Virus record (IMG/VR): IMGVR_UViG_3300025450_000049
Coordinates: 1-43,952 of that record
DNA: 43,952 bases
Direction: 5' to 3' (one strand)
Source: a virus
Position 1 is the stretch's first letter; each line of letters starts with the position of its first letter. Made by a program: the position numbers and the translations under genes. Below, in pieces: positions 1 through 43,952 of this stretch. The notes beneath the pieces are model-generated. The model was not told the origin of the DNA. It was given only the letters and a program-made list of their open reading frames with translations, and made no database searches.

Positions 1-7263: not shown

Positions 7264-7496
7264 CAGGATGAGCGGAACAGTTTTTATTTTCTGCTTGGCC
7301 CCATCCCCTGTATATTGGTTCAGTTCCCCAAGCCTAGCTATTCTTGTGTCTGCAATAGCGCATATATGTCTTTCCATAAGTCATCAGTTCCGTTAGCGTC
7401 TATTTCTAGAAAGTATTGCTACTTGCCTTCCGGGCCACCGTCTACTGCCTTAGTTGGTTGCAGTAATAAAGTTATATTTTGCTGTATTCATCCTAT
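7264..7496 (-). ncRNA. Handle RNA m (long, with gene-derived interior)
   Basis: The 5' end AGGATGA, then ATACAGCAAAA, and the 3' end TCATCCTG match the handle-RNA consensus and pair as a 7-bp terminal helix. The 219-nt interior holds a degraded coding stretch (see the pseudogene) instead of a tRNA-like fold. It lies in tandem with handle RNA l, behind the same promoter. Confidence 0.55.
7338..7486 (-). pseudogene. Remnant of a small protein gene with in-frame amber
   Basis: One minus frame reads a protein-like stretch (ITLLLQPTKAVDGGPEGK, a TAG at 7419-7421, then QYFLEIDANGTDDLWKDI) and stops at 7338. Composition and codon pattern look like real phage protein, but there is no start codon in frame and an amber codon splits it. 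It lies wholly inside handle RNA m, so it may be captured or decayed sequence. Confidence 0.45.
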
Positions 7497-7502
7497 GATA
7501 TT

Positions 7503-7562
7503 AACAGGCTCAACTTGGTTTTTCTATAATGGTGAAAAGTTAATTGCTGAACTGAGCCTAAA
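7503..7562 (-). ncRNA. Handle RNA l (short)
   Basis: AGGCTCA / TGAGCCT terminal helix (a covarying version of AGGAT../..ATCCT), then GTTCAGCAATTAAC and a 3' CCTGTT. The interior has a TTTTC/GAAAA hairpin with a 9-nt loop containing CCATT. It is the first element after the promoter at 7579-7606. Confidence 0.7.
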
Positions 7563-7578
7563 ATCTAACTATATGTAT

Positions 7579-7606
7579 AGTATACTATCTTTTTAAATCT
7601 TGTCAA
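7579..7606 (-). promoter_or_regulatory. Sigma-70 type promoter before handle RNAs l and m
   Basis: TTGACA, 16 bases, TATACT. The first handle RNA starts about 17 bases downstream of the -10 box. Confidence 0.8.
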
Positions 7607-7610
7607 CTTA

Positions 7611-7790
7611 TTATGCAAGTTCGTCTAAATTAAATGGTTCGGGATTGATCGTTGCACCTGCATTAAGGACAGCAAAATCACCCCAATTGATAACTTGTCG
7701 AATTTCGTAAGTGTTATATGCTACATGCACATAAACTTCGTCCTCGTCATCAAGTTTATTAAGAATTCGTACAAGTTCTTTCTTTGTCAT
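7611..7790 (-). CDS. Hypothetical protein, 59 aa
   Basis: Starts MTKKELVRILNKLDDEDEVYV, a short helix-strand pattern, and continues with YEIRQVINWGDFAV. Acidic, soluble and of unknown function. The promoter at 7824-7851 reads into it. Its 3' end overlaps the next promoter. Confidence 0.65.
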   Translation of the reverse strand: MTKKELVRILNKLDDEDEVYVHVAYNTYEIRQVINWGDFAVLNAGATINPEPFNLDELA

Positions 7791-7795
7791 AAAAA

Positions 7796-7826
7796 TAAAG
7801 GCTTAGTTGTTACGTAAGCCTTTATT
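7796..7826 (-). terminator. Terminator of ftsH
   Basis: AAAGGCTTA / TAAGCCTTT hairpin followed on the minus strand by TATTTTT, 22 bases after the ftsH stop. Confidence 0.8.
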
Positions 7827-7851
7827 ATACACTAATTTAATGTAATGTCAA
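7824..7851 (-). promoter_or_regulatory. Sigma-70 type promoter
   Basis: TTGACA, 16 bases, TATAAT, at the very end of ftsH. It overlaps the ftsH terminator and reads into the 59-aa gene. Confidence 0.75.
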
Positions 7852-9641
7852 CCTTTCATAATTTTCTCAATCTGTTTAACATCGATTGTTTCGTGTTTCA
7901 TTAGGGCAGTAACCATTGCTTCGACTTTATCCCAATTAGTTTTAAGGATTGTCTTAGCACGACCGTAATTACGTTCAATAACCTCTTCAATTTCCTTTTC
8001 AATTTGATTATTGATTTCATCTAGTCCTTGTTTTAAGTGGCTATGTCCTGCACCTACATATCCGCCATCTTCCTCGACGTATTTAATAGGTTGTAAGTTT
8101 TTGCTCATGCCCCACTCTGTTACCATTTTAGTAGCAAGTAGAGTTGCACGTTCAATATCATTGCTAGCACCTGTAGTAATTCCATCTTCGCCTGCAATAA
8201 TTTCTTCAGCAATTCTTCCTCCATAAAGACTTGCGATCTGTCCTTCTAATTTACGCTTACTCATACTAACTGAGTCACGTTCTGGAAGGAACATTGTGAT
8301 ACCTAATGCGCGTCCCCGCGGAATGATGCTGACTTTGTAAATCGGATCATGCTCTGGTGTTAAGTAACCAACTACTGCGTGTCCTGCTTCATGATATGCA
8401 GTTAAACGCTTTTCATCTTCACTCATTGCAAAAGTTTTACGTTCCGCACCCATTAGGATCTTGTCCTTGGCCTTTTCAAAATGCTTCATATGAATTGCTT
8501 CACGATCGCATTTACTTGCTAAAATACTTGCTTCATTGACTAGGTTTGCAAGTTCTGCACCACTAAATCCAGGTGTACCACGTGCTAAATCATGTAACTT
8601 AACATCTTTTGCTAATGGAACATCTTTAGTGTGTACTTTAAGTATTTGTTCGCGTCCGTTAATGTCTGGAAGTCCTACTGTAACTTGTCTATCAAATCGT
8701 CCTGGACGAAGTAATGCTTTATCAAGAATTTCGGGACGATTAGTTGCGGCAATAATAATGATGCCAGTTGATGCTTCAAATCCGTCCATTTCAACAAGTA
8801 ATGCGTTAAGGGTTTGATCACGTTCGTCGTTGCCCATAATGCTACCATTACGTGCTTTACCGATTGCATCAATTTCGTCAATAAATATAATACAAGGTGA
8901 TTGTTTCTTTGCTTCAACAAACATATCACGTACACGACTTGCACCTACACCGACAAACATTTCAACAAAGTCGGAACCGGAGATACTAAAGAATGAAACA
9001 CCCGCCTCTCCTGCTACTGCTCTTGCTAGTAATGTTTTACCTGTTCCTGGGGGGCCTACTAGTAAGACACCACGAGGTATTTTACCACCTAATTTACTAA
9101 ACTTCTTTGGATCCTTTAAGAAGTCTACAATTTCTACAACATCTCCTTTTGCTTCATCGCATCCTGCTACATCGGCAAACGTAATTTTTTGGCTTGTTTC
9201 GTTGAGCAATTTATGTTTGCTCTTGCCCATTCCATTAGTACCGCTACCCATCATTCTATTCTGTTTACGCATGAACCAAATCCACACGCCGATCAAAACA
9301 AGCATCGGGAACCAACTGATGAAAATTTCAAAGAATAAACTTCTATGTGGAGGTTCTTGAGCTCGAACTTCTACATCGTTATTAAGTAAGTCATTAATCA
9401 ATGCAGGATCATTTGGTGTATAAACAATAAACTGTTCTCCGTCTCTTGATTCACCTCTAATCACCCTATCATCGATCATAACTCGTTTGATTGTATGCCC
9501 GTGAACTTCCCTAACAAATTGACTATAAGGAAATGGCATTGGACCGCGTTCTTTGTTTCCGTTTATTGTGTTAAACATAACATACAACGATACAATGAGA
9601 ACTGCAAAAAGAATTGCAGTTGAGATATTTTTATTAATCAT
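7848..9641 (-). CDS. ftsH: ATP-dependent zinc metalloprotease FtsH, phage-encoded
   Basis: A 597-aa protein with the full FtsH layout. It has a TM helix at about 8-25, a small periplasmic domain, a second TM at about 103-124 and an AAA+ module: Walker A GPPGTGKT (196-203), pore motif FVGVGA (229-234), Walker [11 protein letters not shown] (251-260) and the SRH with LRPGRFD near 311. The M41 protease domain has the zinc motif HEAGH (417-421). FtsH extracts and degrades membrane proteins and unstable regulators; in E. coli it turns over lambda CII and LpxC. It lacks the long C-terminal tail of E. coli FtsH (644 aa). All catalytic residues are present, so it should be active, as a homohexamer or mixed with host FtsH. 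A terminator follows. Confidence 0.97.
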
Positions 9642-9670
9642 GTATTCAACCTCTCAACTACTTAGTAAAA

Positions 9671-9708
9671 AAGAAAAACCCCTAATACATGTTTGATATT
9701 AGGGGTTA
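9671..9708 (-). terminator. Rho-independent terminator
   Basis: CCCCTAATA / TATTAGGGG hairpin followed by a T-run on the minus strand, directly after the 53-aa gene. Confidence 0.85.
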
Positions 9709-9712
9709 TTGT

Positions 9713-9874
9713 TTAAGCCTTGTGCGTTTTACCGCATACAGTACAAACTGCTTCGGACTTCTTTTGATCAAGATTCATAACACGCATATCCTGACCATAT
9801 CTTTTATCTTGGTATTCTGAAATACCCGGTGGAGTGCTTTTGCATCCACATTTTTTAACAACACATCCTGCCAT
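9713..9874 (-). CDS. Small putative zinc-ribbon protein, 53 aa
   Basis: Starts MAGCVVKKCGCKS and ends EAVCTVCGKTHKA. The cysteines (CxxxxCxC near the N-terminus and CxxC near the C-terminus) could bind one zinc. GGAGG sits 7 bases before the ATG, a strong ribosome site, and a GATAAATA late-promoter-like box lies just upstream. Function unknown; the length fits small DNA- or RNA-binding knuckles. Confidence 0.7.
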   Translation of the reverse strand: MAGCVVKKCGCKSTPPGISEYQDKRYGQDMRVMNLDQKKSEAVCTVCGKTHKA

Positions 9875-9920
9875 AATATACCTCCATTATGTACGTATAT
9901 TATTTATCGCAGAAGTAATT

Positions 9921-9994
9921 TGGAAGCGGGACCCGGAATCGAACCAGGATCTTGAGCTTATGAGACTCATAAGTTACCGTTACTCCATCCCGCT
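9921..9994 (-). tRNA. tRNA-Met(CAT)
   Basis: Acceptor AGCGGGA/TCCCGCT, anticodon loop CTCATAA in a TGAGT/GCTCA stem, T-loop TTCGATT, CCA encoded. Could instead be the Ile(CAU) tRNA that needs lysidine; sequence alone does not decide. Confidence 0.9.
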
Positions 9995-10088
9995 ATTGGA
10001 TGAGTCCTGTTACGCCCCCAAATGTTATAAGGACGAACAAGATTATTAGTATTATAATTGTATTTTGTATTAATTTCATATTTTAAAT

Positions 10089-10162
10089 TGGCTTCGGGTC
10101 AAGGGCTCGAACCTCGATTCTGTGAGTCAAAGTCACATGTCCTACCATTAGACGAACCCGAA
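10089..10162 (-). tRNA. tRNA-Gln(TTG)
   Basis: Acceptor TTCGGGT/ACCCGAA, anticodon loop CTTTGAC in TGTGA/TCACA, T-arm with TTCGAGC, CCA encoded. The D-arm is short (GTC TAATGGTA GGAC). Confidence 0.9.
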
Positions 10163-10168
10163 ATAAAT

Positions 10169-10281
10169 CTTTATACATCTGCACACTCACAGGAATCGAA
10201 CCTGCCAACTATGTCGCCAACGACAAAGCTGTCCTCCAGTACATCTGCGTGGCCTACGCATTTGTGTGCATGTGTATAAAG
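10169..10281 (-). ncRNA. tRNA-like RNA with an 18-bp terminal helix
   Basis: The ends pair over 18 positions (CTTTATACA..TGCACAC with GTGTGCA..TGTATAAAG) with only a 2x2 internal loop. Inside are a GCGT/ACGC hairpin, a TGTCG/CGACA hairpin and a canonical T-arm (GCAGG TTCGATT CCTGT) next to the 3' strand. No normal D-arm or anticodon arm can be drawn. It looks like a tRNA mimic on a long stem, related in design but not in sequence to the handle RNAs. Confidence 0.6.
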
Positions 10282-10287
10282 ACTTTT

Positions 10288-10426
10288 AACAGGATGCATT
10301 TTCTTTTTTGTCAAGTGCGTTTACCAATTTCGCCAACCCAATCAGCGTGATCGGGTGTAGGACTTGAACCTACAAATCTTTCGATGCCTGATTCTTTTAG
10401 AAAATATTTGCTGTAAGCATCCTAAA
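10288..10426 (-). ncRNA. Handle RNA a with permuted tRNA-Leu-like domain
   Basis: Terminal helix AGGATGC/GCATCCT, bulge TTACAGCAA, then a second helix ATTTTCT/AGAAAAT. Inside, in transcript order, are a long-variable-arm hairpin (ATC GAAA GAT), a T-arm (GTAGG TTCAAGT CCTAC) and an acceptor helix CCCGATC/GATTGGG (10349-10355 with 10337-10343) closed by 5 nt. A Leu-type D-arm (GGCG AAATTGGTAAA CGC) follows. CTTGA and TCAGG can pair as the anticodon stem. So a tRNA-Leu body is circularly permuted on the handle. Confidence 0.75.
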
Positions 10427-10437
10427 TTCTTAAAATT

Positions 10438-10466
10438 ATAGTACAACTTTTTAAGGTAGTTGTCAA
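10438..10466 (-). promoter_or_regulatory. Sigma-70 type promoter before handle RNA a
   Basis: TTGACA, 17 bases, TACTAT (a TATAAT sits 3 bases further on). Handle RNA a begins about 13 bases downstream. Confidence 0.7.
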
Positions 10467-10476
10467 CCTCTAAATA

Positions 10477-10600
10477 AACAGGATGCATTATTATTTACGG
10501 ACGGCCATGCTACTGTTACATCATCCCCGTAGGAAGTAGGAATTGCACCTACACCCGCCGTTTTTGGCTTGTAATAATTTTATGCTGAAAGCATCCTAAA
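10477..10600 (-). ncRNA. Handle RNA b with permuted tRNA-like domain
   Basis: Terminal helix AGGATGC/GCATCCT and bulge TTTCAGCA, then ATTATT/AATAAT pairing. Inside are a T-arm (GTAGG TGCAATT CCTAC), a 4-bp stub TTCC/GGGA capped by a UACG tetraloop (10524-10535) where a tRNA would have its open acceptor end, and a D-arm ATGT AACAGTA GCAT. GCCGT/ACGGC pairs across the two halves as the anticodon stem. A stable UNCG cap argues against maturation to a free-ended tRNA. Confidence 0.75.
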
Positions 10601-10611
10601 ATCTTAAAACT

Positions 10612-10670
10612 AACAGGATCCGCTTTGTTTCACATGAAAAGTAAAATGTTTAATTGCTGAATGGATCCTA
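10612..10670 (-). ncRNA. Handle RNA c (short, Glu-anticodon-like loop)
   Basis: AGGATCC/GGATCCT helix and ATTCAGCAATTAAAC bulge. A TTTTAC/GTGAAA hairpin with 7-nt loop TTTTCAT has U33 and a TTC triplet at the anticodon position. No D- or T-arm. Confidence 0.7.
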
Positions 10671-10674
10671 AAAT

Positions 10675-10750
10675 TGGTCGGGATTGCAGGATTCGAACCT
10701 GCGTCTTACCGCCCCAAACGGTATGCTAAACCAACCTCAGCTAAACCCCG
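10675..10750 (-). tRNA. tRNA-Pro(TGG), first copy
   Basis: Acceptor CGGGGTT/AATCCCG, anticodon arm TACCG TTTGGGG CGGTA, T-arm GCAGG/CCTGC, CCA encoded. Bases 8-10 (TAG) are also the stop codon of the HNH gene upstream. Confidence 0.93.
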
Positions 10751-11445
10751 TGTTCTTTTTCTAATCGATCTTTGTATCTTTCAATGTAATCATAAATCGA
10801 CCATTTGTTTATACCATATTTTTTAGCAATACTATAATACCCTTGTTTAGTACTAACTCCTTCTTTATAAATCAAAGAAATGATTGAATAATCATATTTT
10901 AACAATCTTTCTTTTTTATGAAGCGGTTTACAACCATCGCAAAATTTTAATTTACCATTCCATAATGGAACTTTATCAACAAAATTCTTACACACTCTAC
11001 AATATCGATTTTTAAATTTTGGAGTTCTGCCTTCGACAAAATTTGTTGGCTGTGTTCCTGGAACTACTCTTATTTTTTCAAGTGTAGTTGGCTCATGATA
11101 CCATTTTTTTCCAAAATTTGGATTTTTATCTCCTATTGTATCGCGTTTTCTTTGTTTAGAATACCGTTTTCTTAACCATCCATATAACTTATTATTTCTA
11201 TTTTGGTATGATGATGACGGAATCATCATCATTGCTGCATGTAGTAATTTTTTATTATTAGGATGAATTTTTACTAATAATTGGTGTGCTAAATAATGCT
11301 CTTCTGGCGTTAAATTAACTAAATTATCTACTGCATTAGAACCACCTAAACATCGCGGAATAATATGATGTCTTTCGGTATAGTCCTCGATATTTCTTAA
11401 CTTTGCCCGTTCTATTAATAACAAATAATGTTTTTTGTAATTCAT
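10741..11445 (-). CDS. HNH homing-type endonuclease, 234 aa
   Basis: The HNH core is near the N-terminus: YTERHHIIPRCLGG, then NLVNLTPEEHYLAHQLL, the H..N..H arrangement with the double His of the beta-beta-alpha-metal fold. A C-terminal zinc-ribbon-like part (CRVCKNF..CDGCK) and a helix-turn-helix-like tail (IAKKYGINKWSIYDYI) probably read the target. It nicks or cuts DNA to promote its own spread. The frame ends exactly at U8-A9-G10 of the tRNA-Pro. A TTAAATAAATATT box lies just before the ATG, so expression is probably late. No intron borders are visible, so it is taken as free-standing. Confidence 0.85.
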   Translation of the reverse strand: MNYKKHYLLLIERAKLRNIEDYTERHHIIPRCLGGSNAVDNLVNLTPEEHYLAHQLLVKIHPNNKKLLHAAMMMIPSSSYQNRNNKLYGWLRKRYSKQRKRDTIGDKNPNFGKKWYHEPTTLEKIRVVPGTQPTNFVEGRTPKFKNRYCRVCKNFVDKVPLWNGKLKFCDGCKPLHKKERLLKYDYSIISLIYKEGVSTKQGYYSIAKKYGINKWSIYDYIERYKDRLEKEHGV

Positions 11446-11517
11446 CTAATATTTATTTAACATTAGACTTTTATCTTACAAAATGAATATTAACTAAGCT
11501 AATCCTGTGTAAAATCT

Positions 11518-11814
11518 TTATTTTTCTTCTGTTTCCGGCATTACTACTTGCAATCCGGAAAAAAATGGTACTACTGGTTCTTGTTTTGGTTCTACTGTTG
11601 GTTCAGTAGTTTCTTTAAGTTTGATTGCTGCTCCGTGACCAGCTGCGATTGTTGCGAGCGCAATGCCGAGTTCTGCGATTCCAAGGACCCCGCCTGATAA
11701 AATAATGCCACTAGCAACCCCAACAATAGCAATATAACTAGCGGCCCAACTGATTCGGCCCATGCAAAGCGTTTCATTATCTTTTCCTGTAATCAATTCT
11801 TTGAAATCAGCCAT
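11518..11814 (-). CDS. Phage membrane protein (GKDNETL type), 98 aa
   Basis: Starts MADFKELITGKDNETL, followed by two hydrophobic stretches (about 20-42 and 44-64) and a Pro/Glu-rich tail (TEPTVEPKQEP). The opening resembles small one- or two-TM phage proteins seen in T4-like marine phages. A holin-like role is possible but not shown. AGGAC precedes the start, which overlaps the stop of the PPIase gene. A second frame inside it is discussed under findings. Confidence 0.7.
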   Translation of the reverse strand: MADFKELITGKDNETLCMGRISWAASYIAIVGVASGIILSGGVLGIAELGIALATIAAGHGAAIKLKETTEPTVEPKQEPVVPFFSGLQVVMPETEEK

Positions 11815-12074
11815 TAACCAGTCCTGTGAATTAAATGATATCCGAATTGTGTCTGGACCGGCTGACTAATTTGTCCAACCGCTGTTGCTAATGTAGCATC
11901 TTCAAATGGTTTTACCATCATGCCTGGACCAAAATCACCTAAGTCACCGCCTCTTGCTTTACTCGGACACTTGCTATGTGCTTGTGCTAAACTAGCAAAA
12001 TTTAATGCATTTGCTTCTTCTAAGATTGCAGTTGCTTGATCTAACGTGTCAACTAAAATATGACTTGCTCTCAT
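11814..12074 (-). CDS. Parvulin-type peptidyl-prolyl isomerase, 86 aa
   Basis: Starts MRASHILVDTLDQA and has KARGGDLGDFGPGMM..PFEDA and QTQFGYHLIHRTG, the standard parvulin (PpiC/rotamase) strand-helix motifs with both His residues of the active site. Length equals E. coli PpiC (93 aa), with no signal peptide, so it acts in the cytoplasm on proline bonds of folding proteins. It may assist virion protein folding; this is inference. Confidence 0.88.
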   Translation of the reverse strand: MRASHILVDTLDQATAILEEANALNFASLAQAHSKCPSKARGGDLGDFGPGMMVKPFEDATLATAVGQISQPVQTQFGYHLIHRTG

Positions 12075-12092
12075 TATAACCTCTATTTAAAT

Positions 12093-12168
12093 TGGAGCGG
12101 GAGATGGGACTCGAACCCACGACGAACAGCTTGGAAGGCTGACACTCTAGCCACTGAGTTACACCCGC
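12093..12168 (-). tRNA. tRNA-Gly(TCC)
   Basis: Acceptor GCGGGTG/CTCCCGC, anticodon loop CTTCCAA in CAGC/GCTG, T-arm GTGGG/CCCAT, CCA encoded. Confidence 0.92.
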
Positions 12169-12171
12169 ACT

Positions 12172-12457
12172 TTAATTAAACACACCGTACAACTTGCGCC
12201 TCTCTCAAGGTCTTAAACAGCGTCCTGTACAAGCCGATGTGTTTAATTAAAGTGTTTAGCTACTTCGCACTACCAAAGCCCTAAACTGAGTTGTTACACC
12301 TGTCCATCTGCTTTTCCATTTGGACGGTACAGTTCCCGCCCTAGGATATTCTCAAGTCGCTCCTTATTTGAAGCCTTTGCGGTATAGATCCTAAGCACCG
12401 TGTCGTGTATGGTCAGACAATAACCCACTTCTTTAGGTAAAAGTGTAACCTAGTGTT
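12172..12457 (-). ncRNA. Structured noncoding block between tRNA-Gly and tRNA-Thr
   Basis: It is GC-richer than its neighbours. The 3' part (12172-12249) is a unit closed by a perfect 11-bp inverted repeat AATTAAACACA/TGTGTTTAATT. The rest contains further hairpins (GTTTAG..CTAAAC; GTCCA..TGGAC; GGATCTATACC region). A 44-codon frame with a GTG start and no ribosome site crosses it, but I favour RNA. No known family recognised. Confidence 0.5.
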
Positions 12458-12532
12458 TGGAGCCCCCGCCCGGAATCGAACCGAGTTATCATGATTACAA
12501 GTCATGCGCATCGCCATCAATGCTTAAGGGGC
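12458..12532 (-). tRNA. tRNA-Thr(TGT)
   Basis: Anticodon arm CATGA CTTGTAA TCATG, D-arm GCAT/ATGC, T-arm CTCGG/CCGGG, CCA encoded. The inner acceptor pair 7-66 is mismatched. Confidence 0.9.
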
Positions 12533-12538
12533 AATAAA

Positions 12539-12721
12539 CTATTTAACTCTTGAACGCTGACGATTAAGCTCGTTTAGGATTTTACCTTTTGACTTTTTAT
12601 CGCTAGCCTTACTATACATTTCTTCTAACTGTGCAACACTCTTTGCTCTTAAGCGTGGACGACCATTGTGGGTCATTCCCGGAGCCTGTCTTGGTCTATT
12701 TGCTTTACTAATTGTTGCCAT
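12539..12721 (-). CDS. Small basic protein, 60 aa
   Basis: Highly basic (MATISKANRPRQAPG, GRPRLRAKSVAQLEEM, LNELNRQRSRVK), suggesting nucleic-acid or ribosome binding. Ends 6 bases before the tRNA-Thr 5' end. No family recognised. Confidence 0.6.
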   Translation of the reverse strand: MATISKANRPRQAPGMTHNGRPRLRAKSVAQLEEMYSKASDKKSKGKILNELNRQRSRVK

Positions 12722-12754
12722 CTTGTTTCTCTATTGCGTTAATATTTGTATAGT

Positions 12755-12889
12755 TTACTTATCTTCTTCACGTTTGTCAACCGGTTTATTTTGATCTTTC
12801 TTTCCAAAAATTCTATCCCAGTTTTCGTCAAACTTTTTCTTATCTACTTTACGCGGAGTAGATCCTTTACCGCCATACCATTGTGACAT
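12755..12889 (-). CDS. Small charged protein, 44 aa
   Basis: MSQWYGGKGSTPRKVDKKKF then a charged tail (DKREEDK). An AGGAAA ribosome site overlaps the stop of the SGNH gene upstream. Similar short MSQWYGGKG proteins occur in T4-like phages, but no role is known to me. Confidence 0.6.
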   Translation of the reverse strand: MSQWYGGKGSTPRKVDKKKFDENWDRIFGKKDQNKPVDKREEDK

Positions 12890-12899
12890 TTTTAATTTC

Positions 12900-13757
12900 C
12901 TATAATCTAACTATTTTAGACGGAGTGTGTATATTTTCTTCCAATTTTGAGTTAGTATTCCTGACTATACAATCATATTGTTCAACGTATTCTCTTGTCG
13001 ATTGACTGATAGAATTGTTAGGATATAATCGATCTAAATATAATAAATGCTCACTTGGTGACGGATGAGTATCTCCAAAGTTCACTATTAACCTAGTCTT
13101 CCAAAAATTATCATATACTATTTCTTGAATTGAAAGATGAATTTTAGGAAAAATTGTTTTATAAAGTTCAACAACATCTTGATTTTCTACTATTGTCTTT
13201 CCTTCTTCGATAATAGTTCCAGATTTATTTATTCCTATTAGTATTCTTCTATACAAATTATATCTATATTCTAAATCAGGAAACAATCGATCGACATTAC
13301 TATGATCAAAACAAAGAAGATGATGCATTGAATACTGGTCATAATCGCATTCAAGATTCTCTAATAAATTTTGTATTAACAAAATATTAGCATAATCTCG
13401 TATAGCATATCCGCGCATGTCTAATCCAAACTTTTTAACCCAATCTTTACTGTATACTGTTTGATGGCCAATGCCACCTACACACAACCAAGAGCCATTT
13501 ATATATCGATCCTCTCGAGATAGGGAGGACCACATTATTAACACAAGATCTCCTTTTTGGAATTTATGTGTTGTATGACATTCTATTACAGAATTAACGA
13601 TAAAACTATTGCCTCCACCGGATTTACCCCAGTTTTCATACACTGGGACCTCTCGGCCTATTATATCCGCCCATGTCGGCCAAATATAATTTGTATAACT
13701 ACAACCGAATGTAAACACTCGATTATATTTTGATAAATTTAATTCTGTAATACGCAT
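12900..13757 (-). CDS. SGNH/GDSL-hydrolase-like protein, 285 aa
   Basis: Block I is VFTFGCSYTNY (Ser in GCS), followed by ENWGKSGGGNSFI (the Gly/Asn block) and LVLIMWSS. The C-terminal region has GDTHPSPSEHL (D..H of block V). This is the order of an SGNH esterase, here apparently for removing or adding acyl groups on sugars. It is the last gene of a five-gene cassette (13757-17591 side) with surface-glycan character. Substrate unknown. Confidence 0.65.
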   Translation of the reverse strand: MRITELNLSKYNRVFTFGCSYTNYIWPTWADIIGREVPVYENWGKSGGGNSFIVNSVIECHTTHKFQKGDLVLIMWSSLSREDRYINGSWLCVGGIGHQTVYSKDWVKKFGLDMRGYAIRDYANILLIQNLLENLECDYDQYSMHHLLCFDHSNVDRLFPDLEYRYNLYRRILIGINKSGTIIEEGKTIVENQDVVELYKTIFPKIHLSIQEIVYDNFWKTRLIVNFGDTHPSPSEHLLYLDRLYPNNSISQSTREYVEQYDCIVRNTNSKLEENIHTPSKIVRL

Positions 13758-13759
13758 TA

Positions 13760-14488
13760 TTATTTTATAAAATTAATTACATCATAATCAAAATTTAAAC
13801 AACTTCCTGGATTGTAGTTATCAATAGCATGTTTAATCCACGAAAAAACTAATTCATTTTTCTGTTCACCGTCTAAATGATTTGGACGAGAGTCATGAAA
13901 ATGTATGTTATCATCTTGTACATCAATCATGCTAATTGATGCTAACGCAGGTCTTATTTCCATGCCAGTTTTCCATCTATAAGGATATTTTATATTTTCT
14001 GGATTGAATCTGTCACGGTTATCCCAGTCTATGTCTCCATATGACCAGAGATGAATAATCTTAATACCCGTGTCTAATTTTGATAAGATTTCGGTATCAA
14101 AATAATGCATAACGGATAGATGTTCTAAATCTTCTTTTTCCCAATCGTGCAAATTTTCATAATATAATTGTGCAGATTTCCATATTAAATTTTTACTATT
14201 GTGATGTTTTAATAATGAAGATGCATTTATATTTCGAACTTCTCTATGAAACAATCTCCCGTTATTAGTCCATACGAATATGCAAATATCCGGTAAGTTT
14301 GTTTTGATAGGATTAAATTGTAATAAAATCAGATCCCAAATAGACGACCCATCTACACCTAGTTGTAAAATTTTAGTGTTGTAATTAAGTTCGAGTTTTT
14401 TGATGTAAGTAGTTCCTGTATTCTTACTAAAAAAAGGCATATCTTTTTTAGCGCAGAAACTATCACCGAAGAATCCTATAGTACTCAT
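13760..14488 (-). CDS. SGNH/GDSL-hydrolase-like protein, 242 aa
   Basis: Starts MSTIGFFGDSFCAKKDM (block I GDSF), then LQLGVDGSSIWDL (block II Gly) and the C-terminal DSRPNHLDGEQKN (catalytic D..H). A second, distant SGNH member next to the one at 12900. Its stop is 2 bases from the neighbour's start. Likely role: esterase acting on a carbohydrate; inference only. Confidence 0.65.
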   Translation of the reverse strand: MSTIGFFGDSFCAKKDMPFFSKNTGTTYIKKLELNYNTKILQLGVDGSSIWDLILLQFNPIKTNLPDICIFVWTNNGRLFHREVRNINASSLLKHHNSKNLIWKSAQLYYENLHDWEKEDLEHLSVMHYFDTEILSKLDTGIKIIHLWSYGDIDWDNRDRFNPENIKYPYRWKTGMEIRPALASISMIDVQDDNIHFHDSRPNHLDGEQKNELVFSWIKHAIDNYNPGSCLNFDYDVINFIK

Positions 14489-15393
14489 TAAATCGGTAAT
14501 TTCCTATTTTTTAGATATTTGGGGAAACACAGTCTATTAGAAACATAACCTCTATTGTATTCTTGATATCTATTTTCAGTATCAATACCAAAAATTACAG
14601 TATTACTTGGTAAAACTTGTAATTTTTTACAAAAAGTTTCTTGCGTTGATCGGTAAGTATTATAATTAAAATCGGGAGAATACAGTTTTATAAGATTCTC
14701 GCCAACTGCTGCGCCTATTCTATTAACATACGACATTTTGTGTGCAATTAGTAATGTATCATCATCGTCAATTTTAGTTAATCTCATTCCTATACGTAAA
14801 TGCGCCACTGGTAGGAATTTACTCAGACTAAACGTGATATCAGTAATTGCAGGATGCGTGAAGTCAAACACAATATCCGAACATAATCCAAAAAATGCAC
14901 AATCAACTAGTACCGGTATTCCTAAATTAGCACACGTATCTAAAGTTTGTTTATATAATGGATGTTCACATCCTGTATCAGAAAACGGATGACTAATAAT
15001 TACTACATCATTTTCTTTTAGCTCTTCATCGTCGATAAATTTCCAGTTAGGAAAATAATTTCTTCCAGATGCTTGATGATACATGTATTCACCTTTAAAC
15101 ACCCGGAGACGTTTGGTTTTATTTTTTAAATAAAACTTATCAAACGATTCAGTCGTACCATTACTATATGTAGTAACCGGAAAATTTTCTAAACCTATTA
15201 TAGTGTTTAATTTTGTAGTAGAAACCCACTCTCGATATTTTATAACAAAATCCTTATGAATTGAGTTATTATCTAAACATTGGTTGTTTAGACATAATAT
15301 AGTATTTTGTAAAACAACATTTTTGTGTGAAGAACTAACAACAGCTTCGGCTCTACCATATGGTAATTGTTTTCTCTCATCTGTTTTATTCAT
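14488..15393 (-). CDS. PLP-dependent aminotransferase-like protein (fold type I), 301 aa
   Basis: The region GIPVLVDCAFFGLC supplies the aspartate that holds the pyridine nitrogen. TFSLSKFLPVAHLRIGMRL has the SxSK Schiff-base lysine followed by the arginine/glycine pattern of class I/II aminotransferases. It is shorter than usual (301 against 350-400), with a truncated small domain, so full activity is uncertain. It overlaps the genes on both sides within the glycan-type cassette and could make an amino sugar or amino acid decoration. Confidence 0.6.
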   Translation of the reverse strand: MNKTDERKQLPYGRAEAVVSSSHKNVVLQNTILCLNNQCLDNNSIHKDFVIKYREWVSTTKLNTIIGLENFPVTTYSNGTTESFDKFYLKNKTKRLRVFKGEYMYHQASGRNYFPNWKFIDDEELKENDVVIISHPFSDTGCEHPLYKQTLDTCANLGIPVLVDCAFFGLCSDIVFDFTHPAITDITFSLSKFLPVAHLRIGMRLTKIDDDDTLLIAHKMSYVNRIGAAVGENLIKLYSPDFNYNTYRSTQETFCKKLQVLPSNTVIFGIDTENRYQEYNRGYVSNRLCFPKYLKNRKLPI

Positions 15394-16237
15394 TAATGTA
15401 CCTAAATTCAGTTTGTTTATAATTTCTTACATTAGTGCCTAAAAAATACAAACTTAGATAAAATTGTGTTTTGTTAAAGATACTTATTTTTATCGAAGGA
15501 GCATTGTGAGCAGAGTTGAAAAGAATTTTAGATTTTATCATGTGTTCGGGCCAACTGTCTAATTCCTGCTTGACTAAATCTATAGTATTATCCTCTGCTA
15601 GTATGTTAATTCCTCGTTTTAAATTATTATAAAAAATATCCTTATGCAGTTTTATACATTCGTCAATATTGCAATTTTCAACATTTAGTGCAAAAAGAGG
15701 AAAACCGTAATAATTAACTAGATTTGCATATACATTGTATTGATCTTTAAAATTTAATTTAACTAACAAATCGTCAACCGAATGATATGTATCGATAGTA
15801 ACAACTGAAGTATCTGTAATATTTTGATAAAAAGCTAACCACTTAGTCTGATTAAATGCGCTATATACTAACTCTCTCAATAATCCCGGATGCATCTCCC
15901 AGTGATGTAATTTAAAATTCCAAGTTGATTGAACAGGAAATGTAAACCCAGTAGTTAAGTAATCGTTAATTAACCATTGTAACTTAAAGAAGTCTCGATC
16001 TTCTATGTAATTAAGATGATCTTTCCACTTAAATTCGAGTAAAGAAAGAGGCAACGACATAACAGGATCAACCGTTCTATCAATTTCGATTAATTGAAAT
16101 TTAAAATTATTATAATATTGTTTACAGTAATTCCAATTATTATATACGTTATTATCAGTATGTATTATATTGGAAAATTTTGGAAGAAGGTCTTTTAATC
16201 GGTCAACTTCCTCTCTAGTCATATAGTATATGTCCAA
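15386..16237 (-). CDS. Hypothetical protein of the glycan-type cassette, 283 aa
   Basis: No motif recognised. Rich in Tyr, Asn and Trp (NNWNYCKQYYNNFKF; FKLHHWEMHPGLL), like other enzymes in this cassette. Overlaps both neighbours, so it is probably cotranslated with the aminotransferase-like and oxygenase genes. Confidence 0.6.
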   Translation of the reverse strand: MDIYYMTREEVDRLKDLLPKFSNIIHTDNNVYNNWNYCKQYYNNFKFQLIEIDRTVDPVMSLPLSLLEFKWKDHLNYIEDRDFFKLQWLINDYLTTGFTFPVQSTWNFKLHHWEMHPGLLRELVYSAFNQTKWLAFYQNITDTSVVTIDTYHSVDDLLVKLNFKDQYNVYANLVNYYGFPLFALNVENCNIDECIKLHKDIFYNNLKRGINILAEDNTIDLVKQELDSWPEHMIKSKILFNSAHNAPSIKISIFNKTQFYLSLYFLGTNVRNYKQTEFRYINE

Positions 16238-16758
16238 TAATTAATTTGTAAACATCTACGTATTTTATCAAACTTCGTTTCTGGATAACTATGCATTGTA
16301 TGTTTGGCAGGAACAAAGAAAAAACATCGATTATCTTTTACTGGAATTCTGTATCCGTTTTCCAATTCAGTACCTGGATACAGTTGTTCATAATCTGTGT
16401 ATAAAATAGCAGTTAGCTTTTTTTCTAAGTGGTCATGATGTGGATCGAGGTAGAATAACCCGTAATCACTAATAACTTCGACTCTCGGATATAATCCCTC
16501 AAATGACTGACTAGTAACAGATTCGAAAAAATCTCTATATTCTCCTTGATGTAAACTTTGGTACAATTTATACAAGTTTGGATAAGCATCTTGCACTTGC
16601 TCATTAATAAACAATCGCTGGCTACCAACTCTACGACCGTAGTTTATTTGCTCATTCACATGGTTAACATTTTTAACTTCAGCAAGGCATTCGGGTGTAA
16701 GAAATTCATCTACTATCCAATGCATCCACGGATCTTTAATCTCTTGCATTCCTATCAT
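16219..16758 (-). CDS. 2-oxoglutarate/Fe(II) oxygenase (prolyl-hydroxylase-like), 179 aa
   Basis: The double-stranded beta-helix part carries DPHHDHLEKK (HxD iron ligands), then a distal His (KHTMHSY) and an Arg for 2-oxoglutarate (KIRRCLQINYW). Family members hydroxylate proteins or small molecules. Three 2OG-type genes occur in this window, always within sugar or amino-acid modification cassettes. The substrate is unknown. Confidence 0.7.
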   Translation of the reverse strand: MIGMQEIKDPWMHWIVDEFLTPECLAEVKNVNHVNEQINYGRRVGSQRLFINEQVQDAYPNLYKLYQSLHQGEYRDFFESVTSQSFEGLYPRVEVISDYGLFYLDPHHDHLEKKLTAILYTDYEQLYPGTELENGYRIPVKDNRCFFFVPAKHTMHSYPETKFDKIRRCLQINYWTYTI

Positions 16759-17591
16759 GAAAATAAGCTCTCTCGAAAAATTTCTGCACTTTCTTTACCT
16801 AACAATGTTCCGTCAATTGCACATCGATTACACGGATTACAATTTTTCCGATTTCCATTAATTAAGTTATGTCTGTATGTATTTAAATTATTTCCGAGCC
16901 AAATATTTTCAATAGTATCTATTAATACGTTTCCTATAAAACTTGATCTGCTCCAATCATTGTTACATACTAACACATCCCCATTACAATCAATAAACAT
17001 TTTATAAAATGGTACATAACATGGTCTGTTGATGTTGAGTATTTTCGAGTTTTTATTAGCTAAATCAATTCTATTTACTAGGTGCAAATTATAATTAACT
17101 GATTTATCATAATGATGCCGCAATATTAAAGATACTGGGAGATTTTTTGCTAATGTCTGAAATTTCTCAGTATCATCTTTATCATACATACTGATCGAAA
17201 TTGTATCACATCCAGCATTTATAAGTTCTTTTATCTTGTCACGGGTTAAATAGTCACCGTTAGTTTGAACTTCTAACCATTTTATTCGTGTAATAGTTTT
17301 TCGTACTATAGAAACACATTCAACAAGATTAGAATGTAACAACGGTTCTCCAAGACCATCAAACCCAACTCTCCCTTCAAAATTTATAGCTTCTAAGTCG
17401 TTAGCTATTTTTGTTACAACTTCTAAACTTACTTCGGTGTTTAATGTAGGATATAGTAATTCATCACTTCTCGGACAAATTATACATGTTCGATTACAGC
17501 GTTCTACTGGATTTATTACAACACTACGCAATGTAGTACGTAAATCATATGATCCTTGTTCTTGTTGTTGGCGTAAAGTGAATATATCCAC
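16755..17591 (-). CDS. Radical SAM protein with SPASM-like C-terminus, 278 aa
   Basis: The 4Fe-4S/SAM motif is RCNRTCIICPR (CxxxCxxC) near residue 30, followed by GFDGLGEPLLH (the GxGE motif). The C-terminal cysteines (CYVPF, DCNGDVLVC, CNPCNRC) suggest an auxiliary cluster as in SPASM proteins. I start it at GTG 17591, because the longer frame runs back through tRNA-Ala and the tRNA-Asn spacer. Radical SAM/SPASM enzymes modify peptides or sugars. The neighbours (oxygenase, aminotransferase) fit either a modified peptide or a modified sugar. Confidence 0.75.
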   Translation of the reverse strand: MDIFTLRQQQEQGSYDLRTTLRSVVINPVERCNRTCIICPRSDELLYPTLNTEVSLEVVTKIANDLEAINFEGRVGFDGLGEPLLHSNLVECVSIVRKTITRIKWLEVQTNGDYLTRDKIKELINAGCDTISISMYDKDDTEKFQTLAKNLPVSLILRHHYDKSVNYNLHLVNRIDLANKNSKILNINRPCYVPFYKMFIDCNGDVLVCNNDWSRSSFIGNVLIDTIENIWLGNNLNTYRHNLINGNRKNCNPCNRCAIDGTLLGKESAEIFRESLFS

Positions 17592-17605
17592 ATCTTTTCT
17601 TAAAA

Positions 17606-17681
17606 TGGTGGAGTTGACAGGGATCGAACCTGCGACATCCAGAATGCAAATCTGGCGCTCTCCCAACTGAGCTACAACCCC
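17606..17681 (-). tRNA. tRNA-Ala(TGC)
   Basis: Acceptor GGGGTTG/CAACTCC, anticodon arm CCAGA TTTGCAT TCTGG, T-arm GCAGG/CCTGT, CCA encoded. Confidence 0.95.
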
Positions 17682-17687
17682 TTAAAT

Positions 17688-17764
17688 TGGCTGGCAAGGA
17701 GGGGATCGAACCCCCGACCCAGTGATTAACAGTCACTTGCTACTACCGTCTGAGCTACTTGCCA
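17688..17764 (-). tRNA. tRNA-Asn(GTT), first copy
   Basis: Acceptor TGGCAAG/CTTGCCA, anticodon arm AGTGA CTGTTAA TCACT, CCA encoded. Confidence 0.95.
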
Positions 17765-17789
17765 AGTACTCTTTATATATCATTTAAAT

Positions 17790-17882
17790 TGGCGGAGAGT
17801 GAGGGATTCGAACCCTCGGACCAGGTTTCCCTAATCGACAGATTAGCAATCTGCTGGTTTAAACCAACTCACCCAACTCTCC
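17790..17882 (-). tRNA. tRNA-Ser(GCT)
   Basis: Class II tRNA with long variable arm (GATTAGGGAAACCTGGTC). Anticodon arm GCAGA TTGCTAA TCTGT, acceptor GGAGAGT/ACTCTCC, CCA encoded. Confidence 0.95.
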
Positions 17883-17887
17883 TAATT

Positions 17888-17973
17888 TGGTACCTAAGGC
17901 CGGACTCGAACCGGCATGCTTTATGGGCGACAGATTTTAAGTCTGTTGTGTCTACCTATTCCACCACTCAGGC
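17888..17973 (-). tRNA. tRNA-Leu(TAA)
   Basis: Class II, D-arm with GGTAGACA, anticodon arm ACAGA CTTAAAA TCTGT, T-arm GCCGG/CCGGC, CCA encoded. It is the only ordinary tRNA-Leu in the window. Confidence 0.95.
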
Positions 17974-17994
17974 ATAATTCTTTTGTATTTACTA

Positions 17995-18087
17995 AACAGG
18001 ATCTTTTATTGTAAAGGATTTGAACCTTCTAAAACTGAGTATAAATCAGTTTATTTTCCATTAAGGTTTGCTGTAAAGATCCTAAAA
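17995..18087 (-). ncRNA. Handle RNA d (Ile-anticodon-like and T-arm)
   Basis: AGGATCT/AGATCCT helix extended to 9 bp, bulge TTACAGCAAACC. Inside are an anticodon-arm-like hairpin ACTGA TTTATAC TCAGT (TAT triplet after U33) and a T-arm GAAGG TTCAAAT CCTTT. The segments that should be D-arm and inner acceptor do not pair as in a tRNA. Either a tRNA mimic or a decayed tRNA-Ile carried on the handle. Confidence 0.7.
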
Positions 18088-18088
18088 T

Positions 18089-18166
18089 TGGCGGGCTGTA
18101 CGGGATTCGAACCCGTGGTCTCTGGCGTGACAGGCCAGCGCATTAGGCCGACTATGCTAACAACCC
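18089..18166 (-). tRNA. tRNA-Asp(GTC), first copy
   Basis: Acceptor GGGTTGT/ACAGCCC, anticodon arm CTGGC CTGTCAC GCCAG, CCA encoded. The 5' end is 1 base after the stop codon of the glycosyltransferase gene. Confidence 0.95.
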
Positions 18167-18167
18167 T

Positions 18168-19232
18168 TTAATTCTTTTTAAAATATCTACTCCAAATAAG
18201 TTTAGTCTCATTTGTGTATTTTGTCAAGCCTCGTTGATTTAACCACACATTAATTTGAGGGTGGTCAAACGTTGCTTGCAATTTAAGTGCAATATCTTGA
18301 CTTTTTACAGGGTCTGCATGAGTCCAGTTAGTCATCCACGGAATTTCTGCACTTCCTACAACCGGAACTCCTTGACTAATTAAATCTGCACTAACAATAT
18401 TAAAAGTCTCGCTTAAACTAACTTGTAATCCGATATCCATCTCTGCACAAATCTGCAAAAATTCTTCTCGAGGCATCCATCCATGTATAATCAACTCGTG
18501 TCCGGAACTTGCTAATTGTTCAAATAACGCTTTTAAGTTATTAAACACAGGTTCGCCTTTCATTTCATATCTGCCTGAATTAACATGAAAATGTAACTTT
18601 TTACCTACAGCATCTGCAAACTTAATTGCCGCCATTGCTTGTAACAGATGATTTTTTAACGGGCGAACGGCGCCAAAACATCCTACATTAATGTAATCTT
18701 TTTCAAAATTATGTTCCTTCTTTTTATAGAAATTAGGATAATAATTTGGAAGATATATAACTTTTTCTTCGGTATGTTTTTCAGGCCACTTATTACGAAT
18801 TCTTAAATAAGTTCTAATTTCCTGTAAGATTTTAGGTGAATTACATGCAACTATAACATTACGATACCCGCTATATTCGCCTATCCAATCCATTGCAATT
18901 CCTTCACCAGCAATGAATGGTGTGTCGCTATGTAATCTAACAATCCAAGATACATCAGGGTGCAATTTTTGTAGTGCGCTAAATTTTGTAGGCACTACCC
19001 ATAATGCTTCGATTATAACATGAGTTGGTTTGTATTCAGTAACTTCGCGATCAATGCAATTATTATCTTCAACAACTACAATTTTTGTTTCTATATTTTC
19101 TCTAATCAACATTTTATTCATAAAGTTGACCGAATTGTATAGACCTGTAGTAAGATTAATTTTATCGTGTTCTATTGGGTTGTAATCATGTCGTCTTTTA
19201 AGTATAAACAACACTCTTGGTTTTGTAATCAT
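18168..19232 (-). CDS. Glycosyltransferase family 1/4-like protein, 354 aa
   Basis: An N-terminal Rossmann half, then INVGCFGAVRPLKNH (the start of the GT4 nucleotide-sugar domain) and the C-terminal MDIGLQVSLSETFNIVSADLISQGVPVVGS, the typical E-x7-E-like donor-binding block of GT-B retaining enzymes. It transfers a sugar from a nucleotide donor; acceptor unknown. AAGGAT precedes the ATG and a perfect TATAAATA late-promoter box is at 19254-19261, so it is a late gene. A role in glycosylating virion or cell-surface structures is inferred. Confidence 0.8.
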   Translation of the reverse strand: MITKPRVLFILKRRHDYNPIEHDKINLTTGLYNSVNFMNKMLIRENIETKIVVVEDNNCIDREVTEYKPTHVIIEALWVVPTKFSALQKLHPDVSWIVRLHSDTPFIAGEGIAMDWIGEYSGYRNVIVACNSPKILQEIRTYLRIRNKWPEKHTEEKVIYLPNYYPNFYKKKEHNFEKDYINVGCFGAVRPLKNHLLQAMAAIKFADAVGKKLHFHVNSGRYEMKGEPVFNNLKALFEQLASSGHELIIHGWMPREEFLQICAEMDIGLQVSLSETFNIVSADLISQGVPVVGSAEIPWMTNWTHADPVKSQDIALKLQATFDHPQINVWLNQRGLTKYTNETKLIWSRYFKKN

Positions 19233-19253
19233 TTGAGTATCCTTAGTTTCGAC

Positions 19254-19261
19254 TATTTATA
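19254..19261 (-). promoter_or_regulatory. T4-type late promoter box TATAAATA
   Basis: Exact match to the T4 late -10 consensus, 22 bases upstream of the glycosyltransferase ATG, with a ribosome site in between. Confidence 0.7.
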
Positions 19262-19295
19262 ATTAGTATGATTACAATAACATTAGAGAGAAAAA

Positions 19296-20348
19296 TCAAA
19301 AATACGATTCTAACTTACCTTTTCGTTTAACATCTAAAGTAACACAATGAAATCCGCCACTTAATGTACGTGCTTGTCTCATAGGAAGTCCAATTGTTTC
19401 AATTCCCCATTTATCTAATTCTCTCCTTAGTTCATTTTGATTTTCATCGCAAATTACTAATTCTGGATTTACGGATAAAAAATTAAGTCCTATATACTTG
19501 CTACAAGGACTAACTCCGTTTTCCAAATTGCTTCCGATATCAACTACATTTTCACCGGGAAAGAAAATTTTATCCCATGACTCGAAAATTGGAGGATACC
19601 AATTAGGGTTGCAACGATCACCATTAAATAAAACTAATCCGGGCCTCAATGGAATTACGGTAGAATCAAAATGGCTGAAACTATAGTATTTTTCTGCAAG
19701 ATGAATATTATATCTATCTCCGACAATACTTTTTAACCAGTCATAACCTAATTTATTTCCGCTATTGCTTACTTGAAACAACAAATCTTTTCCTAATCGT
19801 ACTATATTAGGAGCATCGAATACTATTTCCTTGTTTAATAGTGTTGGTTCTACAAGATCATCTAATTGATAACTATCATCATTTAAAATAGGCTTTGGAG
19901 CACATATCCACCTTGTGCCTTCGGACATCCATTTATATAATAAATCATAATATGCTCGAGTTTCGAAATATCTTGCTCGCATAGGACTAGGACATTCGAT
20001 AATAGTGTTATCTAGAGGAAGTAATAAGTCTCTGGGACAATATGTATACCATCCGGTAGTTTTCCATTCCGGTGTAGAAAATTCTTTACTATGATCGATC
20101 GGCGTTGGCCTATGTACAATCACACCTAAAGTTTTTAACTCTGTCGCAAGCCTATCTAAATCTTCGTTAGCTTCATCAATTACGGTTTGATTGTGAGATC
20201 CTTGCAACTTTTTAATGTTTTCAACGGTTTCCCCTGCATAACAAAAGCTATGGGTACTCTTATTAATTGTCGGCAGCATTGCATAATCAGCAATTCCGAC
20301 AACTATTTCTTCTAGTTGATCCCAATCGTTATGACTTTGGACCGGCAT
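19296..20348 (-). CDS. Amidinotransferase (glycine/inosamine type), 350 aa
   Basis: The N-terminus (MPVQSHNDWDQLEEIVVG) and the C-terminal GGFHCVTLDV with the catalytic Cys match the GATM/StrB family; SHFDS supplies the His-Asp pair. These enzymes move an amidino group from arginine to an amine, making guanidinoacetate or a guanidinylated sugar. Next to 2OG oxygenase and glycosyltransferase genes, amidination of a sugar or a protein-linked amine is plausible. Full length and key residues present. Confidence 0.85.
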   Translation of the reverse strand: MPVQSHNDWDQLEEIVVGIADYAMLPTINKSTHSFCYAGETVENIKKLQGSHNQTVIDEANEDLDRLATELKTLGVIVHRPTPIDHSKEFSTPEWKTTGWYTYCPRDLLLPLDNTIIECPSPMRARYFETRAYYDLLYKWMSEGTRWICAPKPILNDDSYQLDDLVEPTLLNKEIVFDAPNIVRLGKDLLFQVSNSGNKLGYDWLKSIVGDRYNIHLAEKYYSFSHFDSTVIPLRPGLVLFNGDRCNPNWYPPIFESWDKIFFPGENVVDIGSNLENGVSPCSKYIGLNFLSVNPELVICDENQNELRRELDKWGIETIGLPMRQARTLSGGFHCVTLDVKRKGKLESYF

Positions 20349-20872
20349 TAAAGAATAAACCCCGAAATCTGCATAGTAAATTTAGGTTCTAACCCTGCGT
20401 TTGCACTAAGGTGTAATGTTTCTCGATCCCACATATGTCCTTGTCCAGCAGTCCAATGCGTAGAGATATTATCTCCATATTGTAAAAAATGCCCTAGTTT
20501 CCAATCTTGAAGATAGATATTAGCTCTAACTTTAGATTCGGTTCTGTCGGGATGTCGCAGTTTAATCTGATAAAATTCGTCTCTATGAGCTGGTATTACG
20601 CATCCTGGATCTTGTCGAATAGTGCTTATAGTAATAACTTCCATGCCTAATTGACGTCCAATTTCTTGAAAATCAAGTTGAGTGTTATCCCACCATAATT
20701 GTCGTATTAAAGTGTTCTGATAACAATAACTAGTTGGAAGACCGCCGTACTTATCATAAGTATCTTTTTGTTCTACCACTAGATAATTAATACAACTAGA
20801 TTCATTGGAATCATAATCAGCATTGATTACAAATTTAAAATCGTAGTCTAACGTTATATTAAGAGGTTTCAT
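20348..20872 (-). CDS. 2OG-Fe(II)/cupin-type hydroxylase, 174 aa
   Basis: VIPAHRDEFYQIKL gives the HxD ligands; WTAGQGHMWDRETLHLSANAG supplies the distal His; FTMQISGF ends the jelly roll. It is clearly related to the protein at 36362-36865 (both have a YLQDWKxGH / FLEDWKPGH segment), so the two are paralogues. Stop and start overlap with the amidinotransferase (TAATG-like), suggesting they act together. Confidence 0.7.
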   Translation of the reverse strand: MKPLNITLDYDFKFVINADYDSNESSCINYLVVEQKDTYDKYGGLPTSYCYQNTLIRQLWWDNTQLDFQEIGRQLGMEVITISTIRQDPGCVIPAHRDEFYQIKLRHPDRTESKVRANIYLQDWKLGHFLQYGDNISTHWTAGQGHMWDRETLHLSANAGLEPKFTMQISGFIL

Positions 20873-22148
20873 GATATCCTGTGTTTTTTATGTAATTTTC
20901 TATTCTCTCATGCATGAAATTATAGTTATGTTCTATAATCGGTAATGCTTTTTCGTACAGGGTTTCGAGATTGTTTGATATAATGATATTTTCAAATAAT
21001 TTTAGAACAGTTTGTATTCGTTCTCCATCATCATCGATATTGTCGTATTCTTCGGACCAAATGCTGTTAAATGTTTTATACCCCTTTTCCCTTAAAGATT
21101 GTAAAGTATGTTTAGGTCCTATAATAAGGAAAAGATGTTTATATAATATCGATCTGTAAGTTTTTTCTGTAATCATGTAACTGTCTACGGTCATACATCC
21201 TTCGCCGATTAAACTTAGATAACTATCGTTGTAGTATTTTTCTAAATCTGGCGAATTGTTAAACCCGTAATATTGATCTTTATGAAGAGTCCTATCAAAA
21301 TCTGATACAGGAGGTTGATCTAATGTAATTCCTTGATCATTTTCCTTCCAATAGCTTAATGATAAGCTAATCTCATTATTAAAAATACCTGAATAACTAT
21401 CTAACAAGTCTCGGGCCACATCTATTAACGATCTTCCGGTGATAGTATCATGACTAGGAATACTGTTATATCCCAAATCTAATAAATTATGAGATAATAT
21501 ATATGTATGTGCCAAAATTCGTTCTGGTGTATATCTACGACACAAATTAATGTATTTCTTACTTTTATGATTAATTATCAATCCAGTTGTATTATACAAT
21601 TTTTTAGCCGATATCTCCCAATAAGGAACATCAACAATTGAACGATAGTATTTTAAACTTCCAATAACTCTGATCCAGTCCTCTTTAGGATATGTCCAAG
21701 GTGTCCATATTTCAAAATTAATTTCGCCTAAATGACTTAAAAGTCTATTACCTATAATTTTAATATCCTGTAACGTTAACGTCTCGATAAAAATCGAAAG
21801 TGCTAATGTTACTTTCTTTTTTTTAATTAATTCGATTATTTTCTCATCAATGTAACTGGTCCAATGATTCATACCATAATCATATAATTCAGGATAATCT
21901 CCCGCGTTCCGATTTAAATGTACAAAATAATAAATTTTATCGTCTTTTGTAAGAAAATTTGATGATAAAATGGTACTTTTATGGATAGGTGTTAATTGAA
22001 GAAATAATGAATCATTTTTAAATTTAACGTTTGATGTTCTAGACAGTTTATAACGATGTTCATTAAATTCTTCATAGGACATATTAAATCCATTTGGAAT
22101 TACTGATTCTTTTGTAAAATAATCATGAACTACAAATATTCTTTTCAT
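20859..22148 (-). CDS. Glycosyltransferase-like protein, 429 aa
   Basis: Starts MKRIFVVHDYFTKES (16 residues of the longer frame belong to the tRNA-Ser upstream). The C-terminal block MITEKTYRSILYKHLFLIIGPK..LREKGYKTFNSIWSEEYDN resembles the exostosin/GT10-like end of phage and capsule glycosyltransferases. It is shared with the plus-strand gene at 24562, so the two are paralogous. Overlaps the hydroxylase start by 14 bases. Donor and acceptor unknown. Confidence 0.6.
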   Translation of the reverse strand: MKRIFVVHDYFTKESVIPNGFNMSYEEFNEHRYKLSRTSNVKFKNDSLFLQLTPIHKSTILSSNFLTKDDKIYYFVHLNRNAGDYPELYDYGMNHWTSYIDEKIIELIKKKKVTLALSIFIETLTLQDIKIIGNRLLSHLGEINFEIWTPWTYPKEDWIRVIGSLKYYRSIVDVPYWEISAKKLYNTTGLIINHKSKKYINLCRRYTPERILAHTYILSHNLLDLGYNSIPSHDTITGRSLIDVARDLLDSYSGIFNNEISLSLSYWKENDQGITLDQPPVSDFDRTLHKDQYYGFNNSPDLEKYYNDSYLSLIGEGCMTVDSYMITEKTYRSILYKHLFLIIGPKHTLQSLREKGYKTFNSIWSEEYDNIDDDGERIQTVLKLFENIIISNNLETLYEKALPIIEHNYNFMHERIENYIKNTGYHETS

Positions 22149-22168
22149 ATTGTAGTTATTATGTAAAT

Positions 22169-22261
22169 TGGAGGAAGGTGTGGGATTCGAACCCACGGAC
22201 GGTTATTAGCCGCCGACAGTTTTCAAGACTGTTCCAATAAGCCAGACTCTGGCAACCTTCC
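22169..22261 (-). tRNA. tRNA-Ser(TGA)
   Basis: Class II with long variable arm, anticodon arm ACAGT CTTGAAA ACTGT, acceptor GGAAGGT/ACCTTCC, CCA encoded. Confidence 0.95.
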
Positions 22262-22263
22262 GA

Positions 22264-22450
22264 AAAAATTTGTTGTAAACGTTCCGCCTCCCTCATTCGG
22301 AACCATTTTAACCGTTTATACTAGGCCGGCCGGTACAGAGGTACGTAGTAATAGTTGGTACAAGGTTACTAGTTTAGCCTCATCGCGGAGATCACCTGCT
22401 CACAAAGTTTTCGACGCTTTGCTTTCCCAACATCTACTTTACAACAAAAC
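22264..22450 (-). ncRNA. Structured noncoding block with 11-bp terminal helix
   Basis: The two ends are a perfect inverted repeat TTTGTTGTAAA/TTTACAACAAA. The interior is GC-richer and holds GGCCGGCC, GGCGGAACG and GCAAAGCGTCGAAAACTTTG-type hairpins. No ORF of note. Probably a stable RNA or spacer of unknown role. Confidence 0.5.
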
Positions 22451-22527
22451 TGGTACCCCTAGTCGGATTCGAACCAACACTGAATGCGTTCTAAGCGCAT
22501 CACCTCTACCAATTGGGCTATAGGGGC
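22451..22527 (-). tRNA. tRNA with UAG anticodon but class I body
   Basis: A complete cloverleaf: acceptor GCCCCTA/TAGGGGT, D-arm, anticodon arm ATGCG CTTAGAA CGCAT, T-arm GTTGG/CCGAC, CCA encoded. The anticodon TAG would read CUA (Leu), but the variable loop is only 5 nt, whereas bacterial tRNA-Leu is always class II. Its charging is therefore uncertain. Bases 8-10 (TAG) are the stop codon of the HNH gene upstream. Confidence 0.85.
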
Positions 22528-22973
22528 AATTTTCTTTTTTTACCGCCTTTATGATTTGCGGCAATTTTTCTTTTATGTTCTTCGCTTTTAGGTTTACCAG
22601 CATTTGCTTTTCCGCCCGCTGATTTATCACCTTTTGCTTGTAATTTCTTTGCTTCTTCTAAGCCATATTTTTCAACAGTTCTTTCCCAAATAGTTTTTTC
22701 ACCATTTGTTTTTTGGTCCAACTTGTTTTCTTGTGCTGTTCCCCAATACAAATGATTAGGATTACTACACCTTTGATTATTACAAGCGTGACATATATGT
22801 ATCTTGTGTCCCGACGGAATCGTAGTATCTAACAAATGTGCCATTAAACCTTTACAATAACTCGATAATCCTCCATTTTGCGGACCACCTCGTTCAATAC
22901 ACGGTTCAGACAGATTCAAATGTGATTGTCTATTCTGTTTCGACTCTGTGATGTATTCTTCTATTAGTTTCAT
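22518..22973 (-). CDS. HNH homing-type endonuclease, 151 aa
   Basis: HNH core HKIHICHACNNQRCSNPNHLYWGTAQENKLD, with the C..C and C..H zinc/HNH pattern. Related to the free-standing HNH enzymes of T4-like phages. The basic tail includes the NUMOD-like GKPKSEEHKRKIAANHKGG. The reading frame ends exactly at U8-A9-G10 of the following tRNA. A GATAAATAG box lies just upstream of the ATG, and a broken tRNA-Leu 5' half abuts the start. Confidence 0.85.
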   Translation of the reverse strand: MKLIEEYITESKQNRQSHLNLSEPCIERGGPQNGGLSSYCKGLMAHLLDTTIPSGHKIHICHACNNQRCSNPNHLYWGTAQENKLDQKTNGEKTIWERTVEKYGLEEAKKLQAKGDKSAGGKANAGKPKSEEHKRKIAANHKGGKKRKLPL

Positions 22974-22990
22974 ACATCTATTTATCTATT

Positions 22991-23019
22991 CAAAGTGTCT
23001 ACCATTCCACCACCCGGGC
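22991..23019 (-). pseudogene. Orphan 5' half of a tRNA-Leu
   Basis: GCCCGGG then TGGTGGAATGGTAGACAC is a Leu-type acceptor strand and D-arm. The sequence then diverges into AT-rich DNA with a GATAAATAG box and the HNH start codon. No matching 3' half (needs CCCGGGC) is nearby. Confidence 0.65.
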
Positions 23020-23026
23020 AAAAACT

Positions 23027-23233
23027 TTAACTATATTGTAACTTATAAAATGTTGGATTACACAGAACTTTGAGTAAAAAGTCTTCTGCACTTACACAGT
23101 TTCCAAAAGACTTCATAATAAGTGTAGCATTAAGTCCTTCTAAATTTACTGTCCGAATTGTTACAATATAAGAGCTAAGACCATAATCAATAACACCATA
23201 CATGCCATCTGTGTCTAATCTAACTATTCTCAT
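23027..23233 (-). CDS. Hypothetical small protein, 68 aa
   Basis: MRIVRLDTDGMYGVIDYGL then IVTIRTVNLEGLNATLIM, beta-rich, ending near FYKLQYS. No family recognised. It lies between a structured RNA block and the tRNA-Leu fragment. Confidence 0.55.
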   Translation of the reverse strand: MRIVRLDTDGMYGVIDYGLSSYIVTIRTVNLEGLNATLIMKSFGNCVSAEDFLLKVLCNPTFYKLQYS

Positions 23234-23271
23234 ATAGTTCTCATTAATTTACTATATAGATATTAAAATAT

Positions 23272-23410
23272 AATTTAGTAGTGATACAGTTTACTATTCT
23301 TTTCTGCCTGATGTCAACATTTTATAAATGTTGTTTACTAGTATCACAGGACTCCGAATTGAACAAGGTTAGCCGTGTACATTGGCTAACGAGCTATATC
23401 ACTACTAAAT
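23272..23410 (-). ncRNA. tRNA-like structured RNA with 14-bp terminal helix
   Basis: Perfect ends ATTTAGTAGTGATA/TATCACTACTAAAT. The 5' strand runs into TAGCTCGTTAGCC like a tRNA acceptor plus D-arm start. Inside are a 7-bp hairpin GTTAGCC/GGCTAAC with GTA in the loop, a TTCAATT loop segment and an 8-bp hairpin CAACATTT/AAATGTTG. It is not a valid tRNA. Confidence 0.55.
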
Positions 23411-23738
23411 GAAAATTGTTATGGTGGTTAGCACTGATCTCTAACTTGTGGCAATTTCGGAAAACACTTTTCGGATTCATCTGACGGGCGTATCAAGGTA
23501 CGTGTCTTCGCCCTTCCGTTTTCCAAGCACCCTGCACGAGCTTTGTGTAGTTAATTCTACACGAGTACCTACTCGGTCTTGCTCACTCTGCTAATACGGC
23601 TAATTGTTATACAACCGTCCTCTCTCTCGTAAGTGGGTCAGTATCCCACATTCACCATATAGAAACATACTACTGTGGCTTGTTTGCAACTTAGGTACTA
23701 ACTTCAAATAGTACAACCGTAATATGTTTTTATATGGC
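23411..23738 (-). ncRNA. Long structured noncoding block
   Basis: Gene-free and GC-richer. The 5' end has an inverted repeat CCATATA.AAACATA / TATGTTT.TATATGG enclosing about 53 nt. Further down are GGGCG/CGCCC inside GGAAAAC/GTTTTCC, and a GTGTAG/CTACAC hairpin. No ORF. Function unknown. Confidence 0.45.
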
Positions 23739-24365
23739 TCAAAAATTAAGTTTACGACCTTTTACCCATCCATCAGGAATAGGATCAGTAATAGGTACTT
23801 TCTTATTTTGTTTTAGCTCTTCATTATAAATCCACATACTTCCATATTGTGAATTATTACTTCCTGAAGATTGTGGTCTAAGACCTCTCATTTTTTCAAT
23901 AGTATCAACTTTATGTTTTCTACCAGTCCAATCAGGAATCTTAACAGATCCTAATTTATGTTTTTGTTTAAGTATTTCACTCAATACGATATTTTTTCGG
24001 CCTTTGAGTTTTTCACTTCTTTTTTGATGCCCGATTGTTCTGTTAGGTGTCATTGTATAAGGTTTGCTGTTTATATGATCAAAACCCCCGTGACCTCCTC
24101 TTCTTAAATTGTAAACATCTTCTCGTGCTAAAAAATCTTCTGTTACAATCTCTTTTTCTCGATTAAACATTTCAACTTCTGTCGAAAAAAATTCAAGTAT
24201 ATCTTTTTGAAAATTTTCAATTCCATATTTTTTAATAGCTGATTTAATGATCTTTCCAGATCCCATATAGCCATCATTTATGTTTTTTGTCTTATGAACA
24301 CCAACATAAATTTTGTTGTTTATTGTGTTTGTAACTTGATACAGATAAAAAATTGTTTTCATCAT
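23739..24365 (-). CDS. GIY-YIG homing-type endonuclease, 208 aa
   Basis: FYLYQVTNTINNKIYVGVHKTK is the GIY-YIG signature (YLY..YVG), followed by GSGKIIKSAIKKYG (conserved Arg replaced by Lys), with FNREKEIV supplying the catalytic Glu. The C-terminal repeat region (NUMOD3-like KRSEKLKGRK) and a final WIYNEELKQNKKVP segment probably bind DNA. It resembles T4 Seg enzymes. The ATG lies 2-5 bases after an AATAAATA box next to tRNA-Glu, so the mRNA could be nearly leaderless. Confidence 0.85.
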   Translation of the reverse strand: MMKTIFYLYQVTNTINNKIYVGVHKTKNINDGYMGSGKIIKSAIKKYGIENFQKDILEFFSTEVEMFNREKEIVTEDFLAREDVYNLRRGGHGGFDHINSKPYTMTPNRTIGHQKRSEKLKGRKNIVLSEILKQKHKLGSVKIPDWTGRKHKVDTIEKMRGLRPQSSGSNNSQYGSMWIYNEELKQNKKVPITDPIPDGWVKGRKLNF

Positions 24366-24381
24366 GTATTTATTAAAAGTG

Positions 24382-24453
24382 TACTCCCGACCGGATTCGA
24401 ACCGGTGTCGCCGCCGTGAAAGGGCGATGACCTAACCGCTAGTCGACGGGAGC
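24382..24453 (-). tRNA. tRNA-Glu(TTC), first copy
   Basis: Anticodon arm CGCC CTTTCAC GGCG, acceptor GCTCCCG/CGGGAGT, T-arm ACCGG/CCGGT. CCA is not encoded (ACA follows), unlike most tRNAs here. Confidence 0.93.
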
Positions 24454-24510
24454 ATATAAAAATTAAATTGTTAAAGAGCAAGTTAGTTATTTCCCTAACT
24501 TATGTACTGT

Positions 24511-24538
24511 ATTATACAGCCTTTTATTTATCTGTCAA
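24511..24538 (-). promoter_or_regulatory. Sigma-70 type promoter before tRNA-Glu
   Basis: TTGACA, 16 bases, TATAAT. Starts the transcript that enters tRNA-Glu; the plus-strand gene at 24562 diverges from it. Confidence 0.8.
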
Positions 24539-24561
24539 CGATTTCTTAATTAAATAACACT

Positions 24562-25545
24562 ATGACAACTTTAAATTACAATCGACTAAACCTTTCATTA
24601 AAAATAATACAACAAGACATCGAAAAATTTAATCCTACAGCTATTAATGTGTTTAATGCACATGAATTTGATGTCCTAGGAGCATGGTGGAGAGAATGGG
24701 ACCATTCTCTCAGTGATAAAATTAATATTAATTTTGTATTAGGTGGACATGAATTAAATGATGTTCGACAATTTTGTATGATCGGTAAAGTTCATCAATG
24801 GAGTACATATTTAGGAACATTAACAGCCATGTTTCTAAATCATAACGATGTTGATCTTATTTCGTCAAACACTAATTTTAAATATCCCTTTCTCAGTTTA
24901 AATCACAATGCACACTATCATCGATGTCAATTAATTGATTTTTTATCTAGAGAAAATTTAATCGAAAGTAATGCAATCTCATGGAATCGTCTTGAAAATC
25001 CAACAAATTACGAATGGAAATATTGGAATCAAGTAAGATTATCTTTAACCGATTCATTTGACGGTTGGAATAATATGTTTACTGTTCCCAAAGAATATGC
25101 CTATTCATTTTTTCAACTTGTTCCTGAATCTACTATTAGAAGAGGTATTGTAACTGAAAAAACTTGGATTCCGTTATTGCTAGGAAAGCCCTTTATTGCG
25201 TTAGCATTACCTCGATATCATAAACATTTAGAAAATTTAGGTTTTTTATTGTATGATGAAATTATCGATTATAAATTTGATAGAGTTGATGATTTAACTC
25301 TTAGAACAAATATGATTGTTGAAAATATGAAAAATATTTCTAACAATAACTTAGTTTCTCAATATAATCAGATTAAAGAAAAACTAGAATTTAATAAAAA
25401 TCTAGCATTGGATATTGTCACTGATTATAGTCAAGTTCCTCTTTTTGTTCAACAGTCAACATTTTATCAAGCAGAAAAAGAATTCATTCGATCAAAAGAC
25501 AACTCAGTTAAGTATGATTTATCTAATTTTTGGCAACATCGTTAG
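24562..25545 (+). CDS. Glycosyltransferase-like protein, 327 aa
   Basis: One of the few plus-strand genes. The block TEKTWIPLLLGKPFIALALPRYHKHLENLGF corresponds to the ITEKTYRSILYKHLFLIIGP block of the protein at 20859, so they are paralogues. The fold is probably GT-B-like, exostosin-type. No recognisable ribosome site precedes the ATG. Codon and base use are very AT-rich. It converges with, and overlaps by 23 bases, the small gene at 25523. A late acquisition is possible. Confidence 0.55.
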   Translation: MTTLNYNRLNLSLKIIQQDIEKFNPTAINVFNAHEFDVLGAWWREWDHSLSDKININFVLGGHELNDVRQFCMIGKVHQWSTYLGTLTAMFLNHNDVDLISSNTNFKYPFLSLNHNAHYHRCQLIDFLSRENLIESNAISWNRLENPTNYEWKYWNQVRLSLTDSFDGWNNMFTVPKEYAYSFFQLVPESTIRRGIVTEKTWIPLLLGKPFIALALPRYHKHLENLGFLLYDEIIDYKFDRVDDLTLRTNMIVENMKNISNNNLVSQYNQIKEKLEFNKNLALDIVTDYSQVPLFVQQSTFYQAEKEFIRSKDNSVKYDLSNFWQHR

Positions 25546-25714
25546 TTACTACATCTTTTTCGATAATTTCAAATTTGTAAGGGTCGTCTTTTTTGAAAAG
25601 TTTTTTCCAACTATCAACATATGCTAATGCTGATTCATAATTGTCATATACTTCGACAATTCTTAGAATTCTTCCGGTTGCTACGTGCATTTCAATTACA
25701 ATATAAATTTTCAT
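25523..25714 (-). CDS. Hypothetical small protein, 63 aa
   Basis: MKIYIVIEMHVATGRILRIVEVYDNYESALAYVDSW is a strand-strand-helix pattern found in many short phage proteins. ATGA overlap with the sulfotransferase-like gene upstream. Function unknown. Confidence 0.6.
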   Translation of the reverse strand: MKIYIVIEMHVATGRILRIVEVYDNYESALAYVDSWKKLFKKDDPYKFEIIEKDVVTNDVAKN

Positions 25715-26388
25715 AAACTAAATTTATCGTCTCTATCGTTATATTGATCTAATATATAATAGTTCATATATTGGTCAAAACTTTCAAATCCGTGCTTATT
25801 GTAAGCAATTGCATTATTATATATAGAATATAAATCTTTCCAATTTAAAATAATATCTTTATAATCATATGGTGATTTATTTGTGTACGTACTATATAAT
25901 GGTATATCGAGAAAATTAAACGATTTTCCTATATATAGATAATCACTAACAAAATCTTCATAGTATATTATTTTTATATTATAAAAATCTAATGATACAT
26001 CGATATCGTCATACCATTTATAATATCGTATTAAATTACCTATAAATGAATCTATAGATACTCTAACAGGTTCGATTTTTTTATTTGTGTAGTTCCATGT
26101 CTCACCGGTAATCGTAGACACTTCTAAGCTCATAATAGTTTCAAATAAATTGTTTCGTTTGTTTATTATTAATGTAATAGTAGACGGATTAAGATTTAAC
26201 TTTGATATAATATTTTTTGAATGAGTATGAATAACATAATCTATATCATTATCGATACTTATATTAGGGGATTCGTCAAACCAATCGATATATTCGCATT
26301 TATCGGTTGTATATAGAAGATAGGAATGTATTATAGATGATAAAAATGAACTTCCTGTCCTACCCGGACTTAGTATTATATAAATCAT
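25711..26388 (-). CDS. Sulfotransferase-like P-loop protein, 225 aa
   Basis: MIYIILSPGRTGSSFLSSI is the 5'-phosphosulfate loop (PGRTGSS) of PAPS-dependent sulfotransferases, and IIYYEDFVSD matches their later conserved strand. Such enzymes sulfate carbohydrates or proteins using PAPS. The longer frame runs into tRNA-Arg, so I start at 26388. An AATAAATAC box lies 5 bases before the ATG and there is no ribosome site, suggesting leaderless late expression. Confidence 0.7.
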   Translation of the reverse strand: MIYIILSPGRTGSSFLSSIIHSYLLYTTDKCEYIDWFDESPNISIDNDIDYVIHTHSKNIISKLNLNPSTITLIINKRNNLFETIMSLEVSTITGETWNYTNKKIEPVRVSIDSFIGNLIRYYKWYDDIDVSLDFYNIKIIYYEDFVSDYLYIGKSFNFLDIPLYSTYTNKSPYDYKDIILNWKDLYSIYNNAIAYNKHGFESFDQYMNYYILDQYNDRDDKFSL

Positions 26389-26401
26389 TTTGTATTTATT
26401 T

Positions 26402-26477
26402 TGGCCCGCCCTGAGAGATTCGAACTCCCGACAACTTGGTTCGAAGCCAAGGACTCTATCCACTGAGCTAAGGGCGG
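26402..26477 (-). tRNA. tRNA-Arg(TCG)
   Basis: Anticodon arm CTTGG CTTCGAA CCAAG, D-arm GCTC/GAGT, T-arm CGGGAG TTCGAAT CTCTC, CCA encoded. Confidence 0.93.
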
Positions 26478-26482
26478 AAAAT

Positions 26483-26561
26483 TGGTGCGCTTGGCAGGAT
26501 TTGAACCCGCATGTGTCCAGTTAGCTTTCTCCCGGGTAGAAACCGAGCGGCATACAAGCGC
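26483..26561 (-). ncRNA. Degenerate or tRNA-like RNA with CCA
   Basis: A perfect acceptor GCGCTTG/CAAGCGC, a canonical T-arm (GCGGG TTCAAAT CCTGC) and encoded CCA. The D-arm is missing its GG loop, and the only central hairpin, TTTCT ACCCGGG AGAAA, lacks U33. It could be chargeable in shape but should not decode. A mimic or a dying tRNA. Confidence 0.6.
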
Positions 26562-26568
26562 AAATCAA

Positions 26569-26660
26569 AACAGGTTAGTTATCTGCTTGGGGTTTTCAAG
26601 TCCCGGGTCGATTAAGCCCTTTTTCATGGTGAAAATTTAATTGCTGTAACTAACCTAAAA
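26569..26660 (-). ncRNA. Handle RNA e
   Basis: AGGTTAG/CTAACCT terminal helix (extended to 10 bp), bulge TTACAGCAATTAAA. Inside are a TTTTCA/TGAAAA hairpin, GGG..CCC with CTTAATCGA, and CGGGA CTTGAAA ACCCC, which resembles a tRNA-Ser(UGA) anticodon arm. There is no T-arm. The changed helix bases are compensated on both strands. Confidence 0.7.
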
Positions 26661-26661
26661 T

Positions 26662-26736
26662 TGGCACCGACTGAAGGAATCGAACCCTCATTATATCCTT
26701 AGGACGGATCGGTCCTATCCATTAGACGAAGTCGGC
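26662..26736 (-). tRNA. tRNA-Arg(CCT)
   Basis: Acceptor GCCGACT/AGTCGGT, loop GTCCTAA in ATCC/GGAT, T-arm GAGGG/CCTTC, CCA encoded. Its first 15 bases are also the end of the coding gene upstream. Confidence 0.9.
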
Positions 26737-26922
26737 AGTTTTAATATACTTAACAGCTTCTTCAAGGCTTTTAACTTCAAGTGTTCTAATCCACTCTCCG
26801 CGTCCAGCACTCATAGAAGTAATGCCGTTAATTCTAAATTGTTGTTTGTGTTTTATATTGATTCTACCTGACGGTAAATTTTCAAAAATAAAACCCTGTT
26901 CTTCTAATGCTTCTTTTGTCAT
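26722..26922 (-). CDS. Hypothetical small protein overlapping a tRNA, 66 aa
   Basis: MTKEALEEQGFIFENLPSG then a basic middle and EWIRTLEVKSLEEAVKYIKTADFV at the end. The last five codons and the TAA stop lie inside tRNA-Arg(CCT). ATGA overlap with the glycosyltransferase upstream. Function unknown. Confidence 0.6.
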   Translation of the reverse strand: MTKEALEEQGFIFENLPSGRINIKHKQQFRINGITSMSAGRGEWIRTLEVKSLEEAVKYIKTADFV

Positions 26923-27929
26923 TTTAACACTAAATTGGTTTTAAATACTTCTGTGCAGGATTCCCAAGACCAAAGATTAGCTTCTTTTGCTACTGTTTCT
27001 CTGTCAAGTTCCAATGCTTTAAGTATAGCATCAAAATCAAGTGTGTTAACTAGGATTCCACTTATACCATCATTGATGATTTCTGATGATACAGTATCTT
27101 TGTATGCAACTACTGGAACACCCGATGCAATTGATTCTAATTGTGTTAATCCAAAAGTGTCAGTTTTTGATGGAAAAATAAACACATCTGCATCTGCATA
27201 AATTTGCGATAATTCTGTGCCAATTTTCTTTCCAAGAAATTGTACCTTTTCAGTTCGATACTTACTTTTTAATTCATTTAAGTAAGGACCGTCACCTACA
27301 AGTATTTTATAATATCCGTCAGGTACTGGAATTTGGCAAAAATCATCTAATCCTTTTTCTTTAGAAACTCTACTTACACACAAGATGTATTTTGTTACCG
27401 GAGTTGTACCCCTAAAACGATATGTTGGATTAAATGTGCTAGTATCAACGCCTCTACGCCAGATTACTAAATTTTTAAATCCTTTTGATTCTAATTGATC
27501 TTTAACTTGATCCGTAGGAATAAGAACCGCTTTAGATTTTGCATGAAACCATCTAAAGTATGGATATGTAAGTTTAACAGGAACTTTAAACATATCATAT
27601 AAGAACTCTGGAAACTTGCTGTGATAACTAGTGGTGTAATTATATCCTTTCTTATCACAATATAGTTTGCCTGCTAATCCTACCGGACCTTCTGTAGCAA
27701 TATGGATATAATCAGGATTAATTGATTCAATCTTTTCACTGATTGCATAAATGTTTAACGAAATGTCGATCTCTTTGTACACAGGTAATGCAACAGTTTT
27801 GAAATGAACAGGGTTAATCCAATGAACGTCAAAGTCATTGCATAGTATATTAACAGTAGTTTTAAGAGTTCTAACAACGCCATTAGTCTGCTTTTCTGTA
27901 GTATCAGTTATAATTAGTAATTTTTTCAT
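26919..27929 (-). CDS. Glycosyltransferase family 4, 336 aa
   Basis: MKKLLIITDTTEKQTNGVVRTL is the GT4 N-terminus of the MgtA/GDP-mannose or sulfoquinovosyl-type group. YILCVSRVSKEKGLDDF opens the donor domain, and ADVFIFPSKTDTFGLTQLESIASGVPVVA carries the E-x7-E motif. A retaining GT-B enzyme using a nucleotide sugar and probably acting at the membrane on a lipid acceptor; acceptor unknown. Starts at the ATGA overlap with the 56-aa gene. It sits next to an LpxH-like phosphoesterase, which is suggestive of lipid or LPS chemistry. Confidence 0.85.
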   Translation of the reverse strand: MKKLLIITDTTEKQTNGVVRTLKTTVNILCNDFDVHWINPVHFKTVALPVYKEIDISLNIYAISEKIESINPDYIHIATEGPVGLAGKLYCDKKGYNYTTSYHSKFPEFLYDMFKVPVKLTYPYFRWFHAKSKAVLIPTDQVKDQLESKGFKNLVIWRRGVDTSTFNPTYRFRGTTPVTKYILCVSRVSKEKGLDDFCQIPVPDGYYKILVGDGPYLNELKSKYRTEKVQFLGKKIGTELSQIYADADVFIFPSKTDTFGLTQLESIASGVPVVAYKDTVSSEIINDGISGILVNTLDFDAILKALELDRETVAKEANLWSWESCTEVFKTNLVLK

Positions 27930-28096
27930 TTCTTTAAACAAACGTATAATTCACCGTCTTTGTGTTCTTTTTTAGCATTATGTAATTGAACGGCTGCTGC
28001 TTTACATGTTGACTCAAACTCAAACTCGCCGATCGGTTGCCAGAACAAACTAGTCCCCAATGCTGCTACTGCTTGTAGTGCTACTAATATGTACAT
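27926..28096 (-). CDS. Small secreted or membrane-anchored protein, 56 aa
   Basis: MYILVALQAVAALGTSLFW is a hydrophobic N-terminal segment (signal or anchor). The rest has two cysteines (STCKAAAV, YVCLKK) that could form a disulfide. GGGAGAAG precedes the ATG. It overlaps the end of the phosphoesterase gene in another frame. Function unknown. Confidence 0.55.
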   Translation of the reverse strand: MYILVALQAVAALGTSLFWQPIGEFEFESTCKAAAVQLHNAKKEHKDGELYVCLKK

Positions 28097-28844
28097 CTTG
28101 ATACTTCTCCCAAGTAATAATTTCAAATGTACCATCAAAGTGTTCAACAAGTGCGGTACATGATTCTACCCAATCACCGTCATTCATATACACAATACCG
28201 TCGATTGTTTTTATTTCTGCATGATGAATATGACCGCATATTACACCGTCGTAATACTTACGTTTGCAGTAATCGGCTAAGTTTTGTTCAAATTGAAAAA
28301 TAAAATCTACTGCACCTTTGACTTTGTGTTTTAAATATTTACTAAAACTCCAGTATCCAAATCCGCACTTATGTCTAATCCAATTGTACTTAGTGTTTAA
28401 GTAAAGTAACACATCGTAGGCTTTATCTCCTAAATAACTAATCCATGGCGCTAATTTAGTAATACCGTCAAACATATCACCGTGAATAACTAGATATCTT
28501 TGCCCGTCCACTCCGATATGATCGATCTTATTAACAAAATCAATCTGTCCAAATGACAAATTATAAGGTAACAGAGGTCTAAGAAACTCATCATGATTTC
28601 CGGCTACATAAACAATCTTCGATCCTTTCTTAGAATGTTTAAGGATGTGGCGTATAACATCATTGTGCGACTTGCGCCATCGCCATCGATTTTGTTGAAT
28701 TTTCCATCCGTCGATAATGTCACCGACTAGATAGATTGTATTAGCAGAATTATATTTTAAAAAATTACAAAGAAGTTCTGCTTTGCAATCTTTTGTTCCG
28801 AGATGTATGTCTGAAATAAAAATTGAACGATATTTATTTTTCAT
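28050..28844 (-). CDS. Metallophosphoesterase, LpxH-like, 264 aa
   Basis: All calcineurin-type motifs are present: ISDIHLG (DxH), LVGDIIDGW (GDxxD), VAGNHDEF (GNHD), VIHGDMFD (H) and CGHIHHAE (GHxH). Length and the IQQNRWRWRKSHNDV region match UDP-2,3-diacylglucosamine pyrophosphatase-like enzymes of the LpxH/YbbF group. The reaction would be phosphodiester or pyrophosphate cleavage with two metal ions. It may alter host lipid A or another nucleotide-linked lipid; this is inference. Confidence 0.8.
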   Translation of the reverse strand: MKNKYRSIFISDIHLGTKDCKAELLCNFLKYNSANTIYLVGDIIDGWKIQQNRWRWRKSHNDVIRHILKHSKKGSKIVYVAGNHDEFLRPLLPYNLSFGQIDFVNKIDHIGVDGQRYLVIHGDMFDGITKLAPWISYLGDKAYDVLLYLNTKYNWIRHKCGFGYWSFSKYLKHKVKGAVDFIFQFEQNLADYCKRKYYDGVICGHIHHAEIKTIDGIVYMNDGDWVESCTALVEHFDGTFEIITWEKYQDVHISSTTSSSSIGD

Positions 28845-28942
28845 TGTGTTTCAGCAGTTTTTTGAAAATATCGGCGTAGTACTATTTCAGTAAGAACCGT
28901 AATGATCAAACTGACTGCAATTTCAATAATGATCTTTTTCAT
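28841..28942 (-). CDS. Single-TM peptide, 33 aa
   Basis: MKKIIIEIAVSLIITVLTEIVL followed by a basic tail (RRYFQKTAETQ). Its stop overlaps the phosphoesterase start (ATGA). The longer frame would read through tRNA-Thr and is rejected. Confidence 0.5.
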   Translation of the reverse strand: MKKIIIEIAVSLIITVLTEIVLRRYFQKTAETQ

Positions 28943-28985
28943 ATCATTATTTAAACACACAAAGATTACAGTATTATTACAAAGT

Positions 28986-29060
28986 TGGAGCTCTAACCGA
29001 GAATCGAACTCGGATTTCGACTTTACCAAAGTCGTGTACTGACCATTGTACGATAAGAGC
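28986..29060 (-). tRNA. tRNA-Thr(GGT)
   Basis: Anticodon arm CGACT TTGGTAA AGTCG, acceptor GCTCTTA/TTAGAGC, T-arm CCGAG/CTCGG, CCA encoded. Confidence 0.93.
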
Positions 29061-29077
29061 AAAAATAGTGAGGGAAG

Positions 29078-29611
29078 TTAAAGCCCTTCCCTCTCAGCTT
29101 CAATCCTAGCCAGTACCTGTTCAAACAGAATGGGTCTGTAGCCAGTTTGTTCAACACATACACTATGGTACCAGGGGTCGATATTCCCTTGAACTTTCAC
29201 TCTGTTAGCATGAGTATGCCCGTGAATGTTTGCGTTGAACCTACCTTTGCTTTCTGCATGAACTGGTATATGACTAAGAATCATGTTGTTCATCACATGG
29301 TAACCACGGATGTCTCTAAAATGAGGAGTATAATCTTCTAACTTAAAGATATCGTGGTTTCCCTTGATAAGAACTTTGTCTCCGTTTAGACGATATAAAA
29401 TATGTAATGCCTTACGGTTAATTACAACATCACCTAAATGGTAAACCTTGTCATTTGGGCGAACGGTTTCATTCCATGCTTCAACCATTGCTTCGTCCAT
29501 TTCTGCGGGATCTTCCCACGGACGCAATTTAGTAACACCGTCGTCGCGTAAAAAACGGCAAACACCAGCGTGTCCAAAGTGTGTATCACTTACTAAAAAT
29601 ACTGATGGCAT
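29078..29611 (-). CDS. Metallophosphoesterase, YfcE/small phage type, 177 aa
   Basis: Motifs VSDTHFGH (DxH), HLGDVVIN (GDxx), LIKGNHDIF (GNHD), MILSHIPVH and NIHGHTHAN (GHxH) are in order. This short form is common in phages, where the substrate is usually unknown (cyclic phosphates or nucleic-acid ends are candidates). A GAGGC ribosome-like site precedes the ATG. It stands alone between tRNA-Thr and handle RNA f. Confidence 0.85.
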   Translation of the reverse strand: MPSVFLVSDTHFGHAGVCRFLRDDGVTKLRPWEDPAEMDEAMVEAWNETVRPNDKVYHLGDVVINRKALHILYRLNGDKVLIKGNHDIFKLEDYTPHFRDIRGYHVMNNMILSHIPVHAESKGRFNANIHGHTHANRVKVQGNIDPWYHSVCVEQTGYRPILFEQVLARIEAEREGL

Positions 29612-29637
29612 ATTGCCTCCTAAAGAAAGTTAAAAAT

Positions 29638-29743
29638 AACAGGATGCTGTGTCTAAGCCGGGACTCGAACCCACGACACACCCCCAGCGGGCCAGCCTGC
29701 TGAAAATGGTAGCAGAAAATTGTTTGCTGTAATCATCCTAAAA
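29638..29743 (-). ncRNA. Handle RNA f (T-arm minihelix)
   Basis: AGGATG/CATCCT helix, bulge ATTACAGCAAAC. Inside are a CTGCT/AGCAG hairpin and a TGTGTC/GACACA helix directly enclosing a T-arm (TGGG TTCGAGT CCCG), i.e. a tRNA top-half minihelix. It starts about 4 bases downstream of a perfect promoter -10 box, so the RNA 5' end is probably the transcription start. Confidence 0.7.
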
Positions 29744-29747
29744 ACGC

Positions 29748-29776
29748 ATTATACGACAACTGTTATCAATTGTCAA
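29748..29776 (-). promoter_or_regulatory. Consensus sigma-70 promoter before handle RNA f
   Basis: TTGACA, exactly 17 bases, TATAAT. The handle RNA begins within the expected start-site distance. Confidence 0.9.
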
Positions 29777-29784
29777 TATAAAAG

Positions 29785-29860
29785 TGGAGCGGGCAAAGAG
29801 ACTCGAACTCTCGACATCAACCTTGGCAAGGTTGCGCTCTACCAACTGAGCTATACCCGC
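29785..29860 (-). tRNA. tRNA-Gly(GCC)
   Basis: Acceptor GCGGGTA/TGCCCGC, anticodon arm CAACC TTGCCAA GGTTG, T-arm CGAGAG TTCGAGT CTCT, CCA encoded. Confidence 0.95.
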
Positions 29861-29868
29861 AATAAAAG

Positions 29869-29946
29869 TGGAGCGTCAGGAGGGATTTGAACCCCCGAAT
29901 CAACGGATTTGCAATCCATGCCATTAAGCCACTCTGGTACTGACGC
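29869..29946 (-). tRNA. tRNA-Cys(GCA)
   Basis: Anticodon arm GGAT TTGCAAA TCC-type, acceptor GCGTCAG/CTGACGC, T-arm CGGGGG TTCAAAT CCCT, CCA encoded. The coding gene upstream stops at the adjacent base. Confidence 0.93.
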
Positions 29947-30141
29947 TTATGCGTAAACTAATGTAAACTCGTTAGATTTAGTTTGATGTACTAACTCGTT
30001 ATAGTCATTATAAATTTTTAACAACGACGGTTTTGTAATTAGAGATGCAAATTCCTTTGCTGATTCAACATCTGCAAATACATGTTCGTGTGTAATAAGC
30101 GTTCCATTCTGCCAAAAGTGCATTTTAAGTGTATGTGACAT
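29947..30141 (-). CDS. HEHxF paralogue 1, 64 aa
   Basis: MSHTLKMHFWQNGTLITHEHVFADVESAKEFA and a KIYNDYNELVHQ end. Nearly the same layout as the next gene, so a tandem duplication. The strand-loop-helix pattern (HxHxF then a helix) resembles the small 'increased loss'-type phage proteins also seen at 39520. Function unknown. Confidence 0.7.
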   Translation of the reverse strand: MSHTLKMHFWQNGTLITHEHVFADVESAKEFASLITKPSLLKIYNDYNELVHQTKSNEFTLVYA

Positions 30142-30151
30142 AATAAATTCC

Positions 30152-30349
30152 TTATGCGTACATTAATTCGTCGAATAATACTGGAACTACTTCGTGTACT
30201 AATTCCTTATTTTCATCATAAATCTTTATTTTTGCAACTTTTGGAAAAGACGCAATAAACTCGTGTGCTTGTTCTAGTGTTTTAAACTTATGCTCATGAG
30301 TAACAAGTGTTCCTACATGCCAGTGTTGAATCTTAAGGTTGAACGACAT
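30152..30349 (-). CDS. HEHxF paralogue 2, 65 aa
   Basis: MSFNLKIQHWHVGTLVTHEHKFKTLEQAHEFI, then KIYDENKELVHEV. Shares about half its residues with the 64-aa gene downstream, including the THEHxF motif and the LVH end. GGAGAT precedes the start. Confidence 0.7.
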   Translation of the reverse strand: MSFNLKIQHWHVGTLVTHEHKFKTLEQAHEFIASFPKVAKIKIYDENKELVHEVVPVLFDELMYA

Positions 30350-30370
30350 ATAAATCTCCTAAAGTACTAT

Positions 30371-30544
30371 TTATTTGTCGCAAGCCTTCTTCCAAAGCAC
30401 ATAGTTGTTTACTTTACATTGGATTAATCCGTTTTGTGCAGCAATTTCCATTCTAACTGAATCTTCACGATTTACTACATAAGCCATTACTGAAAATGCA
30501 ATTGCTGTTAATGCAATACTAACCATAATAATTGTCTTATACAT
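30371..30544 (-). CDS. Small membrane-anchored protein, 57 aa
   Basis: N-terminal TM helix (TIIMVSIALTAIAFSVMAYVV), then a short external part with two cysteines (IQCKVNN, KKACDK), which may form a disulfide outside the membrane. The GAGG upstream of the ATG is a fair ribosome site. Function unknown. Confidence 0.6.
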   Translation of the reverse strand: MYKTIIMVSIALTAIAFSVMAYVVNREDSVRMEIAAQNGLIQCKVNNYVLWKKACDK

Positions 30545-30585
30545 AAAAACCTCACTATATTTGTGAAGATATTTATTTTTTAATT

Positions 30586-30660
30586 TGGTAGTAACGGCGA
30601 GATTCGAACTTGCATCTTACACCTTATGAGAGTGCTGGATTACCATTATCCTACGTTACC
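30586..30660 (-). tRNA. tRNA-Met(CAT), second copy
   Basis: Anticodon loop CTCATAA in GCACT/GGTGT, acceptor GGTAACG/CGTTACT, CCA encoded. Met or Ile(CAU) cannot be told apart here. Confidence 0.88.
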
Positions 30661-30661
30661 A

Positions 30662-30838
30662 TTATAAATTGTGTTGTAAAAATCCATAATAAAAAATTAG
30701 ATATGCCATGTAGAAAAATACAACTCTAGTATATCGAGTTCTTCCGCCCCACATACTAGAAAGCACTACAAATGACATTCCTATCATTATAGAAAATAAA
30801 TTTACGTATTGTATACCGATATCGAAAAAATGTTCCAT
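30662..30838 (-). CDS. Small membrane protein, 58 aa
   Basis: Two hydrophobic segments (GIQYVNLFSIMIGMSFVVLS and RVVFFYMAYLIFYYGF) around a basic loop (GGRTRYTR). Stops 1 base before tRNA-Met. I start at 30838 because the longer frame is unsupported. Confidence 0.5.
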   Translation of the reverse strand: MEHFFDIGIQYVNLFSIMIGMSFVVLSSMWGGRTRYTRVVFFYMAYLIFYYGFLQHNL

Positions 30839-30926
30839 ACAGTATATATCACTATATAGAAACACACTATTTTCATATCGATTAAGTCCTGCTGATCAGA
30901 TGTTGCCAGGATAGTGTGTTTGTATA

Positions 30927-31002
30927 TGGTGGGACCAGAGAGGTTCGAACTCTCGACAGTCGCATTAAAAGTGCGATGCTCTACCTGCTGAGCTATAGTC
31001 CC
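30927..31002 (-). tRNA. tRNA-Lys(TTT)
   Basis: Acceptor GGGACTA/TGGTCCC, anticodon arm CGCA CTTTTAA TGCG, T-arm CGAGAG TTCGAAC CTCTC, CCA encoded. Confidence 0.95.
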
Positions 31003-35711: not shown

Positions 35712-35740
35712 AGTATAAAGTTATTTATATCTTTTGTCAA
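35712..35740 (-). promoter_or_regulatory. Sigma-70 promoter P1 of the 35.6-kb cluster
   Basis: TTGACA, 17 bases, TATACT. A TATAAATA late-type box overlaps the spacer, so the site may be used early and late. Confidence 0.85.
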
Positions 35741-35745
35741 GACCC

Positions 35746-36369
35746 CTAGTGAAATAGGCAATTTTTAACAGATTTATTTGCAAATACAGACATTGCTGGT
35801 ATATAAGGGTAATCATCATAACTCCATTTTTTTGGTATTACATTTTTAATACTTTTAAACTTTTCAATTCCACATATTGCAGTCTCAGGAGTCATATAAT
35901 AATGATATCCTATATCACTAATATCTTGAGATCTCCACGGAACGGATGTATCCCGACCATCATAAATCATTCTTTTCAATTTTACATAATCGTCTTCTTT
36001 GTCTAGTAGGATCATACCTCCCCTGCCTAATGATAAATGTTTTTGATATTGAAAACTTAAACACATATAAGTATTAGGAATATACGAATTAGCTTTCCAA
36101 AATACAGCCGCGTCAATAATCTGAGTATTACCTATATAATAATAATCATGCCATTCATTATATTCAAATTTCCAATTTAAATTTAATTTTTCAAATGTAA
36201 ATGGTATTGAAATATATGTATGGGAAGGACATGTTACTGTTACGTCTACAGGATTAATAAGCCGCAAACACGCTTCTATAGCATGTGTGCAACAATCTGT
36301 ACTAACTGCATACGGAGAATTGTAATATTCAGCAATTAGTTTTTCAAACTCTAATACTTTATTAAACAT
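35746..36369 (-). CDS. DegT/DnrJ/EryC1-type aminotransferase, short form, 207 aa
   Basis: FEKLIAEYYNSPYAVSTDCCTHAIEACL matches the N-terminus of sugar aminotransferases, and IIDAAVFW..CLSFQYQKHLSLGRGGMILLD matches the D and lysine region. The Schiff-base Lys is in QYQKHLSLGRGG. Family members have about 370 aa; this one stops at 207, lacking most of the C-terminal domain, so it is truncated or a specialised short form. Part of the 35.7-38.7 kb sugar cassette. Confidence 0.7.
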   Translation of the reverse strand: MFNKVLEFEKLIAEYYNSPYAVSTDCCTHAIEACLRLINPVDVTVTCPSHTYISIPFTFEKLNLNWKFEYNEWHDYYYIGNTQIIDAAVFWKANSYIPNTYMCLSFQYQKHLSLGRGGMILLDKEDDYVKLKRMIYDGRDTSVPWRSQDISDIGYHYYMTPETAICGIEKFKSIKNVIPKKWSYDDYPYIPAMSVFANKSVKNCLFH

Positions 36370-36865
36370 GATATGTAATTTGTGCTGTATAACGTGTCTG
36401 AGGTCCTAAATTTGCGGCCATATGCGGAGTACGATAATCCCAAGTTATACAATCGCCTGCAATCCATTGAGTAATCGGAGTAGATTCAATTTCAAATATA
36501 TGTCCAGGTTTCCAATCTTCTAAGAATATAACTGTGCGACATATTTTAGTGGGGTCAGCTATGTTATGAGCATGTCGATAAAAATTATACGAGTCTGAAT
36601 GATACGGTATAATATCACCAGTACACATTTTAAATATTGTTATGCCCATATCTTTGCCGTAGAATACTGAATAAAATTTTTTAATCCATACTTGTTCACT
36701 ATCTATATTCGATGCAATATATCGACTTCCTACATTTTCTCGTAATAAAAATCCAAGTTCTTCCCACCGTTCTATATCATCATTGTTATTAAATTTTGTA
36801 GGGATATACTCAAGATCGATATATTCTTTATCCCACCATTTATTAATATGATTAAGATGATACAT
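36362..36865 (-). CDS. 2OG-Fe(II)/cupin-type hydroxylase, 167 aa
   Basis: IIPYHSDSYNF supplies the HxD ligands, WIAGDCITWDYRTPHMAANLG the distal His. FLEDWKPGHIFEIES and the TAQITYHV end align with the protein at 20348. Overlaps both the aminotransferase and the epimerase, suggesting one pathway. Confidence 0.7.
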   Translation of the reverse strand: MYHLNHINKWWDKEYIDLEYIPTKFNNNDDIERWEELGFLLRENVGSRYIASNIDSEQVWIKKFYSVFYGKDMGITIFKMCTGDIIPYHSDSYNFYRHAHNIADPTKICRTVIFLEDWKPGHIFEIESTPITQWIAGDCITWDYRTPHMAANLGPQTRYTAQITYHV

Positions 36866-37769
36866 AGTGCTTCCAATAATCTATAGTACGTTGTAATCCA
36901 TCATTGTACGTTATTTTTGGAGACCATCCTGTTGCTGCGTTTAAGTCAGTAAAATTACTGTTTAAATAATAAATTTCACCATGCCTCTTTGGTTTTGTGT
37001 CCCAATTGATTTTCCCATTCCAGCCAATCATTTTAGCAATATTGTTTGCATGATCTGAGATACTTATAGGATTATCAGGACCTAACGTGAAAATATTGTT
37101 AGCACATACTTTTTTATATGTAATAATATCGTCCCATGCATCAAGCAAATCATCAATATATATAAAATTTCTATATGGTTTTCCGTAACCAAGATTACAT
37201 TCGGTTTCGTTACTAAGCATTTGCCAAATAATTTGTTCTGTAACAAAAAAGTTATTATCTTTTCTCCCATAACTATTTGTTTGTCGAACTATTGCGTAAT
37301 CTATATTATATGCCCGGTTTGCATATTCTAAGTATTTTTCTACACCGTATTTTGCTACAGCATATGGTGCATTTGGATTTACTGTGGTATTTTTATCAAA
37401 CGCCGGTAAATGGTCAAGAATAACCTCTTGTTCAATTTGATCGCTAATCGGTTGCCATCCATAAACTTCCATTGTACTAGCAAATACAAAATAAACTGGA
37501 TTTTTAAGTTTAGCAGCCGATTCGATTAAATTAACTGATCCTACATAATTTACTTGACTAAAAGTTAGTTGTTCATAAAAACTCTTTTCTACTTCTGTTC
37601 GTGCTGCTAAATGCACAATAATATCAGGTTGAATTAAGTGTACTTCTTCAGCTACTTTTTCAAAATCTAGTAAATCACTTTTAAGATGATATAATTCAAA
37701 TTTTTGTTCTAATCGAGGTGTCATGTGTTTACCGATAAATCCACTCGATCCTGTCATTAATACTTTCAT
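36852..37769 (-). CDS. NAD-dependent epimerase/dehydratase (extended SDR), 305 aa
   Basis: MKVLMTGSSGFIGKHM (GxxGxxG), VHLAARTEVEKSF, the S of FASTMEVYG and catalytic YAVAKYGVEKY (YxxxK), then RNFIYIDDLLDAW. The length is standard for GalE/RmlB/GDP-sugar enzymes. It acts on a nucleotide sugar with NAD; the exact sugar cannot be read from the sequence. Starts one codon before the cupin stop. Confidence 0.88.
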   Translation of the reverse strand: MKVLMTGSSGFIGKHMTPRLEQKFELYHLKSDLLDFEKVAEEVHLIQPDIIVHLAARTEVEKSFYEQLTFSQVNYVGSVNLIESAAKLKNPVYFVFASTMEVYGWQPISDQIEQEVILDHLPAFDKNTTVNPNAPYAVAKYGVEKYLEYANRAYNIDYAIVRQTNSYGRKDNNFFVTEQIIWQMLSNETECNLGYGKPYRNFIYIDDLLDAWDDIITYKKVCANNIFTLGPDNPISISDHANNIAKMIGWNGKINWDTKPKRHGEIYYLNSNFTDLNAATGWSPKITYNDGLQRTIDYWKHYVSS

Positions 37770-38239
37770 AAGTTTGGTTTAAATCCTGTTTTATATATTG
37801 TGTACCATTCTGTCACTTCATTTGACAGATTATTTTTATGTTCAATGTGTGAATTATCTTCTGCAAAAAACCTCGCAGACATAATGTTACTTGTTTCAAA
37901 CCAATGCTGTAAACACGGACTTAACCAAATTAAATCACCTGATTCAACATCTATTACATACATTGCTTTTTCAGTTGGTATAAAGAATCTTCCTTTTCCG
38001 GATAAGATTAACCTCTCTTCGGCACCGTAATGCCAATGTGGTTCTGTTCGATAATCTTGTTCGATAGAAATTACATCATGCCCTGCATTTTTATTTTTTA
38101 ATGTGTTAATTTCATAAGGAGACCAACTATTCTTATGCTCTACCGAAAATAAATTGTCTTCATGATCGAAAGGAAGAGTCGTAATTTGTCGAAAACTGTC
38201 CAGTTCGTTGTTGTTGTTGATTGTAAAAATTGTTGCCAT
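37766..38239 (-). CDS. Cupin sugar-modifying protein (WxcM/phosphomannose-isomerase II-like), 157 aa
   Basis: The cupin core is QDYRTEPHWHYGAEERLILSGKGRFFI (HxH..E..G), then VESGDLIWLSPCLQHWFET (second His). These short cupins often isomerise or bind nucleotide sugars or act as metal-dependent epimerases. Stop overlaps the epimerase start (ATGA). Confidence 0.75.
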   Translation of the reverse strand: MATIFTINNNNELDSFRQITTLPFDHEDNLFSVEHKNSWSPYEINTLKNKNAGHDVISIEQDYRTEPHWHYGAEERLILSGKGRFFIPTEKAMYVIDVESGDLIWLSPCLQHWFETSNIMSARFFAEDNSHIEHKNNLSNEVTEWYTIYKTGFKPNL

Positions 38240-38241
38240 AT

Positions 38242-38742
38242 CTAATCCTCGTCATCGTACATATCAAAAATTTCATCTTCATCGATGTATTCCTGGCTTT
38301 GGTATTTCGGATCGTCATACAATTTATAATAATGTTCGTTTTCTTTTAGAATTCGAAAATCATTCATGTTCAATTGTAATATAGACAAGTGAGATTGTTT
38401 CAAAATATCTACAATGTAAAATGTAGTACTACACGCACCGCCGACTGATCTAATGGGCCCGTGTTTAATGTTACTTTGCTGTAAAACTTCTCGCAATTTA
38501 GTACCCCACTTGGTAATAATACGAGTAATGCCCCTTTCACGATTTCGAAGTCTAATCTTATCGTGTTCAGAAAGTTCGGTGATAGTAGCTAAATTGTCAT
38601 CATCGATTGTAAGTAAACAATTTTTGATTTTAATTGAGCCTTTAGTATGAGAGTTGTCTGGAGTTTCTTTTGTACTCCAACCAATTTTGCAGTCTACATG
38701 TTCTACATAATATGTTTCACCTTTTACTTTAAGGATCCACAT
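38242..38742 (-). CDS. Hypothetical protein, 166 aa, with damaged 5' end
   Basis: From ATG 38742 the protein reads MWILKVKGETYYVEHVDCKIGW and ends in an acidic tail (EDEIFDMYDDED). The same frame stays open and protein-like for 24 more codons (ILEFACEDVVFHFNKKH region) back to a TAG at 38817. AAGGAG and ATG AAA directly precede that TAG. So the natural start was probably the ATG before the amber, and the present gene is either truncated, restarts inside, or needs read-through. Function unknown. Confidence 0.6.
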   Translation of the reverse strand: MWILKVKGETYYVEHVDCKIGWSTKETPDNSHTKGSIKIKNCLLTIDDDNLATITELSEHDKIRLRNRERGITRIITKWGTKLREVLQQSNIKHGPIRSVGGACSTTFYIVDILKQSHLSILQLNMNDFRILKENEHYYKLYDDPKYQSQEYIDEDEIFDMYDDED

Positions 38743-38814
38743 AGGAACAGTAGCATCTTCGAGATGTTTTTTGTTAAAGTGAAAAACTACGTCTTCACAT
38801 GCAAATTCTAAGAT

Positions 38815-39450
38815 CTATTTCATATTAATCTCCTTGTTTATATATTTACAGTTATCGAAATGATATCTGTACATTGTGTTTACTCCGCCTTCTTTTTTAC
38901 AATGCGGACAAACTACTTTCTTTTTTGGAACACCTTTATTTGCTAATGATGAACCTATGTTTGGTAATCCTTTTTTAGGTGAAGGTTTGCCTTTTATTGC
39001 TCTATCAGTTCTTCCTTTTAATGGCGATTCTTTTCCTTTTAAGGGAGAAGGTTTTCCTTTATTAGGTGCGATTCTACCTTTAGTACTATTAGATATCTTT
39101 AACTTGTGTTCTTCTGTTAGATGTCGTCCTTTTAATTGAGACGGGGATCCTGCTACAAAACCGTTTATGCCGTTTTCTAACTCTAGATTTGCCCATTCGT
39201 TAGATTCAACAATATCAAATAATTCACTAACTGCTAACCCAAACTCAATACATTCATCTTTATCATAAAATACTTTAGATTTCCATATTGTTTCAACGTA
39301 TTTTTCACCGTGTTGTTTAATATGGTTTTTCCAGTATAATCCACCGCCTCTATAACGTCCTTCTGTTACATCAAGGCGTGTAGTTTTTCCAAAGTATTTT
39401 AATTTAGTAATACAATGTTGTTTTATATAAAAAATGGTAGGTTTGAACAT
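38815..39450 (-). CDS. GIY-YIG homing-type endonuclease, 211 aa
   Basis: IFYIKQHCITKLKYFGKTT is a divergent GIY-YIG signature, with RYRGGGLYWKNHIKQHG following. NUMOD3-like repeats (GKPSPLKGKESPLKGRT) and a C-terminal zinc-finger-like CPHCKKEGG..YHFDNC bind DNA. Its last codons (KEINMK) overlie the ribosome site and ATG of the next gene. Upstream, in the same frame, is a copied leader with ATG GCA TAG. Confidence 0.82.
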   Translation of the reverse strand: MFKPTIFYIKQHCITKLKYFGKTTRLDVTEGRYRGGGLYWKNHIKQHGEKYVETIWKSKVFYDKDECIEFGLAVSELFDIVESNEWANLELENGINGFVAGSPSQLKGRHLTEEHKLKISNSTKGRIAPNKGKPSPLKGKESPLKGRTDRAIKGKPSPKKGLPNIGSSLANKGVPKKKVVCPHCKKEGGVNTMYRYHFDNCKYINKEINMK

Positions 39451-39478
39451 ACAGTATTTAGTAGAATATTCAATCTAT

Positions 39479-39512
39479 GCCATTTTTGTTTCCTCTAAAA
39501 AAATATTTAGGT
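39479..39512 (-). repeat. Duplicated leader (promoter box, ribosome site, ATG GCA)
   Basis: This copy matches the leader of the gene at 39711 (AATATTTTTTTAG, a GAGGA or GGAGA site, ACAAAAATGGCA) but continues TAG instead of CAA. It is probably the stump of a second copy of that gene. Confidence 0.6.
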
Positions 39513-39519
39513 ATTGTCT

Positions 39520-39711
39520 TTATTGAATATAACCTAATGGCTTGTATGCTTCTGTGATTACACGAACATCAAGGTCGCTTTCCACCAAATTGTATCTAGA
39601 TCTCTCAGCGAATTGTTCTGCTTCTAGGGCTGTGTCAAATTGATAAAGTTTCATTTCTTTGTTGACGCAGAAATAATCTTTGTAAATGTGATAAATTCCA
39701 TATTGTGCCAT
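39520..39711 (-). CDS. Hypothetical small protein, 63 aa
   Basis: MAQYGIYHIYKDYFCVNKEMKLYQFDTALEAEQFAERSRY has the strand-strand-helix pattern of several small proteins here (compare 30152). GGAGA precedes the ATG and a perfect TATAAATA late box is at 39732-39739. The longer frame is unsupported. Function unknown. Confidence 0.65.
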   Translation of the reverse strand: MAQYGIYHIYKDYFCVNKEMKLYQFDTALEAEQFAERSRYNLVESDLDVRVITEAYKPLGYIQ

Positions 39712-39731
39712 TTTTGTTTCTCCTAAAAAAA

Positions 39732-39739
39732 TATTTATA
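39732..39739 (-). promoter_or_regulatory. T4-type late promoter box TATAAATA
   Basis: Exact consensus, 20 bases before the GGAGA-ATG of the 63-aa gene. Confidence 0.75.
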
Positions 39740-39744
39740 AAGTT

Positions 39745-39983
39745 AAAAATAGTGTGTGATAATCTTGGGCTTTTCGTAAGTTCCCTACTTGCCAGTATCA
39801 ACGGTTAAGCCAACCTACTCTGACCGCTTTCGCGTATGCGCTTTTTCCCGATTATCGCAAGGGGTGTCTCGTAACTTAGAACTACTCTACCCGTATCTTA
39901 TGCTTCGTATGCTGCCTTATAGGACGGTTACCATATGTTCACGGGCGGACACCCTTATCGCGCTGTGCTTTTACACACTCAAC
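39745..39983 (-). ncRNA. Structured noncoding block after the AAA+ gene
   Basis: GC-rich and gene-free. The ends pair (AGTGTGT/ACACACT), and inside AAGGGTGTC pairs with GACACCCCTT over a loop of about 90 nt. Many smaller hairpins occur (GCGCATACGCG; GAAAGCGG). It starts immediately after the AAA+ stop codon. Possibly a stable RNA; no family recognised. Confidence 0.45.
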
Positions 39984-39985
39984 TC

Positions 39986-41050
39986 TTAAAATGCTGAATA
40001 ATAATCGAACTTCTTATCTTTAATACGAGTAAGTTCGAGCTTGTGGTTGCTTCTATTAACAAATGTAAACACCTTGTTATTAGCATCTACAGTTACTAAG
40101 TCTTGCGGTCCAAAACGAACGCTGTTCCAATCCCAGTCGCCATCCTTGTCCTTATGTGTTCCGCAATAAAAATGAATGTTGCTAGTAAGTGGATTACCTT
40201 CCCATTCTTTTTCATTGAAACGTTCGGTACCAAGAACAACGCCGTCAATTTCGAGACTTGTAGCAAACTTTCCCTTGTCACCGAACTCAGGCTTTGCATT
40301 AAGCATACGGATACTTTCTTGGGGTGTTTCATTGTAACGATTCATTTCTTCGATAAGTGCCTTAAGCATATCAAAGTTGAATTCGTCAAACAATGAACTC
40401 ATCTTACAAACTGCTTCGGTATGCTCTTGTGCCTTGAGATTATCCGCACAGTATTCACGAATAAAATCATGGTCGAGCCCTGCAAAGTCAAGCATGTAAT
40501 AAATGCGCCCAGGACGGTTACGCATATGGATATCTACACGCCACTTATCATTACAAGTTAGCAAAAACAGCTTCTTGCTTGGAAACACACCGTCTAAAAG
40601 AGTAAGGATTTCTTCCTGATCGTCCTTATCGTATACTTTCTCAAATTCGTCAAACAGAATAATCGCGGGTTGTTCAATAGACTGAATAAGCGTATTGAAC
40701 TGATCTCCCTTCCAATTAGTGTTAATGATAATCGTCGGGTAACCTAACTTTGCACCTTCAATGCTAATCAGTTTTGAAAGAAGCGTCTTACCAGAGCCTT
40801 TTTCGCCCGTGAGCATAACTCCAGTAGCGTTTGGCCGTTCATCAAATGTATTAAGAATACGGTCTGCATTTCTACCTACGTCCCCGTAAAGTTTACCCTT
40901 AGTTGTAAAATCATCAACCTGTTCGAGATACAGATTGTCCATATGATCCATCTTAACGACATAGTTTCCGACAGGGAGGTTATTTGAAAGATCAATTGAT
41001 TCCTGTGCGAAAACTCTAAAAGTATTGCCGTTCTTTAGAAAGTGTGCCAT
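39986..41050 (-). CDS. AAA+ ATPase, 354 aa
   Basis: Walker A GEKGSGKT at 82-89, Walker B AIILFDEFEK near 129-138, a sensor-1 LLTCND and an arginine-finger-like MRNRPGRIYY around 178-187. The fold resembles FtsH/ClpX-type or Bcs1-type AAA proteins, without a protease domain. The C-terminal 100 residues (after MLNAKPEF) are a beta-rich phage-specific part. It probably remodels a protein or nucleoprotein complex. It forms an operon with the 120-aa gene upstream (9-base gap). Confidence 0.8.
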   Translation of the reverse strand: MAHFLKNGNTFRVFAQESIDLSNNLPVGNYVVKMDHMDNLYLEQVDDFTTKGKLYGDVGRNADRILNTFDERPNATGVMLTGEKGSGKTLLSKLISIEGAKLGYPTIIINTNWKGDQFNTLIQSIEQPAIILFDEFEKVYDKDDQEEILTLLDGVFPSKKLFLLTCNDKWRVDIHMRNRPGRIYYMLDFAGLDHDFIREYCADNLKAQEHTEAVCKMSSLFDEFNFDMLKALIEEMNRYNETPQESIRMLNAKPEFGDKGKFATSLEIDGVVLGTERFNEKEWEGNPLTSNIHFYCGTHKDKDGDWDWNSVRFGPQDLVTVDANNKVFTFVNRSNHKLELTRIKDKKFDYYSAF

Positions 41051-41059
41051 GTTTTTGCC

Positions 41060-41422
41060 TTAATTAAATGCCTTGTAAGTTGATGCCATAAGTGCAAAAT
41101 TATTCTTCCAAGTCCATTCATCAAGAACTAGTTGGTTGAATACATCTGCGTCTAAATCAATTTCCTTTTCTACGCTAAGTTCAAGCATACGAATTGCACG
41201 ACTGTACTCATCTTCATAAGACTTTGGTGCCCCCAGTATGCTTTTACACTTAGCAATAGATTCTAATGTCCCTTCATTGATTTTGTCAACATTATAATTG
41301 ACAATCTTTCTTGCTGCTTCTTTATAATCGTTAACTGCTTCATTGTATTCGAGAATATGCTTTGCCTTATTCTCACGCACAATACCTAACAGTTCCTTTT
41401 TATTGATCTTAACTGATCGCAT
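41060..41422 (-). CDS. Hypothetical helical protein, 120 aa
   Basis: MRSVKINKKELLGIVRENKAKHILEYNEAVNDYKEAAR is a coiled-coil-like helical region. The rest is helical and acidic. GGGAGAA precedes ATG 41422. It is probably a partner or adaptor of the AAA+ ATPase downstream. Similar helical proteins paired with AAA+ genes occur in T4-like phages. Confidence 0.65.
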   Translation of the reverse strand: MRSVKINKKELLGIVRENKAKHILEYNEAVNDYKEAARKIVNYNVDKINEGTLESIAKCKSILGAPKSYEDEYSRAIRMLELSVEKEIDLDADVFNQLVLDEWTWKNNFALMASTYKAFN

Positions 41423-41461
41423 TACATTTCTCCCAGAATCTCTCATATATGCCTCTATGTT

Positions 41462-41536
41462 TGGCGCTGGTAACGAGAATCGAACTCGTACTTGGGGTGT
41501 TAGAAGCCCTCGTGCTAACCTTTACACTATACCGGC
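41462..41536 (-). tRNA. tRNA-Arg(TCT)
   Basis: Acceptor GCCGGTA/TACCAGC, D-arm AGTG/AGCA, loop CTTCTAA, T-arm ACGAG/CTCGT, CCA encoded. The anticodon stem has an unpaired position, so the anticodon call is less firm. Confidence 0.82.
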
Positions 41537-41555
41537 TTTGTTTAATCATGTTTAT

Positions 41556-41584
41556 AGTTTATGAAATTTTTGATCGAATGTCAA
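41556..41584 (-). promoter_or_regulatory. Sigma-70 type promoter before tRNA-Arg(TCT)
   Basis: TTGACA, 17 bases, TAAACT. The -35 follows the tmRNA terminator directly. Confidence 0.65.
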
Positions 41585-41585
41585 G

Positions 41586-41617
41586 TGAAAAAGAAAGGCT
41601 CCGAAGAACCTTTCTTA
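41586..41617 (-). terminator. Terminator of the tmRNA gene
   Basis: AAGAAAGG / CCTTTCTT hairpin followed by five Ts on the minus strand. Confidence 0.85.
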
Positions 41618-41820
41618 CCAAATTGTGTAACAAGGTTTGGTAAACCCCGGAGTTGCTGGTTATTAAGCAGCGATTGCGAAATCTTCGTCTAAAGAAACGT
41701 TGACTTCGAAATACTCAAAGTTAGAGCTGTTTGCGTCTAAATTTATTTATGCCGATTAGGTCGGGCATCTATCCTGTTGCCATCTCTGCTATCTTACCAC
41801 GTCGAAACTGTGTCTGGCCC
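41618..41820 (-). ncRNA. ssrA: tmRNA coding piece (permuted ssrA)
   Basis: Starts GGGCCAG at 41820, which pairs with CTGGTCC of the acceptor piece. GTTTCGAC follows, as in tmRNA 5' domains, then an ATGCCCGA/ATCGGCAT pseudoknot-like stem. The tag reading frame begins at GCA 41734 and ends in two TAA codons (41665-41660). The 23-residue tag starts ANSSNFEYFE and ends DFAIAA, with the hydrophobic end that marks proteins for ClpXP-type degradation. tmRNA frees stalled ribosomes. The exact 3' end is not certain. Confidence 0.9.
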
Positions 41821-41934
41821 ATTATAAAATAAACTCTATAGCTTCCAATTCACTTTAAGCACTCTTCTGTGGGTGCGCTACTTCAATCTACTTAGTTATT
41901 TGCAACTAACTAAGTCTAAGGTAAGTTTATTTTA
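41821..41934 (-). ncRNA. tmRNA intervening segment
   Basis: Spacer between the acceptor and coding pieces. Its ends carry complementary AAAATAAAC/GTTTATTTT tracts that would bring the two tmRNA ends together before RNase processing. Confidence 0.75.
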
Positions 41935-42060
41935 TGGTGGACCAGGCCGGTTCTGCCCCGGCGTCCGCAATACCTTCACTTCAATGGAATTACAACAATT
42001 ACTTTCGTTGGTTTTTCATCCACGGAGGTTGATAACCAACATATTCTTTACAAAATAGCC
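41935..42060 (-). ncRNA. ssrA: tmRNA acceptor piece (permuted ssrA)
   Basis: Ends GCCGG GGCAGAA CCGGC (T-arm-like), CTGGTCC, A, CCA, with the CCA encoded at 41935-41937. It precedes the coding piece in transcription order, which defines a permuted two-piece tmRNA. Its 5' border is approximate. The GGCAG T-loop is of the kind I associate with alphaproteobacterial two-piece tmRNA. Confidence 0.85.
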
Positions 42061-42080
42061 GTTTAAGCCACTTTATCATT

Positions 42081-42329
42081 TTACTTCAATGCTCCCTTAC
42101 GGAATGCACGATCTAACTTATCACCGATGTTTTCAAGAGCGATATTTGCCTTATTAGCAGAATCAACCGCCTTATTAGCAGCAGCCTGTGCTTCATTAAC
42201 GGTATCACGTACATCCTTCAAATTAACTTGAAGTGCATCTACTTGATTTTGTACTGCCTTAAGGTCGCTCTTTGATGCGCAGCCAACAGTGAAAAGTGTA
42301 GCAACTGCTACGATTAAAAACTTATTCAT
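42081..42329 (-). CDS. Lpp-like lipoprotein, 82 aa
   Basis: MNKFLIVAVATLFTVGC is a lipoprotein signal with lipobox (TVGC, cut before Cys17). The mature part is one long heptad-repeat helix (SDLKAVQNQVDALQVNL..AANKAVDSANKANIALENIGDKL) ending FRKGALK. Size, helix and C-terminal Lys match Braun lipoprotein/OprI, which trimerises and ties the outer membrane to peptidoglycan through that Lys. A phage copy could interfere with or reinforce the envelope; the role is unknown. Confidence 0.8.
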   Translation of the reverse strand: MNKFLIVAVATLFTVGCASKSDLKAVQNQVDALQVNLKDVRDTVNEAQAAANKAVDSANKANIALENIGDKLDRAFRKGALK

Positions 42330-42373
42330 ATTTACCTCTTATTATTTTTAAATTTAAAATAGTTATACTAACA

Positions 42374-42577
42374 TCATTTTAACAACGGCCAAATCGAATT
42401 GGATGTATTTGCAGGAGCGGTACCAGGATAGCACTTTGCTTCTTTTAAATCCGTAGTTAGACTTTGAATGATAGTCATGTTTTCTTCAATGTAAGTCGTA
42501 CATTGTTCTTCATTTTGAAATTGAATTGTAGAAACATTTGTAGTGTTAATGTATGTAATCAGAATAAACCATTCCAT
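42374..42577 (-). CDS. Hypothetical small protein, 67 aa
   Basis: MEWFILITYINTTNVSTIQF, then EEQCTTYIEENM and AKCYPGTAPANTS, two cysteines that could form a disulfide. AAGGAA precedes the ATG, with an AATAAATA box upstream. Similar to the 66-aa gene at 939 in style (strand, then E..C..Y helix). Function unknown. Confidence 0.6.
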   Translation of the reverse strand: MEWFILITYINTTNVSTIQFQNEEQCTTYIEENMTIIQSLTTDLKEAKCYPGTAPANTSNSIWPLLK

Positions 42578-42603
42578 TATAATTCCTTGAAGATTTTTAT
42601 TTA

Positions 42604-42696
42604 TTAAAGTTCTAACAGAATCATCCCTATAATAAATCCTGCTATAGCAATTAATGCTAGGTATGTGAAAATTGCAAATAAAATTGATATATCCAT
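42604..42696 (-). CDS. Single-TM peptide, 30 aa
   Basis: MDISILFAIFTYLALIAIAG then FIIGMILLEL, almost wholly hydrophobic. Clean ATG and stop but a weak ribosome site. Probably a small inner-membrane peptide. Confidence 0.45.
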   Translation of the reverse strand: MDISILFAIFTYLALIAIAGFIIGMILLEL

Positions 42697-42702
42697 GTGG
42701 TA

Positions 42703-42751
42703 TTTAAAAGATCACTAACGTGATCTAAGATAATGCTGACGCATTATCTTC
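42703..42751 (-). terminator. Double-hairpin terminator
   Basis: AGATAATGC/GCATTATCT then GATCAC TAAC GTGATC followed by TTTT on the minus strand. Ends the roughly 500-nt RNA started at 43208-43236. Confidence 0.85.

Positions 42752-43952: not shown

Follow-up and report, generated by a model that had tools for sequence, protein, structure and literature searches.

A permuted tmRNA gene in a virus record

A complete permuted (two-piece) tmRNA gene is located on the minus strand at positions 42036-41590 of the window, the whole 43,952-base stretch analysed, which is an IMG/VR virus record without end repeats. tmRNA releases stalled ribosomes and tags their incomplete protein for degradation. 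The gene matches tmRNA_permuted (RF04321; cmscan/Infernal) with 112.6 bits against a cut-off of 47 (E = 2.5e-21, span 41663-41997) and, over its full length, beta_tmRNA (RF01850) with 87.1 bits against a cut-off of 84 (E = 5.1e-25, best in its clan). Its acceptor piece lies 5' of the coding piece with a spacer between them, CCA is encoded, the acceptor stem contains the G3-U70 alanine-identity pair, and a resume codon leads into a tag frame closed by a stop (Table 1). An earlier note on this DNA had claimed a permuted two-piece phage tmRNA and had named a model score below threshold as grounds for giving the claim up; both scores exceed their cut-offs, the contig is viral and a clade of jumbo phages conserves the gene, which bears the claim out. 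The interval proposed there, 41618-42060, does hold the gene, although the gene slightly exceeds it (41590-42036).

The anatomy described in the earlier note was also recovered. On the minus strand the acceptor piece (CTGGTCC-A-CCA, 41945-41935) is transcribed before the coding piece (GGGCCAG, 41820-41814), and the acceptor strands GGGCCAG and CUGGUCC pair over 7 bp, G3-U70 included. The complementary spacer (41934-41821) folds back on itself through a 12-bp stem, the strong terminator consists of a UUCG-looped hairpin and a U-run (41613-41590), and the 23-residue tag ending AIAA is read from frame 41734-41663 as ANSSNFEYFEVNVSLDEDFAIAA followed by a stop. Folded as a single strand, the whole RNA has a z of -3.8, with 0 of 100 shuffles equally stable, and a two-strand fold of the pieces restores the acceptor stem, the T-arm and the long H2 helix. 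ARAGORN missed the window tmRNA, for which the long tag and the non-canonical T-loop GGCAGAA are the probable reasons, but it did detect relatives built in the same way. A second contig (L003), 99.8% identical to the window, has the same tmRNA gene, which is therefore not an assembly slip.

Table 1. Parts of the permuted tmRNA gene and the evidence for each
Feature	Position	Strand	Evidence
Whole permuted tmRNA gene	41590..42036	-	RF01850 full-length match, 87.1 bits; RF04321, 112.6 bits
Acceptor piece, transcribed first, 5' end approximate	41935..42036	-	cmscan alignment; 5' hairpin GUUGGUU...AACCAAC in fold
T-arm GCCGG-GGCAGAA-CCGGC, non-canonical T-loop	41946..41962	-	Sequence and two-piece fold
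3' acceptor strand CUGGUCC, A73 and encoded CCA	41935..41945	-	Sequence; kept pairs in relatives
Intervening spacer, 114 nt; 12-bp closing stem 41934-41923 with 41836-41825	41821..41934	-	12 bp reached in 5/10,000 shuffles
Coding (mRNA-like) piece, starts GGGCCAG, 3' end inferred	41615..41820	-	Sequence, cmscan, fold
H2 3' strand, PK1-like region, resume-codon upstream element UUUAGAC-GCA	41735..41797	-	cmscan alignment; pseudoknot pairs predicted
Tag reading frame ANSSNFEYFEVNVSLDEDFAIAA and UAA, 23 codons	41663..41734	-	UAGAC-GCA-AAC... resume context
Inserted 13-codon module SSNFEYFEVNVSL between AN and DEDFAIAA	41690..41728	-	Comparison with relatives' extended tags and canonical 10-mers
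3' hairpin UUUACCAAA...UUUGGUAA	41615..41644	-	Fold
Intrinsic terminator hairpin (UUCG loop) and U-run	41590..41613	-	Sequence and fold

In phage permuted tmRNAs a non-canonical T-loop, GGCRGTR, replaces UUCGANU repeatedly (41946-41962 in the window, L108, L114, L118, L120-L123, L245 and L255). Small ORFs beginning directly after CCA were observed in 12 of the 38 distinct spacers (L014, L109, L249, L112, L117, L246, L247, L250, L261 and L266); the expected number is 2.7, and 500 simulations gave at most 8. In many cases an RBS-like AAGGAG precedes the ORF. Three of the ORFs specify membrane peptides of 24 residues that are homologous to each other (MDDNLGSLAIGVVVVVVVFALVLL and its relatives), suggesting that the phage tmRNA precursor may double as an mRNA.

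The window also contains 36 tRNAs (ARAGORN), a phage AAA ATPase (phrog_2376), an FtsH homologue (7848-9641, minus strand; M41 protease, AAA and FtsH_ext domains) and, by eye, several homing-endonuclease-like ORFs and sugar-modifying enzymes. Directly upstream of the tmRNA lies an alanine-zipper (Lpp-like) lipoprotein gene (42081-42329, minus strand), and a DUF2828/DUF7788 protein (1195-2598, minus strand; phrog_850 'RNA-binding protein') presumably resembles TROVE/vWA-type RNA-binding proteins. A small protein (phrog_18771; 43242-43571, plus strand) has counterparts of 93% identity at three further phage loci with extended tags, against about 56% identity of the ATPase to that of the relative G018, which suggests recent exchange in this region. 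Just downstream of the tmRNA is a tRNA with a CTA (amber) anticodon (41462-41536, minus strand); such tRNAs occur also in L006, L007, L008, L117 and L353, on at least two different tRNA backbones. Stop-codon recoding was rejected as a reason for the phage tmRNA, as TAG readthrough gave no appreciable rise in coding density in three large relatives; TAG stops are rare there (2-5%) with no recoding signs, and this also applies to G089, in which no CTA tRNA was detected.

Ancestry and distribution of the gene

An alphaproteobacterial (or cyanobacterial) source had been proposed in the earlier note, together with an Infernal search using the corresponding models, and the covariance-model scores reject it. 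The alpha_tmRNA model (RF01849) gives 43.2 bits, below its cut-off of 50, and no cyano_tmRNA (RF01851) match survived clan competition, from which beta alone was kept; relatives score up to 124 bits with the beta model. Of 399 Burkholderiales genomes, 21 score above the permuted cut-off, and 16 of these are strong matches. The tags of these 16 are 10 residues long in 14 cases, 11 in one and 28 in one; Burkholderiales permuted tags end in AIAA or ALAA (for instance ANDEQFAIAA, ANDERFAIAA, ANDEHFAIAA and ANDERFALAA). A comparison with host tags had likewise been proposed: the window's 23-mer is unlike the 10-residue tags and not host-like, and its core, DEDFAIAA, matches their style. Because the beta score exceeds the alpha score and DEDFAIAA resembles the Burkholderiales tags, a betaproteobacterial ancestry is best supported, as an ancestry of the gene and not a host assignment.

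With betaproteobacterial permuted tmRNAs (RF01850/RF04321) the window gene shares the permuted order, the G3-U70 acceptor stem, CCA, H2, the resume element, the 3' hairpin, the terminator and a tag core ending AIAA. However, it is phage-borne, and it differs in its T-loop (GGCAGAA versus UUCGANU), its 114-nt spacer and the length of its tag (23 versus 10 residues). The 28-residue Burkholderiales tag (GNQPSNLQVMQQFDVPTPANGDQYLNVA; L294 in genome G359, C1:892401-892640) is unlike the phage tags in sequence, and a weaker second match elsewhere in G359 may be the ordinary tmRNA of that genome.

Relatives of the window were gathered with the phrog_2376 ATPase as query, leaving the tag unused (80 fetched, contigs up to 364 kb). 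A permuted tmRNA above the cut-off is present in 27 of 50 ATPase-related records and in 7 of the 8 contigs of at least 200 kb among the ATPase-retrieved relatives, and is therefore the rule in the jumbo-phage clade of the window; in an earlier set it was found in 6 of 11 records, one of the six being the window's twin contig. ATPase identity across the tmRNA-bearing clade is just 53-61%. The first three pairs are G-C, G-C and G-U (G1-C72, G2-C71, G3-U70) in every one of 28 distinct acceptor/T-arm combinations, and pairs 4-6 show three or four standard pairings, with one mismatch overall. In these combinations acceptor-stem pairs 4-6 covary directly and the alanine identity pair is retained.

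The earlier statement that phage tmRNAs are rare is correct for phages as a whole, with 2.3% of 18,146 genomes (PMC9004378), whereas in the window's clade they are common. So far, 53 phage permuted tmRNAs are known (PMC9004378), 79 phage tmRNAs of all forms have been counted (PMC11915505), and tmRNA and translation factors have been reported in huge phages (PMC7162821). The marine permuted tmRNAs of OM43 phage Melnitz and pelagimyophages (PMC9004378) are also complete, two-piece and phage-encoded, in phages without signs of integration. However, they are reported as alphaproteobacterial-type, with a glutamine riboswitch in Melnitz, whereas the window gene is beta-type with an extended tag; no riboswitch was found at the window at Rfam thresholds. 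The huge-phage tmRNAs are comparable in their carriers, but extended or swapped tags and the beta permuted form are not described in the available part of that source (PMC7162821). Our survey of the open-licence literature found no description of phage-encoded extended or swapped tags. What is new here is the tag; the phage permuted tmRNA itself is already known.

Extended and exchanged tags

A canonical SsrA tag has about 10 residues (AND-x3-ALAA), and the 23-residue tag of the window departs from this form, being a canonical-style tag split by 13 residues (AN, module and DEDFAIAA; ANSSNFEYFEVNVSL-DEDFAIAA). Most relatives have canonical 10-mers (ANDEVYALAA, ANDTRFALAA, ANDSVYALAA, ANDEQFALAA and others), and a few have 13-14-mers. 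Tags of 23-28 residues occur in the window and in about 15 further distinct phage tmRNAs; they have 13-18 extra residues, and AN is followed by an F[EK][YF]F motif. Their pattern is AN, then [AST][SND][TN]F[EK][YF]F..., then a canonical-looking end, as in ANADTFEYFTVDFNISA-MNDEQFEMAA and ANANTFEYFKVPASVAFS-ANDADFAMAA. At lengths of 23, 24, 27 and 28 residues the reading frame is preserved, and every such tag closes with AA or VA preceded by a small hydrophobic residue. A third class is the nearly invariant 31-mer ANASKGEVTVSAGKGIRFSARSSVKAETFAV, found on 19 contigs with differing tRNA-like parts. Instead of AA, the 31-residue tags have FAV at their end, and some extended tags end in MVA.

At the level of sequence, related phages demonstrably share and swap enlarged tags. 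For instance, about 70 nt before the resume codon are identical between L101 (10-mer) and L104 (23-mer), and the tags then differ. On the ATPase tree, in which long branches near the window leave its exact placement unsure, FEYF tags appear in four positions scattered among the 10-mers, whose tree also holds one clade with the 31-mers. Moreover, peptide-level selection is evident from the codons of the longer tags: outside the search pattern, pS is 0.53 versus a pN of 0.19 in the 28-mers and 0.31 versus 0.14 in the 27-mers. The FEYF codons, which are biased by the search pattern, give 0.61 versus 0.14. The four 23-mers, the window's own class, show no clear synonymous excess (pS = 0.34 versus pN = 0.29), and we counted this against our best explanation.

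A bacterial source of the extended tag was rejected, since none of 56 tag-pattern matches in 84,980 species genomes lies behind a tmRNA core, although the pattern is of limited sensitivity and bacterial tags in other codons could be missed. These 56 matches look like chance, and 20 of the 25 viral matches are tmRNAs. Comparison of the tags with Pfam, PHROG and PDB returned nothing credible, and derivation of the module from a known protein domain was likewise discarded.

Partners and possible roles of the extended tag

No SmpB was found in the 11 records searched, including contigs of 343 and 353 kb; a phage-encoded SmpB was dropped as a candidate, and host SmpB would therefore have to be used. 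ClpP is present in 20 of 38 records, and in 9 of the 10 that reach at least 200 kb. The strong ClpP matches lie near bacterial ClpP models, and a second copy with a weaker match may be a head-maturation protease. Three large relatives, G018, G089 and G038, each have a full ClpA homologue, which scores about 885 bits with the ClpA model without reaching its equivalog cut-off, and all three encode ClpP as well. The ClpA of G018 has the IGF loop, which is the ClpP-docking loop of ClpA. ClpA has already been annotated in other jumbo phages, and because G038 has a 10-mer tag, ClpA and ClpP do not track the long tag. In the window, a 44-kb fragment, ClpP was not found and ClpA was not seen among the ORFs. 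Among the 35 records FtsH is confined to the window, and its absence from the 34 related ones led us to reject it as a general tag partner.

We consider it probable (roughly 0.68) that the window carries a functional beta-type permuted tmRNA gene, vertically inherited with tag exchange, that aids rescue and whose module steers tagged proteins to another protease. The gene would be passed on vertically within the jumbo-phage clade, its tags often being exchanged. It would be transcribed as a single precursor from which tRNA-processing enzymes remove the spacer, and the two pieces would re-pair into an alanine-accepting tRNA-like domain that enters stalled ribosomes with host SmpB. During infection this may provide extra ribosome rescue and feed the stalled products to proteases. 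The C-terminal DEDFAIAA would act as an ordinary Clp-type degron, and the 13 extra residues as a peptide module, a second recognition feature absent from the 10-mer. In the E. coli tag, residues 8-10 are read by ClpA and the last two alanines by ClpX, and SspB favours ClpXP (PMC12493166). The extended tags keep the end and probably move or dilute the SspB-binding start, and the likeliest effect would be that tagged proteins are steered off host SspB-ClpXP delivery to another protease. A candidate is the phage ClpA/ClpP encoded by the three large relatives; in the window phage it is possibly FtsH. A functional analogy is offered by Mesoplasma florum, whose long SsrA tag has an altered protease specificity and is read by Lon (PMC9382460). 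However, that tag is bacterial, unrelated in sequence and ends in NYAFA, whereas the phage tag keeps the canonical degron end. Retargeting of degradation by the tag is plausible on these comparisons, and better grounded because extended tags are conserved as peptides and patchy on the tree, and because ClpA and ClpP occur together in three large relatives.

Alternatively, an ordinary phage tmRNA might boost rescue alone, its extra residues being neutral or a longer linker and tagged proteins meeting the same fate as with the host tag. Such a role would agree with the C-terminal degron core kept in all extended tags, with the closeness of pN to pS in the 23-mers and with the existence of long bacterial tags (22 residues in Chlamydia trachomatis; PMC12493166). 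We regard this as rather unlikely, however: it would be surprising for a neutral insert to be gained repeatedly and patchily on the phage tree, synonymous changes accompany the recurring F[EK][YF]F motif, and in the 27- and 28-mers pS exceeds pN 2-5-fold at codons outside the search pattern. It seems less likely still that the phage tmRNA opposes trans-translation by competing for SmpB and ribosomes, with a poorly degraded tag protecting truncated phage proteins. The tag-less tmRNA-like RNA of phage DS6A, cited as an inhibitor of host tmRNA in PMC11915505, would be a precedent, and the FAV ends of the 31-residue tags and the MVA ends of some others would fit. The window tag and most extended tags nevertheless keep the IAA, LAA or MAA ends typical of Clp degrons, and phages of the clade supply Clp proteases instead of evading them. 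Passive recent pickup of a host tmRNA gene without a role, for instance at an integration site, is very improbable even though integration often occurs at tmRNA genes and the gene fits the beta model, because no bacterial tmRNA in 84,980 species genomes matched the tag pattern, which leaves an identical host gene without support, and because the gene spans a clade of 53-61% ATPase identity with compensating stem changes.

The preferred reading, a functional tmRNA with a steering module, can be carried further, and here we are tentative. For jumbo phages the SsrA tag may serve as a targeting cassette that can be exchanged, in which the aromatic F[EK][YF]FxV peptide or its 31-residue alternative would direct the products of stalled ribosomes to a protease of the phage's choice, for example phage ClpAP. 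If this is true, a phage would reprogramme bacterial protein quality control by means of an RNA-encoded peptide. Trans-translation tags are among the most conserved bacterial peptides. A phage lineage that repeatedly swaps in larger tags and carries Clp parts would represent a natural series on tag sequence versus protease choice and would bear on why phages have tmRNA at all, and its extended tags could serve as orthogonal degrons.
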